DNA of 64,000 nucleotides from Hyphomicrobiales bacterium (GTDB lineage Bacteria > Pseudomonadota > Alphaproteobacteria > Rhizobiales > Xanthobacteraceae), in NCBI GenBank assembly GCA_017305665.1, contig JAFKKH010000013.1:1-64000 (forward strand), in the 5' to 3' direction. Shown here in pieces: positions 1 to 64,000 of this stretch. Under the pieces are notes generated by a model. It was not told where the DNA came from and made no database searches. It worked only from the letters and a program-made list of their open reading frames with translations. Position 1 is the stretch's first letter; each line of letters opens with the position of its first letter. The position numbers and the translations under genes were made by a program.

Positions 1-149
1 GGACCGGCAAGGTGGTGTCCGCCCACGCCGGCAAGCGACACGGCATGATCAAGCGGACCAAGAAGCAGATTCGTCAGCTTCGCGGGACCCGCATCCTGTT
101 CAAGACCGACGGCGACAACATCAAGAAGTATTTCTTGCCGAACGCCTGA
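1..149 (+). CDS. rpmI: 50S ribosomal protein L35, 3' part only
   Basis: This is the C-terminal 48 codons of ribosomal protein L35, a small basic protein of the large ribosomal subunit. The reading frame starts at base 3 and ends at the TGA at 147-149. The visible part is rich in Lys and Arg and contains the [20 protein letters not shown] segment typical of L35. The 5' end lies outside the window. It is followed after 67 bases by rplT in the same direction, the usual rpmI-rplT order, with pheS-pheT downstream. Identification rests on the conserved tail and this context. Confidence 0.93.
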
Positions 150-216
150 TCGCCGACCGTTGCAACCCTGCCGCGTCCGCGCGGCGAATATCCCAGTCAT
201 TTGAAGGAGATCAGTC

Positions 217-576
217 ATGGCACGCGTCAAACGCGGTGTGACGGCTCACGCCAAGCACAAGAAAGTCTACAAGATCACCAAGGGTTTTTCCGGCCGCCGG
301 AAGAACACCATTCGCGCCGCCAAGGCCGCCGCCGACAAGGCCGGCCAGTACGCCTTCCGCGACCGCAAGCGCAAGAAGCGCACCTTCCGCGCGCTCTGGA
401 TCCAGCGCCTCAACGCCGCCGTGCGGCCGTTCGGCATGACCTACAGCGTCTTCATCAACGGCCTGTCGAAGTCCGGCATCACCGTCGACCGCAAGGTGCT
501 GTCGGATCTCGCCATCAACGAGCCCGCCACGTTCCAGGCGATCGCCGAGAAGGCCAAGGCCGCGCTCGCGGCTTGA
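217..576 (+). CDS. rplT: 50S ribosomal protein L20
   Basis: L20 binds 23S rRNA and is needed early in assembly of the large subunit. The product is 119 residues, the usual length, starting [16 protein letters not shown] and followed by a long basic helix ([15 protein letters not shown]). The ATG at 217 is preceded by a strong Shine-Dalgarno sequence, GAAGGAGA at 203-210. It sits between rpmI and pheS, the classical translation cluster. L20 represses its own operon in some bacteria, but the rpmI leader is outside the window so this cannot be judged here. Confidence 0.98.
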
Positions 577-585
577 TGCTTATTA

Positions 586-745
586 CCCTCCCCTGGAGGG
601 GGAGGGTCGACACCGCACGGCGACGCATCGCGTCGTCGTGAGGCGTCGGGGTGGGGTGTCCTGCCAACCTGCATGCGCCCCCTTTAGTTTCACCCCCACC
701 CGATCTGCTTCGCAGATCGACCTCCCCCCTCCAGGGGGAGGTGGG
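586..745. repeat. Composite GC-rich palindromic intergenic repeat (family A, copy 1)
   Basis: Two GC-rich hairpins bracket the rplT-pheS gap. The first is CCCTCCCC at 586-593 pairing with GGGGAGGG at 599-606, and the second is CCTCCCCC...GGGGGAGG at 721-741. They are mirror images around a middle part containing GTCGA...TCGAC arms. The same architecture recurs at 14911-15020 and 20318-20445. The element fills the whole gap and could also act as a terminator or mRNA-stabilising structure. Confidence 0.75.
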
Positions 746-762
746 AGACCGGGGCGGCGCCA

Positions 763-1845
763 ATGTCCAATCTCGACTCTCTTCAATCCCAAATCCTCGC
801 TGACATCGCAGCCGCGACCGACGAGGCCGCGCTGGAAGCGGTGCGCGTCGCTTCGCTCGGCAAGAAGGGCTCGGTCTCCGCGCTGCTCGCAACGCTCGGC
901 AAGATGTCGCCCGACGAGCGCAAGACCGAAGGCGCCAGGATCAATCTCGCCAAGGACGCGGTAACGCAAGCGCTGACCGCGCGCCGCGACGTGCTGAAGA
1001 ACGCCGCCCTCGATGCGCGCCTCGCTTCCGAGACCATCGACGTCACGCTGCCGTTGCGCGAATCGCCGGCGGATGCCGGCCGCATCCATCCGCTGAGCCA
1101 GGTGTGGGACGAGGTCACCACGATCTTCGCCGACATGGGTTTTGCAGTCGCCGAAGGTCCCGACATCGAGACCGACGACTACAACTTCACACGGCTGAAT
1201 TTCCCGGAAGGCCATCCGGCGCGCGAGATGCACGACACCTTCTATTTCAATCCGAAAGAGGACGGCTCGCGCCTGCTGTTGAGGACGCACACCTCACCGG
1301 TGCAGGTCCGCACCATGCTGAGCCAGAAGCCGCCGATCCGCGTGATCTGCCCGGGCCGCACCTATCGCAGCGACTCGGACCAGACCCACACGCCGATGTT
1401 CCATCAGGTCGAGGGGCTCGTGATCGACAAGTCGTCGCACCTCGGCCACCTCAAGTGGATCCTGCACGAATTCTGCAAGGCGTTCTTCGAGGTCGACAAC
1501 GTCAATATGCGCTTCCGTCCGTCGTTCTTTCCGTTCACGGAGCCGTCGCTGGAAGTCGACATCCAGTGCCGCCGCGACAGAGGCGAGATCCGCTTCGGCG
1601 AAGGCGAGGACTGGCTGGAGATTCTCGGCTGCGGCATGGTGCATCCGAACGTGCTGAAGCTGTGCGACCTCGACCCCGAGGTCTATCAAGGCTTCGCCTG
1701 GGGCATGGGCATCGACCGCATCGCGATGCTGAAATACGGCATGAGCGACCTGCGGCAGTTGTTCGAGGGCGACGTGCGCTGGCTCAACCACTACGGCTTC
1801 CGGCCGCTCGAGATGCCGACGCTCGCGGGAGGACTGAGTTCGTGA
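763..1845 (+). CDS. pheS: Phenylalanine--tRNA ligase alpha subunit
   Basis: PheS is the catalytic subunit of the alpha2-beta2 phenylalanyl-tRNA synthetase, which charges tRNA-Phe in the cytoplasm. The product is 360 residues, normal for the family. It has an N-terminal coiled-coil arm (about residues 1-90). The class II core follows, with motif 2 around [20 protein letters not shown] and motif 3 in [17 protein letters not shown] near the C-terminus. The ATG at 763 lies directly after a palindromic repeat. The TGA stop overlaps the GTG start of pheT by 4 bp (GTGA), so the two subunits are probably translationally coupled. Confidence 0.97.
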
Positions 1846-4280
1846 AGTTCACTCTCTCCTGGCTGAAAGAGCATCTCGACACCGACGAGCCGCTGGACAA
1901 GCTCGCCGACAAGCTCACCATGATCGGGCTCGAGGTCGAGCACATCGAGGACAAGGCGAAGGCGCTCGCGCCCTACACCATCGCGCGCGTCGTCTCCGCC
2001 GTGCAGCACCCGAACGCGGATCGCCTGCGGCTCTGCATGGTCGATACCGGCGAGACCAACGACAAGGGCGAGCCCGCGCACATCCAGGTGGTGTGCGGCG
2101 CGCCGAACGCACGCACCGGCCTCGTCAGCGTGTTCGCACCGCCCGGCACCTATATTCCGGGGAAGGGTATCACGCTCGGCATCGGCAACATCCGCGGCGT
2201 CGAGAGCCGCGGCATGTTGTGTTCGGCGGCCGAACTGCAGATCTCCGACGATCATGACGGCATCATCGAACTTCCCGACGATGCGCCGATCGGCAAGGGC
2301 TACGCCGAATGGGCCGAACTCGGCGATCCCGTGATCGAGATCAACCTGACGCCGAACCGGCAGGACTGCACCGGCGTGCACGGCATCGCGCGCGACCTTA
2401 GCGCGGCCGACATGGGCAAGTTCAAGGATCCGACCATCAAGCCGATCAAGGGCGAATTCCCCTGCCCGGTGAAGGTGACGGTGGAAGATGCCGCGCTGTG
2501 TCCGGGCTTCGCGCTGCGCCTCGTGCGTGGGGTGACAAACGGCCCGTCGCCGGAGTGGCTGCAGAAGCGTCTGACCTCGATCGGCCTGCGCCCGATCAAC
2601 GCGCTGGTCGACATCACCAACTTCATGACCTACGACCGCGCGCGCCCCTTGCATGTGTTCGACGCCAAGAAGGTGCACGGCCATCTCACGGTGCGCCGCG
2701 CGAAGGACGGTGAGACGCTGCTGGCGCTCGACGGCCGCACCTATACGCTCGATCCGAATGTCTGCGTCATCGCCGACGACAAGGGCGTCGAATCGCTCGC
2801 CGGCATCATGGGCGGCGAGGAATCCGGCTGCGACGAAAACACCACCGATGTGCTGATCGAATCGGCGCTGTGGAACGAGATCAACATCGCGCAGTCCGGC
2901 CGCAAGCTCGGCATCAATTCCGACGCGCGCTATCGCTTCGAGCGCGGCGTCGATCCGGCCTTCATGGTGCCCGGACTGGAGATGGCGACCAGGCTGGTGA
3001 TGGACTTGTGCGGTGGCACGCCATCGGAGAATCTCGTGGTCGGCCAGGCGCTGCCCGACGACCGCGTGATCGATTTCCCGCTGACGGAAACCAGGCGGCT
3101 CGCGGCCATCGACGTGCCGCTCGTCGAGGCGCGCCGCATCCTCGGCCATCTCGGCTTCATGGTGGCCGGCAACGGCCCTGTGGTGAAGGTCGCGATTCCC
3201 TCGTGGCGCACCGACGTCGCGGGCAAGGCCGATATCGTCGAGGAGCTGGTGCGCATCGTCGGCGTCGACAAGGTGCCGATGACGCCGTTCGATCGCGGCG
3301 ACGCACCGCGCAAGCCGGTGCTGACGCCGATCCAGTCCCGCACGCGACGCGCGCGGCGCGCACTGGCCGCCCGTGGCATGGTCGAAGCCGTGACGTGGTC
3401 GTTCATCGCCAAGCCGCAGGCCGAACTGTTCGGCGGCGGGCAAAAGGAACTGGCGCTCGCCAACCCGATTGCGTCCGATCTCTCCGACATGCGGCCGAGC
3501 CTGCTGCCGGGCCTGGTCGCCAACGCGCAGGCCAACGCCGATCGCGGCTTTGCCGATGTCGCGCTGTTCGAGGTCGGGCAGATTTTCCGCGGCGATCGCC
3601 CGCAGGATCAGGTCACCGCGGCGTCCGGCGTCCGCCATGGCATCGCGTCATCCAAGGGCCTCGGGCGCCACTGGTCCGGCTCTGCGGCCGCCGATGCGCT
3701 CGACGTCAAGGCCGACGCCTTTGCGGTGCTGGCCGCCGCTGGCGCGCCGGTGCAGGCGCTGCAGATCGCTGCCAGCGGTGAGTCGAAGAACTTTCCGGCG
3801 TGGCTGCATCCGGGACGTTCGGGCGCGATCCAGATCGGACCACAGAACGTGCTCGGCTATTTCGGCGAGTTGCATCCGCGCGCGCTCGAGGCGCTGAAAG
3901 CCGACGGCCCGCTGCTGGCGTTCGAGGTGATCCTCGACAAAATCCCGGAGGGCAAGCAGAAGGCGACCCGCGCCAAGCCGGCGCTGGACCTGTCGGCCTT
4001 CCAGCCGGTGTCGCGCGACTTCGCCTTCATCGTCGGTCGCGGCGTCAAGGCCGCCGACATCGTGCGCGCGGCACAGAGCGCTGACAAGAAGCTGATCTCC
4101 GGCGTCACCGTGTTCGACCTCTACGAAGGCAAGGGCATCGATCCGGACAAGAAGTCGGTCGCGATCGCCGTCACGCTGCAGCCCCGTGAGAAAACCCTGA
4201 CCGATCAGGAGATCGACGCGGCGGCGGCGAAGATCGTCGCCGAGGTCACCAAGAAAACCGGCGGCGTATTGCGGGGCTAA
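1842..4280 (+). CDS. pheT: Phenylalanine--tRNA ligase beta subunit
   Basis: PheT is the tRNA-binding and editing subunit of phenylalanyl-tRNA synthetase. The product is 812 residues. An OB-fold tRNA-binding domain follows the N-terminal [11 protein letters not shown]. Next come B3/B4 editing and B5 regions ([46 protein letters not shown]), a synthetase-like core, and the C-terminal FDX-ACB anticodon-binding domain ([15 protein letters not shown]). The start chosen is GTG at 1842, because it matches the family N-terminus and overlaps the pheS stop by 4 bp. The frame is open farther upstream, but that part lies inside pheS and is not coding. Confidence 0.97.
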
Positions 4281-4290
4281 CGTCCACATC

Positions 4291-4372
4291 CCGTCATTGC
4301 GAGGAGCGCTAGCGACGAAGCCATCCAGTTCCACCGTTATTCTGGATTGCTTTGCTTCGCTCGCAATGACGG
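4291..4372. repeat. Palindromic CGTCATTGCGA intergenic repeat (family B)
   Basis: The segment begins CCGTCATTGCGA (4291-4302) and ends with its reverse complement TCGCAATGACGG (4361-4372). In between are degenerate GAAGC and ATCCAG / CTGGAT arms. Such elements are common between genes in this bacterial group. It separates pheT from the next gene, and its right end may supply the GGTGGAG ribosome-binding site at 4371-4377. Confidence 0.75.
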
Positions 4373-4383
4373 TGGAGTGAGCT

Positions 4384-5157
4384 TTGTTGCAACTCGCTGA
4401 CTTCATCCCCGCCGATCTCAGCCTTACCGTCGTTCTCGCGATCGTGGCGACCGCCTTCGCGGCCGGGCTCGGCCGCGGCTTCTCCGGTTTCGGCTCGGCG
4501 CTGATCTTCATGCCGCTGGCGAGCGCCATGATCGGGGCGAAGGCTGCGTCACCGCTGATGCTGATTATCGAGATGATCGCGGCTGCCGGCCTCGTGCCTA
4601 GCGCGGTGCGCATCGCCAACACGCGCGAGGTAGCGGTCATGATGGTCGGCTCGCTGATCGGCATTCCACTCGGCGCCTGGTTCCTGCTGCAGGCCGACCC
4701 GCTCACGGTGCGGTGGCTGATCGTCGCGCTGATCGTGCCGCTGCTCGGATTGATGATGGCGGGCTGGCGCTATCCGTATCCGCCGACGGCGCCGCTGACC
4801 GCAATCGTCGGCGCCGTCGCCGGATTTTTCGGCGGCGTCGCCCAGGTGAGCGGGCCACCGGTCGTGATGTATTGGCTGCGCGATGCGGCGACGCCGGCCG
4901 TGATCCGCGCCAGCGTCATTCTCTACTTCGCCGTCTCCGACTTCATCATTCTCGTCAGCTATCTGTTCGGCGGCCTGTTCACGCTGAAGATCGTCGGTCT
5001 CGCGGTGATCACGGGTCCGGTGTTCGGAATAGGGTTGTGGATCGGCGCCCACATGTTCGGTATCGCCAGTGAAACCAGCTTCCGCCGCATCTGCTACACG
5101 ATGATCGCGGCATCGGCGCTCATCAGTCTCCCCCTGTTCGACGGCTGGCTGCGCTAA
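4384..5157 (+). CDS. TauE/SafE-family membrane permease
   Basis: This is a predicted inner-membrane protein of 257 residues with about eight hydrophobic segments. It has the Gly-rich first helix typical of TauE/SafE (YfcA/DUF81) proteins (GLGRGFSGFGSALIFMPLAS) and a second conserved GAVAGFFGGVAQVSGPPVVMY motif starting the second half. Members export or import sulfonates, sulfite or related organic anions, but the substrate cannot be read from the sequence. The start is TTG at 4384, preceded by GGTGGAG. No ATG gives the full first helix. Family assignment is firm, the substrate is unknown. Confidence 0.88.
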   Translation: MLQLADFIPADLSLTVVLAIVATAFAAGLGRGFSGFGSALIFMPLASAMIGAKAASPLMLIIEMIAAAGLVPSAVRIANTREVAVMMVGSLIGIPLGAWFLLQADPLTVRWLIVALIVPLLGLMMAGWRYPYPPTAPLTAIVGAVAGFFGGVAQVSGPPVVMYWLRDAATPAVIRASVILYFAVSDFIILVSYLFGGLFTLKIVGLAVITGPVFGIGLWIGAHMFGIASETSFRRICYTMIAASALISLPLFDGWLR

Positions 5158-5232
5158 TCCATTTCCCTGTTGCAGACGATTGCGTTCGGGACTTAGCTCA
5201 TGGCCGAACAATCATCGCGCAGGGAGGTTCAT

Positions 5233-6183
5233 ATGTTGAAACGTCGTGATTTCCTCAAGCTCACCGCGGCGGGCGGACTGATCTCGCTCACAGGAACATC
5301 GGCGTTCGCAGAATCCTCCGCGAAGCCGCGCACACGCATCGTGTTCCTCGGCACCAAGGGCGGCCCGCGCATCGGGCTCGGCCGCTCCAACCCCGCCAAC
5401 CTAATCATGGTGAACAACACGCCGATCGTGCTCGATTGCGGCGAAGGCGTCAGCCATCAGCTCGTCGCGGCGAAGGTGCCGCTGCAATCGATCAAATACA
5501 TCCTGCTCAGCCACCTGCATTCCGACCACGATCTCGAATACGGCAACCTCGCCTACAACGCCTGGGCCACGGGGCTAAAGACGCCGATCCATTCGTTCGG
5601 CCCCAAAGGCACCGAGGCGATGACGAAAGCCTATTGGGAGGTGAACAAGTTCGACATCGAGACCCGCATCACGGACGAAGGCCGTCCCGACCTGCGCAAG
5701 CTGCTGATCGCGAAGGACATCGACGCCGACGGCGTGGTGCTGAAGACCGACGACGTCACCATCACGGCGTTCCGCACGCCGCACCCACCGATCACCGACA
5801 ACTTCGCCTACAAGTTCGAGACCGCGGATGGAACGATCGTGTTCTCCAGCGATACCGAATACAATCCGAAGCTTGGTGAATTCGCCAAGGGCTGCGACGT
5901 GCTGGTGCATGAAGCGCTCTACGTGCCCGGCATCGACGGCATCATGAAGAAGGTGACGAACGGCGCGTCGCTGCGGAAGCATCTGCTCGCGGCCCACACC
6001 ACTACCGAGGATATCGGCCGCATCGCCGCCATCGCCAAGCCGAAGCTCCTCGTGCTCAGTCATCTCGTGCCCGGCGACAACGACTCCATCACCGACGACC
6101 AATGGCTCGAAGGCGTGAGGAAACACTTCGACGGCAAGGCCATCGTGGCAAAGGATCTGATGGAGGTCGCGCTGCCGGTGTAG
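5233..6183 (+). CDS. Tat-exported metallo-beta-lactamase-fold hydrolase (RNase Z-like subgroup)
   Basis: The product is 316 residues with a twin-arginine signal (LKRRDFLKLTAAGG, residues 2-15), a hydrophobic stretch and an AFA-type cleavage site near residue 26. The metal-binding SHLHSDHD (His94, His96, Asp98, His99) and later SSDTEYNP and LSHLVPGD motifs mark the metallo-beta-lactamase fold. The overall layout resembles RNase Z/arylsulfatase-type members. ATG 5233 is chosen because AGGGAGG lies at 5221-5227 and the Tat motif starts three residues in. An upstream in-frame ATG at 5200 has no such support. The enzyme should act in the periplasm. Its substrate is not evident. Confidence 0.85.
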   Translation: MLKRRDFLKLTAAGGLISLTGTSAFAESSAKPRTRIVFLGTKGGPRIGLGRSNPANLIMVNNTPIVLDCGEGVSHQLVAAKVPLQSIKYILLSHLHSDHDLEYGNLAYNAWATGLKTPIHSFGPKGTEAMTKAYWEVNKFDIETRITDEGRPDLRKLLIAKDIDADGVVLKTDDVTITAFRTPHPPITDNFAYKFETADGTIVFSSDTEYNPKLGEFAKGCDVLVHEALYVPGIDGIMKKVTNGASLRKHLLAAHTTTEDIGRIAAIAKPKLLVLSHLVPGDNDSITDDQWLEGVRKHFDGKAIVAKDLMEVALPV

Positions 6184-6191
6184 TTGCCACT

Positions 6192-6219
6192 TGTCGTCCC
6201 CACTTTCGCGGGGACGACA
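6192..6219. terminator. Bidirectional stem-loop between convergent genes
   Basis: A perfect 10-bp inverted repeat, TGTCGTCCCC (6192-6201) and GGGGACGACA (6210-6219), with an 8-base loop lies between the stop of the hydrolase gene and that of the convergent amine oxidase gene. It has no long T-run. Its position suggests termination for both genes, though sequences like this are also dispersed repeats in this group. Confidence 0.6.
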
Positions 6220-6220
6220 G

Positions 6221-7615
6221 CTATCTTGGATTCGAGTACCGCTTCCTGCGGTGCGACTTCTTGCGCGGCGCGGCGGGCGCGGCTTCCCTGAGCGGACCGA
6301 TCCTGCGCAGCACGGCGTCGGCGGCGCGCTCGCCGCTCTCCCACGCGCCGTCGACCGTGCCCCACAGCGTCTCGTGCGTGGCCTCGCCCGCGAAGACCAT
6401 CGCGCCGAGCGGCTCCATCAGCACCCTGCGCGACGGCTGCCCGCCGGGCTCCGCCGCCGACATGGCGCCGAGCACATGGGGCGCGGCGTTCCAGCGCGTC
6501 GCCGCCGACCGCTTCACCGCCGCCGCGACATCGCTGCCGAACAGCCCCGCCAGCCATTCGCTGGCAAACGCGACCATCGCGCCTTCGCCCTGCGCCGAGA
6601 GCGCGCGGCCAAAGTCGCCAGCGACATCCACGGTGCAGAGCGACGACCCGTTGGCATTCGCGAGCAGCAGCGCGGTCTTTCCATCGCGGCTTTGCTCGAT
6701 CATGGCTTCGTTGGGGCCGAGCCCGAGCGGATTGTTGGGCAGCCACAGCGCAATGCGATCGTAGCTGCCGAGCGACAGTCTTGCCGCGGCATCGAGCTGC
6801 CGCTTCGGCAGATCGGGCGAAAAGCGGATGTTGCCGGAAGCAAGCACGTTGCTCGAGACCGTGACGATGATGGCGCGCGCATTGATACGTCCAGCGGGTG
6901 TCTCGACGCCGATGCCGCGGCCGGCCCAGGTCACGTGGCTTGCCGGCGTTGCAAGACTGACCGGCAGGGTCTGGCCAAGCGCCATCAGCAACGCACCGAG
7001 CCCCTGCTTGCAGCCGACCGCCGCGATGCGATCCGGCGAACGCGCCTGATCGATCGCCGACAGATCCTTCAGATCCTTTCCGGTCTCGCTTGCGCCAAGC
7101 ACGAAGTCGATGGTGCCGGCCCAGACGTCGAGATCGCCGGGCAAGGCCGCCGCGCACGACACGTCATTCCGCCCACGCGCGGCCTCGTCGATGGCGCGCT
7201 TGGCGCGCACCAGCGTGGCGAGAAACTGCTCGGTCTCGCCGGCGCGCGCGTTGCGCCGTCCGATCCGGATTTTCTGACCGGGAGGCACGTTGTAGAGGGT
7301 GAGTCCTGCGTTGCGCGCGAGTTTCACCATCGGATTGGTGTCGGGATTGTAGAGCCGGCGCGCGCCGCGATCGAACGGCACCTCGAACGTCTTGCTGTCG
7401 GTGAGGCAGCGGCCGCCGATCCGGTCCGACGCCTCCAGCACGATCACCTTGCGATTGGCCGCCGAAATCCGCCGCGCAGCCGCGATGCCCGCGGCGCCCG
7501 CACCGATCACGACCACGTCGGCCTCGCGCGGCAATGGCGCGGCGCGCGCGGTGCCGATCCCCACCGCTGCGAACGCTGCGGACGCCGACAGGAAATCGCG
7601 GCGCGTCATTCTCAT
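6221..7615 (-). CDS. Tat-exported flavin-containing amine oxidase (FAD-dependent)
   Basis: This is a 464-residue FAD-dependent oxidoreductase. It starts with a twin-arginine signal (TRRDFLSASAAFAAVG). The dinucleotide-binding motif VVVIGAGAAGIAAARR follows, with the RIGGRC flavin-contact motif downstream. Near the C-terminus, MVFAGEATHETLWGTVDGAWESG is the flavin amine oxidase signature. Family members oxidise amines or amino acids, releasing H2O2. The substrate here is unknown. It should act in the periplasm. ATG 7615 is chosen because GGAAA precedes it at a suitable distance. A second ATG is at 7609. The gene converges on the exported hydrolase gene. The C-terminus is basic (PRKKSHRRKRYS). 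Confidence 0.88.
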   Translation of the reverse strand: MRMTRRDFLSASAAFAAVGIGTARAAPLPREADVVVIGAGAAGIAAARRISAANRKVIVLEASDRIGGRCLTDSKTFEVPFDRGARRLYNPDTNPMVKLARNAGLTLYNVPPGQKIRIGRRNARAGETEQFLATLVRAKRAIDEAARGRNDVSCAAALPGDLDVWAGTIDFVLGASETGKDLKDLSAIDQARSPDRIAAVGCKQGLGALLMALGQTLPVSLATPASHVTWAGRGIGVETPAGRINARAIIVTVSSNVLASGNIRFSPDLPKRQLDAAARLSLGSYDRIALWLPNNPLGLGPNEAMIEQSRDGKTALLLANANGSSLCTVDVAGDFGRALSAQGEGAMVAFASEWLAGLFGSDVAAAVKRSAATRWNAAPHVLGAMSAAEPGGQPSRRVLMEPLGAMVFAGEATHETLWGTVDGAWESGERAADAVLRRIGPLREAAPAAPRKKSHRRKRYSNPR

Positions 7616-7964
7616 GGCATGGTTTCCGAAGCTTTGAAAAATGCGGGAACGTTACGTGTGGTGGGTTCAAAAATTCTCTTCGCCCTTGCTGCAGGTCCGA
7701 CAAGAGAATTTTTGAACCTAAACCACACGAGAATCATGGATTTCCGGTGTCCTTTCGAATCCGAAGTTCGAAAAACAGCGCGGCAAGATCATCGAACTTC
7801 GGATTCGGGACACCATGAATGTGGCGCATCAAAGCACATGCGGCAACCACCATGGTGAATCAATCGTAATTGCAGCATCATCGGCATGAACTAAATTGCA
7901 ATGGCTTTCGAGCATGATAAGACCTGAGAAAAGCGGTCAGAACGAACCGCGGGGAGTGGCTGCC
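7616..7964. other. 349-base divergent intergenic region carrying two large palindromes
   Basis: This gap separates the divergently read amine oxidase and papain-like peptidase genes, so it must hold both promoters. Most of it is taken by two long inverted repeats (7656-7728 and 7746-7814), described separately. From 7820 to 7964 it is AT-richer with no clear open frame. A weak GGGGAGTGG ribosome-binding site lies at 7951-7959. No protein or RNA gene was recognised. Confidence 0.7.
7656..7814 (-). repeat. Modular palindromic element (family D, copy 1)
   Basis: There are two stem-loops in tandem. The first pairs GGTTCAAAAATTCTCTT (7664-7680) with its exact complement at 7702-7718, extended by GTGTGGT (7656-7662) and ACCACAC (7722-7728). 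The second pairs 7746-7771 with 7792-7814 around GAATCCGAAGTTCGA. Read on the minus strand the order is CGAACTTCGGATT, a 30-odd base spacer, GTGTGGTTTAGGTTCAAAA. The same order and spacing occur on the plus strand at 30251-30373. Confidence 0.75.
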
Positions 7965-8921
7965 ATGGGCCTCGTGCTCGATACGGTCGGAAAATGGATT
8001 GCGGGGTATCTCCAGAAAGAGGTGCCGGGTTACGAGCCGTTCACGCCGAGCGATCCCGAACATCTGCGCGGCATCATCCAGGAAGGCGACGTTCTCCTGG
8101 TCGAGGGCAACAGCCGCATCTCCGGCATCATCAAGTATCTGACACAATCGACCTGGTCACACGCCGCGCTCTATGTCGGCCCGATCGCCGGCGCGACCGA
8201 GCCCGATGGCGAGCCGCATGTGCTGATCGAAGCCAATATCGGCGAAGGCGTCACCTCCGCGCCGCTGTCGAAATATTTTCCGTATCACACGCGGCTGTGC
8301 CGCCCGGTCGGCCTTTCCCATGAAGACCGCGTCACCGTATGCCGCTATGCCATCAACCGGATCGGCTTCGGCTACGACACCAAGAACATCGTCGATCTGA
8401 TGCGCTACCTGATTCCGCTGCCGGTGCCGCAGCGCTGGCGGCGGCGCATGATCGCGTTCGGCTCGGGCGATCCGACCAAGATCATCTGCTCGGCGCTGAT
8501 CGCGCAGGCGTTCGAGGCGGTGCGTTATCCGATCCTGCCGAAGATCACCCGCGCGCCCAGCCGCAAGGCGCGGCGCGAGATCCTGCACATCCGCGATTCC
8601 TCGCTCTACATGCCGCGCGATTTCGACATCTCGCCCTATTTCGAGATCGTCAAGCCGACCATCGTGCAGGGCTTCGACTACCTCTCGCTCCACTGGGCCG
8701 ACAAGCAGAAGCCGCTCGCGGAGGTAGCGGGCACGTTCGATCCGTTTCAAGTCGCCGTCGACGCGCCGTCGCTTGTTCCTGAAACGCCTGACCCGGAGAC
8801 GGAGATTTCTGAAGAAGTGATCCTGATCGAACGCGTCAGCATCACCGAGCACTATGTCCGCTTCGAACAGGTGCCGCGCGATGCGATCGATGACGAGAAC
8901 GAGCTGGAGCGCGTGGCATAG
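7965..8921 (+). CDS. YiiX/YebB-like permuted papain-fold cysteine peptidase
   Basis: This is a 318-residue protein of the permuted NlpC/P60 (YiiX, former DUF830) group. GDVLLVEGNSRISGIIKYLTQSTWSHAALYVG opens the domain with a probable catalytic His at residue 66. IEANIGEGV contains an acidic partner at 89. KIICSALIAQAFEAV carries the probable nucleophile Cys175. The circular permutation (His before Cys) is characteristic. The C-terminal ~70 residues are acidic and Pro-rich. ATG 7965 is chosen because GGGGAGTGG lies just upstream. Longer frames reach 7896 without a ribosome-binding site. No signal peptide is apparent. Such proteins are predicted amidases or acyltransferases on lipids or peptides. 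The substrate is unknown. Confidence 0.78.
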   Translation: MGLVLDTVGKWIAGYLQKEVPGYEPFTPSDPEHLRGIIQEGDVLLVEGNSRISGIIKYLTQSTWSHAALYVGPIAGATEPDGEPHVLIEANIGEGVTSAPLSKYFPYHTRLCRPVGLSHEDRVTVCRYAINRIGFGYDTKNIVDLMRYLIPLPVPQRWRRRMIAFGSGDPTKIICSALIAQAFEAVRYPILPKITRAPSRKARREILHIRDSSLYMPRDFDISPYFEIVKPTIVQGFDYLSLHWADKQKPLAEVAGTFDPFQVAVDAPSLVPETPDPETEISEEVILIERVSITEHYVRFEQVPRDAIDDENELERVA

Positions 8922-8930
8922 AGCATCCAT

Positions 8931-9077
8931 CGTCATTCCCCGCGCAAACGCTTCGCGTTTGTCGCTGAGGGCGCGCTGAAAGCGCGAGCCCGGAATCCAT
9001 AACCCCCCGTCTATCGATACTGCTAATACAGGGGTTATGGATTCCCGACAGCCGCTGATGCGGCTTCGGGAATGACG
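8931..9077. repeat. CGTCATTCC...GGAATGACG palindromic repeat (family C, copy 1)
   Basis: The outer arms are CGTCATTCCC at 8931-8940 and GGGAATGACG at 9068-9077. An inner pair, GGAATCCATAACCCC and GGGGTTATGGATTCC, brackets the centre. A related copy in the same orientation lies at 10599-10714, on the other side of the SnoaL/IclR gene pair. It fills most of the gap between the peptidase gene and the convergent SnoaL-like gene. Confidence 0.75.
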
Positions 9078-9117
9078 GCAAGATTACTCGACGTCCGCAA
9101 ACTGCGATCAATTCTCC

Positions 9118-9741
9118 TCAGCGTACTGCCGCGATGTCCTGCACCGATGCGCCGCCGAGCCAGGCGCGGCCCTGCCCGTACAGCTTTTCCACTTCCGCGC
9201 CCTTGAGACCCGGCATGTCGCGCTTCACGCGATAGCCGATCTCCTCCTGAATGTAGGCGAGGTGGCGATAGCCTTCCGGGTATTGCGCAAGCTTGGTCTG
9301 ATCGAGCTTGAGCACCGCGGCCGGATCGAGCGGGTCGAGGCGATCCTTCTCATAGATCGGCTGGCGGCGCACCACGCCCCATTTGCCCGCACGCTTCTCG
9401 AGAAAATCGAAGAAGCGCCCGGTGCACACCACGTCGCAGGCCACACCATGAACCGCGCCACGCTGCGAGATCGTCATCTTGGTCTGCGCGATCGCGCGGG
9501 CACCGGCGAGATCGATGCTCATGCCGCCCTGGAAATGCAGGATGCTGACGCCCTTGGCCCAGCCCTCCTTGCTGACGCGGATGAAGTCGGCCGCCGAGCC
9601 CTGAAACCAGGTCGCCGACATCCAGCCGTCCTCATGCCAGACGGTAGCGAAACGCTCCCAGTCGCCGGCGTCGCGCCACACCGCCCAGTTGTCGATCAGG
9701 TCGCGGATCGCCAGCCGGTCCGTCTGTTCTGCATCCGCCAT
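9118..9741 (-). CDS. SnoaL-like / NTF2-fold polyketide-cyclase-type protein
   Basis: The product is 207 residues. The N-terminal ~130 residues look like a SnoaL_4/NTF2-fold domain: DRLAIRDLIDNWAVWRDAGDWERFATVWHEDGWM is the typical opening helix pair, and FDFLEKRAGKWGVVRRQPIYEKDR is the late strand. Members include ring hydroxylase beta-like, dehydratase and isomerase enzymes acting on small ligands. No metal site is obvious. ATG 9741 is chosen because GGAGGG precedes it. The frame is open farther upstream but runs through the divergent regulator gene. It is read divergently from an IclR-type regulator, which probably controls it. Confidence 0.75.
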   Translation of the reverse strand: MADAEQTDRLAIRDLIDNWAVWRDAGDWERFATVWHEDGWMSATWFQGSAADFIRVSKEGWAKGVSILHFQGGMSIDLAGARAIAQTKMTISQRGAVHGVACDVVCTGRFFDFLEKRAGKWGVVRRQPIYEKDRLDPLDPAAVLKLDQTKLAQYPEGYRHLAYIQEEIGYRVKRDMPGLKGAEVEKLYGQGRAWLGGASVQDIAAVR

Positions 9742-9795
9742 ATGTCCCTCCGCTGGAAACGGCTGGACACGTCCGATGCCGTTTGTTAGGTTTCT

Positions 9796-9811
9796 ATACG
9801 AAAACTGGTAT
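9796..9811. promoter_or_regulatory. Candidate IclR operator
   Basis: An imperfect palindrome ATAC-N8-GTAT (9796-9811) lies 5 bases before the start of the IclR-type gene and about 55 bases upstream of the divergent SnoaL-like gene. IclR-family proteins bind such short palindromes in divergent promoter regions, often repressing their own gene. This is inferred from position and symmetry only. Confidence 0.4.
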
Positions 9812-9816
9812 GCCAA

Positions 9817-10584
9817 ATGAAACCGAACCCCAACGCCGCTGTCAAGTCGGCCAACCGCGCCATCGATATCCTCGAATACGTGGCTGATGCGCCGGAGCCG
9901 CCATCGTTCTCGGCGATGCTCAGTCAGCTCGGCATTCCGCGGTCGAGCCTGTTTCATTTGCTGAACAACCTGCTGGCGCGGGGCTATCTCGCGCAGGACG
10001 CCGTCACCGAGCGTTACCGGCTCGGCGATCATGTCCGGCAGCTGGCGAAGAAGACATCCGGCCCGTCGCTTGCGAGCATCGCGACGCCGTTCCTGCGCCA
10101 GCTCACCGGCGAACTGAACGAGACCTCCGGATTCTACGTGCGCTCGGGCCACATGATCGAGGCGCTGGCGTCATCCACCAGCGGCCAGGCGCTGACCTAC
10201 ATCATGAAGGTCGGCGAGCGCGCGCCGCTCTATGCCGTGTCCGGCGGCAAGCTCGCGCTGGCGCGGCTGCCGCAGGCCGAGCTCGAGAGCTATCTCGACG
10301 AGGTGGTGTTCGAGCCGATCACGCCTTACACGATCGCATCGCGGCAGCAGCTCGCCGACGATCTGGCGGAGGTGCGCAGAAGCGGATTCGCCTATTCGCG
10401 CGAGGAATTCACGCCCGGCATCACCGCGGTCGGAACGGCGGTCGAACACGATGGCCGGATGTTCGGCAACATCAATCTGGCGGTTCCGACGGCGCGCTTC
10501 ACGCGCGAACGCGAGATGATGTTCCGCCGCGAATTGCACACGGTCGCAGCCGCGCTCGGCCGGGAAATCGCCGCGCAGATTTAA
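9817..10584 (+). CDS. IclR-family transcriptional regulator
   Basis: This is a 255-residue DNA-binding regulator. A winged helix-turn-helix occupies residues ~12-75 (KSANRAIDILEYVADAPEPP, then LGIPRSSLFHLLNNLLARGYL). An IclR effector-binding GAF-like domain fills the rest (TSGFYVRSGHMIEALAS, YAVSGGKLALARLP, FAYSREEFTPGITAVGTAV, FGNINLAVPTARF). The length is normal for the family. It starts at ATG 9817 with no strong ribosome-binding site and is divergent from the SnoaL-like gene. Such pairs often concern catabolism of small aromatic or organic acids. The effector is unknown. Confidence 0.9.
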   Translation: MKPNPNAAVKSANRAIDILEYVADAPEPPSFSAMLSQLGIPRSSLFHLLNNLLARGYLAQDAVTERYRLGDHVRQLAKKTSGPSLASIATPFLRQLTGELNETSGFYVRSGHMIEALASSTSGQALTYIMKVGERAPLYAVSGGKLALARLPQAELESYLDEVVFEPITPYTIASRQQLADDLAEVRRSGFAYSREEFTPGITAVGTAVEHDGRMFGNINLAVPTARFTREREMMFRRELHTVAAALGREIAAQI

Positions 10585-10598
10585 GGCGCATCCATGCT

Positions 10599-10714
10599 CG
10601 TCATTCCGGGACGATGCGAAGCATCGGGCCCGGAATCCATAGCCCCTGCATCAGTTATATCGATAGACGGATTATGGATTCCGGACAGCCGCTAACGCGG
10701 CTTCCGGAATGACG
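10599..10714. repeat. CGTCATTCC...GGAATGACG palindromic repeat (family C, copy 2)
   Basis: The outer arms are CGTCATTCCGG at 10599-10609 and CCGGAATGACG at 10704-10714. Inside are CCCGGAATCCATAGCCCC and GGATTATGGATTCC. This matches the repeat at 8931-9077 in sequence and orientation. It lies between the IclR-type gene and the convergent MarR-type gene, where it may also terminate transcription. Confidence 0.75.
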
Positions 10715-10731
10715 GTGAATGTCTCGCACCA

Positions 10732-11181
10732 TCATCGCCTCTTCGCAAACCGCCGGATCAGCTTGACCAGCTCCGGCGCGTTGCGGCGCATTTCCATCAG
10801 ATGGCTCGCCGACAGCCTGGTCAGCGCCTTGTCCGCCTTCGCGGTCAGGGTCAGCAGAACCCGGCGGCGATCCCGGACGTCATGCGTCCGCACCACGAGT
10901 CGGGCCCGCACCAGCCGGTCCGCCAGGCCGACGGCGGTGTGATGCTTGAGCAGCAGGTGGCCTGCGAGATCGCCCACCGTGATGCCGCAGTCTGCGCCGA
11001 AGCCCCGGATCGCGAGCAGCGCCTGATGCTGCTGCGGCGGCAATCCGGCCTTGCGCGCGGCCTCCTCGCTGAACGACAGAAACACCCGCAGCGACCGCCT
11101 GAACGCGGCCAGCGCGGCATAATCGTGCTGGGTCATTTGCTTCGGCTGCATGGCCGTCTGCGCGGACTTCCTGACCATCAT
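10732..11181 (-). CDS. MarR-family transcriptional regulator
   Basis: This 149-residue winged-helix regulator has the MarR core: an N-terminal dimerisation helix, ITVGDLAGHLLLKHHTAVGLADRLVRARLVVRTHDVRDRRRVLLTLTAKADKAL as recognition helix plus wing, and a C-terminal helix. The DxRDRRRVLLTLT wing motif is diagnostic. The start is ATG 11181 or ATG 11178. GGGAGA ends immediately before 11181, so 11178 may be the better spaced start. It is read divergently from the ClC channel gene, with a 120-base gap that probably holds its operator. The ligand is unknown. Confidence 0.87.
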   Translation of the reverse strand: MMVRKSAQTAMQPKQMTQHDYAALAAFRRSLRVFLSFSEEAARKAGLPPQQHQALLAIRGFGADCGITVGDLAGHLLLKHHTAVGLADRLVRARLVVRTHDVRDRRRVLLTLTAKADKALTRLSASHLMEMRRNAPELVKLIRRFAKRR

Positions 11182-11301
11182 TCTCCCATTGATTTACATC
11201 GGATCACGATATAATCACGCCCCGCCCCTCCGGCGTGATCGCCGGAACCGGCCCTTAATCCCAGTCCCCGCAGATCCCGTCATTTCCGGACAAGGCCCGT
11301 G

Positions 11302-13122
11302 ATGCAACGTTCCGTTCCTGCCAATTCCTTACCACGCCTCGGCGATTTTACGACCGACCGGCGCGTCCTCGTCCTGACGGCGATGGCGATCCTGGTCGGC
11401 GCCGGCGGAACGGTGACGGCCTGGATCCTGCTGCGTATGATCGCACTGGTCAGCAACCTGGTCTGGTTGCAGACCTTCAGTGTCCACACGCTGTCGTTGG
11501 CCAACGTGAAACCCAGTCTCTGGATGGTGGCGGCGCCCGCGCTCGGCGGCCTCATCATCGGGCTGATGGCCCGCTTCGGCTCGGAGAAAATCCGCGGCCA
11601 CGGTATTCCCGAAGCAATCGAGGCGATCCTGATCGGCGGCAGCCGCCTGCAACCGAAGGTGGCGTTCCTCAAACCGCTGTCGTCGGCGATCTCGATCGGC
11701 AGCGGCGGCCCGTTCGGTGCCGAAGGTCCGATCATCATGACCGGCGGCGCGGTCGGCTCGCTGTTCGCGCAGTTCTTCAGCATGAGCGCCGCCGAGCGCA
11801 AGACGCTGCTGGTCGCCGGCGCCGCGGCCGGCATGACCGCGATCTTCGGAACGCCGGTCGCCGCGGTGCTGCTCGCCGTTGAACTTCTGTTGTTCGAACT
11901 GAAGCCGCGCAGCCTCATTCCGGTGATCGCTGCCTGCGTGATCGCCTCGGCGATCCGGCCATTCCTGATCGGTCATGGCGCGCTGTTTCCGTTTTCCGGA
12001 CATCTCGATCTGCCGTGGTGGGGACTGTTTCCCTATATCGGCGTCGGCGTGGTCGCCGGCCTGCAATCGGGCCTGCTCACCGGCCTGCTCTACAAGGCCG
12101 AGGATCTGTTCGAGCATTTGCCGGTGCACTGGATGTGGTGGCCGGCCATCGGCGGCGTGATCGTCGGACTCGGTGGCCTGATCGAGCCCCGCGCGCTCGG
12201 CGTCGGCTATGACATCATCTCCGACCTCCTGAACAGCAACCTTGCGATCAAGGCCGCGGTCCTGATCCTGGTGGTGAAGTCAGTGATCTGGATCGTCGCG
12301 CTCGCATCCGGCACCTCCGGCGGCGTGCTCGCGCCGCTGCTGATCTTCGGCGGCTGCCTGGGCTGGCTCGAAGGCCAATTCCTGCCCGGCGATCACGGGG
12401 CGTGGGCGCTGATCGGCATGGCCGCCATGATGGGCGGCACCATGCGCGCGCCGCTGACCGCCATCATGTTCGCGCTCGAACTGACCGGCGACTTCGCAAT
12501 GATGGGCCCGCTGCTGATCGCGGCCAGCGCTGCCTACGCGCTGACGGTGCTGCTGCTGAAGCGCTCGATCCTGACCGAGAAGATCGCGCGGCGCGGCCAG
12601 CACGTGGTGCGCGAATACAGCATCGATCCGTTCGAACTCCTGCGTGTCACTGACGTGATGGTGCGCAAGGTCGATACGCTGCCATCCGCGATGCCGATGC
12701 GCGAAGCGCTCGCGTTCTTCTCCGGCGACGCCCGCCGGCACAAATCCTACCCGCTGATCGACGCCGACGGCGGCGTCGCCGGGCTCGTCGGGCGCTCCGA
12801 CGTCCTGCGCTGGCGCGCGGAAAAGGAAGGGTCCGACGACAACGACACGCTGTTCGACCTCCTGTCGGACAGTTCGCTCACCGTCGGCTATCCGGACGAA
12901 CCGGTGTCGCATCTCGCCGACCGCATGGTTCTGGCCGATGTCGGCCGCGTGCCGATCGTGGATCGCACGACCCGGCATCTCGTTGGCCTCGTCGCGCGCA
13001 AAGACCTGTTACGCATCCGTGCGACGGCCAGATCGTCGGAAGCGAACCGCTCGGCCTTCTTCGGCCGAGCCGCGAAGGACTCCGAGGAACCGGCCGAAGT
13101 GCTCAGCTCGACGCCGGGCTAG
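11302..13122 (+). CDS. ClC-family chloride channel/antiporter with C-terminal CBS pair
   Basis: This 606-residue membrane protein starts with a ClC voltage-gated chloride channel core of about 10-12 helices. GHGIPEAIEAIL corresponds to the GSGIP anion-site loop. GSGGPFGAEGP carries the gating glutamate (Glu141). SGTSGGVLAPLLIFGG is the third selectivity loop. After residue ~440 come two CBS domains (VTDVMVRKVDTLPSAM..., then LLSDSSLTVGYPDEPVSHLADRMV...), which sense nucleotides in relatives. An ATG at 11302 directly follows an in-frame GTG. Either may start the protein. The stop overlaps the stop of the convergent permease gene by 4 bp. Confidence 0.92.
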   Translation: MQRSVPANSLPRLGDFTTDRRVLVLTAMAILVGAGGTVTAWILLRMIALVSNLVWLQTFSVHTLSLANVKPSLWMVAAPALGGLIIGLMARFGSEKIRGHGIPEAIEAILIGGSRLQPKVAFLKPLSSAISIGSGGPFGAEGPIIMTGGAVGSLFAQFFSMSAAERKTLLVAGAAAGMTAIFGTPVAAVLLAVELLLFELKPRSLIPVIAACVIASAIRPFLIGHGALFPFSGHLDLPWWGLFPYIGVGVVAGLQSGLLTGLLYKAEDLFEHLPVHWMWWPAIGGVIVGLGGLIEPRALGVGYDIISDLLNSNLAIKAAVLILVVKSVIWIVALASGTSGGVLAPLLIFGGCLGWLEGQFLPGDHGAWALIGMAAMMGGTMRAPLTAIMFALELTGDFAMMGPLLIAASAAYALTVLLLKRSILTEKIARRGQHVVREYSIDPFELLRVTDVMVRKVDTLPSAMPMREALAFFSGDARRHKSYPLIDADGGVAGLVGRSDVLRWRAEKEGSDDNDTLFDLLSDSSLTVGYPDEPVSHLADRMVLADVGRVPIVDRTTRHLVGLVARKDLLRIRATARSSEANRSAFFGRAAKDSEEPAEVLSSTPG

Positions 13123-13970
13123 GACTTCACCGCGCCAGCGGTCAGTCCGCCGACCATGTAGCGGCGGAAGACGTAGTAGATCGCCGCGGGCGGCAGCGCA
13201 TAGATGAAGCCCGTGGTCATCAGCAATTCCCACGGTGAGTCGTCGGCGGCGAGGAAGTTGCCGAGCGCGACCGGCAGCGTCAGCTCGGTGTCGTTGGAGA
13301 GCAGCAGGAACGCGTAGAGATATTCGTTCCACGCCAGCAGCAACGCGTAGGTGCCGATCGCGACCAGCGACGGCATCATCAGCGGCAGATACACCAGGCG
13401 GAACAGTTGCAGCGTGCTGGCGCCGTCCATGACGGCGGCCTCGTCCAGCTCGAGCGGCAGCTTGTCGGAGGCCTGCTTCAGCACCCAGATCGCGTAGGGC
13501 GAAGCGATGGTCATCATCGCGAGGATCAGCGACCAGTGATTGTTGAGCAGACCGTAGACGCCCATGGTGCGGTACATCGGCACGGCGAGGAACGCCGCCG
13601 GAATGAAATAGGTGAACAACGCGAGGTTCATCACCATCCGACCGCCGGGCACGCGCAGCCGCGAGATCGCGAACGCGGCCGACGTCGCCACCACCAGGGT
13701 CAGCACGCCGACCGCCACCGCGATGACCACCGAATTCCAGAACTGCATCCAGAAGTCGCGCAGGAAGTAATGCTGCTGTTTGAAGACGATCGCGAAATTG
13801 TGCAGCGTCGGATGATCGGGCCACAGCTTTCCGGCGAAAGCCTCTTCCTTCGGCGAGATCGAGAACAGGAACAGGTTGTAGACCGGCACCATCGTCCAGA
13901 TGAACACGGGAATGCCGATCAGCAGCAGCCGCGCCTCGGTGCCGACCTCGCGCCAGGTGGGAAATTTCAT
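13119..13970 (-). CDS. Sugar-type ABC transporter permease (MalG-like)
   Basis: This 283-residue inner-membrane permease has six predicted helices. Its cytoplasmic EAA loop, LELDEAAVMDGASTLQLFRLVYLPLMMPSL, is the ATPase-contact site of carbohydrate-type (CUT1) importers. It is the last gene of a three-gene unit: binding protein, MalF-like permease, this permease. The start is 13 bases after the preceding stop, indicating co-transcription. No ATP-binding subunit gene adjoins it, so the transporter must borrow one. The substrate is probably a sugar, oligosaccharide or polyol. This is inferred from family only. Confidence 0.9.
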   Translation of the reverse strand: MKFPTWREVGTEARLLLIGIPVFIWTMVPVYNLFLFSISPKEEAFAGKLWPDHPTLHNFAIVFKQQHYFLRDFWMQFWNSVVIAVAVGVLTLVVATSAAFAISRLRVPGGRMVMNLALFTYFIPAAFLAVPMYRTMGVYGLLNNHWSLILAMMTIASPYAIWVLKQASDKLPLELDEAAVMDGASTLQLFRLVYLPLMMPSLVAIGTYALLLAWNEYLYAFLLLSNDTELTLPVALGNFLAADDSPWELLMTTGFIYALPPAAIYYVFRRYMVGGLTAGAVKS

Positions 13971-13983
13971 CGCGTCCCCCTTC

Positions 13984-14859
13984 TCATCGCGACAGCCGTT
14001 TCATCATGAAATAGACCAGCGGCAGCACCAGCGGCATCGCGCAGACGATCGAGGCCATGGCGAGATCGAGCTGATCGAGCCGGAGATAGCGGATGCCGAG
14101 CGTGGACAGCACGTGGGTGAGATCCGCCGGACCGCCGCCGGTCAAGAGGTAAACGCTGTTGAAATCGCCGAGCGTCCAGATCATCGAGAGCAGCGTGCAG
14201 GTCAGATACAGCGTCTGCACCGACGGCCAGGTGACGAAGCGGAATTTCTGCCACCAGCTCGCGCCGTCGACAGCGGCGGCCTCGAACAGGTCCTGCGAGA
14301 TGGCGAGCCGCCCGGTCATCAGGATCAGCGTCCAGAACGGCAGCGACTTCCAGATATGCACACCGATCGCCATGGTCAGCGCCACCGCGGGATCGTTGAG
14401 CCAGTTCGGGCCGTCGTCGCCGGTGAACTTGAAGATGAGCTGATTGACCACGCCCCATTCGGGATTGAGCATGAAGCGCAGCGACAGGATGGTCGGGATC
14501 GACGGCACCGCCCACGGCAGGATGAAGATCATCGACAGCCAGCGGATCCAGGCGCGCTGCTGGATGAAGAAGCCGGACAGGAACAGCGCGATCACCATCT
14601 TGATGTTGATGCCGATCAACAGAAAGATCAGCGTGTTGACGGCGGCGCGCGCGAAGATCGGATCGTGATAGAGCGCGACATAGCTCGCCGGATGGCGCGC
14701 CAGCCACAGGCCGTAGGTGATCGGATAGACCACGAAGGCGAGGAACACGAGCGCATAGGGCACCAGCAGCACGAAGCCCCAGACCTGCGGCGTGGTGAGC
14801 CGCGGAATCAGCGGCCCGCGGGGAATAGTGCTGTCGGTTGTGAGCATCGTTGCCGTCAT
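13984..14859 (-). CDS. Sugar-type ABC transporter permease (MalF-like)
   Basis: This 291-residue permease has six predicted transmembrane segments. The conserved cytoplasmic loop is DLFEAAAVDGASWWQKFRFVTWPSV (residues ~210-235), the EAA motif of CUT1-type MalF permeases. The N-terminal ~30 residues precede the first helix, starting VWGFVLLVPYALVFLAFVVYP. It pairs with the MalG-like gene 13 bases downstream to form the translocation pore. A hairpin repeat (14911-15020) separates it from the binding-protein gene upstream. That would allow the binding protein to be made in excess. Confidence 0.9.
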   Translation of the reverse strand: MTATMLTTDSTIPRGPLIPRLTTPQVWGFVLLVPYALVFLAFVVYPITYGLWLARHPASYVALYHDPIFARAAVNTLIFLLIGINIKMVIALFLSGFFIQQRAWIRWLSMIFILPWAVPSIPTILSLRFMLNPEWGVVNQLIFKFTGDDGPNWLNDPAVALTMAIGVHIWKSLPFWTLILMTGRLAISQDLFEAAAVDGASWWQKFRFVTWPSVQTLYLTCTLLSMIWTLGDFNSVYLLTGGGPADLTHVLSTLGIRYLRLDQLDLAMASIVCAMPLVLPLVYFMMKRLSR

Positions 14860-14910
14860 GCGGCGTACCTGGCTATTCAGATTGACGTATTCACGAGCGC
14901 CGCCGCCCTG

Positions 14911-15020
14911 CTCCCCTCCCCCTTGCGGGGAGGGGTCGGGGGTGGGGGTATTCCACGTACAGAATCATCGCTCTCGGCTTACCCCCCTCCCTGACCCTCC
15001 CCCGCAAGGGGGAGGGAACG
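14911..15020. repeat. Composite GC-rich palindromic repeat (family A, copy 2)
   Basis: The first hairpin is CCCCTCCCC...GGGGAGGGG at 14913-14935. The second is CCCTCCCCCGCAAGGGGGAGGG at 14995-15016. In mirror orientation they enclose GTCGGGGGTGGGGGTA and TACCCCCCTCCCTGAC arms. The architecture is that of 586-745 and 20318-20445. Here it lies inside an operon, between the binding-protein and permease genes. Confidence 0.75.
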
Positions 15021-15045
15021 GAGAGGCTGTCCCCGCAGCAGGAGA

Positions 15046-16431
15046 TTATCCCGCGACCTGCTTGATGCGTGCGATCAGCTCGTCGACGGCCTTGTCGACC
15101 GGCACCTTCTCGCTCACCACGCGGTTCATCGCCTTGGCCCAGACGTTCTCGTTGTTGAGAATGGTGAACTTGAAGTTTTTCGTGAAATCGAACGGCAGCG
15201 TGCCGCCCATGAACTGGTTGTAGACCGCCTTGCGGTGGCGATCGGCCTGCCAGAACGGACTCTTCTGCCCGGCCAGCGTCACCGGGAACCAGCGACCGAG
15301 CGCGCCTTCGACGTAGGGCCCGAGGTTTTCTTCCTGCAGCAGGAACGCGACGAATTCCTTCGCCTCCTTCTTGTGCTTCGCCGCCGAGAAGATCACGCCA
15401 GTCTTGACGTCGGAGCGATACTTGATCGCCGTGCCGTCCGGCTTCTTGGGGAAGCTCGCCGTGATGATGGTCTGCTCGTAGGCTTTCTTGCCGGCCTCGC
15501 GCTGCTCCGGCGTCAATGCCGGATTGTGCGCGTCCTCGTACCACTTCGCCGCGATCGAGATCGTGAAGTTGTGGGTCATCACGATCGTCTTGTTGTGGAA
15601 CGCGACGTTGTTGTCGGGATCCTTCCAGGTCGTCGAAGACGGCGGCGTGCAGCCTTTGATGTAGGTGTCGGTGTAATCGCGCAGCGCGTTGACGAGACCG
15701 GCCTTCACCTTGGGATCGTCGACCAGCAGCTTGCCCTCGTCGTCGACCAGCTTGACGTTGTAGGCGTCCATGAAGGTGTAGAACGACTGGAAGGAGTCGG
15801 TGGATTCCACGCCCATCGGCTGACCGACGCCGTAGATACGCTTGCGGGTCGCCTTGCGGATCGCCGGCTGCACCTTGTCGCACCAGAACGACCAGTATTC
15901 CTTCCACGTGGTCGGGATGTCGCTCTGCTTGAAGCCGGCCTGCTCCAGCATGTCGCCCCAGATCTGCACATGCATCGACTGCTGCTTCAGCGGAAAGCCG
16001 TAGTAACCCTTCTTCTTGGTCTGGCCGTTGAGCAGATAGGCGGTTTCCAGCGTGTTCGGCGCGAACTTGTCCTTCATCGGCACCAGGATGTCGGAGAGAT
16101 CCTCCAGCTTGCCCTCGAACGCCCACTTGCCGCCGGCCTGCACGTCATAGGTGTCGGAGTAGGCGACATCGGGCACGGTGCCGGAATCCAGCGCCGCCAC
16201 GGTTTTCGGAATCATGTCCTGAATGGCGTATTGCGACAGCTCGACCTTGATGCCGGTCTTGGCTTCGAATTTCTTGATGACGTCGAGCAGCGCGTCGTCT
16301 TCCGCCTTGTAGAAGCCCTTGCCCCACCAGACGGTGATCGTTTCTTGTGCCAGCGCGGGCGAAGCCGCATAGGCGAACCCTGCCGCAACCGCGGCAAGCG
16401 AAAGCAAGCGAAGTTTTGTTGTTGTTGTCAC
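15046..16431 (-). CDS. Extracellular substrate-binding protein of a sugar-type ABC importer
   Basis: This 461-residue periplasmic binding protein (SBP_bac_1 family) has a Sec signal peptide: LRLLSLAAVAAGFAYAASPALA, cleaved before QETITVWWGKG. The mature part shows the family pattern: WGKGFYKAEDDALLDVIKKFEAKTGIKVE, AALDSGTVPDVAYSD, and GFPLKQQSMHVQIWGDMLEQAGF. GTG 16429-16431 is chosen as start because GGGAG lies 6 bases upstream and the signal peptide follows at once. The frame remains open upstream but with no signal peptide context. It precedes the two permease genes. Its ligand is unknown. Confidence 0.9.
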   Translation of the reverse strand: MTTTTKLRLLSLAAVAAGFAYAASPALAQETITVWWGKGFYKAEDDALLDVIKKFEAKTGIKVELSQYAIQDMIPKTVAALDSGTVPDVAYSDTYDVQAGGKWAFEGKLEDLSDILVPMKDKFAPNTLETAYLLNGQTKKKGYYGFPLKQQSMHVQIWGDMLEQAGFKQSDIPTTWKEYWSFWCDKVQPAIRKATRKRIYGVGQPMGVESTDSFQSFYTFMDAYNVKLVDDEGKLLVDDPKVKAGLVNALRDYTDTYIKGCTPPSSTTWKDPDNNVAFHNKTIVMTHNFTISIAAKWYEDAHNPALTPEQREAGKKAYEQTIITASFPKKPDGTAIKYRSDVKTGVIFSAAKHKKEAKEFVAFLLQEENLGPYVEGALGRWFPVTLAGQKSPFWQADRHRKAVYNQFMGGTLPFDFTKNFKFTILNNENVWAKAMNRVVSEKVPVDKAVDELIARIKQVAG

Positions 16432-16624
16432 GTTGTTCTCCCTGACTGCCGGATTTCTTTGAACCAGCTGGATAAATACTAACGCATTATCGCCATCCGT
16501 CCAGATGCCCCGCGGGCGACGCGGCGACGCACGATCGCGTTGCATCGAACAAGCGGCCCGCTATCATCGCTTCCGCGGTCCCGCCGTGAGCGGACAACCG
16601 CGACCACTGCATGAGACGTTCATC

Positions 16625-17119
16625 ATGACCGACGCCGATGTCCCCGCGCCCGAACTCGCCGTGTCGCAATGGTTCAATACGCGTGAGCCGCTGACATTGG
16701 CCGCGCTGCGCGGGCGTCCGGTGCTGCTCCATGCCTTCCAGATGCTGTGTCCGGGCTGCGTGGCGCATGGAACACCGCAGACGCAACGCGCGCACGAATT
16801 GTTCCGCGCCACCGATCTCCAGGTCATCGGCCTGCACACGGTGTTCGAGCATCACGCGGCGATGACACCGGTATCGCTCGCGGCCTTCATTCATGAATAC
16901 CGGCTGACGTTTCCGATCGGCGTCGATGCCGCCGGCGACGGCACCCCGCTGCCGGTCACCATGAGCCGCTATGGCATGCAGGGCACACCGACCAGCATCC
17001 TGATCGGCCGCGACGGCCGCATCGTGCATCACGGTTTCGGTCAGCAGAGCGACATGGCGCTCGGCGCCATGATCGCCGCCGAACTCGCGGGCGCAACGAC
17101 ATTCGCCGCGAAGGCGTGA
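16625..17119 (+). CDS. AhpC/TSA-type redoxin (thioredoxin fold)
   Basis: This 164-residue cytoplasmic thioredoxin-fold protein has a CPGC active-site motif (Cys42, Cys45) and the late cis-Pro loop GMQGTPTSILIGRDGRIVHHGFG. VTMSRYGMQGTPT and the overall layout fit the AhpC/TSA-redoxin superfamily of peroxide or disulfide reductases. The partner is unknown. ATG 16625 is chosen because the fold starts there. An upstream in-frame ATG at 16505 would add 40 residues of low-quality sequence. It is divergent from the ABC binding-protein gene and converges on the antiporter gene 15 bases downstream. Confidence 0.82.
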   Translation: MTDADVPAPELAVSQWFNTREPLTLAALRGRPVLLHAFQMLCPGCVAHGTPQTQRAHELFRATDLQVIGLHTVFEHHAAMTPVSLAAFIHEYRLTFPIGVDAAGDGTPLPVTMSRYGMQGTPTSILIGRDGRIVHHGFGQQSDMALGAMIAAELAGATTFAAKA

Positions 17120-17134
17120 AGCGCGGCGAAAGGC

Positions 17135-19393
17135 TCAGCCCACCTCGCCGCTCGACACCAGCAGCACCGACACCTCGGACTGTTCGATCACGGACGCGGC
17201 GACGCCGCCGAAATTCAGGGTGTCGCCCTTGATCCGATCGACGCCCATCACCACGAGATCGGCGCGGGTGTTGCGGATTTCCCGCAGGATCGCGGCATCG
17301 GGCGACATGTTGGCATGCATGATGGTGTGCACGCCCACGTCGTAACGCGACGCCAGCACGCCGATATCCTTCAGGATCGCTTCCTCGTTCATCAGCGACA
17401 TGCTGGCGCTGTGCCGCGGCGTCGTGTCCCGCGTGGTCGCGACATAGACCACCTGCATCGGCACGAGGCTGGTGCGCGCCAGCGCGATCGCAACCTCGGC
17501 GCCGCGGTGGGACACGCTGCTGCCCGACACCGGGACGAGAATGCGGAACACGGTGCTGGCGGGCTGTTCGAGATGCTTGCCCCGTGCCGCCACCAGTGCG
17601 ATCGGCCCCTCGAAGCCGCGCGTGACCTCGTCGATCCGCTTGTCGTAACCGCCCTTGGTGCCGACCACCTTGTCCATGCCGACCACCAGCAGATCGAATC
17701 CCTTGCGCGCTTCGTCCGCCACCGCGTCCTTGGGCCTAGCACGGCGGCTGCGCGTGGTGACGTCGACATCGCCGCCCGCATTTTCCTCATCGAGCTCGGC
17801 GATCGCCTTGGCGGCGTTGCGCACGGTGTTTTCCGCGCTCTCCTCCTCGCCCTTCTTCTTTTCCTGGGATTTCGCCTGCGCGCCGACATGCAGCACAGTG
17901 ATCGGCAGACCGCGCGTCCCCGCCACGAGCCCCGCGATGGTCGCGGCGAACGTCGCATTGACGCTCTCGTCGACCGCCAGCAGCATCCGCTCGAGGTTGG
18001 ACACGAAGCCTTTCGCTTCGGCCTCCTCGCGCTCCAGCCGCGCCTTCTCCTCCTTGCCGAGCGGCACGTTGGCGAGCGCGGCGCGCAACATCGGCGGCAT
18101 CGCCATGGTGGTGATGACGGCCATGGTGACGATCATGGTGAACATGTTCTGGCTCAGCACGCCCATCGACAGGCCGATGGTGGCGATGATGACCTCGGTC
18201 GAGCCGCGCGCGTTCATGCCGCTGGCGAGCGCCAGCGATTCGCGTCCGCTCAAGCCGCCCATCGCGCCGCCGACGAAAGCGCCGCCGAACTTGCCGACGC
18301 TCGCGATCAGGATCAGCGCGCCGGTCAGCATCAACAGCGTCGGGTCTTTCAGCACGGTGAGATCGGCGCTGAATCCGGCGAGGCCGAAGAACACCGGCAT
18401 GAACAGGCTGCTGATGAGCCCGCGCAACCGCTCGTCGATCTGGCTGGTGAGGATCGGCGATTCCCCGACCAGCATGCCGGCGACGAACGCGCCAAGCACG
18501 GTGTGAACGCCGATCAGGTGCGTGGTCATCGCCATCGCGCTCATCAGCAGGATGATCACGGTAATGACCGCGGCCGAACTGACCAGATTGTCGTTGGTCC
18601 ACCGGATCAGCTTGAATACCAGGCGACGGCCGATGGTCAGGCTGACAGCGAGGAAGATCAGCGTGCCGCCGACCGCCTTCGTCAGCGACATGATGTCGAG
18701 ATGTCCGCTCGAGGCGAGACTGAAGATGACGGCGATGATGATCCAGCCGATGGTATCGTCGAGCACCGCCGTCGCCACGATGATCTGGCCGAGGTTGCGG
18801 CGCATGAAATTCATCTCGCGCACCACCACCGCGACGATCTTGACCGACGAGATCGACAATGCGGTGCCGAGGAACAGCGAGGCGACAAGCCGCGCCTCCG
18901 GATGCGGCAACAGGCTGTCCGGCAAGGCCTGCCCGAGGGCGAAACCGCAGGCGAAGGGAACGACGATGCCAGCGACGGAAATGAAGAAGGCGGGACGTCC
19001 GACCTTCCGCACCAGCTTCAGATCGGTCTCCATGCCGGTCAGCAACAGCAGCAGCAGGATGCCGAACTGAGCGAGGCCCTCGATCAGCGCCTTCTGCTCC
19101 GGGCTCGGCGGGAAGATCGCATGCTGCGCGGCGGGCCACAGCCAGCCGAACACCGACGGCCCGAGCAGCAGGCCGCCGAGCAATTCGCCGATCACAGAAG
19201 GCTGGCCGATGCGCTGCATGATCTCGCCGAGACCGCGGCCCACCGCGATCAGCAGTGCGATCTGGGCGATCAGCAGGAATTCCGACGGACGCGTTGGGAC
19301 TTCGCCATGATTTGCAGCAGCCGCTGCATAGGCCACTGGCAACAGCAGAAAACAAGCCGTCCAGATCGTGGATCGGCGCAGGTGTTGCCCCAT
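17135..19393 (-). CDS. Kef-type Na+(K+)/H+ antiporter (CPA2) with C-terminal universal-stress domains
   Basis: The product is 752 residues. An N-terminal signal-like segment is followed by a 12-13-helix CPA2 exchanger domain (ALLIAVGRGLGEIMQRIGQPSVIGELLGGLLLGPS, LLTGMETDLKLV, ATAVLDDTIGWII with the paired acidic residues, FAGFSADL). After a charged linker at ~500, two universal stress protein-like domains follow, the last containing FRILVPVSGSSVSHRGAEVAIALA. The likely role is monovalent cation/proton exchange controlled by nucleotide-binding USP domains. ATG 19393 is chosen because GGGGGAG lies just before it and a membrane segment follows, although the spacing is short. The coding frame is open further upstream without support. 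Confidence 0.88.
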   Translation of the reverse strand: MGQHLRRSTIWTACFLLLPVAYAAAAANHGEVPTRPSEFLLIAQIALLIAVGRGLGEIMQRIGQPSVIGELLGGLLLGPSVFGWLWPAAQHAIFPPSPEQKALIEGLAQFGILLLLLLTGMETDLKLVRKVGRPAFFISVAGIVVPFACGFALGQALPDSLLPHPEARLVASLFLGTALSISSVKIVAVVVREMNFMRRNLGQIIVATAVLDDTIGWIIIAVIFSLASSGHLDIMSLTKAVGGTLIFLAVSLTIGRRLVFKLIRWTNDNLVSSAAVITVIILLMSAMAMTTHLIGVHTVLGAFVAGMLVGESPILTSQIDERLRGLISSLFMPVFFGLAGFSADLTVLKDPTLLMLTGALILIASVGKFGGAFVGGAMGGLSGRESLALASGMNARGSTEVIIATIGLSMGVLSQNMFTMIVTMAVITTMAMPPMLRAALANVPLGKEEKARLEREEAEAKGFVSNLERMLLAVDESVNATFAATIAGLVAGTRGLPITVLHVGAQAKSQEKKKGEEESAENTVRNAAKAIAELDEENAGGDVDVTTRSRRARPKDAVADEARKGFDLLVVGMDKVVGTKGGYDKRIDEVTRGFEGPIALVAARGKHLEQPASTVFRILVPVSGSSVSHRGAEVAIALARTSLVPMQVVYVATTRDTTPRHSASMSLMNEEAILKDIGVLASRYDVGVHTIMHANMSPDAAILREIRNTRADLVVMGVDRIKGDTLNFGGVAASVIEQSEVSVLLVSSGEVG

Positions 19394-19545
19394 TCTCCCC
19401 CTCGTGCCGATAGCAAGGCCGAAGCCAAACGGGATAAGTTCCGACGCGCGAAACGGTTCCCTCGTGCGCAGTAATGACCATCGGCCGGGGCCGGTGGCAA
19501 TCGCGCTATAGTCGCATGATATGCGCCCGCCGAAGGAGACCCCGG

Positions 19546-20280
19546 ATGACACAACAGCATTTGAACGGCCGCGTTGCACTGGTCACCGGCGGATCGCGCG
19601 GCATCGGCGCAGCAATTGCGCTGGCGCTCGCCAAAAGCGGCGCCGCTGTCGCTGTAAACTATCGCGAGCGTGCCGCTGATGCCGAGGCCGTCGCGGATCA
19701 GATCACCGCGGCGGGCAGCCGCGCCATGACCGTTCGCGCCGATGTTTCTGAGAGCGCAGACGTCACGAGAATGATCGCCGAGGTGACGGCGTCGCTCGGC
19801 CCGGTCGATATTCTCGTCAACAATGCCGGCATCGCCATCGTCCGCGATCTCGATCACCTGACCGAGGAGGACTTCGACCGCACCATGCTGGTGAATCTGA
19901 AGTCCGCGTTCCTGTGCACGCAGGCGATCATCCCCTCTATGCGCGCGCGCAAATGGGGCCGCATCGTCAATATCTCCTCGGGTGCGGCGCGCGGCGCCGG
20001 CGCCATCGGCCCGCACTACAACGCGTCCAAGGCCGGCATGGAGGGCCTGACGCGCGGCTATGCGGCACGTCTCGTCAAGGACGGCATCACCGTCAACGCG
20101 GTCGCGCCATCGCTGATCGAAACCGACATGATGCGCGGCCGACCCGAACTCGCGCAGCGCATTCCGCTCGGCCGTCTCGGACAGGCCGACGAAGTTGCAC
20201 AGGCCGTCATGATGCTGGTCGGCAATGCCTACATGACGGGGCAGACAGTGGCGATGAGCGGCGGCATGGCATTCAATTGA
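19546..20280 (+). CDS. Short-chain dehydrogenase/reductase, FabG-like
   Basis: This 244-residue NAD(P)-dependent oxidoreductase has the classical SDR features: TGGSRGIG cofactor motif (residues 14-21), VNNAG at 91-95, catalytic Ser144/145, and Tyr158 and Lys162 in HYNASK. The length and C-terminal MTGQTVAMSGGMAFN are like 3-oxoacyl-ACP reductases. As a lone paralog outside a fatty-acid cluster, its substrate is uncertain. ATG 19546 has an excellent GAAGGAG at 19532-19538. The gene is divergent from the antiporter gene and followed by a palindromic repeat. Confidence 0.9.
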   Translation: MTQQHLNGRVALVTGGSRGIGAAIALALAKSGAAVAVNYRERAADAEAVADQITAAGSRAMTVRADVSESADVTRMIAEVTASLGPVDILVNNAGIAIVRDLDHLTEEDFDRTMLVNLKSAFLCTQAIIPSMRARKWGRIVNISSGAARGAGAIGPHYNASKAGMEGLTRGYAARLVKDGITVNAVAPSLIETDMMRGRPELAQRIPLGRLGQADEVAQAVMMLVGNAYMTGQTVAMSGGMAFN

Positions 20281-20317
20281 GGTCGGCATCTTTCGAATGA
20301 GGCCGGCGGGCCTATCA

Positions 20318-20445
20318 CCTCTCCCCGCGTGCGGGGAGAGGTCGATCGTTCGAGCGTAGTGAGGACGGTCAGGTGAGGGGCATTCGATTTAGTTTGATAA
20401 GCAACGCCCCTCACCCCACCCCTCTCCCCGCACGCGGGGAGAGGG
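20318..20445. repeat. Composite GC-rich palindromic repeat (family A, copy 3)
   Basis: Two nearly identical hairpins, CCTCTCCCCGC/GCGGGGAGAGG at 20318-20341 and 20421-20444, bracket a middle part with GGTGAGGGGC and GCCCCTCACC arms. Structurally it is the same as the elements at 586-745 and 14911-15020. It fills the gap after the SDR gene. Confidence 0.75.
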
Positions 20446-20566
20446 AGCAGGGTTGATCGCGCTGCGAAGGCTTGCAACGCAACTGCGCACGACGTCATCG
20501 CCTCTTGCCGAAGCCGCCCATCGTCTCTACGTCACCAGCGCCACGTGTGAGAGAGGACCGACCACC

Positions 20567-21319
20567 ATGATCGATGCCGCCGTCAAGGCGCTTTCGCAGA
20601 TCCTGTCGCCGCCGATGCGCGCCATCCTGTGGCGCGCCATCGGACTCGCGCTGGTGCTGATCGCCGTGCTGGCGGTGGGATTGCAGCGGCTGTTGAGCTG
20701 GCTCGCGGGCTCCGGCGAGATATGGGCCGAGACCGCGCTCGGGCCGAACTTCCACACGCCGCTGAATATTCTGGCCTGGATGATCTCCATCGCGGCCGGG
20801 CTCGGCATCGTGGTCGGCGCGGTGTTCCTGATGCCGACCATCACCTCGCTGGTCGCCAGCGTATTCGTCGACGACATCGGCGAGATCGTCGAGCGCGAAC
20901 ATTATCCGGCGGAGAAGCCCGGCACGGCATTGCCGTTCAGCGTCGCCATGATCGAGGGCGTCAAGATCGCGCTGCTGACGCTCGTGGTCTATATCGTCGC
21001 GCTGCCGTTCGTGCTGTTCGCCGGCGCCGGCTTCCTGATCTTCTTCATCGCCACCGCCTGGCTGCTCGGCCGCGAATATTTCGAGCTCGCCGCGATGCGC
21101 TTCCGCCCGCCGGAAGAAGCCAAGGCGATGCGGCGCGACAACGCCACCACGATCTTCATCGCCGGGCTGTTCATCGCGGCGTTCGTGTCGATCCCGATCG
21201 TCAACCTCGCAACGCCGCTGTTCGGCATGGCCTTCATGGTTCACATGCACAAACGTCTGTCAGGACCAAGGCCCGAACTGATCGAACCGGAACGGCACAG
21301 CCGGCTGCCGACGGCGTGA
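20567..21319 (+). CDS. EI24/CysZ-like integral membrane protein
   Basis: This 250-residue membrane protein has about four to six hydrophobic segments and an EI24/CysZ-like pattern: an N-terminal amphipathic helix, ILWRAIGLALVLIAVLAVGLQ, FFIATAWLLGREYFELAAMR near the middle, and FIPIVNLATPLFGMAFMVH-type sequence close to the end (SIPIVNLATPLFGMAFMVHM). CysZ proteins are sulfate permeases, but distant EI24-domain members like this one have no assigned substrate. ATG 20567 follows GAGAGGA (20551-20557). The gene converges on an nth 3' remnant 9 bases after its stop. Confidence 0.85.
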   Translation: MIDAAVKALSQILSPPMRAILWRAIGLALVLIAVLAVGLQRLLSWLAGSGEIWAETALGPNFHTPLNILAWMISIAAGLGIVVGAVFLMPTITSLVASVFVDDIGEIVEREHYPAEKPGTALPFSVAMIEGVKIALLTLVVYIVALPFVLFAGAGFLIFFIATAWLLGREYFELAAMRFRPPEEAKAMRRDNATTIFIAGLFIAAFVSIPIVNLATPLFGMAFMVHMHKRLSGPRPELIEPERHSRLPTA

Positions 21320-21328
21320 GCGCCGGAT

Positions 21329-21416
21329 TCAACCGATCGTCTTTTCCGGCCGGCGGCAGAGATCGTTGATCAGGCACACCTCGCAACACTGTGCGCGCGA
21401 GGCAGCTATAGCGGCG
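21329..21416 (-). pseudogene. Degenerate remnant of the 3' end of nth
   Basis: Read on the minus strand, this stretch encodes RYSCLAR in one frame. After a 2-base deficit it encodes CEVCLINDLCRRPEKTIG and a TGA (21329-21331) in another. The intact nth gene ends RYTCLARSPRCEVCLINDLCRWPEKTV. The nucleotide match runs over about 85 bases with scattered substitutions, including all four codons of the iron-sulfur cysteines. It is therefore a frameshifted, 5'-truncated copy of the last ~27 nth codons. It abuts the MFS gene stop on one side and the EI24-like gene on the other. Confidence 0.85.
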
Positions 21417-21421
21417 GAATT

Positions 21422-22965
21422 CTAGCCGGTTTTCCTGCTGTTCCGCGCCATGAACACCAGCAGCAAGCCAGCAACGGCCACCAACGCGAGCATCGCCCAG
21501 GCATCATTGACGCTGAGCGCCAACGCCGCTCTCTCCACCATGGGACGAACGAACGAAATCGTCGCCTGATCCGGTGGGCCCGGCGGCCGATTGAGAAACA
21601 GCCCTGGACTGAGCCCGATCGCCTTCGCTGCCGTGACATCGCCTGCCAGCAGGCGAACGCGAAAATCCTCTCCGTATGACATGCTGCGGCTATAGAGAAT
21701 GGTGTCGATCAAGGCGATGCCGATGGCGCCGCCAAGATTTCGCATCAGATTGAACAACCCGCTGGCATCAGGCACCTCTGCTTCCGACAACGCTCCCAAT
21801 GCCAGGCGCGTCGGGGGCAGCAGGCAAAACATGATCGCAACTCCTCGCACCACTTGCGGCCAGAACATCTCGTCGAAGTCGGCGACGCGCGGCTGGAACG
21901 CGCTCATCCCCAGTCCCAGTGCGAACAGGACGAAGCCAATGCCGGTCAGCATTCGCGCACCGATCCGGCTTTCGAGGATTGCCGCAAAAGGAGCCGCAAC
22001 GAGCTGCGCCACACCCGTCACGAGCATGATGGTTCCGATCTCGAACGCATCGTGGCTGCGGACAAACGCCAGAAAAACCGGCATCAGATACACCGAACCA
22101 TACAGGCCAACACCCAGGCAAAAGCTCAGCGCGCAGCTGACGGCAAACGAGCGCCGCTTCAAAATGGCAAGATCCACAACCGGGTGCGAGGCGCTCAGCG
22201 TTCGGCGGATGAAGATCCCGATTGAAACGGCGCTGAGGACGAACAGACCCACACAACGTAGCGACAGCCATCCATTGTGCGGGGCCTCCTTCAGTCCAAT
22301 TTCGAAACTTGCCAGGGCCGCCGCCATCAAGGCGATGGACACCACGTCAAGTTTCGTCAGTTCAGACAAACGCATGACTTGTCTTGGCAGCAGGAATGGC
22401 GTCGTCGCCGTTACGATCAGTCCGGGAATGACATTGACCAGAAACAACCACGGCCAGGAGTAGGTATCTGTGATCCAGCCCCCGGCGATCGGCCCGACCG
22501 TTGGCGCAAGGACTGCGACCGCGCCGCCAATGGTGGTGGCGACCGCGTGGCGATGCGGCGGAAACAGCAGAAAAACCGCCGAGAAAACCGCGGGGATCAG
22601 CATTCCTCCGGCAAATCCCTGCACAACACGGAAAACAAGCAGGACGGCAAACTTGCCGCTGAAGGCGCAGCCGGCGGACGAAGCTGTGAAGACCACGACG
22701 GCTGCCACGAACAGCCATCGCAAGCTGAAAACGCGTGTCAGCAGGCCGGTGAGCGGGATGGCAACCACTCGGCAATCAAATATGCCGTTTGGATCCAGCT
22801 CATTGCGTCCGGCGGTATCGCGAGCGCGCTCTGGATCGCAGGCAACGACGTTGCGACCACCTGAATGTCGAAGACGGCCATGAACATGCCGAGACACATC
22901 AGGAGAAAGCCCAGCCACACGACGATGGCCGACTGCGTGGTCGTGGATTCCTCGCGGCTGCTCAT
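21422..22965 (-). pseudogene. DHA2-type MFS drug/metabolite exporter, apparently frameshifted
   Basis: This encodes a 14-helix-type major facilitator of the EmrB/QacA (DHA2) group in two frames. The N-terminal part (start ATG 22965) reads MCLGMFMAVFDIQVVATSLP to AYLIAE. From about 22768 the sequence continues in the next frame as VVAIPLTGLLTRVFSLRWLF, and then through the remaining helices to the TAG at 21422. A single missing G (GAGTGG where GAGGTGG is expected) explains the break, so it is either a real one-base deletion or a sequence error. The start overlaps the ICMT-family gene stop by 4 bp. It probably exports the product of the neighbouring polyketide synthase. Confidence 0.8.
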
Positions 22966-23477
22966 GAGCCCGCGTGCATGGACGGCTCGCGTACCGCTGC
23001 GAGCGCCTGCGTCTCCGCGCGAATGCGAATGGTCATCGCAAGCGCATTCAGAATCGTGAAGATCAGCGCCAGCCTCGGTAGATTCAGCGCGAGCGGAAGA
23101 AGTGCGATTTCACCGGCGACGACCGCATAGTTCGGGTGCCGGCAATATCGATAAGGACCGGCCCTAATCAGCGGCTCCCCGGGCAACACGATGATCCGCG
23201 TCGTCCATCTCGCGCCGAGCGTCGCAAGAACCCAAAGACGAACACCCTGAAGCAGGGCGAAGCCGCAAAGGGCGACGACATTTACCGGCTGATCTCGTCC
23301 CCACATCCACAACGCGATCAGCCATGCCGCATGGATCGCGACCAGCAGCGGATAGTGTCCAGGCGCGATCTCGACGGCGCCCCGCGCCAACAGTTTTCGG
23401 ATGTTGAAATGCGACAGCACCAATTCGCCGAACCGCTGCAGCGTCACCAGCGCCAGAACGATGGCGGCGGCCGTCAT
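22962..23477 (-). CDS. ICMT-family membrane methyltransferase (isoprenylcysteine carboxyl methyltransferase-like)
   Basis: This small (171-residue) integral membrane methyltransferase has several hydrophobic helices. Its C-terminal GPYRYCRHPNYAVVAGEIALLPLAL is the SAM-binding RHPxY signature of the ICMT/PEMT family, and the later RIRAETQAL completes it. In Bacillus, a protein of this family (BpsB/YpbQ) O-methylates the alkylpyrones made by the adjacent type III polyketide synthase, so the same role is likely here. The ATG at 23477 overlaps the stop of the polyketide synthase gene by 4 bp. The stop overlaps the exporter start by 4 bp, a tightly coupled operon. Confidence 0.85.
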   Translation of the reverse strand: MTAAAIVLALVTLQRFGELVLSHFNIRKLLARGAVEIAPGHYPLLVAIHAAWLIALWMWGRDQPVNVVALCGFALLQGVRLWVLATLGARWTTRIIVLPGEPLIRAGPYRYCRHPNYAVVAGEIALLPLALNLPRLALIFTILNALAMTIRIRAETQALAAVREPSMHAGS

Positions 23478-24526
23478 GCGGCATGTTCCAGCAACGCACA
23501 ACTCGCCGTGAAGCCAGGCCCAAGCGACGTCAAAAGCGACCGCCGCGAAAGGCCCTGCGCGCGCACGCGCTCCAGCACGAACAGCACCGTCGGGCCCGAC
23601 ATGTTGCCATAGTCGGCAATCACGCTTCTCTCGCAATCGAGCGAACCTTGTTCGAGCGACAACGCCCCTTCCAGCGCCTGCACAACCTTCGCGCCGCCGG
23701 GATGGCAAATGAAACGGTCGATATCTTCAAGCGAACGGCCCATGCCGGAAAGGATCCCGCTGATGGCGGCGCCCATATTCGCGCTCACGAAATCGGGGAT
23801 GGTTCGCTTGAAGATCACGCCAAGACCCTCGGGATCGACACTCCAGCCCATCACATCGAGCGTATCCGGCCACAGATGCTCGCCGGTCGCTTCGATGCGC
23901 GTCGCGCCACCATCGCCAGCGCGCAAAACCGCAGCCGCCGCTCCATCGCCAAACAGGCTGAGCGCGACGATATTCGCCTTGGTCATCTCGTCGTGACGAA
24001 CCGCGAGCGTGCAAAGCTCGATCGTGACCAGCAGCACATTGGTGCCGGGACGTGCCTGCGCCAGCCGCGATGCAATCGACAATCCGGTCACGCCCCCGGC
24101 GCAGCCAAGGCCGAATACCGGCACCCGCGAGATATCTCGCCGGAACCCAAGCTTGCCCGCAACGCGCGCTTCCAGCGTCGGCGTCGCGATGCCGGTGGAG
24201 CACACCGTTACAACCGTATCGATATCGCCTGCGGAAAGATCGGCACGCGAGATGGCTTCACGCGCGGCGGCCATGAACAGCGCCTCGGCGCCTTCCAGAA
24301 ATGCCTCGGTGCGCTCCGGCCAACCGCGCCGTTCCAGGTACCATTCGATCGGCTTGACGCCGTAGCGTTTGACCAGGCCGGTATTGGCGAAGATGCTGGC
24401 GACGGTTTCGAATTCCGGATAGCGGGAGCCAAACACGCTGCGCGCCGCTTCGAGGATTTGTTTCTGATGAAACACATACGGTGGAACCGAGGTCGCCAAT
24501 GAAACCAAAGCGGCCGTATGCTGCAT
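23474..24526 (-). CDS. Type III polyketide synthase (chalcone/stilbene synthase family)
   Basis: This 350-residue homodimeric ketosynthase condenses acyl-CoA starters with malonyl-CoA. The catalytic triad is visible: Cys142 in VFGLGCAGG, His275 in FICHPGG and Asn308 in DYGNMSG. The C-terminal SLGPGFTASCALLEHA is typical. The sequence most resembles bacterial alkylpyrone/alkylresorcinol synthases rather than plant enzymes, judged from motifs only. ATG 24526 follows GAGGAA. It heads a three-gene operon with an ICMT-family methyltransferase and an exporter. The 180 bases upstream, before the nth stop, should hold the promoter. The product is likely an O-methylated lipid pyrone or resorcinol (inference). 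Confidence 0.93.
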   Translation of the reverse strand: MQHTAALVSLATSVPPYVFHQKQILEAARSVFGSRYPEFETVASIFANTGLVKRYGVKPIEWYLERRGWPERTEAFLEGAEALFMAAAREAISRADLSAGDIDTVVTVCSTGIATPTLEARVAGKLGFRRDISRVPVFGLGCAGGVTGLSIASRLAQARPGTNVLLVTIELCTLAVRHDEMTKANIVALSLFGDGAAAAVLRAGDGGATRIEATGEHLWPDTLDVMGWSVDPEGLGVIFKRTIPDFVSANMGAAISGILSGMGRSLEDIDRFICHPGGAKVVQALEGALSLEQGSLDCERSVIADYGNMSGPTVLFVLERVRAQGLSRRSLLTSLGPGFTASCALLEHAA

Positions 24527-24706
24527 ATTCCTCGTCCCGCGATCGATGGAGTCGGAATATGAACCGCGTCGCGGCGACGATATTTCAACGCGTGCGAAAG
24601 TTAGCGCAGCCGCGGCATCACTATAAGTTGAGCGGCGCCCCGCTGGAGCGGAGTATCCGCGACCTCCAGCAATTGCGGTTGCTGCAGCAGGGCAACGCTT
24701 TGACGC

Positions 24707-25564
24707 TCACACCGTCTTTTCCGGCCAGCGGCAGAGATCGTTGATCAGACACACCTCGCAGCGGGGGCTACGCGCCAGGCACGTGTAGCGGCCGTGCAGG
24801 ATCAGCCAGTGATGCGCGTGCAGCATGAACTCCGGCGGGATCACGCGCTCGAGTCCGAGCTCGACCTCCAGTGGCGTCTTGCCCGGCGCCAGTCCAGTGC
24901 GGTTGCCGACGCGGAAGACGTGCGTATCGACCGCCATGGTGTGCTCGCCGAACGCCATATTGAGCACGACGTTCGCCGTCTTGCGGCCGGCACCCGGCAA
25001 TGACTCGATCTCGGCGCGGGTGCGCGGCACTTCGCTGTTGAATTCCGCGATCAGTTTTTCCGACAGCGCGATAACGTTCTTCGCCTTGTTGCGATAGAGC
25101 CCGATGGTCTTGATGTAGTCGCGCACCGTCGCCTCACCGAGCGCGACCATCTTCTCCGGCGTGTCCGCAACGGCGAACAGCGCGCGCGTCGCCTTGTTGA
25201 CGCCGGCATCGGTCGCCTGCGCCGACAACACCACCGCGACCAGCAGCGTGTACGGGTTGAGATGCTCGAGTTCGCCCTTCGGCTCGGGGTTGGCGTTACG
25301 GAAACGGGTGAAGGCTTCGCGGACTTCCGCCGGCGTCCAGGGTTTTGTCGCGCGGCTCGCCGCTTTGTCAGAGGTCTTGGCGGAACGAGAGGCCGGCCCG
25401 GCGGATTTTTTCGATGCTGCTTTCGCTGCGGGCGCCTGCCCCAATTTCGCCGCAGCGGATTTTCGCTGCCTTGGGTTTGCCGCAAGACTTTTCGGAGGTG
25501 TTTTTGCGGTTCCGGCGCGGGATGTTTTGGCGGGTGTCGACCCGCGGCGGGTGATTTTCGACAT
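24707..25564 (-). CDS. nth: Endonuclease III (DNA glycosylase/AP lyase) with basic N-terminal tail
   Basis: Endonuclease III removes oxidised pyrimidines and nicks abasic sites. The product is about 285 residues. The core (from ~75) has the HhH motif LPGAGRKTANVV with catalytic Lys195, VDTHVFRV with Asp213, and the 4Fe-4S cluster cysteines at 262, 269, 272 and 278. The first ~75 residues are an extra Lys/Ala/Ser-rich tail, probably disordered and DNA-contacting. The start at 25564 is uncertain. In-frame ATGs at 25588 and beyond would run into the divergent DUF2244 gene. The last ~27 codons are duplicated as a remnant at 21329-21416. Confidence 0.92.
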   Translation of the reverse strand: MSKITRRGSTPAKTSRAGTAKTPPKSLAANPRQRKSAAAKLGQAPAAKAASKKSAGPASRSAKTSDKAASRATKPWTPAEVREAFTRFRNANPEPKGELEHLNPYTLLVAVVLSAQATDAGVNKATRALFAVADTPEKMVALGEATVRDYIKTIGLYRNKAKNVIALSEKLIAEFNSEVPRTRAEIESLPGAGRKTANVVLNMAFGEHTMAVDTHVFRVGNRTGLAPGKTPLEVELGLERVIPPEFMLHAHHWLILHGRYTCLARSPRCEVCLINDLCRWPEKTV

Positions 25565-25586
25565 GATCGGGATATACTGATCTCCC

Positions 25587-26111
25587 ATGACGACAGGCAA
25601 CGACTTTGACGCCTTCGACCCCGCCGATCAGGTGCTGTTCACGGCGCGCCTGACGCCGCATCGCTCGCTGAGCCGCACCGGTTTCGTGATCCTGATGGCT
25701 GTCGCCAGCGCGATCAGCTTCGGCGCCGGCATGGTCTTCCTGATGATGGGCGCGTGGCCGGTGTTCGGCTTCTTCGGGCTCGACGTCCTGCTGATCTACT
25801 GGGCCTTCCGCATCAACTTCCGCCACGCCCGCGCCAGCGAAGACATCTCCGTCAGCTTTTCCGAACTGCGCGTGCGCCGCACCAGCCATCGCGGCCACAC
25901 CGTCGAATGGGTCTTGAATCCGCTGTGGGTCCGGATCGACAAGGAGACCCACGAAGAGTTCGGCATCGAACGGCTCTATCTGGTCGCGCGCGGCAACCAC
26001 GTCTCCATTGCCAGCTTCCTCGGTCCGGACGAAAAGGCTAGTTTTGTCAAAGCGTTGTCCGAGGCCCTGCAGGTGGCGAAACGCGGCCCGACCTACAATC
26101 CGATCACGTGA
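25587..26111 (+). CDS. DUF2244-family membrane protein
   Basis: This 174-residue protein of the alphaproteobacterial DUF2244 family is made of an N-terminal segment (LFTARLTPHRSLSRTGF), two transmembrane helices (ILMAVASAISFGAGMVFLMMGAWPVFGFFGLDVLLIYWAF), and a cytoplasmic beta-rich part with conserved RRTSHRGHTVEWVLNPLWVRI. The function is unknown. It is divergent from nth, with only ~22 bases between the annotated starts, so both promoters overlap the opposite coding ends or one transcript is nearly leaderless. No ribosome-binding site is evident before ATG 25587. Confidence 0.87.
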   Translation: MTTGNDFDAFDPADQVLFTARLTPHRSLSRTGFVILMAVASAISFGAGMVFLMMGAWPVFGFFGLDVLLIYWAFRINFRHARASEDISVSFSELRVRRTSHRGHTVEWVLNPLWVRIDKETHEEFGIERLYLVARGNHVSIASFLGPDEKASFVKALSEALQVAKRGPTYNPIT

Positions 26112-26166
26112 GAGGTTGTCGGGAATCGGGTGGTGACGACACGGCCATCGTCCTACATGTTGGATC

Positions 26167-27078
26167 ATGATGACACTCGCCAGCAATCTCGCCGCCGCCG
26201 ATCCACGCCTCGCCAGGCCGGGCGCGCAAAGCGCCGCGCTACGCGACTACGATTCCGTGCGCCGCGCCATCGCCTTCATCTCGGAGCACTGGCGCGCGCA
26301 GCCGACCATCGAAGCCATCGCCGATGCCGCCAGCGTCACGCCGGATGAACTGCATCATCTATTCCGCCGCTGGGCCGGACTGACGCCAAAGGCCTTCATG
26401 CAGGCGCTGACGCTCGATCACGCCAAGGGTCTGCTGCGCGATTCAGCCAGCGTGCTCGATGCCGCGCTCGATTCAGGCCTGTCGGGCCCGGGCCGGCTGC
26501 ACGATCTGTTCGTGACCCATGAAGCGATGTCGCCGGGCGAATGGAAGAATGGCGGCGCCGGCATGACGCTGTCGTACGGCTATCACCCCTCCCCGTTCGG
26601 CACTGCGATCGTGATCGCCAGTGGCCGCGGCCTCGCAGGACTGGCGTTCGCCGATCCCGGCCAAGAGCAGGCTGCGTTTGTCGACATGACCCGACGCTGG
26701 CCGAATGCGACCTACGTCGAAGATCACGCGGGTACGGCCGCGCTTGCACAGCGCGTATTCGACACAAAACTCTGGTGCGCCGATCAGCCGCTGCGCGTCA
26801 TTCTGATCGGCACCGACTTCGAGGTGCGGGTGTGGGAGACCTTGCTGCGGATTCCCATGGGCAAGGCCACGACCTACTCGGACATCGCCGCCAACATCAA
26901 CAACCCGAAGGCATCGCGCGCCGTGGGAGCTGCCGTCGGTCGCAACCCCGTATCGTTCGTGGTGCCCTGCCATCGCGTGATCGGCAAGAGCGGCGCGCTG
27001 ACCGGCTATCACTGGGGTCTCACACGCAAGCAGGCCATGCTCGGCTGGGAAGCCGGGCGCGTCACCGCCGCCGCATGA
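26167..27078 (+). CDS. Ada-like methylated-DNA--protein-cysteine methyltransferase with AraC-type HTH
   Basis: This 303-residue DNA repair protein has an AraC/XylS-type helix-turn-helix at residues ~25-115 (AIADAASVTPDELHHLFRRWAGLTPKAFMQAL). A linker and the O6-alkylguanine-DNA alkyltransferase domain follow, with VPCHRVIG (acceptor Cys268) and PMGKATTYSDIA. It lacks the N-terminal zinc-binding Ada domain that accepts methyl groups from phosphotriesters, so it is not a full Ada protein. The HTH could still regulate repair genes. Starts at ATG 26167 or 26170. It converges on gpmA. Confidence 0.9.
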   Translation: MMTLASNLAAADPRLARPGAQSAALRDYDSVRRAIAFISEHWRAQPTIEAIADAASVTPDELHHLFRRWAGLTPKAFMQALTLDHAKGLLRDSASVLDAALDSGLSGPGRLHDLFVTHEAMSPGEWKNGGAGMTLSYGYHPSPFGTAIVIASGRGLAGLAFADPGQEQAAFVDMTRRWPNATYVEDHAGTAALAQRVFDTKLWCADQPLRVILIGTDFEVRVWETLLRIPMGKATTYSDIAANINNPKASRAVGAAVGRNPVSFVVPCHRVIGKSGALTGYHWGLTRKQAMLGWEAGRVTAAA

Positions 27079-27088
27079 GTGACCTGCT

Positions 27089-27712
27089 CTAGACTGCCAG
27101 ATCGAGCTTCGATGCAACGGTGGCGTCTGGATTGAGCCGGTAGATGATCGGCACGCCCGTCGCCAGCTCGCGCTTGAGGATCTGCTCGGGCGACAGTTTT
27201 TCCAGCACCATGATCAGCGCACGCAGCGAATTGCCATGCGCCGACACCAGCGTGCGCTCGCCACGCAGCACGCACGGCAGGATTTCCTGCACGTAATAAG
27301 GCAGCGTCCGCGCCAGCGTGTCCTTCAGGCTCTCGCCACCGGGTGGTGGCACGTCATAGGACCGGCGCCAGATCAGAACCTGCTCCTCGCCCCATTTCTT
27401 GCGGGCGTCGTCCTTGTTGAGACCCGAGAGATCGCCGTAGTCGCGCTCATTCAGCGCGAGGTTCTTGGTGACGGGAATTCCGGTCTGACCCAACTCCTTG
27501 AGCGCAAGATCGAGCGTGTGCTGCGCGCGGGTCAACGCGGAGGTGAAGGCAACGTCGAATACCAAACCCTGCTGCTTCAGCTTCTGACCGGCGGACTTGG
27601 CTTCAGCCACGCCCAGCTCGGTCAGGTCCGGATCTTTCCAGCCGGTGAACAGGTTCTTCAGATTCCATTCGCTCTGGCCATGACGCACCAGCACAAGAAG
27701 ACGTTCGCTCAT
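27089..27712 (-). CDS. gpmA: 2,3-bisphosphoglycerate-dependent phosphoglycerate mutase
   Basis: This enzyme interconverts 3- and 2-phosphoglycerate in glycolysis and gluconeogenesis. It has 207 residues, the short alphaproteobacterial form. [12 protein letters not shown] carries the phosphohistidine, [23 protein letters not shown] is the substrate-contact region, and [12 protein letters not shown] holds the second His. ATG 27712 gives the family N-terminus MSERLLVLV. An upstream ATG at 27721 would add three residues. It lies 25 bases after dapB, so it is probably in the same transcript. Confidence 0.95.
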
Positions 27713-27737
27713 TCCACTCATGTCCGTTTGTTGAGGT

Positions 27738-28553
27738 CTAGATATCGCCGACGCCAAGCACGTCGGCCATCGAGTAAAGCCCCGGCTTCTTACCATTCGC
27801 CCAGAGCGCCGCCTTCAGCGCCCCGTGTGCGAAGATCATGCGATCCTCGGCATGATGCGACAGCGTGATACGTTCGTACGGCCCGGCGAAGATCACGCTG
27901 TGGTCGCCGGTGACGGTGCCGCCGCGCAATGACGCGAAGCCGATGTCGCCGGAATTGCGCGCACCGGTGAAGCCGTCGCGACCGCGCGCCGATCGCTTGT
28001 CGAGCGAAATCTTGCGGCCCGCGGCGGCGGCCTCACCCAGCATCAGTGCCGTACCTGACGGCGCGTCGATCTTGGCCTTGTGGTGCATCTCGAGAATCTC
28101 GATGTCGAAATCCTCGTCCAGCGACTGCGCCACCCGCTTCACCAGCGCGGCAAGCAGATTGACGCCAAGGCTCATGTTGCCGGACTGCACGACCACCGCA
28201 CGCGCGGTCACACTCCGGATCACCGCCATGTCGGACGCCGAGAGGCCGGTGGTGCCGATGACGTGCACAAGGCCGCGCTGGGCCGCGATAGCTACGTTCG
28301 CGATAGTCGCAGCAGGCACCGTGAAATCCAGGATGCCGTCTGCATTCGCCGACAATGACCAGAGATCCGCCGACACTTCTATGCCGTTGGCGGGCAAGCC
28401 GGCGAGAACACCGGCATCCTTGCCGATCAGATCGGAACCTGGCGCCTCAAGTGCGCCTATGACGACCGCGCCCTGGGTTTCCGATATGGCGCGCATCAGG
28501 GCCCGGCCCATCCGGCCGCCCGCACCCGCAACGATCAAACGCATGTCGGCCAT
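27738..28553 (-). CDS. dapB: 4-hydroxy-tetrahydrodipicolinate reductase
   Basis: DapB makes tetrahydrodipicolinate with NAD(P)H in the lysine/diaminopimelate pathway. The product is 271 residues. The N-terminal [18 protein letters not shown] is the nucleotide-binding motif, and [23 protein letters not shown] contains the catalytic HHxxKxDAPSGTA motif. ATG 28553 follows GAGGG at a good distance. In-frame ATGs upstream lack support. It is followed by gpmA and preceded by a DUF1330 gene in the same direction. Confidence 0.96.
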
Positions 28554-28634
28554 AGCAGAACCCTCAAAATATCCCGTCGGTATAGCGGGGGCCGGGTTTT
28601 CCGGCAACCGACAGGCTCCGCACCGATTTGCGGA

Positions 28635-28940
28635 TCAGGGCTGCGGCCCGTCATAGCCCTCGATGATCACGATATCGCCTTGCGAATACGGCCCGCGAGC
28701 CTTCACCAGTGCTTGATATTCCGGCGAATGATAGCAGGCGACCGCCGTCTCGTAGTCCTTGAACTCGATCACGACGTTGCGCGAGCGCGCTTGCCCTTCG
28801 GGAGCTTCGTGGTTTCCGCCGCGCACGAGAAACTTGGCGCCGTACTTGTGAAACACCGCACCGTTGTGGGCGACGTAGTCGCGCTTGTAACCCTCGAGAT
28901 CGTGCACATCGATCCGGGCAACCCAGTAACCTTTGGCCAT
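28635..28940 (-). CDS. DUF1330-family protein (dimeric alpha/beta barrel)
   Basis: This 101-residue protein of the DUF1330 family has a ferredoxin-like dimeric alpha/beta barrel: KGYWVARIDVHDLEGYKRDYV, GAKFLVRGGNHEAPEG, VVIEFKDYETAVACYHSPEYQAL. The biochemical role is unknown. AAGGAGA lies before ATG 28940. It is 17 bases downstream of pyrF and precedes dapB, so it is likely co-transcribed with these housekeeping genes. Confidence 0.9.
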   Translation of the reverse strand: MAKGYWVARIDVHDLEGYKRDYVAHNGAVFHKYGAKFLVRGGNHEAPEGQARSRNVVIEFKDYETAVACYHSPEYQALVKARGPYSQGDIVIIEGYDGPQP

Positions 28941-28957
28941 TCCACGTCTCCTTGTTG

Positions 28958-29668
28958 TCAGGCTTTTGCTTGCGCGATTTCCGCGACGATAGCATCGGCG
29001 GCCGCTTTTGGATCGGAGGCCTCCATCACCGGCCGGCCGACCACGAGGTAGTTTGCGCCGGCCGCGATCGCACGCGCCGGAGTCATGATGCGCTTCTGGT
29101 CGCCGGTGGCACTGCCCGCGGGGCGAATACCAGGCGTCACCAGATCCATCCGACTGCCAACAATCTTGCGAATGTTCGCCGCCTCTTCGGGCGAACAGAC
29201 CAGACCGTCGACGCCAAGCTCCTGCGCCTGCCGCGCGCGCGCCTCGACCAGATCGGTGACATTCAAACGATAGCCCGCCGCATGAAGATCGTTGTCGTCG
29301 TAGGATGTCAGCACGGTCACGGCCAGAATCCTCAGACTCGAGCCCGAACGCGCCTCGACCGCTGCTTTCATGGTCTGCGGATAGGCGTGCACCGTGAGAA
29401 AGGTCGCGCCGAGCTTTGCGACGCTTTCGACGCCGCGGGCTACTGTATTGCCGATATCGTGCAGCTTGAGATCGATGAAGACCTTCTTGCCTGCGGCGCT
29501 CAGTTGACGGACCAGCGGTAGTCCGCCGGCATAAGCGAGCTGATACCCGATCTTGTAAAACGTCACGCTGTCACCGAGTTTTCCAATCATCGCTTCCGCG
29601 GCGGCAACGCCGGGAACATCCAGCGCGACGATCAGGCGATCCCGTGGCGTAATGTTTTCAGACTGCAT
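28958..29668 (-). CDS. pyrF: Orotidine 5'-phosphate decarboxylase
   Basis: PyrF converts OMP to UMP, the last step of de novo pyrimidine synthesis. The product is 236 residues, normal for the type 1 family. [10 protein letters not shown] starts the barrel. [13 protein letters not shown] is the diagnostic catalytic DxKxxDI motif. LVTPGIRP and NYLVVGRPV are the phosphate-binding loops. ATG 29668 follows GAGGTGAG. Six bases separate its start from the stop of the upstream FMN reductase gene. Confidence 0.97.
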
Positions 29669-29674
29669 CTCACC

Positions 29675-30253
29675 TCACATCATGTTCTGAGCCGCATCGA
29701 TCAATTGACGCGCCATGGCCTTCAATGCATCGGCGTCCGCCGGATGCTTCAACCGTTCCCTGTCGTCGTAGGCATCGCCGGCGAACGACAGCGCGAGCTG
29801 ATTGGGTATCACCGTCGCCCGGCACGCCGTGAGCACCAGACGCAGCGCCGCCAGACACCGGGCTCCGCCGAACCGCCCACCGGACGCCGACGCAATGGCG
29901 AAGGCGCGCTCATGAAAGACCTGGCCACGCGCTTCATGCGAACTCTGAACGCGCGAAACCCAGTCGATTGCATTCTTCAGCAGGGGTGGCAGCGACGCAT
30001 TGTATTCGGGCGTGACGATGAGGATTCCGTGATGCGCGCCGATCATCTGCTTGAGGTCGACCGCGGCTTTTGGCACGCCGGATCGCGCCTGCATATCGCC
30101 GTCGTAAATCGGCAGCGGAAAGTCCCCGAGCGAAATTCGGGTGACCTCGACGTCGGCCCGGACGAATTCCTCGACGGCAACGGCTGCGAGCCGCACATTG
30201 ATCGATCCGGTACGGACCGAGCCTGGGATGACGAGGATTTTCGGCGCAGGCAT
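29675..30253 (-). CDS. NADPH-dependent FMN reductase / flavodoxin-fold oxidoreductase
   Basis: This 192-residue flavodoxin-like protein of the NADPH-dependent FMN reductase family has GSVRTGSIN as the FMN phosphate loop, TPEYNASLPPLLKNAIDWVSR as the diagnostic PEYN motif, and SASGGRFGGARC near the third loop. Relatives reduce quinones, azo dyes or chromate. The physiological substrate is unknown. It heads a run with pyrF, DUF1330, dapB and gpmA. The start at 30253 lies at the edge of a palindromic element (30251-30373), which would sit in the promoter region. Confidence 0.9.
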   Translation of the reverse strand: MPAPKILVIPGSVRTGSINVRLAAVAVEEFVRADVEVTRISLGDFPLPIYDGDMQARSGVPKAAVDLKQMIGAHHGILIVTPEYNASLPPLLKNAIDWVSRVQSSHEARGQVFHERAFAIASASGGRFGGARCLAALRLVLTACRATVIPNQLALSFAGDAYDDRERLKHPADADALKAMARQLIDAAQNMM

Positions 30254-30373
30254 GCGAACTTCGGAATTTAAAGGAACACTAGCAAGTTTATATTTCTAGT
30301 GTGGTTCAGGTTCAGAAGTCCGCTTCGCTGACTCGCTGCGATAATGCAGCGGACTTCTGAACCACCACACTAG
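30251..30373 (+). repeat. Modular palindromic element (family D, copy 2)
   Basis: The element starts GCGAACTTCGGAATT, next to the start of the FMN reductase gene. A spacer containing AACACTAG and CTAGTGT follows. A long hairpin comes next, in which GTGTGGTTCAGGTTCAGAAG (from 30300) and AGCGGACTTCTGAACC with ACCACAC (to 30370) form the arms. The order and spacing match the minus-strand copy at 7656-7814. The hairpin lies just after the stop of pmtA and may terminate it. Confidence 0.75.
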
Positions 30374-30396
30374 CCAGCGCCGCAGCGTTAAGCCGA

Positions 30397-30999
30397 TCAG
30401 TTCTTGCGATACACCCAGACGCGGGCGGGGGGAAGGTTCATCCAGATCCGCTCGGACGCTTCCGTCAAAACGCCGGGCAGCGACTTGGGAATCGGAGGCG
30501 CCACCGAATAGGTGAACTGCACGAACGGCGCGCCGGGAGTCAGCATCGCGAAAGCGTCCCGGATCAGCTTGAGGCGGGTCAGCATCGGTTTCGTGACGAG
30601 AGGCAGCCCGGAGACCACGGCGGCCGCAGGCGCACCCAGCACGCTCCACAGCGAATCCCGCAACGTGTAGGCATCGCCCTGAACGACGGTTGCCTGCGGA
30701 TAACGGTCGCGTAGCAGCGCACAGAATCCGGGATTGTACTCCACGAGCACAAGCCGCTTCTGATCGACGCCGTGCTCGATCAAGGCGTTGGTGATCGCCC
30801 CGGTCCCGGGCCCCAGTTCGACGACCGGGTCAGTCGACTCGACATTGACGTACTGCGCCATGGTGCGGGCGAGCACACGGCCCGACGGCATCACCGCTCC
30901 CATATGGAGCGGCTTTTCAATCCACGAGCGAAGAAAGCGAACCTCGTCGTCGAGACGGAGTGGCTTCTTCAACGCACGAGCGGACGATTGCAAAGGCAT
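30397..30999 (-). CDS. pmtA: Phospholipid N-methyltransferase (PmtA type)
   Basis: This 200-residue soluble SAM-dependent methyltransferase carries out the phosphatidylethanolamine to phosphatidylcholine pathway. VVELGPGTGAITNALIEHGV is the SAM-binding motif I, LVEYNPGFCALLRDRYP is motif II, and AVVSGLPLVTKP follows. The size and this pattern fit the rhizobial PmtA class. An rRNA adenine dimethylase-like ancestry is seen in the same motifs. ATG 30999 gives the usual length. An upstream ATG at 31068 is possible, but no good ribosome-binding site supports either. It follows dnaJ by 91 bases on the same strand, an order found in related genomes. Confidence 0.85.
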   Translation of the reverse strand: MPLQSSARALKKPLRLDDEVRFLRSWIEKPLHMGAVMPSGRVLARTMAQYVNVESTDPVVELGPGTGAITNALIEHGVDQKRLVLVEYNPGFCALLRDRYPQATVVQGDAYTLRDSLWSVLGAPAAAVVSGLPLVTKPMLTRLKLIRDAFAMLTPGAPFVQFTYSVAPPIPKSLPGVLTEASERIWMNLPPARVWVYRKN

Positions 31000-31090
31000 T
31001 TCGCACCCAGGCGGGGGCCACTGTTGGCGGGACGCTAGACTTTCGTCATAATGACGTACAGGTGACAAGCAAAACGGTCAAGACGAACCG

Positions 31091-32233
31091 TCATTGAGTG
31101 CCGGCCCGGGGACCGAAGAAGTCCTTGACCTTAGTGAAGAAACCCGCAGCTTCGGGTTGGGTTGCACCGGACGATAATTTTTCGAACTCGGCCAGAAGCT
31201 CCTGCTGCTTCTTGGTCAGATTCTGCGGCGTTTCGACGACAACCTGCACATACATGTCCCCGGTCTGGCGCGAACGCAGGACCGGCATGCCCTTTGATGC
31301 GATGCGGAATCGACGCCCGGACTGGGTTCCCGACGGCACCTTCACCTTGGTCTTGCCCTTGTCGATGGTCGGCACCTCGAATTCCCCGCCCAAAGCGGCG
31401 GTGACCATGGAGATCGGAACCCGGCAATGCAGATCGGCACCGTCCCGCTGGAAGAACTGATGTGAGGCCAGCGACAGGAAAATGTAGAGGTCGCCCGAAG
31501 GTCCACCGCGGATGCCGGCCTCGCCTTCACCCGCCAACCGGATGCGCGTGCCGTCCTCGACGCCGGCAGGAATATTGACCGACAGCGCACGCTCGCGGCT
31601 GACACGGCCCGAGCCACTGCAGGACGGACAGGGGTCCTCGATCGTCTGGCCGCGGCCCTGACAGCCCGGACAGGTGCGCTCGAGGGTGAAGAAGCCCTGA
31701 GCCTGACGGACGCGGCCGGCACCGCCGCACATGCCGCAGTTCTTGGGCTTGGTCCCCGCCTTGGCGCCGGTGCCCGAGCAGGATTCACAGGTGACCGAGA
31801 CCGGAATTTCAATCTGGGCGGTCTTGCCCTGGAACGCCTCCTCAAGGGAGATTTCCATATTGTAGCGCAGATCGGCACCGCGCTCGCGGCCACCGCCTCG
31901 ACTGCGCTGCCCGGCCATGCCGAACAAATCCTCGAAGATGTCGGAGAACGACGAGGCGAAGCCCGCCCCGAACCCGGCTGCGCCGCCACCGCCCATACCA
32001 CCCTGCTCGAATGCGGCATGACCGAAGCGATCGTAGGCGGCACGCTTGTTGCCGTCCTTCAGAACCTCATAGGCTTCGTTGATTTCCTTGAAACGAACCT
32101 CGCTGGCCGCATCGCCCGGATTCCTGTCCGGATGCCATTTCATGGCCAGCTTGCGAAAGGCCGACTTGAGTTTGGAGTCGTCTGCGGTCCGCTCGACCTC
32201 AAGGGTTTCGTAGTAACAGCGCTTGGTCGACAT
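31091..32233 (-). CDS. dnaJ: Chaperone protein DnaJ
   Basis: DnaJ is the Hsp40 co-chaperone that delivers unfolded clients and stimulates the DnaK ATPase. The 380-residue product has the J domain with HPD ([10 protein letters not shown]), a Gly/Phe-rich region ([15 protein letters not shown]), the four CxxCxGxG zinc repeats ([40 protein letters not shown]) and the C-terminal substrate-binding domain. It lies 155 bases downstream of dnaK on the same strand, with a hairpin in between. Confidence 0.98.
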
Positions 32234-32320
32234 CAGTCCATTCCGCCCGAACGTCGCTTCATCCCGGAAAGCACATGAAAGATCCGCTTATCGAAGGATG
32301 CAGCGTCCCGCTTAAAGAAA

Positions 32321-32374
32321 CATGACCCCCGCCCTATGAGACGCGCTGCGTACTCCGAGGGATCGGGGGTCATG
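32321..32374 (-). terminator. Stem-loop between dnaK and dnaJ
   Basis: An 11-bp perfect inverted repeat, CATGACCCCCG (32321-32331) and CGGGGGTCATG (32364-32374), lies just after the dnaK stop. Its 32-base loop has internal CCCT/AGGG pairing. No T-run follows in the dnaK direction. It may attenuate rather than stop transcription, reducing dnaJ relative to dnaK, or protect the dnaK transcript's 3' end. Confidence 0.55.
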
Positions 32375-32388
32375 GTCACTCTCGCCGT

Positions 32389-34290
<1,902 letters not shown>

Positions 34291-34623
34291 GGTCCTCATA
34301 TCCTTCCTTTTGCGGCAGTCCGGCCGGGCCCTGACGGCACCCTCACCCAGACCCCCAGATATCAAATACGCGCGATATTGCGACGGTGAGCCTCATATAG
34401 GAGGGGGGGTGGGGGCCGCAAGGACTGACGCCATCCGTGATCGTGAAAACGCCGATTTTTAAGCTAGCGGCGCGCCGTCCGCCATCTTCTGCGAACCGCG
34501 AACTGCACTCCGATCCGTTAACGAAACGTGGAAGCCGCCAACCATGAGGCGGGTGGCGGCCACCGCCAAAACGCTGTATCGGCCGACCATCGAACGGCCT
34601 CAATACAAATCCAATAGGCGTCC
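34291..34623. other. 333-base divergent region upstream of dnaK
   Basis: This gap lies between the divergently read dnaK and the exported-protein gene. It contains the dnaK leader of about 95 bases, the RpoH-type promoter at 34392-34422, and an AT-rich stretch at 34444-34465 (CGATTTTTAAGCTAGC). The remainder, ~34470-34623, must hold the promoter of the plus-strand gene. No clear sigma-70 match or ribosome-binding site was recognised there. No CIRCE element was seen. No open frame looked coding. Confidence 0.6.
34392..34422 (-). promoter_or_regulatory. RpoH (sigma-32)-type heat-shock promoter of dnaK
   Basis: Read on the minus strand, CTTG (34422-34419) is followed after exactly 17 bases by CCTATATGAG (34401-34392). 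The alphaproteobacterial RpoH consensus is CTTG-N17/18-CYTATnT, so all listed positions match. Transcription would start near 34384, giving a leader of about 95 bases to dnaK. This places dnaK under heat-shock sigma control rather than under HrcA/CIRCE. Confidence 0.7.
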
Positions 34624-35562
34624 ATGAGATATCTCGCACATCTGACGGCAGCCCTGATCGTCCTGGCCAGCGCGGCTCACGCCCTCGCGGACGATCCGGT
34701 CTATGCGCCCGGCGCACGGATCGGGCTTGTTCCGCTGGTGGGCCTTTCCCCCTCGAAGACGTTCCCGGGCTTCGAAACCGCCGATCACCACGTCAGGGTC
34801 GTCGTCGCCGAACTGCCCGCAGCGGCTTTCAAGGACGTGGAAACCGCCGCCAAGGCTGACGTAGCCAGCAGTCAAGGCATCAAGCCTCAAGGCATCGAGA
34901 CCGCGAGCGGGCAAGGTTACTTCATCACCGAGACTGCCAAGAACGGCAACGATAACGTTCGGCGCTATTCCATGGTCGTGTCGGGCGGGACATTTACGGG
35001 ATACGTCGCGACGCAAATCCCGGAGAACGCCGAAAAGATCTATTCCGACCAGGCCGTCCGCAAGATGTTCGCCACGGTGGTCCTGCGTAAGGAAGTCCCG
35101 GTCGAGGAACAGCTCGGCTTGCTGCCATTCAAGATGAACGAGCTGAGCTCGTTCAAGACGGTTCGTACGCTGGTGCCGGGAGCCGCGATCCTGCTTTCCG
35201 ATGCCGCCACCGATGCCGATATCGACAGCAAGGCCTTCATGCTCATCAACCTGGTCGGGTCTGCGCCGGAACGGCCGGACGATCGCGGCCGGTTCGCGCG
35301 CGACATCGCAGCCACGATTCCAAATCTGCGCGATGGACATATCACCATGTCGGAGCCGATCCGCATCAACGGATCGCCGGGATTTGAAACGCGGATCGAT
35401 GCCACCAACACAAAATCGAACAAGCCGGTAACCGTGGTGCAGTGGCTGGTGTTCAACAGCGGGACCACAGCGATGCGGCTGATCGGCAGCACGCCACGCG
35501 ATGAATGGCCCACGGCCTTTACCCGCTTTCGCGCGGTTCGCGACGGTATCCGACCACGCTAA
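34624..35562 (+). CDS. Exported protein of unknown function
   Basis: This 312-residue protein has a Sec signal peptide (residues 1-22, LTAALIVLASAAHALA, cleaved before DDPVYAPG). The mature part has no motif I recognise. It shows repeated halves around LVPLVGLSPSKTFPGFETAD and a later PIRINGSPGFETRIDAT, VVQWLVFNSGTTAMRLIG. The latter pattern resembles exported proteins found beside dnaK in related genomes. Probably periplasmic. It is divergent from dnaK, which does not show shared regulation. The ribosome-binding site before ATG 34624 is weak. Confidence 0.8.
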   Translation: MRYLAHLTAALIVLASAAHALADDPVYAPGARIGLVPLVGLSPSKTFPGFETADHHVRVVVAELPAAAFKDVETAAKADVASSQGIKPQGIETASGQGYFITETAKNGNDNVRRYSMVVSGGTFTGYVATQIPENAEKIYSDQAVRKMFATVVLRKEVPVEEQLGLLPFKMNELSSFKTVRTLVPGAAILLSDAATDADIDSKAFMLINLVGSAPERPDDRGRFARDIAATIPNLRDGHITMSEPIRINGSPGFETRIDATNTKSNKPVTVVQWLVFNSGTTAMRLIGSTPRDEWPTAFTRFRAVRDGIRPR

Positions 35563-35649
35563 TCCACGACCGGCTGTCGTATCGCGCCATCTTTACGTCG
35601 GCCGGGCGACCTGATTTGCTGAGGCCATCCGACGATGGAGGGCCTTTCC

Positions 35650-36363
35650 ATGCACCACAGGCGACAGGTTCTTACTGGCATCAGTGCGATGGCCTTTGCG
35701 GGTCTTGCTTCGCGAGCAGAGGCCGCGGGCAAAATCGTAATCGACGATTCGTCGGTCCTACTCGTCATTGACGTGCAGAACTGCTTCCTCCCCGGCGGCA
35801 GCCTTGCTGTGAAAGATGGCGACAAGGTCGTGCCGGTGATCAATCGGCTGGCAAAGGGATTTGCGAACGTGGTGATGACGCAGGACTGGCACACCGCCGG
35901 TCACGTGTCCTTCGCGTCGAGCCATCCCGGGAAGAAGCCGTTCGAAACCATCGATCTCAACTACGGCAAGCAGGTGCTCTGGCCCGACCACTGCGTGCAG
36001 GGTACCGATGGCGCCGCGCTGTCGAAGGATCTGTCGATCCCGCAGGCCGAGCTGATCATCCGCAAAGGATTTCACAAGAACGTCGACAGCTATTCGGCCT
36101 TCACCGAAGCGGACGGCAAGACCACCACGGGGCTCGCAAGTTATCTGAAAGCCCGCAAGCTGCACCGCGTTTTCGTCGCGGGCCTCGCCACAGATTTTTG
36201 CGTGGCGTGGAGCGCAACGGACGCACGCAAAGCCGGTTTCGAGACCTACGTGATCGAAGACGCCTGCCGCGGCATCGATACCCAGGGTTCGCTGGCGAAA
36301 GCGTGGGCCGACATGGCCAAGGCTGGCGTCCGGCGAATCAAGTCGAGCGACATCGCAGCCTGA
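35650..36363 (+). CDS. pncA: Nicotinamidase (PncA-like) with twin-arginine signal
   Basis: This 237-residue cysteine hydrolase converts nicotinamide to nicotinate for NAD salvage. The catalytic triad is seen as Asp41 (VIDVQNCF), Lys139 (IIRKGFHK) and Cys184 (LATDFCVAW). Asp79, His81 and His85 in DWHTAGH bind the metal. Unusually, the N-terminus HHRRQVLTGISAMAFAGLASRAEAAG is a Tat-like signal with an AEA-type cleavage site. This suggests a periplasmic enzyme. ATG 35650 follows GGAGGG by 7 bases. An ATG at 35635 is less well placed. It converges on grpE. Confidence 0.88.
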   Translation: MHHRRQVLTGISAMAFAGLASRAEAAGKIVIDDSSVLLVIDVQNCFLPGGSLAVKDGDKVVPVINRLAKGFANVVMTQDWHTAGHVSFASSHPGKKPFETIDLNYGKQVLWPDHCVQGTDGAALSKDLSIPQAELIIRKGFHKNVDSYSAFTEADGKTTTGLASYLKARKLHRVFVAGLATDFCVAWSATDARKAGFETYVIEDACRGIDTQGSLAKAWADMAKAGVRRIKSSDIAA

Positions 36364-36380
36364 ACCGTCCGGCTGCGGTC

Positions 36381-36980
36381 CTACTCGGACGCAGCCGGCG
36401 CAGCTTTCGCGCCGCCCTTTGCAACACCCACCAGCGCGGGGCGCAGCACCCGTTCACCGATCATGTAGCCGGCCTGTACCACGTGAGCGACCGTGCCCGC
36501 GGGAACGGACGGATCTGGAACTTCGTACATCGCCTGATGGATATTCGGATCGAACTTTTCCCCGGCCGGGTCGAACTTCTTCACGCCGTTCTTCTCCAGC
36601 GCATTGTGCAGTGAACGCTCGGTCAATTCGACGCCTTCGATCAGCGACTTGAGACCGGGATCCGCCGCCGCGCGGGCTTCTGCAGGCACCGCGTCGAGCG
36701 CACGCTGCAGATTGTCGGCGATATCCAGCACGTCGCGGGCGAATCCGGAAATGCCGTAGGTTCGGGCATCCGACACCTCACGCGCCGTGCGCTTGCGCAG
36801 ATTTTCCATCTCCGCCAGCGTGCGCAGCATCCGGTCCTTCGCCTCCGCGACCTCCTTGGTCAGCGCTTCCACCGACCCTTCCTCGGGATCGTCGGGCATG
36901 ATGTACGGCTTGGAAACGACGGGCTCCGCCTGCTGAGCCGGGGCCTCCGGCTTGTCGTTCTTGCCGTCTGTATCAGTCAT
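36381..36980 (-). CDS. grpE: Nucleotide exchange factor GrpE
   Basis: GrpE releases ADP from DnaK and acts as its heat sensor. The product is 199 residues. A Pro/Gln-rich N-terminal tail precedes a long coiled coil ([32 protein letters not shown]). The C-terminal beta domain ends with [26 protein letters not shown], the family signature. It is 88 bases downstream of hrcA in the same direction, the usual hrcA-grpE order. Confidence 0.97.
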
Positions 36981-37068
36981 GACAGTGCCTTCTCGAAAAC
37001 TTCGGACATCAAATTGTGGATTTCACGTCCGGATATCGTGGTTCAGGCGTAAAAATCAAGCGCAGCGG

Positions 37069-38157
37069 CTATCCACCGAGCATTTGGCTGACGATGCGGG
37101 CGGCATAATCGACCATCGGGATCACCCGCGCGTAGTTCAACCGGGTCGGCCCGATCACGCCGAGCACGCCGACAATGTGCCCAGCGCCGTCGCTGTAGGG
37201 CGCAATGATCGTCGAGGATCCTGATAGCGAGAACAGCTTGTTTTCCGAGCCGATAAAGATGCGGACGCCATCCGCTCGCTCGGCGCGTCCGAGCAGATCG
37301 ATCACACCACGCTTGGTTTCGAGATCATCGAACAACAGCCGCACCCGCTCGAGATCTTCCAGCGCGTGCAGATCATCGAGCAGATTGGCCTGCCCGCGCA
37401 CGATCAGTTGCCGGTCATCCTTCTCGCCGCCCGACCAGCTTGCAATTCCCGCCGCGATGACCTTCTGGGTAAGTTGATCGAGTTCCGTCCTGTCCTGGGC
37501 CAGTGCCGTCTCGAGTTCCAGCCGCGCCTCAGCCAGCGTGCGTCCACGAATTCGCGCGTTCAGAAAATTCGATGCTTCGGTCAACGCCGACGTCGTTACG
37601 CCGGACGGCATCGTCAGCACGCGGTTCTCGACCTGGCCGTCCTCGGCCACGAGAACGACAAGCGCCTTCTCCGGTTCAAGCCTTACAAACTCAATATGCT
37701 TCAGACGCACGTTGGATTTGGCGGTCAGAACCACCGCCGCCGCTCGCGTCAACCCCGATAGCCGTGTCAGGGCGTCGCCGAGCGCGGCCTCGACCGATTG
37801 CGCCTTGCCGACTGAGGCGAGCTGGGTCTGGATCGACTGCCGCTCCGGTTCGGTCAGATCGCCGACCTGCATCAGCGCATCGACGAAGAACCGCAGGCCT
37901 AATTCAGTCGGGAGGCGTCCGGCCGAGGTATGCGGGGCATAGATCAACCCAAGCTGCTCGAGGTCCGACATCACATTGCGGACCGACGCCGGGGAAAGAG
38001 GCACCGCGATCAGGCGAGAGATATTGCGCGAGCCCACCGGTTCGCCGGTTGCGAGGTAACTCTCGACGATTTGACGAAAAATGTCGCGCGATCGCTCGTT
38101 AAGCTGAGCAAGCCCGGCTTTCGGGGCGATCAGACCGATCGGATCGTGATGGGCCAA
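37069..38157 (-). CDS. hrcA: Heat-inducible transcription repressor HrcA
   Basis: HrcA represses heat-shock genes by binding CIRCE. The product is 362 residues: a winged helix N-terminus ([66 protein letters not shown]), a middle GAF-like domain and a C-terminal SEN-KLFSL segment ending [27 protein letters not shown]. The start is TTG at 38157, preceded by GGGAG at 38168-38164, with a second TTG at 38160. No CIRCE element was seen in this window, so its targets (such as groESL) are elsewhere. Divergent from rph. Confidence 0.95.
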
Positions 38158-38333
38158 CAATATCTCCCGCGCATTCTCATTGCGCCTGCAACCGGGTCTA
38201 ATTTGTCTCTCCGCCGCCCCGGTTACAAGCTGCCTTTACAGCCACCGGTCGCCCGGCCCTTGCCGCTGCGGTCGCCCGCCCCTAAAAGCACCGCGAGAAA
38301 GCTGAATTTCACGAAAGAGCTGGAGGGTTTCCC

Positions 38334-39047
38334 ATGCGGCCAAGCCGCCGTGCACCGGATGAACTGCGCGCCGTGTCGCTGGAGCGTGGCGTGGTCAAAT
38401 ACGCCGAGGGTTCCTGCATGGTCAAATTCGGCGATACCCATGTGCTGGTGACCGCAACGCTCGAGGAACGGCTGCCGCCGTGGCTCAAGGGCCAGGGACG
38501 CGGCTGGGTCACGGCTGAATACGGCATGCTGCCGCGCGCCACGCTGGAGCGGACCCGCCGCGAGGCTTCCGCCGGCAAGCAGGGCGGCCGCACCGTCGAA
38601 ATCCAGCGCCTGATCGGCCGCTCCCTGCGCGCGGCCGTCGATCTCCAAGCGCTCGGCGAACGCCAGATCACGGTCGATTGCGACGTGATCCAGGCCGACG
38701 GCGGCACCCGCACCGCGTCGATCACTGGTGCATGGGTCGCGCTGGCCGACTGCATCGGCTGGATGAAAGCCCGCAACATGATCAAGACCAATGTGCTCCG
38801 CGATAACGTCGCGGCGATCTCCTGCGGTATCTACAACGGTACGCCGGTGCTCGATCTCGACTATGCCGAAGATTCGGAAGCCGAAACCGACGCTAACTTC
38901 GTCATGACCGGCGACGGCCGCATCATCGAGGTTCAGGGAACCGCCGAGAAGACCCCGTTTTCACAGGACGAATTTCTCGCGCTGATGGCACTTGCGAAAA
39001 AAGGGGTCGCGCGGCTGGTGGATTTGCAGAAAATGGCGGTGGCGTGA
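38334..39047 (+). CDS. rph: Ribonuclease PH
   Basis: RNase PH is a phosphorolytic 3'-to-5' exoribonuclease that trims tRNA 3' ends. The product is 237 residues with [14 protein letters not shown] at the N-terminus, the phosphate site [16 protein letters not shown], and [24 protein letters not shown] precedes ATG 38334. It is divergent from hrcA and followed by rdgB and hemW in the same direction, a common order in this group. Confidence 0.97.
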
Positions 39048-39083
39048 TTCGCACGTCGTTGGCGCAATAGCCACAGGATGGCC

Positions 39084-39719
39084 ATGCATCGTCGCATCAC
39101 CGGCAAGCTCGTGATCGCCACTCACAATCCCGGCAAGCTCGACGAGATGCGTGAGTTGCTGGCACCATATGGCATCGAGGCCATCTCCGCAGGCGTGCTC
39201 GGGCTGGCCGAGCCGGAGGAGACCGGCGACAGCTTTCGCGCCAATGCGAGCATCAAGGCCGTCGCAGCGGCGCAGGCCGCGAAACTTCCCGCTTTTGCCG
39301 ATGATTCCGGCCTCGTTGTCGATGCGCTCGATGGCGCTCCCGGCATCTACTCTGCGCGCTGGGCCGGTGAGACCAAGGACTTTTCCGCAGCAATGGCGCG
39401 GATCGAGCGTCTGTTGCAGGAACGCGGCGCAACCAATCCAGAGGCACGAAAGGCTCATTTCGTCTCGGCGCTGTGCGTCGCGTGGCCGGACGATCATCTC
39501 GAAGAGGTCGAAGCGCGCGTCGACGGCACCCTCGTCTGGCCGCCGCGGGGCACGGCCGGATTTGGCTACGATCCGGCGTTCCTGCCGGACGACCACACAC
39601 GCACGTTTGGCGAGATGACCAGCATCGAAAAACACGGACTTCCACCGCTCGGGCTTGGTCTGTCGCATCGCGCCCGCGCATTCGTGAAGCTGGCGGAGAT
39701 CTGTCTTGACCAGCGCTGA
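39084..39719 (+). CDS. rdgB: Non-canonical purine NTP pyrophosphatase (RdgB/HAM1)
   Basis: This enzyme hydrolyses dITP and XTP to the monophosphates, keeping inosine out of DNA. It has about 211 residues. [19 protein letters not shown] is the substrate-binding N-terminus, [24 protein letters not shown] the catalytic region, and [20 protein letters not shown] the second signature. ATG 39084 is spaced 5 bases from AGGA. The ATG at 39078 is the alternative. The stop overlaps the TTG start of hemW by 14 bases. Confidence 0.95.
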
Positions 39720-40866
39720 CACCCATCCCGCGTTCGGCGTCTATGTGCACTGGCCGTTTTGCCTGTCGAAATGCCCGTACTGCGATTTCAACAGCCACGT
39801 CCGCCACGCGCCGATTGACGAGGAGCGCTTTGTGCGCGCGTTTACGCGGGAGATCGAGACCACCGCTGCGCGCGTGCCCGGCCGCGAGGTGTCGTCGATT
39901 TTCCTCGGTGGCGGCACGCCATCGCTGATGCAGCCGCAAACGGTTGGCGCCGTCCTCGATGCGATCGGAAAGCATTGGCGCGTCGCTACTGATGTCGAGG
40001 TCACGCTGGAGGCCAACCCGACCAGCGTCGAGGCCACGCGGTTTCGCGGTTATCGCATGGCGGGCGTCAATCGCGTATCGCTCGGCGTGCAGGCGCTGGA
40101 CGATGCGTCGTTGAAGGCACTGGGACGTCTGCACACGGCGCGCGAAGCGCTCGATGCGGTCGCGATCGCACGCTCAGCCTTCGATCGCTATTCCTTCGAT
40201 CTGATCTATGCCCGCCCCGACCAGACGCCTGAGATGTGGACCGAGGAGTTGCAACGCGCGATCTCGGAAGCCGCTGAGCATCTGTCGCTCTATCAATTGA
40301 CCATCGAGGAAGGCACGCCGTTCTTCGGCCTGCACGCGGCGGGTAAACTCAAGACACCCGATGAGGCGATTGCGCGTGCGCTCTACGATGTCACGCAGGA
40401 CGTTTGCGCACGTCATGGCTTGCCGGCTTACGAGATTTCGAACCATGCGCGCCCTGGTGCGGAGTGCCGGCACAATCTGGTTTACTGGCGTGGACAGGAA
40501 TATGCGGGCATCGGGCCCGGAGCGCATGGACGCCTCGATATCGATGGCATCCGGCACGCCATCGCCACCGAAAAGCGGCCCGAGACCTGGCTGATGCGGG
40601 TCGAGGCGACCGGAAACGGTGTCGTCGCCGATGATCTGCTGAACAGCGAAGAGCGCGCCGACGAATTCTTGCTGATGGGGTTGCGCCTGCGCGAAGGCAT
40701 CGATCCGAAGCGCTATGCGGCGCTGTCAGGCCGAACGCTCGATCCGCATCGCATCGCGATCCTGCGCGAGGAAGGTGCCATCGCGATCGGCTCCGACGGC
40801 CGTTTGCGCGTCACGCAGGACGGATTCCCGGTTCTCGACGCCGTGGTGGCCGACCTCGCCGCCTGA
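39706..40866 (+). CDS. hemW: Radical SAM heme chaperone HemW
   Basis: HemW is a radical-SAM-like protein, formerly taken for an anaerobic coproporphyrinogen oxidase, that carries heme to acceptor proteins. The product is 386 residues. [14 protein letters not shown] gives the CxxxCxxC cluster motif and [11 protein letters not shown] the SAM-binding GGGTPS, with the HemN C-terminal domain at the end ([13 protein letters not shown]). The extra cysteine after the motif that marks HemN is not seen. The TTG start at 39706 lies inside the rdgB end and has GGAG at 39694-39697. Confidence 0.93.
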
Positions 40867-40911
40867 CATGGCGTTTTCGAACGAAACGGGTGCCGGGTCG
40901 CGTAAAGAAGA

Positions 40912-42111
40912 TCAGGCGCCAAAACTCTTGGGCGAACCCGCAACCGCCTGACCACCGCCGGATGCGACTCGCATGACGGCAAGACCCCGCTGGTTGGTGC
41001 CATCGGAGCGAAACCGGAACAGGCCGTCGATGCCGGCGAAGCCCGACGGATTGGTCAGCGTCTCCGCCGCAAAACGTTGCGCACCCTGGGTTCGCGCAAG
41101 GGCCGCGACCAGCGCGACGGCGTCGTAGGCAAGAGTCGCCGTGCGCACCGGCTCGCCACCGAACTTGGTGCGATAGCGACCGGCGAAGCTGCGAAAGCCG
41201 GATGGATCGGGCGCCGCATAAAGACCGCCCTGGAGTGATGCACTCGCGAATACCCGCGGATTGTCCCACAGGCCGGTGCCGAGAAGCTGGACATTGCGCA
41301 GATTGGCGCCGGCGGCCGTGAGCGCATCGGCGACCGAGACTACTGCATCGCCGTCGTCGGCGATCAGGAGCGCATCGGCAGAGCGAAGCGACTGCGCCAT
41401 ATTGCGCGCCGCGGCAGAACGGTCGGCTGCATACTTCTCGAATGCGACGATCCGCCCGCCACGGCGGGTGACTGTCTGCTTGAAGGCGATCTCGACCACA
41501 TTGCCGTAGGCATTTTCTGGCACCATCGCGGCAAACGAGCGCTTTCCGATGCTCACACCATATTCAACGATCCGGTCGACATCCGATTCCGGCAGGAAGC
41601 TCAGAAGGTAGACGCCGCGGCCGGCAACGCTCGAATCGGTCGAAAACGCGATCACCGAAATGCCGCGCGTCCGGGCCACCTGCGCAGTCGCAGGAACGGA
41701 CGCCGCGAACAGCGGCCCGAGAATGATCTCGGCACCCTCGTCGATAGCCTGCTGCGCGCCCTGCTGCGCGCCTTGCGCGGAGCCAGCATCGTCCTTGATC
41801 AGCAGCTGGATATTCGGGTTCTGAAATTCGGACAGCGCCATCTCGGCGGCATTCTTCATCGACTGCGCGGCGACACCGGCATTGCCGGCAGCCGACAACG
41901 GCAGGACCAAGCCGACCTTGACCTGTCCAGTGCCGACCGCCACCGGCTGCTGCGGGGGGCCGGACGGAGCGGGAGACGAACCAAAGTTATTGGTCAGCGT
42001 TTGCTGGACCCCCGAGCAGGCGCTGAGCAGGGGCGCGCCAATGACAAGGCCCAACGCCGTTCGCCGGGTCGCGCCCGGACGATCAGATTTCGGTTTGAAT
42101 GGGTCCGTCAT
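40912..42111 (-). CDS. LpoA-like penicillin-binding-protein activator lipoprotein
   Basis: This 399-residue lipoprotein has a signal sequence with the lipobox LLSAC (lipidated Cys32). A periplasmic-binding-protein type I fold follows (VKVGLVLPLSAAGNAGVAAQSMKNAAEMALSEF, IIGPL-type EIILGPLFAASVPATAQVAR, GISVIAFSTDSSVAG). The LpoA/YraM proteins that activate class A penicillin-binding proteins share this domain. As in enterobacteria, the gene adjoins rsmI and yraN. Here it is divergent. ATG 42111 is chosen at the signal sequence. The frame is open up to 42189. The activating role is inferred from context. Confidence 0.82.
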   Translation of the reverse strand: MTDPFKPKSDRPGATRRTALGLVIGAPLLSACSGVQQTLTNNFGSSPAPSGPPQQPVAVGTGQVKVGLVLPLSAAGNAGVAAQSMKNAAEMALSEFQNPNIQLLIKDDAGSAQGAQQGAQQAIDEGAEIILGPLFAASVPATAQVARTRGISVIAFSTDSSVAGRGVYLLSFLPESDVDRIVEYGVSIGKRSFAAMVPENAYGNVVEIAFKQTVTRRGGRIVAFEKYAADRSAAARNMAQSLRSADALLIADDGDAVVSVADALTAAGANLRNVQLLGTGLWDNPRVFASASLQGGLYAAPDPSGFRSFAGRYRTKFGGEPVRTATLAYDAVALVAALARTQGAQRFAAETLTNPSGFAGIDGLFRFRSDGTNQRGLAVMRVASGGGQAVAGSPKSFGA

Positions 42112-42342
42112 TGTCGTTCTGTCACTCTTCTCGATCCGGGTCGGCCTGGACGCAAGTCTCCGACCGAGAAGGCGGAGGGATTCAGGCATATTGTCGACGA
42201 ATAGTTAACCAAAACAAAAGGATTGTGTCCGCCACGACTTTAGCACCGGACGCCTTCAGGTGGGCCTGGAACCGCCGACAGTGCACTGCAATAACACGTA
42301 AAACGGGGTCCCTTTTTGCACAATTCCCACTAGTGTGGCGGA

Positions 42343-43296
42343 ATGCGCGCAAAACCTGCCTCTGCAAGATCGGATGCCGAAGCTCCCGCTATCCGAACCT
42401 TTTCCATCGCAGGCCATCAGTTCGTCGCCCCCAAGGCAGCGCCAGGCCTTCATTTGGTCGCCACGCCAATCGGCAACCTCGGCGATATCACCTTACGCGC
42501 GCTCGAAACACTCGCCGGCGTCGATATCATCTCTTGTGAGGACACCCGCATCACCCGCCGCCTCACCGAACGCTTCGCGATTGAGTGCGTGCTCAAGCCC
42601 TATCATGAACACAACGCTGCGGCGGTTCGTCCTAAAATTCTGGAACAACTGGCGCAGGGCGCATCCATCGCACTGGTGTCCGACGCCGGGACACCCCTGA
42701 TTTCCGATCCCGGCTTCAAGCTCGTGCGCGAGGTCTGCCAGGCCGGCCATCAGGTGATCGCGCTGCCGGGCCCGTCCTCCGTGCTGGCGGCGCTCTCCGT
42801 CGCCGCGCTGCCGACCGACCGGTTCTTCTTCGAGGGATTTTTGCCTGCGAAGGAAACCGCGCGGCGAACGCGCCTTGCCGAACTCGCGCGGATCGATGCC
42901 ACACTTGTCATGTTCGAGGCCGGCAGCCGTATCCAGGACTCCCTGCGCGATCTCGCAGCCGTCATCGGCAATCGGGACGCTGCAATCTGCCGCGAACTGA
43001 CAAAGCTGCACGAGGATGTCCGCCGCTTGCCGCTTTCGAAATTGGCCGAAACAGCGGAAACACTGGAAACCCGAGGCGAGTTCGTGCTGGTGGTGGCGCC
43101 GCCTGCTGCGGACGCAAAGGTGATGTCGTCGAGCGATCTGGACGACCTGTTGCTGGCTTCGCTGAAAGAAAGCAGTGTGAAAGACAGCGTTGCCCGCGCG
43201 GTTGAATTGTCCGGCCGCCCGCGGCGCGAGATCTATGCCCGCGCCCTTGAGCTCGCCGGGCAACATCGGGCCAGGGCCAACAATGGCGACGACTAA
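42343..43296 (+). CDS. rsmI: 16S rRNA (cytidine(1402)-2'-O)-methyltransferase
   Basis: RsmI 2'-O-methylates C1402 in the ribosomal P site. The 317-residue product has the tetrapyrrole-methylase fold: [53 protein letters not shown] and [29 protein letters not shown]. It overlaps yraN by 14 bases and is divergent from the LpoA-like gene. The start at ATG 42343 is preceded by GGCGGA. CTAGTGTGG just upstream (42330-42338) resembles part of the palindromic element at 30296-30373. Confidence 0.97.
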
Positions 43297-43687
43297 GCGC
43301 ACGCGGCGAGATGCAGGAGCGGCCGCGCCCGAGCGCGTCGCGGCCTTCCGCACCGGCCTGTCCGCCGAAAGTCGCGCCGCCGCCTATCTGATCGCCAAAG
43401 GCTACCGGATTCTGGCACGCCGATTTCGCACGCCCCACGGTGAAATCGACATTGTGGCCCGGCGCCGCCAGCTCCTTGCCTTCATCGAAGTCAAGGCTCG
43501 CGCCAGCCTCGACGAAGCTGCCTACGCCGTGACGCCACGACAACAACGACGGATCATCGATGCCGCGCAAGGCTGGCTGATGACGCATCCCGAGCATGCA
43601 GATTTCGAGCTTCGTTTCGACGCAATGCTGATTGCGCCGCGACGTTTGCCGCGCCATCTGATAGGTGCATTCGACGCCAGCACTTGA
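43283..43687 (+). CDS. yraN: UPF0102 (YraN) endonuclease-fold protein
   Basis: This 134-residue protein has the restriction-endonuclease-like fold of the UPF0102/YraN family. [29 protein letters not shown] and [11 protein letters not shown] give the Asp and ExK residues of a metal-dependent nuclease core. The function is unproven. The gene starts at ATG 43283 inside rsmI (14-base overlap), so it is translated with it. gshB follows in the same direction. Confidence 0.93.
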
Positions 43688-43737
43688 GCCTGACTCGCTC
43701 AGGCATTTCCCAACCGACATCAACCCGGATCACCACG

Positions 43738-44679
43738 ATGAAATTGAAAGTCGCCGTTCAGATGGACCCTATCGCGCGCATCAACGTCCGCGGCGATTCC
43801 ACCTTTGCGCTGCTGCTGGAGGCTCAGAAGCGGGGTCACGAGATCTCATATTACACCCCGGACAAGCTCTCCCTGCGCGGCAAGGATCTGGTTGCTCCCG
43901 TTCAATCACTGACCGTGCGCGATCAGGACAGCGATCACTTCACCCTCGGCGAAACCAAGCGCACATACCTGGAATCCTTCGACGTCGTGCTGTTGCGGCA
44001 GGATCCGCCATTCGACCTTGCCTACATTACAACGACCCATTTCCTCGAACGCATTCATCCGAAGACGCTGGTGGTCAACAACCCCGCGAGCGTGCGCGAT
44101 GCGCCGGAAAAGCTGTTCGTGATGAATTTTCCCGAGCTGATGCCGCCGACGCTGATTTCGCGCAACCTCGACGAGATCAACTCCTTTCGTGCCGAGCACG
44201 GTGCAGTCGTCATGAAGCCGTTGCACGGTCACGGTGGAGCAGCGGTGTTTCGCGTGATGCCGCAGGACATGAATTTCGGATCGCTGTTCGACATGTTCTC
44301 GGTGACGTTCCGCGAGCCCTGGGTGATCCAGCGCTTCCTGCCCGAGGTGAAGCAAGGCGACAAACGCATCATTCTCGTCGACGGCGAATTTGCCGGCGCG
44401 GTCAATCGCGTGCCGGCTGCCGACGACCTTCGCTCCAACATGGTCCGTGGCGGCGCGGCGAAGGCGACCGACCTGACGCCGCGCGAACGCGAAATCTGCG
44501 AACGGATCGGACCGGCGCTGCGTGAGCACGAGCTGCTGTTCGTCGGGATCGACGTCATCGACGACCATCTCACCGAAATCAACGTCACGTCGCCCACCGG
44601 CATTCGTGCAATCGCGAAGCTTGGCGGTTCGGACATCGCTGCGAAAATCTGGGACCGGATCGAAGCCAAGCGCTCTTGA
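43738..44679 (+). CDS. gshB: Glutathione synthetase
   Basis: GshB joins gamma-glutamylcysteine and glycine with ATP, the last step of glutathione synthesis. The 313-residue product has [15 protein letters not shown], the glycine-rich GHGGAAVFR, the ATP-grasp region [22 protein letters not shown], and [18 protein letters not shown] 43738 gives the normal N-terminus. An upstream in-frame GTG or other start is not needed. It follows yraN by 50 bases. Confidence 0.97.
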
Positions 44680-44771
44680 GGGTGGATCGAAATCCCGCAA
44701 TTTTTGTTCCCTTAATGTTCTTGTGCTCTCCTGAGTTGTAGGCTAGCCTTTGCTCGGGAGAGGGCACCGCC

Positions 44772-46313
44772 ATGGTCCAGCGGGTTTCCACGGTTGCATT
44801 CGAGGGCATCGAGGCACGCGCCGTCGATGTGCAGGTGCAGGTTGCACCGGGGCTGCCTGCCTTCAACATCGTCGGCTTGCCAGACAAGGCCGTTTCCGAA
44901 GCCCGGGAGCGGGTCCGGGCAGCCCTGATTGCGTCAGGGCTCGCGCTGCCGGCCCGGCGAATCACAGTCAATCTCGCACCGGCCGACCTACCCAAGGAAG
45001 GCAGTCACTACGACCTTCCAATCGCGCTCGGCCTGATGGCGGCGATTGGCGCCATCCCCTCCGACGCCTTGTCCGGGTTCTCGGTGCTCGGCGAACTTGG
45101 CCTCGACGGCTCGATCGCGGCCGTTGCCGGGGTGCTTCCCGCAGCGATCGGCGCGAATGCACGCGATGAAGGACTGATCTGCCCAGCCGCTTGTGGTGCA
45201 GAGGCGGCCTGGGCGAGCCCGGATATCCAGATCGTTGCTGCAAGTTCGCTGATCCAGATCGCGAATCATTTCAAGGGCACGCAGGTGTTATCCCGGCCGC
45301 AGCCCCGGGTTCGCGAAACCCAGGGCACCGCTCTCGATCTTCGCGACATCAAGGGACAGGAGAGCGCCAAGCGCGCGCTCGAGATCGCCGCTGCCGGCGG
45401 TCACCATTTGCTCATGATCGGTTCGCCCGGCAGCGGCAAATCAATGCTCGCATCACGCCTGCCGTCGATCCTGCCACCACTGTCGCCGGCGGAATTGCTG
45501 GAAGTGTCGATGATCGCATCGGTCGCGGGCGAGATCGACGGCGGCGCGCTGACCTCGCGCCGGCCGTTTCGCGCGCCGCATCATTCCGCCAGCATGGCTG
45601 CGCTGGCGGGCGGCGGCGTCCGCGCCAAGCCCGGTGAAATTTCCCTCGCACATAATGGCGTGCTCTTTCTCGATGAACTGCCGGAGTTCGACCCGCGCGT
45701 GCTGGATTCGCTACGGCAGCCGCTGGAGAACGGCGAGATCGCGGTGTCCCGCGCCAATCATCGTGTGACCTATCCTGCACGCTTCATGCTGGTCGCGGCG
45801 ATGAATCCGTGCCGCTGCGGTCACGCCTACGAGCCCGGCTATTCCTGCAAGCGCGGACGCCTCGACCGCTGTACTGCAGACTATCAGATGCGTATTTCCG
45901 GACCTCTGATGGACCGCATCGATCTGCGAATCGAGGTGCCGGCTGTGACCGCGGCGGATCTTATCTTGCCACCAGCCTCGGAGGGATCGGCGGAAGTCGC
46001 AGCCCGCGTCGCCGCGGCACGCGCCATTCAGGTTGCGCGTTACGCCACAGCCGGGCTTCCAAATATCCGTACCAACGCCGAAGCGCCGGCTTCCGTTCTG
46101 GAGGACATCGCGCAGCCGGACGAGCAAGGGCTCAAGCTTTTGCGTGATGCCGCCGAACGCATGCGCCTTTCAGCACGCGGCTACCATCGGGTGTTACGCG
46201 TGGCCCGCACGCTGGCCGACCTCGACGGTGCCGATACGATTGGCCGGCTGCACCTCGCCGAAGCCTTGTCCTATCGCGCACTCGCGGACGACATCAATCG
46301 GGCAGCCGCCTGA
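44772..46313 (+). CDS. comM: YifB/ComM-type Mg-chelatase-like AAA+ ATPase
   Basis: This 513-residue ATPase of the ComM/YifB family, a helicase in natural transformation, is made of an N-terminal Lon-like domain (VNLAPADLPKEGSHYDLPIAL), an AAA+ module with Walker A GSPGSGKSMLASRLPS and Walker B GVLFLDELPEF, and a zinc-like cluster (NPCRCGHAYEPGYSCKRGRLDRC). The C-terminal magnesium-chelatase-like helical part ends RVLRVARTLADLD. CGGGAGAGGG lies before ATG 44772. A role in DNA uptake is known in relatives only. Confidence 0.93.
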   Translation: MVQRVSTVAFEGIEARAVDVQVQVAPGLPAFNIVGLPDKAVSEARERVRAALIASGLALPARRITVNLAPADLPKEGSHYDLPIALGLMAAIGAIPSDALSGFSVLGELGLDGSIAAVAGVLPAAIGANARDEGLICPAACGAEAAWASPDIQIVAASSLIQIANHFKGTQVLSRPQPRVRETQGTALDLRDIKGQESAKRALEIAAAGGHHLLMIGSPGSGKSMLASRLPSILPPLSPAELLEVSMIASVAGEIDGGALTSRRPFRAPHHSASMAALAGGGVRAKPGEISLAHNGVLFLDELPEFDPRVLDSLRQPLENGEIAVSRANHRVTYPARFMLVAAMNPCRCGHAYEPGYSCKRGRLDRCTADYQMRISGPLMDRIDLRIEVPAVTAADLILPPASEGSAEVAARVAAARAIQVARYATAGLPNIRTNAEAPASVLEDIAQPDEQGLKLLRDAAERMRLSARGYHRVLRVARTLADLDGADTIGRLHLAEALSYRALADDINRAAA

Positions 46314-46390
46314 ATCACGGACCGTTTCCAGTCCGGCTCCGTGACACACCGTCAACTCAGCGGTAACCAGTTTTCTTTAGACTCCACCAA

Positions 46391-46417
46391 CCATAAGCCC
46401 GCCTGTTGCGGGGTTAT
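46391..46417. terminator. Stem-loop after comM
   Basis: CATAAGCCCGC (46392-46402) pairs with GCGGGGTTATG (from 46408), extended by CCACC and GGTGG outside. The hairpin follows the comM stop by about 75 bases and ends some 20 bases before the start of the next gene. It may terminate comM or shape the leader of the small secreted-protein gene. No T-run follows. Confidence 0.5.
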
Positions 46418-46435
46418 GTGGTGCGAGTACCCGTC

Positions 46436-46903
46436 ATGTTGCGTTTGAAGATTCTTGCCTCGACGACCCCCCTGCTTTTGGCCTGGCTCGTCGCCGGCAT
46501 CGGCCCGTCGACCGGTGCCAAGCCATGCATCGCATTCGACCAGACGTCCGTCCAAATCGCGACCACGCCATGGAAGGCGCAATCCTTCGTCAGCTTCACC
46601 CAAGATCCGGCGGCGGCCACGGTACGAGTTCAGATCGTCGATAGTCCGGAACTTGCGGACTTTGCCGTCATCGACGACGCCGAGACGCCGAACGAAAGCA
46701 GTTGCAGCGTCACTGCCGCAACGCAGTTCATCGCGATAACATCGGTCGCCTCCGCAGCCACGCCGGTCATCTATCTTTCGCGCGACGACGGCGCCGATTA
46801 TCGAATCTTCGTGAGATCGAAGACCTTTACGTTCCAGGACGCGGCCGCGCTTGTGGTCGGCGCACACCGCTCGCCCACCCACTTGGCGGCAGCGTTGCTC
46901 TGA
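46436..46903 (+). CDS. Small exported protein of unknown function
   Basis: This 155-residue protein has an N-terminal signal peptide (LKILASTTPLLLAWLVAGIGPSTGA) and a mature part with two Cys residues (KPCIAFDQ, SSCSVTA) that could form a disulfide. No family was recognised. The pattern FVSFTQDPAAATVRVQIVDSPELADFAVIDDAE and VIYLSRDDGADYRIFVRSKTFTFQDAAALVVGA suggests a beta-rich periplasmic domain. ATG 46436 is chosen because the signal follows directly. It lies 86 bases upstream of a hybrid histidine kinase and may be linked to it, for example as a sensing partner (inference). Confidence 0.7.
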   Translation: MLRLKILASTTPLLLAWLVAGIGPSTGAKPCIAFDQTSVQIATTPWKAQSFVSFTQDPAAATVRVQIVDSPELADFAVIDDAETPNESSCSVTAATQFIAITSVASAATPVIYLSRDDGADYRIFVRSKTFTFQDAAALVVGAHRSPTHLAAALL

Positions 46904-46989
46904 GATCGCGGTTAATGGGTCATTAACCCTGTTCGCATCGGACAGGATTTCACTGCAATGCTTCAAGCACTTCGCAACGTCATCCTTAC

Positions 46990-49332
46990 ATGCTCGCACG
47001 GGGCACGATGCGGACGATCCTCCCGGAGGCATTCCGCGCCGAGGAAACGCGGAACACGAGAAGCTTCGGGATGTCCATGAGGGCGCGACTATTCAGGATT
47101 AAAGCACGACTACGCCGGCTGGTGCGGCGCCATCCTCGGCTCAATCTGGCCTTTCGCACCTTTACGATGTTTTCCGTCGCGTTCGGCGGCGCCTACGGAT
47201 TCATTTCCGGAAGCAGGAGTGCCAACTACGACCCGAACACCTTTGCGATCGGCGCGAGCTTCCTGTTCGCACTCGCCTGTGTCGCGCTGGCAATTCTGAG
47301 TATGCGACTGCGCTGGATGCGCAGAAAGGTTCGCAAGATCGCCCTTCACAATGAAGCGCTCGCAGACCGGAACTGGGAACTGAAGGAAGCCGAGGAGCGG
47401 GCACGCAGCCTTTTCGAGTCGCAGGATGACCTGATCGTGCTGCGCGACGCGAACGGCCTCATCACCTCGCTCAACGACGCCTATTGTGCACTGGCTCAAC
47501 GCTCGAGAACCGAACTGCTCGGCAGCGCATTCATACTTCCGGTCCTTGAACAGGGCGAGAGTACGCTGGAGCCGAACGGCACGAGAACGCACGATCAGCG
47601 GATCGAAACGGCGCACGGCCCGCGCTGGATCGCATGGCGCGAAGGTCTGGTCCGCACCGATGCAAACCGCCCGGCGGAATTGCAATCCGTCGGTCGCGAC
47701 GTCACAAACCGCACCGAGACCGAACGTGCGCTCGGCGAGGCACGCGATCACGCAAACGCTGCAAACCGCGCCAAATCGCGCTTTTTGGCAATGACCTCGC
47801 ATGAAATCCGCACGCCGCTCAACGGCATCATCGGGATGAGCGGACTGTTGCTCGACACCTCGCTCACCCCGGAGCAGGTTACTTATGCCAAAGCCATCAA
47901 GACGTCCGGAGACTCGTTGCTGTCGCTGATCGAGGAGTTGCTCGACTATTCCAAGATCGAGGCCGGCAAGATCGATCTCGAAAGCCGCCCGTTCATCCTG
48001 TCAGACCTGATCGAGGACATCACCGAACTGCTGGCACCCCGCGCGCAAGCGCGACAGCTTGAAGTGGCGGCCTACATCGATGAGCGGCTGCCGATCGAAG
48101 TCGTGGGCGATGTCGCACGATTGCGGCAGGTGCTGCTCAATCTTGCCGGCAATGCCATCAAGTTCACGCTATCAGGCGGCGTCGCGCTGATCGTCGAGCC
48201 TGGGATCTGGCCGGGCGAAATCCTCTTCCTGGTTCGCGACACCGGAATCGGTATTGCACCGGATGCGCAAGCGCGGATTTTCCGCGAGTTCGAACAGGCC
48301 GATGAACGGATCGCCCGCAACTATGGCGGAACAGGACTGGGGCTCAGCATCAGCGAGCGCATCATCAAACGGATGGGCGGACGCATCGCGCTCGAAAGCA
48401 AGCCGGGCGCGGGTTCGACATTCGAAGTGTCGATTCCCCTCACCGCACCGGACAATGCGCCCGAGCGAAAGTCGTTCGCGCCTGATCTGACCGGACAATC
48501 CATCATGCTGGTGGCGCCTCAAACCATCGAAGCATCCCTGCTCGCACGACGGCTGGAGCGATGGGGTGCCCAGACCTGCGCGGTGTCGGACCTCGATGTC
48601 GCTCGCGCCCTGCTTCCGGAGCGGCCGTGGCACACCGTGTTCGTCGACAATGCCATGGGCGCGGACGATGTTTGGCGTTTTGGGCAAGCCGCATGCCAGT
48701 CCGCCACGCGGCGGATCGTTATGGTGACGCCATCGACGCGGCACGATCTTCAGTCCGCAGGCGCAGCGGCATTTACCGGTTATCTGGTCAAACCTCTGAG
48801 GGCTGCATCGATCGCTGCGCGTTTGACCGCACCAGCGGACGGTTTGAGCTCGCTCGAGGCGATCGACAGCCTGTCCGATCGTGATGCGCTCGCAGAAGCC
48901 GAGGCGCCATCGACGGCGCCAACGCAAAGTCTCTCGATTCTCGTGGCCGAGGACAACGAGATCAACGCGCTGTTGATGCGCTCGCTCCTGACCCGTCTCG
49001 GGCACGAGGTGATCATCACTCAGAACGGCGAGGAAGCGCTGGAATCCTGGCTCGCTGCCGAAACCGCGGGCGCACCGTACGATCTCATTCTGATGGACGT
49101 CCAGATGCCGAAACTTGATGGCATCGAAACCACAAAACGGATTCGCGAACTGGAGGCCGGTCAGCGTGTTCGCCGCACAACCATCCTGGCGCTGACGGCC
49201 AATACACAGATGGACGACCGTTATGCCTGCTTTGAAGCCGGAATGGATGGTTTTCTTGTCAAACCGCTCGATCGTGAAAAGCTGGCCGACGCGCTAGCCG
49301 GATTAGTTGCTGCCCGTCATATCACGGCCTAG
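46990..49332 (+). CDS. Hybrid sensor histidine kinase with PAS and two receiver domains
   Basis: This ~780-residue membrane kinase has two transmembrane helices near residues 55-105, a coiled linker and a PAS domain ([25 protein letters not shown]). The HisKA core follows with [15 protein letters not shown] (His271), and an HATPase domain ([42 protein letters not shown]). Then comes a degenerate receiver ([19 protein letters not shown], keeping FVDNAMG). A canonical receiver has LILMDVQMP (Asp703) and ends FLVKPLD. Similar hybrids regulate the cell cycle and stress response. The target is unknown. Start ATGs at 46990, 47008 and 47071 are possible. None has a good ribosome-binding site. Confidence 0.87.
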
Positions 49333-50285
49333 AGCCGTCGCAGTGCGACCTGCTCGACTACGTGATCCGCGCCCTTCTTGAGGATCAGCGTCGCGCGCGG
49401 CCGCGTCGGCAGGATATTGTCCTCGAGATTGGCCAGATTGGTGCGCTCCCAGATGGCCACGGCGGTCGCGGTCGCCTCGTCATCCGACAACAGCGCATAG
49501 CGATGGAAATAGGATCGCGGGTCGTGAAAAGCCGTGTCCCGCAGGGTGAGGAATCGCTTCACGTACCAGTTGCGCAGCACCGGTTCGTCGGCATCGATAT
49601 AGACCGAGAAGTCGAAGAAGTCGGATACGACAGGCACCGCCTTGCCATCGCGCGGCAGACGTCCGGTCTGCAGGACATTGACACCTTCGACGATCAGGAT
49701 GTCCGGCTGGCTGACCTCGATCCATTTATTGGGAACGATGTCGTAGGTCAGATGCGAATAGACCGGCGCGCGCACCGGCGTGCGACCCGCCTTGATATCG
49801 CTCAGGAATGACAGCAGCCGAGGCAGATCGTAGCTCTCGGGGAAACCCTTTTTCTGCATCAGCCCCTGGCGCTCGAGCGACGCGTTCGGAAACAGAAAGC
49901 CGTCGGTGGTGACGAGATCGACCTTAGGCCGCGGCGACCATCGTGCCAGCAAGGCTTGCAACACGCGCGCTGTGGTCGATTTTCCGACTGCGACCGACCC
50001 GGCAACACCAATGATGTATGGCATCTTGCGGTCTTCAATGCCCAGAAACTGGCGCTGAGCCACAAAGAGCCGCTGCATCGATGCAACATAGATGGACAGC
50101 AATCTCGATAACGGCAGATAGATTTCCTCGACCTCGGTGAGATCGAGTCGATCGTGCATCGACCGCAAAGCCGCGATCTCTTCAGAGGCCAAAGTCATCG
50201 GCATATCGTCGCGCAGCTTCGCCCACTGCGCGCGGGAGAAAACCCGGTATGGATTGTATTGCTGCTGCTCCGTTCGCATGTCCAT
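49329..50285 (-). CDS. coaA: Pantothenate kinase (type I)
   Basis: CoaA phosphorylates pantothenate, the controlling step of coenzyme A synthesis. The 318-residue product has [18 protein letters not shown] as P-loop, [20 protein letters not shown] and the [21 protein letters not shown] region. ATG 50285 and ATG 50279 are both possible. It is the last gene of the histidine run, starting 18 bases after hisE. It converges on the hybrid kinase gene with a 4-base stop overlap. Confidence 0.96.
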
Positions 50286-50303
50286 AGCCGTCGCCTTATG
50301 CAA

Positions 50304-50627
50304 CTAATCGCGCTTGCGCGCGGCCTTCTCTTCCAGACCGGACATTCCCGTCCGCTTTTCGAGCGCGGCCTCGACATCGGCCAGCGTTACGTTGCTTGCC
50401 TTCAGCAGCACCAGCAAATGAAACAGAACGTCGGCGCTTTCGGCGATCAGGTGATCCCGATCGTTCTCCGCCGCAGCGATCACTGTCTCGACCGCTTCCT
50501 CGCCGAATTTCTTGGCGCAATGAATGGGGCCCTTGTCGAGCAGTTTGCGCGTGTACGACGTCTCGCCGCCCGCCGCAGCGCGGGCATCAATGATTCCGGT
50601 CAGGTCGTGAAGCGTGAAACGCGGCAT
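50304..50627 (-). CDS. hisE: Phosphoribosyl-ATP pyrophosphatase
   Basis: HisE hydrolyses phosphoribosyl-ATP to phosphoribosyl-AMP in histidine synthesis. The 107-residue product has the MazG-like helical pattern with KKFGEEAVETVIAAAENDRDHLIAESADVLFHLLVLL. It is encoded separately from hisI, the usual arrangement in this group. ATG 50627 is chosen at MPRFTLHDL, 85 bases after the hisF stop. The frame is open a few codons further upstream. Confidence 0.95.
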   Translation of the reverse strand: MPRFTLHDLTGIIDARAAAGGETSYTRKLLDKGPIHCAKKFGEEAVETVIAAAENDRDHLIAESADVLFHLLVLLKASNVTLADVEAALEKRTGMSGLEEKAARKRD

Positions 50628-50712
50628 ACTTACTCTACTCAACAGACGCGCCAGACTGTGTCCGCAGGCCTGGCCGCTCCGCCTGCTTTAGCATTTCTTT
50701 CAAGGGGAGTCG

Positions 50713-51489
50713 TCAAGGATCGACCCGCATCGGCAGCCCCGCCCGGACCATATGATCCTTGGCTTCGCGGATGGTAAACTCGCCGAAATGGAAGATCGAG
50801 GCGGCGAGAACCGCGGTGGCGTGGCCTTCGCGAATGCCGTCGACCAGATGGTCGAGATTACCCACGCCACCGGACGCGATCACCGGTACGGGGACACTGT
50901 CTGCCACCAGCCGGGTCAGCGGCAGATCAAACCCCTGGCGGGTGCCGTCGCGATCCATCGATGTCAGAAGGATTTCGCCGGCGCCGAGCGAGACCACTTC
51001 CTGCGCATATTCGATGGCATCGATGCCGGTTGATTTGCGGCCTCCGTGGGTGAAGATCTCCCAGCGGTCCGACCCGCCAGTCTTGGACACCAGCTTGGCA
51101 TCGATCGCAACCACGATGCACTGGTCGCCAAACTTCTCGGCAGCCTCTTTGACGAACTCGCGCCGGCTGACCGCTGCACTGTTGATCGACACCTTGTCTG
51201 CACCGGAGCGCAGCAGAGTGCGAATGTCATCGATGGTGCGAACGCCGCCGCCGACCGTCACCGGCATGAAGCAGGCTTCCGCCGTGCGACGGACCACATC
51301 GAGCATGATCCCGCGATTTTCGTGGGTCGCGGTGATGTCGAGAAAGGTCAATTCGTCCGCACCCGCGGCATCATAGGCGATCGCGGCTTCGACGGGATCG
51401 CCCGCATCGCGCAGATCGACGAAGTTGACGCCCTTGACGACCCGGCCGTCCTTGACGTCGAGGCAGGGAATGACGCGAGCCTTGAACAT
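50713..51489 (-). CDS. hisF: Imidazole glycerol phosphate synthase subunit HisF
   Basis: HisF is the cyclase half of imidazole glycerol phosphate synthase, using ammonia from HisH. The 258-residue barrel has [20 protein letters not shown] with the catalytic Asp at the start, [11 protein letters not shown] and [13 protein letters not shown] phosphate sites. GAGGAG precedes ATG 51489. It follows hisA by 9 bases. Confidence 0.98.
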
Positions 51490-51498
51490 TGTTGCTCC

Positions 51499-52239
51499 TC
51501 AGGCCGCCGCACGCGCCGCGCGGATCAGCGCCAGTGCCTGAGCGGGATCGAGCCGGCCGTCATAGAGCGCCCGTCCTGCGATGGCGCCAGCGAGCTTCCT
51601 TGCACGCGGTGTGAGCATCGCCTTGACGTCCTCGATGGACGCGAGACCCCCGGATGCAATCACCGGAATCGAGATGTTGTCGGCGAGCGCGATGGTGGCG
51701 TCGAGATTGAGCCCCTTCAGCAAGCCGTCACGCGCGATATCGGTGAAGATGATGGCGGCGACGCCCGCATCCTCGAAGCGCCGCGCAATCTCGAGCGCGG
51801 TCACTTCCGAGGTTTCGGCCCAACCTTCGACGGCGACCCTGCCATCGCGCGCATCGAGACCCACCGCGACACGTCCCGGAAATGTCTTGGCCGCTTGCTT
51901 GACGAAAGCCGGATCGCGCACCGCAGCCGTACCGATGATGACCCGCGCGATGCCTTTGGCGAGCCATGCTTCGACCGTCTTCAGGTCTCGAATGCCGCCG
52001 CCAAGCTGCACCGGCATGGTCACGGCTTTCAGCATGCGCTCCACCGCATCCGCATTGACCGGCTTGCCGGCAAATGCGCCGTCGAGATCGACCACATGCA
52101 GGTACTCGAAGCCTTGCGAGGCAAACGCGCGCGCCTGTTCGGCGGGATCGATATTGAACACGGTCGCGCGTGCCATATCGCCCTGCTCGAGGCGCACGCA
52201 CTGGCCGTTCTTGAGGTCGATAGCTGGAAAAAGAATCAC
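51499..52239 (-). CDS. hisA: HisA isomerase (phosphoribosylformimino-AICAR-P isomerase)
   Basis: HisA isomerises ProFAR to PRFAR in the fourth step of histidine synthesis. The 246-residue barrel has [16 protein letters not shown] with the acid/base Asp, [16 protein letters not shown], and [16 protein letters not shown]. The start is GTG 52239, which overlaps the hisH stop by 4 bases (GTGA) and has GTGGAAG upstream. No ATG exists nearby in the proper place. Confidence 0.97.
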
Positions 52240-52886
52240 GGCTTCCACTTCAGGAAATTCGAAATCAGCGCCAATCCGAAACGCTGGCTCTTCTCGGGGT
52301 GAAACTGGGTGCCGATCGCAGTGTCCTTGCCGACGATGGCCGTTACCGGCCCGCCGTAATCCGCGCGCGCCAGCACATCGGCTTCGTTCGCCGCATTCAA
52401 GTGATAGGAATGCACGAAATAAGCATGGCGGCCTTTCGGACCCAGAGGCAGTCGCTCCAGCACCGGATGTTCTTGCACGAGGTCGAGCGTGTTCCAGCCC
52501 ATGTGCGGGATCTTCAGGCTCTCGTCGCGCGGTGAAATCTTCTCGACATCTCCGGCGATCCAGTTGAGTCCGTCGGTCGTGACGTGCTCCTTGCCGCGCG
52601 TCGCCATCAGTTGCATGCCGACACAGATGCCAAAGAACGGACGCGCCTTGTCGCGCACGACCTCCGTCAGAGCCTCGACCATGCCGTCGAGCGCATCGAG
52701 CCCTCTGCGGCAATCGGCGAACGCCCCCACACCGGGCAGCACGACACGATCAGCGCGAAACACCACGTCGGGATCGCGCGTCACGACGATCTTTTCCGGA
52801 TCATCCATACTGCGCGTCGCCCGCTCAAATGCCTTGGCAGCCGAGTGCAAATTACCGGAGCCGTAATCGATGATGGCAACGCTCAC
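52236..52886 (-). CDS. hisH: Imidazole glycerol phosphate synthase subunit HisH
   Basis: HisH is the class I glutamine amidotransferase that supplies ammonia to HisF. The 216-residue product has [21 protein letters not shown], the nucleophile elbow [12 protein letters not shown], and the catalytic HPEKSQRFG near the C-terminus. The start is GTG (52884-52886), overlapping the DUF2628 gene stop by 4 bases. hisA overlaps its end likewise. Confidence 0.97.
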
Positions 52887-53413
52887 CGCGACCCTCCCGG
52901 CTGCGGAAACAGGCCGATGATATCGTTACCGGGGACCGGCGGCGGCTGCGAGGACGGCTGGCCCTGATTGTTGCGAGTGGGCGGCGGCGCCCCACGATCG
53001 ACGGCCGATGGATCGAAGTCCACGGGCCGCTTCATGGTCCAGCGGTCGAAGAAGCGCCGTTCGGCGGCCTCCTCATCGTCCCCAACGACCACATCGAGCA
53101 GACGCCACTTTCCACGCGACAACGTCCAGCGCCGCAGACTTGCCGCCTCAAGTCCCATCAGGATCGCGATCAGCAGCATGACGAGAGACCGCGTGCCAAA
53201 GCCAACGTGCAGCCACGACAGCGCCACCGTAACGGCGATCGACAGCAGGATATATCCGACAAGCGCCAGCCAAAGCCGACGATAAAGCAACCACACCGGG
53301 CCGAACACAAAGGCCCAGAACGAAAAGCCGTCGCGAACGAACACGAACCGGTCCGTCGTGCCGCGCATGTCCGTCCCGTCAGCCAATGGCCCATGGACTG
53401 TATAGACCGGCAT
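52883..53413 (-). CDS. DUF2628-family membrane protein inside the his operon
   Basis: This 176-residue protein of the DUF2628 family has an N-terminal PVYTVHGPL segment, the conserved [27 protein letters not shown] region, and three hydrophobic helices ([30 protein letters not shown]). The C-terminus is hydrophilic and Pro/Gln-rich. The function is unknown. It is 26 bases after hisB and its stop overlaps the hisH GTG start, so it is fixed inside the histidine operon. This arrangement is common in related genomes. Confidence 0.9.
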
Positions 53414-53439
53414 TCAACTCTCCGCCGACGACAGCAAGA

Positions 53440-54033
53440 TCAGCCGCCAAGCTGACCCTTCGTGGATGGCACCTCGCCCGCAGCCCGCGGATCGATTGCA
53501 ACTGCGGCGCGGAGCGCCCGAGCCAGACCCTTGAAGCAGGATTCGGCGATATGGTGACTGTTCTCGCCATATAGGGTCTCGACGTGCAAAGTCACGCCCG
53601 CGTTGATCGCGAAGGCGTTGAACCATTCGCGCACCAGTTCGGTATCGAACTCACCGACCTTGTCGCGGGGAAACTCGACCTTGAACACCAGCACCGGGCG
53701 GCCCGAGATGTCAATCACGACGCGGGACAGCGTCTCGTCCATCGGCATATGGATGCTGGCATAGCGGGTGATCCCGGCCATGGTGCCGAGCGCTTGCTTG
53801 ACCGCCTGGCCGAGCGCGATGCCGACGTCCTCGGTGGTGTGGTGATGGTCGACATGGAGGTCGCCGTCCGCCTTGACGGTGATGTCGATGCGCGAATGGC
53901 GGGCAAGCAGATCCAGCATGTGGTCGAAAAAGCCGATGCCGGTCGCAACCTTGGACACACCGGAGCCATCGAGGTTCACCGCGACCTCGATGTCGGTTTC
54001 CTTGGTTTTGCGCTTGATCGTCGCCGTGCGCAT
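53440..54033 (-). CDS. hisB: Imidazoleglycerol-phosphate dehydratase
   Basis: HisB dehydrates imidazole glycerol phosphate to imidazole acetol phosphate. The 197-residue monofunctional form has [16 protein letters not shown], the metal-binding [18 protein letters not shown], and the second HxxE/HHxxE half with [24 protein letters not shown] (here [13 protein letters not shown]). It is the first gene of the hisB-DUF2628-hisH-hisA-hisF-hisE-coaA transcript, divergent from hslV. Confidence 0.97.
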
Positions 54034-54163
54034 AAATCAGAACTCCAGAGCCTGAAACGCGCCCTTCTTAACAGGCCAAAACCGCATTCGCTACTGTGGG
54101 ATAGCCCGTTTCGGGGCCGTTTCTCCGGACATGGTGACCGGAAAACAGCCAAAATCGCCGCCG

Positions 54164-54193
54164 ATTGCAACCCTGGCCGCCAGCGCCTAAATC
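54164..54193 (+). promoter_or_regulatory. Candidate heat-shock promoter of hslV
   Basis: ATTGCAACCC (54164-54173) followed by CCTAAATC (54186-54193) resembles an RpoH promoter (CTTG, then CYTATnT after 17-18 bases) with one mismatch in each box. It would give a leader of ~14-20 bases before hslV. The heat-shock regulation of hslVU known in other bacteria makes it plausible. The match is weaker than that of dnaK. Confidence 0.35.
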
Positions 54194-54213
54194 AGCCCCA
54201 CCAGAGAGGTTCA

Positions 54214-54768
54214 ATGCAGGCATCACAATCAGAGGTTTGGCACGGCACCACGATCCTCACCGTCCGCAAGGGCGGCAAGGTCGTCATCGGCGGCGACGGC
54301 CAGGTCTCGATCGGCCAGACCGTCATCAAGTCCAACGCGAAGAAGGTCCGGAAGCTCGGCAAGGGTGACGTGATCGGCGGATTCGCCGGCGCGACCGCGG
54401 ACGCCTTTACCTTGTTCGAGCGGCTCGAAGCCAAGCTCGAGCAATATCCGGGTCAACTCACCCGCGCCGCGGTCGAACTCGCCAAGGACTGGCGCACCGA
54501 TCGCTACCTGCGGCGGCTTGAAGCCATGATGATCGTCGCCGACAAGGAGGTCTCGCTGGTGCTGACCGGCACCGGCGACGTGCTCGAGCCGGAAGAAGGC
54601 GTGATGGCGATCGGCTCAGGCGGAAACTATGCGCTGGCTGCCGCTCGCGCCCTGATCGACACCGACAAGGATGCCGAGACCATCGTCCGCCGCTCGCTCG
54701 ATATCGCCGCCGACATCTGCGTCTATACCAACCGCAACGTCACGATCGAGACACTGGCAGCGGGCTGA
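54214..54768 (+). CDS. hslV: ATP-dependent protease subunit HslV
   Basis: HslV is the peptidase ring of the HslUV (ClpYQ) protease. The 184-residue precursor has a short propeptide ([11 protein letters not shown]), then [22 protein letters not shown] with the catalytic threonine at residue 12. The rest shows [17 protein letters not shown]-type [18 protein letters not shown] and the C-terminal ITI region. GAGAGG precedes ATG 54214. hslU follows after the intervening DUF2585 gene. Confidence 0.97.
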
Positions 54769-54772
54769 CCTG

Positions 54773-55378
54773 ATGCCCGGCCACACAGGGTCCGTTCCGC
54801 CGCCGCTCCGTCTCTCCGTGCTCAATGGCGCGCTGATCGTTCTCGGCCTGCTGACCGCGCAGGCCGCGATCCTGTACGCCATGGGCCGGGTCCCGATCTG
54901 CACCTGCGGCTACGTCAAGTTCTGGCACGGCGTGGTGCAAAGCTCCGAGAACTCGCAGCATCTTACCGACTGGTACACGTTCTCTCATATCATCCATGGA
55001 TTCCTGTTTTACGGCGCAACGTGGCTCGTCCTGCCTCGCGCGCCGTGGATCGCGCGGCTATTGATCGCCATGGTGATCGAGGGCGGTTGGGAGATCGTCG
55101 AGAATTCGCCGTGGATCATCGACCGCTATCGCGCCGGCACCATCTCGCTGGATTATTATGGCGACAGCATCGTCAATTCGCTGTCCGACACGCTGGCTAT
55201 GATCGTCGGCTTCGTGCTCGCGCGCAAATTGCCGGTTGCTTTGACAATCGCGATTGCGCTTCTGTTCGAGGTCCTGGTCGGATTGCACATCCGCGACAAT
55301 CTCACCCTCAACGTCATCATGCTGATCCATCCCTTCGAAGCCATCCGCCACTGGCAGGCCGGCCCGCCCATCATATGA
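54773..55378 (+). CDS. DUF2585 (UPF0314) membrane protein
   Basis: This 201-residue membrane protein of the UPF0314/DUF2585 family has four or five hydrophobic segments, with conserved [52 protein letters not shown] and [21 protein letters not shown]. The many conserved His, Asp and Glu residues suggest a metal site or enzyme. Its function is unknown. It sits between hslV and hslU with 4 and 39 bases around it, so it is probably co-expressed with the protease. Confidence 0.9.
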
Positions 55379-55417
55379 CCGGCTTGCTCCCGCCACGATT
55401 CCACATATCTTGAGATC

Positions 55418-56719
55418 ATGACGCACTTCTCCCCTCGCGAAATCGTTTCCGAACTCGACCGCTTCATTGTCGGCCAGACCGATGCCAAGCGCGCCGTCTC
55501 CATTGCCTTGCGCAATCGCTGGCGGCGCCAGCAACTCACGGGATCGCTGCGAGAAGAAGTCTTGCCGAAAAACATCCTGATGATTGGTCCCACCGGCGTC
55601 GGCAAGACCGAAATCGCTCGACGGCTGGCCAAGCTTGCCAACGCCCCCTTCATCAAGGTCGAAGCGACGAAATTTACCGAAGTCGGATATGTCGGGCGCG
55701 ACGTCGAGCAGATCGTTCGCGACCTTGTGGAAGTCGCAATCGCCCAGACCCGCGAGCGCAAACGCAAGGATGTTCAGGCCCGCGCGCAGCTCGCCGCCGA
55801 AGAACGTGTGCTGGACGCGCTGGTGGGAGCCAATTCCAGCGCAGCGACGCGGGATTCGTTCCGCAAGAAGTTGCGGGCCGGCGAACTCAATGACAAGGAA
55901 ATCGAGATCGAGACTCAAACATCCGGTGGAACGCCGATGTTCGAGATTCCAGGCATGCCGGGCGCACAGGTTGGCGCAATTTCGATCGGCGACATCTTTG
56001 GCAAGATGGGCGGCAGGACGAAGACCCGCCGTCTGACCGTCGAGGACTCGCACGAGATCCTGGTCAACGAAGAGTCCGACAAGCTGCTCGACAGCGATCA
56101 GTTGACCCAGGAAGCGATCGCCGCGGTCGAGAACGACGGCATCGTCTTCCTGGACGAGATCGACAAGATCTGCGTGCGTGACGGCCGTAGCGGCGGCGAC
56201 GTGTCGCGTGAAGGTGTGCAGCGCGACCTACTGCCGCTGATCGAAGGGACCACGGTCTCCACCAAACATGGCGCGGTGAAAACCGATCATATCCTGTTCA
56301 TCGCGTCGGGCGCATTCCACATTGCCAAGCCGTCGGACCTGCTGCCCGAACTGCAGGGCCGGCTACCGATCCGTGTCGAGCTCGACGCCCTGACGCGCGA
56401 CGACATGCGGCGTATCCTGACCGAGCCGGAGGCGTCGCTCCTCAAGCAGTATATCGCATTGATGCAGACCGAGGGCGTCACGCTCGACATCACCGATGAC
56501 GCTATCGACGCTCTGGCGGACATCGCGGTCGCCGTGAATGCAACTGTGGAGAATATCGGGGCACGTCGGCTGCAGACGGTCATGGAGCGCGTGCTCGACG
56601 AGATTTCGTTCGTGGCGCCCGACCGCAACGGCGAAACGATCCGAATCGACGCAAGCTATGTGCAAAAGCACGTCGGCGATCTCGCCAAGAACGCCGATCT
56701 GAGCCGGTTCATTCTGTAG
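55418..56719 (+). CDS. hslU: ATP-dependent protease ATPase subunit HslU
   Basis: HslU is the AAA+ unfoldase that feeds HslV. The 433-residue product has [18 protein letters not shown] as Walker A, the pore loop [10 protein letters not shown], Walker [12 protein letters not shown], and the C-terminal sensor and tail ending DLSRFIL, which docks into HslV. The inserted I domain of ~110-240 is shortish with the basic [15 protein letters not shown]. It ends 17 bases before the convergent smr stop. Confidence 0.97.
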
Positions 56720-56736
56720 ACTCTGATAACTGCGAG

Positions 56737-57321
56737 CTAGCGGCGACGGCGCAACCGCACATAGAGCGCGCCCTGCCCGCCGTGACCGATATGAGCCTCG
56801 TCGAAGCCGACGACGAGCGAGCGGAATTCCGGAAGGCCGAGCCATTGCGGGACCTGCCGGCGTAACACGCCACGTTCGGATTCCGGACCCGTCGTGCGAC
56901 CCTTGCCAGTGATGACAAGCACAAACGTAAACCCATCGCCGCAAGCCTGCTGCAGGAAGCGCAGCAGGGCCTGATGCGCGCGTGATTGCGTCATGCCATG
57001 CAGATCGATCCGGGCATCGATATCCTTATGACCGCGAGACAATTGCGATCGCTCGCGGCGGGTGAGCGTCGCCGGGGGCGGCGAGACGTCGCGCTTTACG
57101 GCTTTTTGACTAGCACTGGGTGGTGATACCGACTTGGATACTTTTGCCGATTTCGCACCAGCGTCCGATTCGATGACGAACGTCGCGACGGACTTGGCCC
57201 GCTGGTATTTGCGCAACGGCTTGGTCTGTTTGGCAACACTTTCCCATAATTGGCGCTCGTCCTCGCTGAGCGCCCGCTGGCGTCGCGGCCGTACGAAGAT
57301 GTCTGGAGGCGGGCGTTTCAT
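56737..57321 (-). CDS. Smr-domain protein (putative endonuclease)
   Basis: This 194-residue protein has a basic, flexible N-terminal half and a C-terminal Smr domain: DARIDLHGMTQSRAHQALLRFLQQA, VLVITGKGRTTGPESERGVLR and the closing GFDEAHIGHGGQGALYVRLRR. Smr domains nick branched DNA or RNA. The precise role is unknown. The ATG overlaps the mltA stop by 4 bases, so it is translated as part of the tim44-mltA-smr operon. Confidence 0.92.
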   Translation of the reverse strand: MKRPPPDIFVRPRRQRALSEDERQLWESVAKQTKPLRKYQRAKSVATFVIESDAGAKSAKVSKSVSPPSASQKAVKRDVSPPPATLTRRERSQLSRGHKDIDARIDLHGMTQSRAHQALLRFLQQACGDGFTFVLVITGKGRTTGPESERGVLRRQVPQWLGLPEFRSLVVGFDEAHIGHGGQGALYVRLRRRR

Positions 57322-58817
57322 CGTGCGCGGCGATAATAACGATGACGATAGTAGTGACGCCGCAAATGCCGACGGCTCGGCTTCACCTCGGGCCGAGCGG
57401 CCGGCAGTGGCGTTGCCTCTGAAACGGCCTTTTCTCCAACCGATGGAGCAGCCTTGGCTGACTCACCGGTGGGCGACGGCGCCGAGGTGCTCTTACCATC
57501 GGCTGGCTTCTGACTCTTTAACGGAAACAGTTTTGCGATTTTCGCCGACGGCCGCGCGCTCGGAAGCGGCATGGTTCTGCCGCTGGCAACGGGATTGAGG
57601 CTATTCGGAACCAGCATCACGAAGTGCATGTTGTGGCGCAGCCGGCCGGACACACGCCCTGCTTCCGGACCGGCACCGAAGTAAAGATCCGCGCGCGCAG
57701 GACCGAGGATCGCCGAGCCCGTGTCCTGTGCGATCATCAGCCGGTGGAACGGCGTTTTCGCCTGTTCCGATTCGATCGGCAATTCTCCTTCGATGAAGAA
57801 TGGCGTGCCATAGACGTGGAGCGATTTGTCGACCGCGATCGACCGGCCCGGCGTCAGCGGCACGCCCTGTGCGCCCACCGCCTCGTCCTTGTCCGACAGC
57901 TTCACCTCATGAAAGAAGACGTACGAGCGATTCTGCCGGCGCACCTCGTTGGCACCATCCGGATTCTCGTCCATCCACTGCCGGATGCGCCGCATCGACA
58001 TCTGATCCTTCGGGATGATGTTACGATCGATCAGGATGCGGCCGACGGCCGTATAGGGATATCCGTTGTAGGAATCGTAATTGATACGAATGGTCGAACC
58101 ATCCTCGAGCCGGACCCGCGCGGAGCCCTGGATCTGGGTGAACAGCAGATCGGTCTGATTCTTGAGCCAGCAGATCTCGAGGCCACGACCCGCGATCGCG
58201 CCATCCTCGATTTCAGCGCGATCGTAATACGGAACCAGCTTTCGGCGGCCGATCTTGCGATACACCGGCCCGCTGTTGGGCAACGTGGGCGAGCTCTGCC
58301 TGAACCCTCGAACGAAGAGATTCGACGGACGGCGATAAACCGGCACGGTGTAGACATCTGTTTTGGTGCGCGATCCATCGATGATCGGCTCGTAGTAACC
58401 GGTCACGAAGCCATCGGTTTCTCCAAGGCGGGAGATTCGCAGCGGCTGAAAGTGTGTTTCGAAGAAGACACGAGCCTTGTCGTTGCTGGAAATATCGACC
58501 ATCTGCGCCGCGCGGCATGGTTCGCGCAATGACGTACCAAGCGCCTTCTGACTGACGGCCGAAGCCTGCCGCGCGGCAACCGCACGACAGCTTGCACGAA
58601 ATGTCCTGAAGGCCTGGAGCTGATCGTCGTTGCGCCAGCCAACGATATCGCCCCACGCGACCGGCACATATTGGCTACCGGAGATTTCGAGCGGCCAGAC
58701 CCGATGATGACGGATAGCATATGCTTGAACTGGAACAGGCGTCAGGGCGGCAGCGACGCAGAGTCCGGCCGCGCACCGTTTTAGCCAGAAAAGGTCAGTT
58801 GGTGCTTCCAGTGCCAA
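57318..58817 (-). CDS. mltA: Membrane-bound lytic murein transglycosylase A with long basic tail
   Basis: MltA cleaves murein strands with formation of 1,6-anhydromuropeptides. A signal peptide (CAAGLCVAAALTPVPVQA) is followed by the MltA domain (GFVTGYYEPIIDGS, VYRRPSNL) and the 3D catalytic barrel (MIAQDTGSAILGPARADLYFGAG, with the Asp residues). After ~395 comes an unusual ~100-residue Ala/Pro/Lys-rich tail ending in Arg, His and Tyr (RRHYYRHRYYRRAR). No ATG gives the signal peptide. TTG 58817 inside the end of tim44, with GGAAG upstream, is the best start, but a frame is open to 58904. Confidence 0.88.
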   Translation of the reverse strand: MALEAPTDLFWLKRCAAGLCVAAALTPVPVQAYAIRHHRVWPLEISGSQYVPVAWGDIVGWRNDDQLQAFRTFRASCRAVAARQASAVSQKALGTSLREPCRAAQMVDISSNDKARVFFETHFQPLRISRLGETDGFVTGYYEPIIDGSRTKTDVYTVPVYRRPSNLFVRGFRQSSPTLPNSGPVYRKIGRRKLVPYYDRAEIEDGAIAGRGLEICWLKNQTDLLFTQIQGSARVRLEDGSTIRINYDSYNGYPYTAVGRILIDRNIIPKDQMSMRRIRQWMDENPDGANEVRRQNRSYVFFHEVKLSDKDEAVGAQGVPLTPGRSIAVDKSLHVYGTPFFIEGELPIESEQAKTPFHRLMIAQDTGSAILGPARADLYFGAGPEAGRVSGRLRHNMHFVMLVPNSLNPVASGRTMPLPSARPSAKIAKLFPLKSQKPADGKSTSAPSPTGESAKAAPSVGEKAVSEATPLPAARPEVKPSRRHLRRHYYRHRYYRRAR

Positions 58818-59502
58818 CCAGCTTCCAGTTCGGATCACGCGAGGAAACGTCGCGAGCAAATGTCCACACGTCCGTGATGTCGGAAATCTTGTCCGGATTG
58901 CCATCGACGATGGTCCCCGCCTTGTCGCGGGTTACCGAAATCATCTGCGATACGAACCGAACCGTCAGTTGCACCGTCCGGTCCCGAACCTCTGCGCCGG
59001 TCAGCTCGGCCTTCTCGATGGAGACGAAACGTGTCTCCGTTTTCTGGTCCTGCTTTTCCCGATCCTTGATGGCGGAATCGAAGCTTTCATAGACTTCCGA
59101 CGAGAGCAGGTCCTTCAAGGCACGACGATCACCATTGGCGAAAGCCAGCACGATCATCTCGTAGGCACTGCGCGCACCGCTGAGAAAATGCTTCGGATCG
59201 AAGGACGAGTCCTGCGCCGCGACCGCATCGAGTCCGAGCGCGAGGGGGGTCCCCGGTTCGGCGATGTTTTTCCAGCGATCGGCGGCGGGCGCGACATCGG
59301 GCGTCGGCGCAGCCGGCGCCTGATCGATCACGGAACCTGGCATAGGAACGACGCTATTGTTGTCCTGCGCACCGTGCAGCACGTCGCGCGCGGCGCGATC
59401 ATATGGCGGCCGCTCACTTCCCGTGCGCTGTCCGAGGACATTGCGCAGACGCAGGAAGATAAAGACCGCCAGCGCCAGGAAAATGATGGTGTAAATATCC
59501 AC
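58795..59502 (-). CDS. Tim44/TimA-domain membrane protein
   Basis: This 235-residue protein has one N-terminal transmembrane helix (YTIIFLALAVFIFLRLRNVLG), a flexible Pro/Ala-rich linker and a C-terminal Tim44-like domain (GARSAYEMIVLAFANGDRRALKDLLSSEVYESFDSAI, ITDVWTFARDVSSRDPNWKLVGT). The bacterial TimA form is thought to act at the inner membrane, perhaps with the Sec or lipid system, but this is unproven here. It is the first gene of the tim44-mltA-smr operon. Its stop overlaps the mltA coding frame. Confidence 0.9.
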   Translation of the reverse strand: MDIYTIIFLALAVFIFLRLRNVLGQRTGSERPPYDRAARDVLHGAQDNNSVVPMPGSVIDQAPAAPTPDVAPAADRWKNIAEPGTPLALGLDAVAAQDSSFDPKHFLSGARSAYEMIVLAFANGDRRALKDLLSSEVYESFDSAIKDREKQDQKTETRFVSIEKAELTGAEVRDRTVQLTVRFVSQMISVTRDKAGTIVDGNPDKISDITDVWTFARDVSSRDPNWKLVGTGSTN

Positions 59503-59965
59503 GTCGTCTTCACTTTCTGGTCGATACCGGCCCGATCCGGCGAACGAAGGCTCCCCAGGGGAACGGCAACATCACGCGAATCCAGACCATGTAGGCACGA
59601 AACCGGGTCCAGCCAATGGCGCGTTTTGGCACAGCGAACCGAACCTTGGAAATGGTCGTTTCGGCCGCTGGTTCCGATCGAATTGTAGCGCGTTTCCGCA
59701 CAAAGGGGAAACCGGATTGCGCCAAGAAAATCCATTCCTTCAATAATTTAAGCGATTTAACCCCATCTCAAGTCCTGGCATCTCCAGTCAAAGGTGCGCG
59801 ATCCGGTTTGCGCGGCGCTCGACAGCCCTTTGTCACCGCTTCCGCCATCCTTGTGGAAGGCCGCAGGCCTATGATAGCCACTCGCCCCGACACAATACTT
59901 TTCCCTTTGGGTTTGAGCGGACCGCGAAATTCGGGGCGCTTGACGACGTTTCAGGAGGACGATCG
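59503..59965. other. 463-base divergent intergenic region between tim44 and secB
   Basis: I see no convincing gene. A minus-strand frame of 77 codons (59510-59743) exists but has no family signature, ribosome-binding site or regular codon bias. The region becomes AT-richer at 59735-59760 (TTCAATAATTTAAGCGATTT). It must hold the promoters of the tim44 operon and of secB. CAGGAGG sits before secB. Confidence 0.6.
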
Positions 59966-60451
59966 ATGACGAACGGCAACGGCACACCGCCAGAGGATGC
60001 TCCTCCGCCCCAGCTCAATGTTCTCGCGCAATACACCAAGGATCTCTCGTTCGAGAATCCGAATGCGCCGTCCTCGCTGGGACCGCAGGCGCAGCAGCCG
60101 TCGATCAATATCCAGATCAACGTTGGTGCCAACAATGTTGCAGCGAACGAATACGAAGTGACGCTCTCGGTCGAGGGCAAGGCGGAAAACGACGGCAAGG
60201 TGATGTTCAGCTTCGAGTTGGCTTACGCCGGCGTGTTCCGGATCGTCAACGTGCCGCAGGAAAATCTGCATCCGCTGATCATGATCGAATGCCCACGTCT
60301 GTTGTTCCCGTTTGCCCGCGAGATCATCGCCACGGCGGTGCGCGACGGCGGATTCCCGCCGCTGATGCTTGATCCGGTGGATTTCGTCGGTCTGTACCGC
60401 CAGAACATGGAACGGCAGGCTGCGGCTGCGCAGCAACAGAAGCCGAGCTAA
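59966..60451 (+). CDS. secB: Protein-export chaperone SecB
   Basis: SecB holds secretory precursors unfolded and hands them to SecA. The 161-residue product has a Pro-rich N-terminus, [43 protein letters not shown] and the C-terminal [37 protein letters not shown] with a Gln/Ala-rich tail. CAGGAGG precedes ATG 59966. Its stop overlaps the convergent dnaQ stop by 4 bases. Confidence 0.98.
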
Positions 60452-61164
60452 TCGGCACGCTGTTCCAGCGCCTCGCTTCCGAAGAATTCTCTCCAGATCG
60501 CCTTCTCGCCAAGGGTGGCGATGAAGTCCCGATGCGCGGCGCGGTCGGCATCGGTTATGCGCGGCATGAGAGGAACCATTCGCTGGCGCCGCGGCATATC
60601 CGGTGAACCGCTGGCTTGGCGAGGCGCCACTTCCGCAAGGATCAATTGCGACTGCCGCGCGCCGATCAGATCGATATAAACTTCCGCCAGAAGCTCGGCA
60701 TCGAGCAGCGCGCCGTGCTTGGTGCGGCGAGAGTTGTCGATGGCATAGCGCGAACAGAGATCGTCGAGCCGGTTCGACACACCCGGATGCTTTCGGCGCG
60801 CAAGCAACAGCGTATCGACCAAGCGGTCACGCCCGATCGCCGGCCGCTTGAGCCGATCCAGCTCGGCATTGATGAACCCGATGTCGAACGATGCGTTGTG
60901 GATCACCAGCGGCGCATCGCCGATGAACTCCAGAAACTCCTCGACGATGTTCAGGAACAGCGGCTTGTCGGCGAGAAACTCGGTCGACAGGCCGTGCACC
61001 GCGAAGGCCTCCTGCGGCATATCGCGTTCCGGATTGATGTAGCGGTGGAACGTCTGTCCCGTCGGCATACGATTGAAGATTTCCACGCAACCGACCTCAA
61101 CCAGACGATCGCCGCGCAGCGGATCCAATCCGGTGGTTTCGGTATCGAGGACAATTTCGCGCAT
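60448..61164 (-). CDS. dnaQ: DNA polymerase III epsilon subunit (proofreading exonuclease)
   Basis: DnaQ is the 3'-5' proofreading exonuclease of the replicative polymerase. The 238-residue product shows the DEDDh motifs: [20 protein letters not shown] (Exo I), [19 protein letters not shown] (Exo II) and [15 protein letters not shown] (Exo III). It carries a C-terminal region for the polymerase contact. ATG 61164 matches [12 protein letters not shown]. It is the last of the ppsR-maf-coaE-dnaQ run. Confidence 0.97.
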
Positions 61165-61186
61165 GCACGTCTGCCAAGTCTACGAA

Positions 61187-61786
61187 TCAGGGCCGTCGTC
61201 GCGGCATCTTAGCAGCCTCGGCCAGAATTTCCTTGATCCGCTCGCGCACCGGCTCAAGACCGTGTGAGGTATCCACCACGAAATCCGCTCGCTTGCGCTT
61301 CTCGGCGTCTGGCAATTGCCGCGCCAGGATCGCATCGAGCTTCTCGCTGCTCATGTTGTCACGTGCAAGAATCCGCTCGCGTTGGGCCTCCGGCGAGGTC
61401 GACACCACCACCACGGCATCGACCCGCTTCTCGCCACCGGTTTCGAACAACAGCGGCACATCAACCACCGCGATCGGCGCACCGGACTGCTCGGCCGAGT
61501 CGAGAAATGCCTGATGATAGGCACGCAGCATCGGATGCACGATCTGCTCGAGCTGTTTCATGGCCACAGGATTGTGGACGACCTTGGACGACAGCCTTTC
61601 ACGATCGACCTTGCCGTCGACAGTCGTGCCGGGAAAAGCTGCTTCGATCGCCGGGGCGGCCTCACCTTCATAGATTTTGTGAACGGTTGCATCGGCGTCA
61701 TACACAGGCACGCCGGCCTCGGCAAAAAGCTTTGCCGTGGTCGATTTTCCCATTCCGATCGAGCCGGTGAGCCCAAGCACCCGCAT
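61187..61786 (-). CDS. coaE: Dephospho-CoA kinase
   Basis: CoaE adds the 3'-phosphate in the last step of coenzyme A synthesis. The 199-residue product has [30 protein letters not shown] with the P-loop, and [37 protein letters not shown]. The C-terminus ends AAKMPRRRP. It starts 17 bases after the maf stop on the same strand and precedes dnaQ by 22 bases. Confidence 0.97.
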
Positions 61787-61803
61787 GTCAGATTTTCCCG
61801 CGA

Positions 61804-62412
61804 CTATAGCGACAACAGCCCCTCGCCGCGCAGAAAAGCAAGCAGCGGCAGCAACGGCAAGCCCAGAATGGTGAAGTGATCCCCTTCTATGCGGTCGAAA
61901 AGATGGACACCAAGTCCTTCGAGCTGATATGCGCCGACGCTTGTCGTAACCGCATCGCCTGCGACATCCAGATAAGCCCTGATCGTATCCTCACTCAGCT
62001 CACGCATCGTCAAGCGCGCGACGGATACATTCTCAAACAATGCTTCCCCATTACGCACAACGGCGATCGCAGCATGTAACGCGTGTGTGCGGCCGGAGAG
62101 CGCGCGCAAGTGTTCCGCTGCGCCGTCGCGGCCAGCGGGCTTGTTGAACATTCGCCCCTCGCTTTCAAGCGTCTGGTCCGCCCCGATGACGTAGCGGCCT
62201 GGCGATTGCAGCGAAACGGACCTGGCTTTTTCGCACGCCAGATGCGCGGCGATCTCGCCGGCTGCAATCAAACCAGAGTTCTTCTGAATGACCCGCTCAT
62301 CGATCGCGGCCGGCTTCGCCTCGAACGATAGTCCAGCGTTAGACAGCAATGTCTGACGCACCCGGCTTTGCGAGGCCAGAATCAACGGCTTTTGTTCACG
62401 CCAAACCGCCAT
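61804..62412 (-). CDS. maf: Maf-like nucleotide pyrophosphatase
   Basis: Maf proteins hydrolyse non-canonical or modified NTPs. The 202-residue product has [30 protein letters not shown], the ARSVS region, [39 protein letters not shown], and a C-terminal [18 protein letters not shown]. The AD-QTLE variant motif places it among the YceF-like pyrophosphatases rather than YhdE. It follows ppsR by 8 bases and precedes coaE. Confidence 0.92.
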
Positions 62413-62420
62413 CGCTCAGC

Positions 62421-63263
62421 CTACTCCGACCGCCGCTGCCGTTGCCGATCAGCAAACAGTTTCATGATCGCGGCAGCAGTTTCCTCGATCGAGCGGCGGG
62501 TGACGTCCAGTTGTACCCAATCATGTCTCGCGCTCAGGCGACGTGCATGGGTCACCTCGTCGGCAACCGCCTGACGATCGATATAGACGTCGTTACCGGG
62601 CCCCGAACCAATGCTCAGCAACCGGTTCTGCCGAACCTGAATGAGACGCTCCGGTGTCGCATGAAGGCTGACGACCAACGGCTGTTTCAGCGTTTCGAGC
62701 TGATGCGGGATGGCAATGCCGGGCACCAGCGGCACGTTCGCAGTTCGGATGCCGCGATTGGCAAGGTAAATGGACGTCGGAGTTTTCGACGTACGCGATA
62801 CGCCGACCAGAACAACGTCCGCTTCTTCGAGACCTTCAACGTGCTGCCCGTCATCATGCATCATCGAATAGTTCAACGCATCGATTCGCTTGAAATATTC
62901 GGCATTCAATGTGTGTTGTGCGCCCACGCGTCCAGTGGTGGCCGCACCGAGATAAGCCTGAAACAACTGCATCACCGGCCCGATGATCGAAAGACTTGGG
63001 CTGTTGATCTCCTGACACTTCGCCTCGAGACGCGCGACCAGATCCTTTTCCAAAAGCGTGAACAGAACGATTCCTGGCGCCTCTTCGATCTCGGCCAGCA
63101 CGCGGTCAAGTTGTTTCTGGCTACGCACGAGCGGATAGACGTGCTCGACAGGTGTCACGTTGGCGTATTGAGCTGCCACCGCGCGCGACACGGTTATGAG
63201 CGTCTCGCCGGTCGAATCGGACACCAGGTGAAGATGAAAATAGCTGCCAGTGATGGGCACCAT
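62421..63263 (-). CDS. ppsR: PEP synthase / PPDK regulatory protein (DUF299)
   Basis: This bifunctional kinase/pyrophosphorylase switches phosphoenolpyruvate synthase or pyruvate, phosphate dikinase on and off by reversible threonine phosphorylation. The 280-residue product has [25 protein letters not shown], the P-loop-like [22 protein letters not shown], and [14 protein letters not shown]. The first gene of the ppsR-maf-coaE-dnaQ run, it starts at the edge of a 454-base gap. In Caulobacter the homologous gene borders the chromosome origin. Confidence 0.93.
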
Positions 63264-63717
63264 AGCCCTGTATACCCTGTGAATCGCTGTGGAGCCTGAG
63301 CCGCGAAATGGCGCGTTCAGTGAAGGCCTTGGGATAAGCGGGATTTTTCTTCACAGGTCTCGTGAAGGGAAAAGTCCGTCGATCGATATCAATGATACTG
63401 GGGTTATGTGGACTTGTCTCTGGACAATTGCGTGCAAATTGTCAGCAAGCCTTTGAGACTGCGGCAGTCTCTGATGCAGTTGGTGAGCGGGACGGTGAAC
63501 TTGGGTGTGTGAAGAAGCTCTTGAAAAAATGCGGATGACATTGCGTCGGCTCAATTCACCGCCACATAGACTCAAATCTTAAGATCTAAAAATATGATTT
63601 GAGAGAAAGAGACCTTGCGGATATCGCCTTGATCCGCTCTCTATCAGTCATCGAGGCAACGCTGATGCCTCGCAGGTGTTCCCTTTGATCGTTCGAGTTT
63701 CCGGAGCGAACTGACCG
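63264..63717. other. 454-base gene-free gap, candidate replication origin
   Basis: This divergent gap between ppsR and hemJ has no coding frame. Between 63571 and 63609 it is AT-rich and contains an inverted repeat CTCAAATC/GATTTGAG (63571-63578 and 63595-63602) around TTAAGATCTAAAAATAT. Two sites resembling DnaA boxes, TTCTTCACA (about 63348) and its complement TGTGAAGAA (about 63508), have two mismatches to TTATCCACA each. In Caulobacter the origin lies between the ppsR homolog and hemE. Origin status here is an inference from synteny. The region also holds the ppsR and hemJ promoters. Confidence 0.4.
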
Positions 63718-64000
63718 ATGTACGAATGGATCAAGGCGTTTCACGTCATTGCCGTCATCTCATGGATGGCGGGCATGCTCTATCTTCCTCGCCTGTTTGT
63801 TTATCACTGTGAGGCCGAGGTCGGTTCAAGGCAGTCCGAGACCTTCAAGGTGATGGAGCGCCGGCTGCTCAAAGGAATCATCAATCCGGCGATGATTCTG
63901 ACCTGGCTGCTTGGCCTCTACATGGTCTGGGCGGGCCAGTGGTATTTGGCGGGATGGTTTCAGGTCAAATTCGCCCTTGTCCTCATCATGTCCGGTATCC
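63718..64000 (+). CDS. hemJ: Protoporphyrinogen oxidase HemJ, 5' part
   Basis: HemJ is a small membrane heme-synthesis enzyme (former UPF0093). The first 94 codons are visible: MYEWIKAFHVIAVISWMAGMLYLPRLFVYH, with the conserved His and Arg, and KVMERRLLKGIINPAMILTWLLGLYM. The gene runs off the window. It is the first gene after the 454-base gap, read away from ppsR. ATG 63718 has a weak ribosome-binding site (GGAGCG). Confidence 0.9.
   Translation, partial: MYEWIKAFHVIAVISWMAGMLYLPRLFVYHCEAEVGSRQSETFKVMERRLLKGIINPAMILTWLLGLYMVWAGQWYLAGWFQVKFALVLIMSGI

Follow-up and report, generated by a model that had tools for sequence, protein, structure and literature searches.

In the window (the whole stretch of 64,000 nt analysed, part of a draft genome of 47 contigs and 5.03 Mb), a cassette of three genes separates nth, the gene of endonuclease III, from a convergent gene encoding an EI24/CysZ-like membrane protein. 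Beyond the cassette, against the EI24-like gene, lies a degenerate copy of the 3′ end of nth, and we confirmed that this copy is real. The remnant, empty sites in other genera, the recurrence of the cassette and similar scars in other genomes support the original prediction that DNA was inserted at the 3′ end of nth and displaced its old tail. The best explanation, to which we assign a probability of about 0.6, is an event like homology-facilitated illegitimate recombination (HFIR): a one-sided homologous insertion that used nth as its anchor and had an illegitimate far end.

The cassette and the tail remnant of nth

The EI24-like gene (20567..21319, plus strand; Pfam EI24, E 2.6e-30; NCBIfam PRK12768) adjoins nth in many genomes of the family and is probably its old convergent neighbour. 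On the minus strand, intact nth (24707..25564; TIGR01083, Pfam HhH-GPD), the proposed homologous anchor, ends at 24707 as predicted. It is followed by a 180-nt spacer (24527..24706) and by genes for a type III polyketide synthase (PKS; 23474..24526; Pfam Chal_sti_synt_N/C, with type III PKS relatives in the PDB), an ICMT-family methyltransferase (22962..23480; Pfam ICMT, E 5.8e-25) and an EmrB-like (DHA2) MFS exporter (21422..22965; TIGR00711). The nth–PKS spacer is similar to the stretch that precedes PKS in many cassettes of Bradyrhizobium (local alignment scores of up to 91; maximum of 53 in 100 shuffles). The exporter frame is broken ≈ 66 codons in: TIGR00711 matched only from model position 51 and the first part lies in another frame, whereas the cassette MFS gene of a Bradyrhizobium locus (L013) is one continuous frame.

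Profile searches recognised no integrase among the three cassette proteins (MFS, ICMT and PKS), in agreement with the original prediction, and a Pfam scan of them found no transposase. There are no tRNA genes in the window, and none of its five inverted repeat pairs brackets the cassette; the marks of an IS or composite transposon were thus not seen. GC3 is 0.70–0.73 in the cassette and 0.79–0.89 in the SDR, EI24, nth and DUF2244 genes; since gpm in the same window has a GC3 of 0.75, the compositional contrast is only mild.

Type III PKS and methyltransferase genes form operons in other bacteria, e.g. BpsA-BpsB of Bacillus. The Pfam matches and PDB relatives place the cassette in this category, with a type III PKS beside an ICMT-type methyltransferase. 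It differs in the EmrB-like exporter gene with a broken frame that follows. An operon of this category would be expected to yield a product such as an alkylresorcinol or alkylpyrone. In a study of photosynthetic Bradyrhizobium, mutation of the type III PKS BRADO0151 had no symbiotic effect (PMC3899966).

The remnant (21329..21415, minus strand) was delineated by repeat search, alignment, shuffles and a genome-wide search. Its core (21338-21385 against 24713-24760) is a 48-nt repeat of 96% identity at a distance of 3,375 nt, and positions 21338-21415 aligned with the nth tail over 80 columns including a 2-nt gap. This agrees with the predicted copy of the last ≈ 27 codons, two bases short. The in-frame stop of the remnant (21329-21331) is separated from the EI24 stop (21317-21319) by a 9-nt spacer (21320..21328, assigned to no strand), and its other edge lies, also as predicted, 6 nt from the MFS stop codon (21422-21424). 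Aligned with its own nth tail the remnant scored 94; shuffled tails scored 34 at most, and the tails of ten neighbouring genes, put through the same test within 10 kb, scored 23–32. Searched against the 5.03-Mb genome, the nth tail was the only clear non-self DNA match (E 2.1e-17; next 0.215). The match to nth is thus well above chance.

The remnant equals its own nth tail at 65 of 74 comparable positions, and two Bradyrhizobium tails (L134 and L130) at 69, the best value among the rows compared. For the tails of eight other members of the genus the figure was 55–63, and the median over 154 rows was 63. These values (65 against a best of 69 of 74) do not clearly assign the remnant and the present nth tail to different lineages. 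The proposed comparison of the two tails therefore gave a clear alignment, but because the remnant is no closer to its own nth tail than to some Bradyrhizobium tails, tail phylogeny cannot prove which of the two is the old tail. Naming a donor by tail phylogeny was dropped, as 74 positions are too few sites. Lysine- versus serine-type tails were likewise dropped as a marker: the codons that would decide fall in a scrambled patch, and Bradyrhizobium tails can have serine as well.

The short spacer was identified from its sequence and from the comparison with empty sites. Read from the remnant towards EI24 (TGA, then ATCCGGCGC, then TCACGCCGTCGGCA), it resembles two empty sites, L102 (TAG, CGC, then TCACACCGTCGGCA) and L116/L152 (...GGCGC, then TCAGACCGTCGGCA). 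The other 25 of the 28 empty-site rows compared lack the spacer of the window.

The nth–EI24 junction across the family

We compared the junction in 80 family genomes, a non-random sample taken from the top of a similarity list. In 38 of them nth and EI24 are convergent and less than 220 nt apart, in 37 the gap is 0.23–8.8 kb, and five have no convergent EI24 in the stretch covered. In relatives, then, the junction is empty in 38 of 80, the cassette is patchy and the remnant occurs in few genomes. A tree of EI24, nth and DUF2244 (58 rows) placed the window as sister of the eight other genomes of group g1 (support 100), and empty and filled junctions were interleaved in it. We took g1 to be Nitrobacter and a second group, g24, to be Bradyrhizobium.

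In none of the eight other g1 genomes was nth seen beside EI24. The two genes are 66–163 kb apart in the four relatives that have both on one contig. In three others they lie on different contigs, and the fetched EI24 flanks are without nth; in G004, EI24 is truncated by the end of its contig, and nth is followed by an HTH-cupin regulator gene. As nth and EI24 were not found side by side within the genus, empty sites come from other genera only. The predicted ancestor, with EI24 next to convergent nth, thus has its counterpart in 38 family genomes and in none of those examined in the window's own genus. A search for an nth tail at the EI24 end of seven genus members gave a best score of 29 (shuffled maxima, 24–38). 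Six of the eight g1 relatives encode the PKS at 77–78% identity, away from both nth and EI24, and the longer loci of four relatives showed no match to the cassette exporter near it.

PKS was found in 72 of 265 Bradyrhizobium genomes (E up to 1e-100), so that cassette and remnant are not a feature of all relatives. Sixty Bradyrhizobium cassette loci were fetched, 45 with the cassette at the nth–EI24 junction and 15 with it elsewhere. The order nth-PKS-ICMT-MFS-EI24 of the window recurred in 12 of the 60, a second MFS gene (MFS2) precedes PKS in 27 and follows MFS in four, and two loci, touching nth or EI24, are cut by contig ends. Where the upstream side of MFS2-first loci was fetched (20 of the 27), nth always lay ≈ 3 kb before PKS. 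An HlyD-type gene precedes MFS2 in L119, the sole locus so scanned with Pfam, and inspection by eye found the same HlyD and MFS2 pair in L013. Most cassette loci at the junction have no remnant, and in many of these the stops of MFS and EI24 abut or overlap. Among the other fillings are an alpha/beta hydrolase with a carboxypeptidase (L146), a caspase-TPR protein (L153), TctC (L157) and a two-component system (L285). The junction thus seems to be a recurring insertion point and not a one-off.

To look for further scars, we scanned 157 loci (133 distinct nth ends) after removing 27 short or own-genome duplicate loci. Seven rows had a copy of the nth tail: the window; L013 and L201, which are one genome; L199, with the same joint as these (203 of 205 nt alike); L196 and L221, again one genome; and L321. 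This corresponds to 5 of 57 distinct filled junctions and to about four independent events. Control searches with the EI24 tail and with an internal part of nth both gave 0 copies in the 57. A 61-locus control run, from which L013, L196, L026 and L038 were additionally left out, gave one marginal EI24-tail match (L143, 33 against 27) that was absent from the deduplicated run. An upstream scan of 64 cassette loci singled out L221 (88 against 25); the scores of L210 (31 against 25) and L232 (30 against 25) were regarded as noise. Near cassettes away from nth, the Nitrobacter PKS loci included, no clear nth tail was found; one marginal score there (L168, 35 against 29 for shuffles) was likewise regarded as noise.

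L221 is the clearest scar among the other genomes. The ≈ 60 nt directly after its nth gene resemble L140; ≈ 290 nt further on lies a 63-nt nth tail, 60 nt of it identical, and then a spacer like that of L212. The insert is shorter than 400 nt. In L199 and L013/L201 the order is nth-PKS-ICMT-MFS, tail remnant, HlyD-MFS2-EI24. L321 is a weak case: one SnoaL-type gene follows nth and precedes a tail remnant of ≈ 40 nt that scored 41 (shuffles, 26–31). Across the window, L199/L201, L221 and L321 the remnants do not begin at one common position: the starts lie ≈ 83, 53, 58 and 40 nt ahead of the point where the nth coding match ends, with a precision limited by decay. These differences argue against a fixed crossover point.

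Proposed mechanism and age of the insertion

We infer the following course of events. In the ancestor, nth and EI24 would have been convergent and almost touching. The incoming fragment, probably from another lineage, would have carried the 3′ portion of an nth gene and, behind it, PKS-ICMT-MFS. One of its ends may have entered by homologous recombination within nth, and the other would have been attached, independently of homology, within the nth tail that the recipient already had. The outcome would be an intact nth with the incoming 3′ end, the cassette, and the last ≈ 80 nt of the recipient's old tail against EI24, where it would be free to decay. The original prediction had named homologous or illegitimate recombination; we favour a combination of both, nth-anchored and with an illegitimate far end, because the remnant starts vary, no integrase was recognised and the inserts are very different. 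A non-homologous far junction at a position that varies between events, one hallmark of HFIR, was found in the window, L199/L201, L221 and L321, within the precision that decay allows. Neither hallmark of an integrase-borne island, an integrase in the insert or a constant crossover point, was found, the latter as far as decay permits this to be judged. Within nth, which stands intact beside the insert, there was no mosaic breakpoint or tract, and no donor or close recipient of the event in the window was found.

The age of the insertion bears on the strongest rival, a single entry of the cassette at nth–EI24 in the common ancestor of Bradyrhizobium and the window's genus. The remnants would then have eroded nearly everywhere, and the other members of the genus would have moved or lost the cassette. 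The PKS genes of the window, Nitrobacter and the Bradyrhizobium junction loci do form one clade (23 rows, 100/92). In the best PKS trees, Nitrobacter and the Bradyrhizobium junction loci group together to the exclusion of the window (97/92, 90/74 and 92/77), and the 90/74 tree pairs it (93/72) with L202, whose cassette is not at nth. In AU tests on a set thinned from 70 to 49 rows, neither a grouping of the window with Nitrobacter (p 0.178) nor one with the Bradyrhizobium junction loci (p 0.181) was rejected; at p values of about 0.18 the PKS tree does not separate independent acquisition from an old shared insertion. At fourfold sites, the window and its nearest sampled relative, G004, have kept 63–70%, and the remnant keeps 65–69 of 74 positions, so that, as far as this small number of sites allows, the insertion is probably younger than the split of the window from G004 if the remnant is unconstrained. 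An unconstrained fossil as old as a shared insertion should look worse. Furthermore, the order of the cassette relative to MFS2 varies, so that more than one event is needed anyway. We therefore consider a single ancient entry unlikely.

Still less probable is integration at a fixed site or of a circle. Islands at the 3′ ends of tRNA and other conserved genes restore the gene end and leave the displaced tail as a direct repeat, which is the geometry of the restored gene, insert and displaced tail here, and direct repeats of 48–80 nt do bracket the cassette. The nth 3′ end would be an att site and the tail copy the far att half, with the integrase lost or acting in trans; alternatively, a circle of cassette plus nth tail may have entered by one RecA crossover. 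The nth junction differs from such islands: no integrase is recognised, remnant starts vary among events, and the inserts are unrelated, with that of L221 below 400 nt. Neither an integrase nor a transposase was found by Pfam among 19 ORFs from the other fillings and flanks, seven of which had no Pfam match at all.

A later local duplication of the tail beside MFS, unrelated to the arrival of the cassette, would explain why the copy is missing at most cassette loci of the junction. We regard it as very improbable, as the orientation and the stop-to-stop spacing of the remnant are of the empty-site type, its spacer resembles two empty sites, and in L221 a spacer resembling that of its relative L212 moved along with the tail. 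An assembly or sequencing artefact, for which the draft state of the genome (47 contigs) and the broken MFS frame in the same cassette might speak, is hardly credible, given that the copy is diverged and not a perfect repeat and that similar scars occur in other assemblies.

A possible site of gene capture at the 3′ end of nth

The event in the window is of an ordinary, known kind and is unusually well recorded. HFIR, in which one end is joined by homology and the other without, is described in an E. coli conjugation study (PMC3240628), and PMC5361080 cites HFIR work in Acinetobacter, Pseudomonas and Streptococcus. HFIR accounts for an insert next to an anchor gene that stays intact while its old end is displaced; the difference is that HFIR is known from experiments, whereas here it is deduced from sequence, with nth as the anchor. 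PMC5361080 also proposes an HFIR-like mechanism for the arrays of T6SS orphan immunity genes in Vibrio cholerae. As described there, these share with the window a new module beside a conserved anchor and an old 3′ part shifted downstream, but a whole gene is left over, whereas the window retains an ≈ 80-nt fossil of a housekeeping gene. Direct repeats are noted at ≈ 10% of small variable segments in other species in PMC2884548. The nth–EI24 junction did not appear in the parts of the open-access literature covering nth as an insertion site, nor, among the matches listed, in those on illegitimate recombination in Bradyrhizobium.

More tentatively, and at slightly under even odds, we propose that the nth 3′ end is an integrase-free capture site that recurs across the family, leaves tail fossils and may extend to RecA-dependent exit and re-entry. 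As a strongly conserved gene whose tail points at a convergent one, nth could let incoming DNA anchored in it add genes here without damage. If this is true, every illegitimate entry would leave behind a short piece of nth tail, and such fossils could be counted and dated. In the boldest extension, the tail repeats that bracket a cassette would let it leave, or re-enter other nth ends, by RecA recombination.

Genes gained between core genes mostly carry no record of the way in which they arrived. In the window, the old tail of the anchor gene marks the far joint, so that mechanism, polarity and relative age become readable from sequence. With inserts in 37 of 80 genomes and recurring tail fossils, the nth–EI24 junction is a place where one-sided homologous capture can be tested in nature and not just in the laboratory.

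Copies of the nth tail at related loci

Copies of the 3' end of nth (endonuclease III) were found at two further loci from the family. At L221 (1480-2201), nth is followed by an insert of ~290 nt, which separates the gene from a displaced nth tail of 63 nt; the two sides of this insert resemble the close relatives L140 and L212. At L321 (6369-6971, minus strand), nth is followed by a lone SnoaL-type gene and then by an nth-tail remnant of ~40 nt.

A further filling, overlapping stop codons and PKS copies

Between nth and EI24, an HlyD-MFS pair is another common filling (for example, L119:4145-6893). It can lie before or after the PKS cassette, and of the 60 Bradyrhizobium loci with this cassette, 31 have a match to its MFS gene (MFS2). 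At L203, L207, L209, L212-L216 and L221, the stop codons of MFS and EI24 apparently overlap (CTAG), so tightly are the two convergent genes arranged. One Bradyrhizobium genome (G536) carries two PKS copies with equal scores ~300 kb apart (G536:C1:2738280 and G536:C1:3038329).

PKS upstream region and cassette exporter

Upstream of PKS (window 24527-24706), blocks such as TCAAYTTATAGTG and GTTGAAATAT also occur in some Bradyrhizobium cassettes and represent a possible conserved promoter or operator.

The gene for the EmrB-like exporter is frameshifted ~66 codons into its reading frame (window 22750-22800). Four other members of the genus were examined, and these retain PKS-ICMT with no match to the cassette exporter nearby. 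The exporter may therefore be dispensable.
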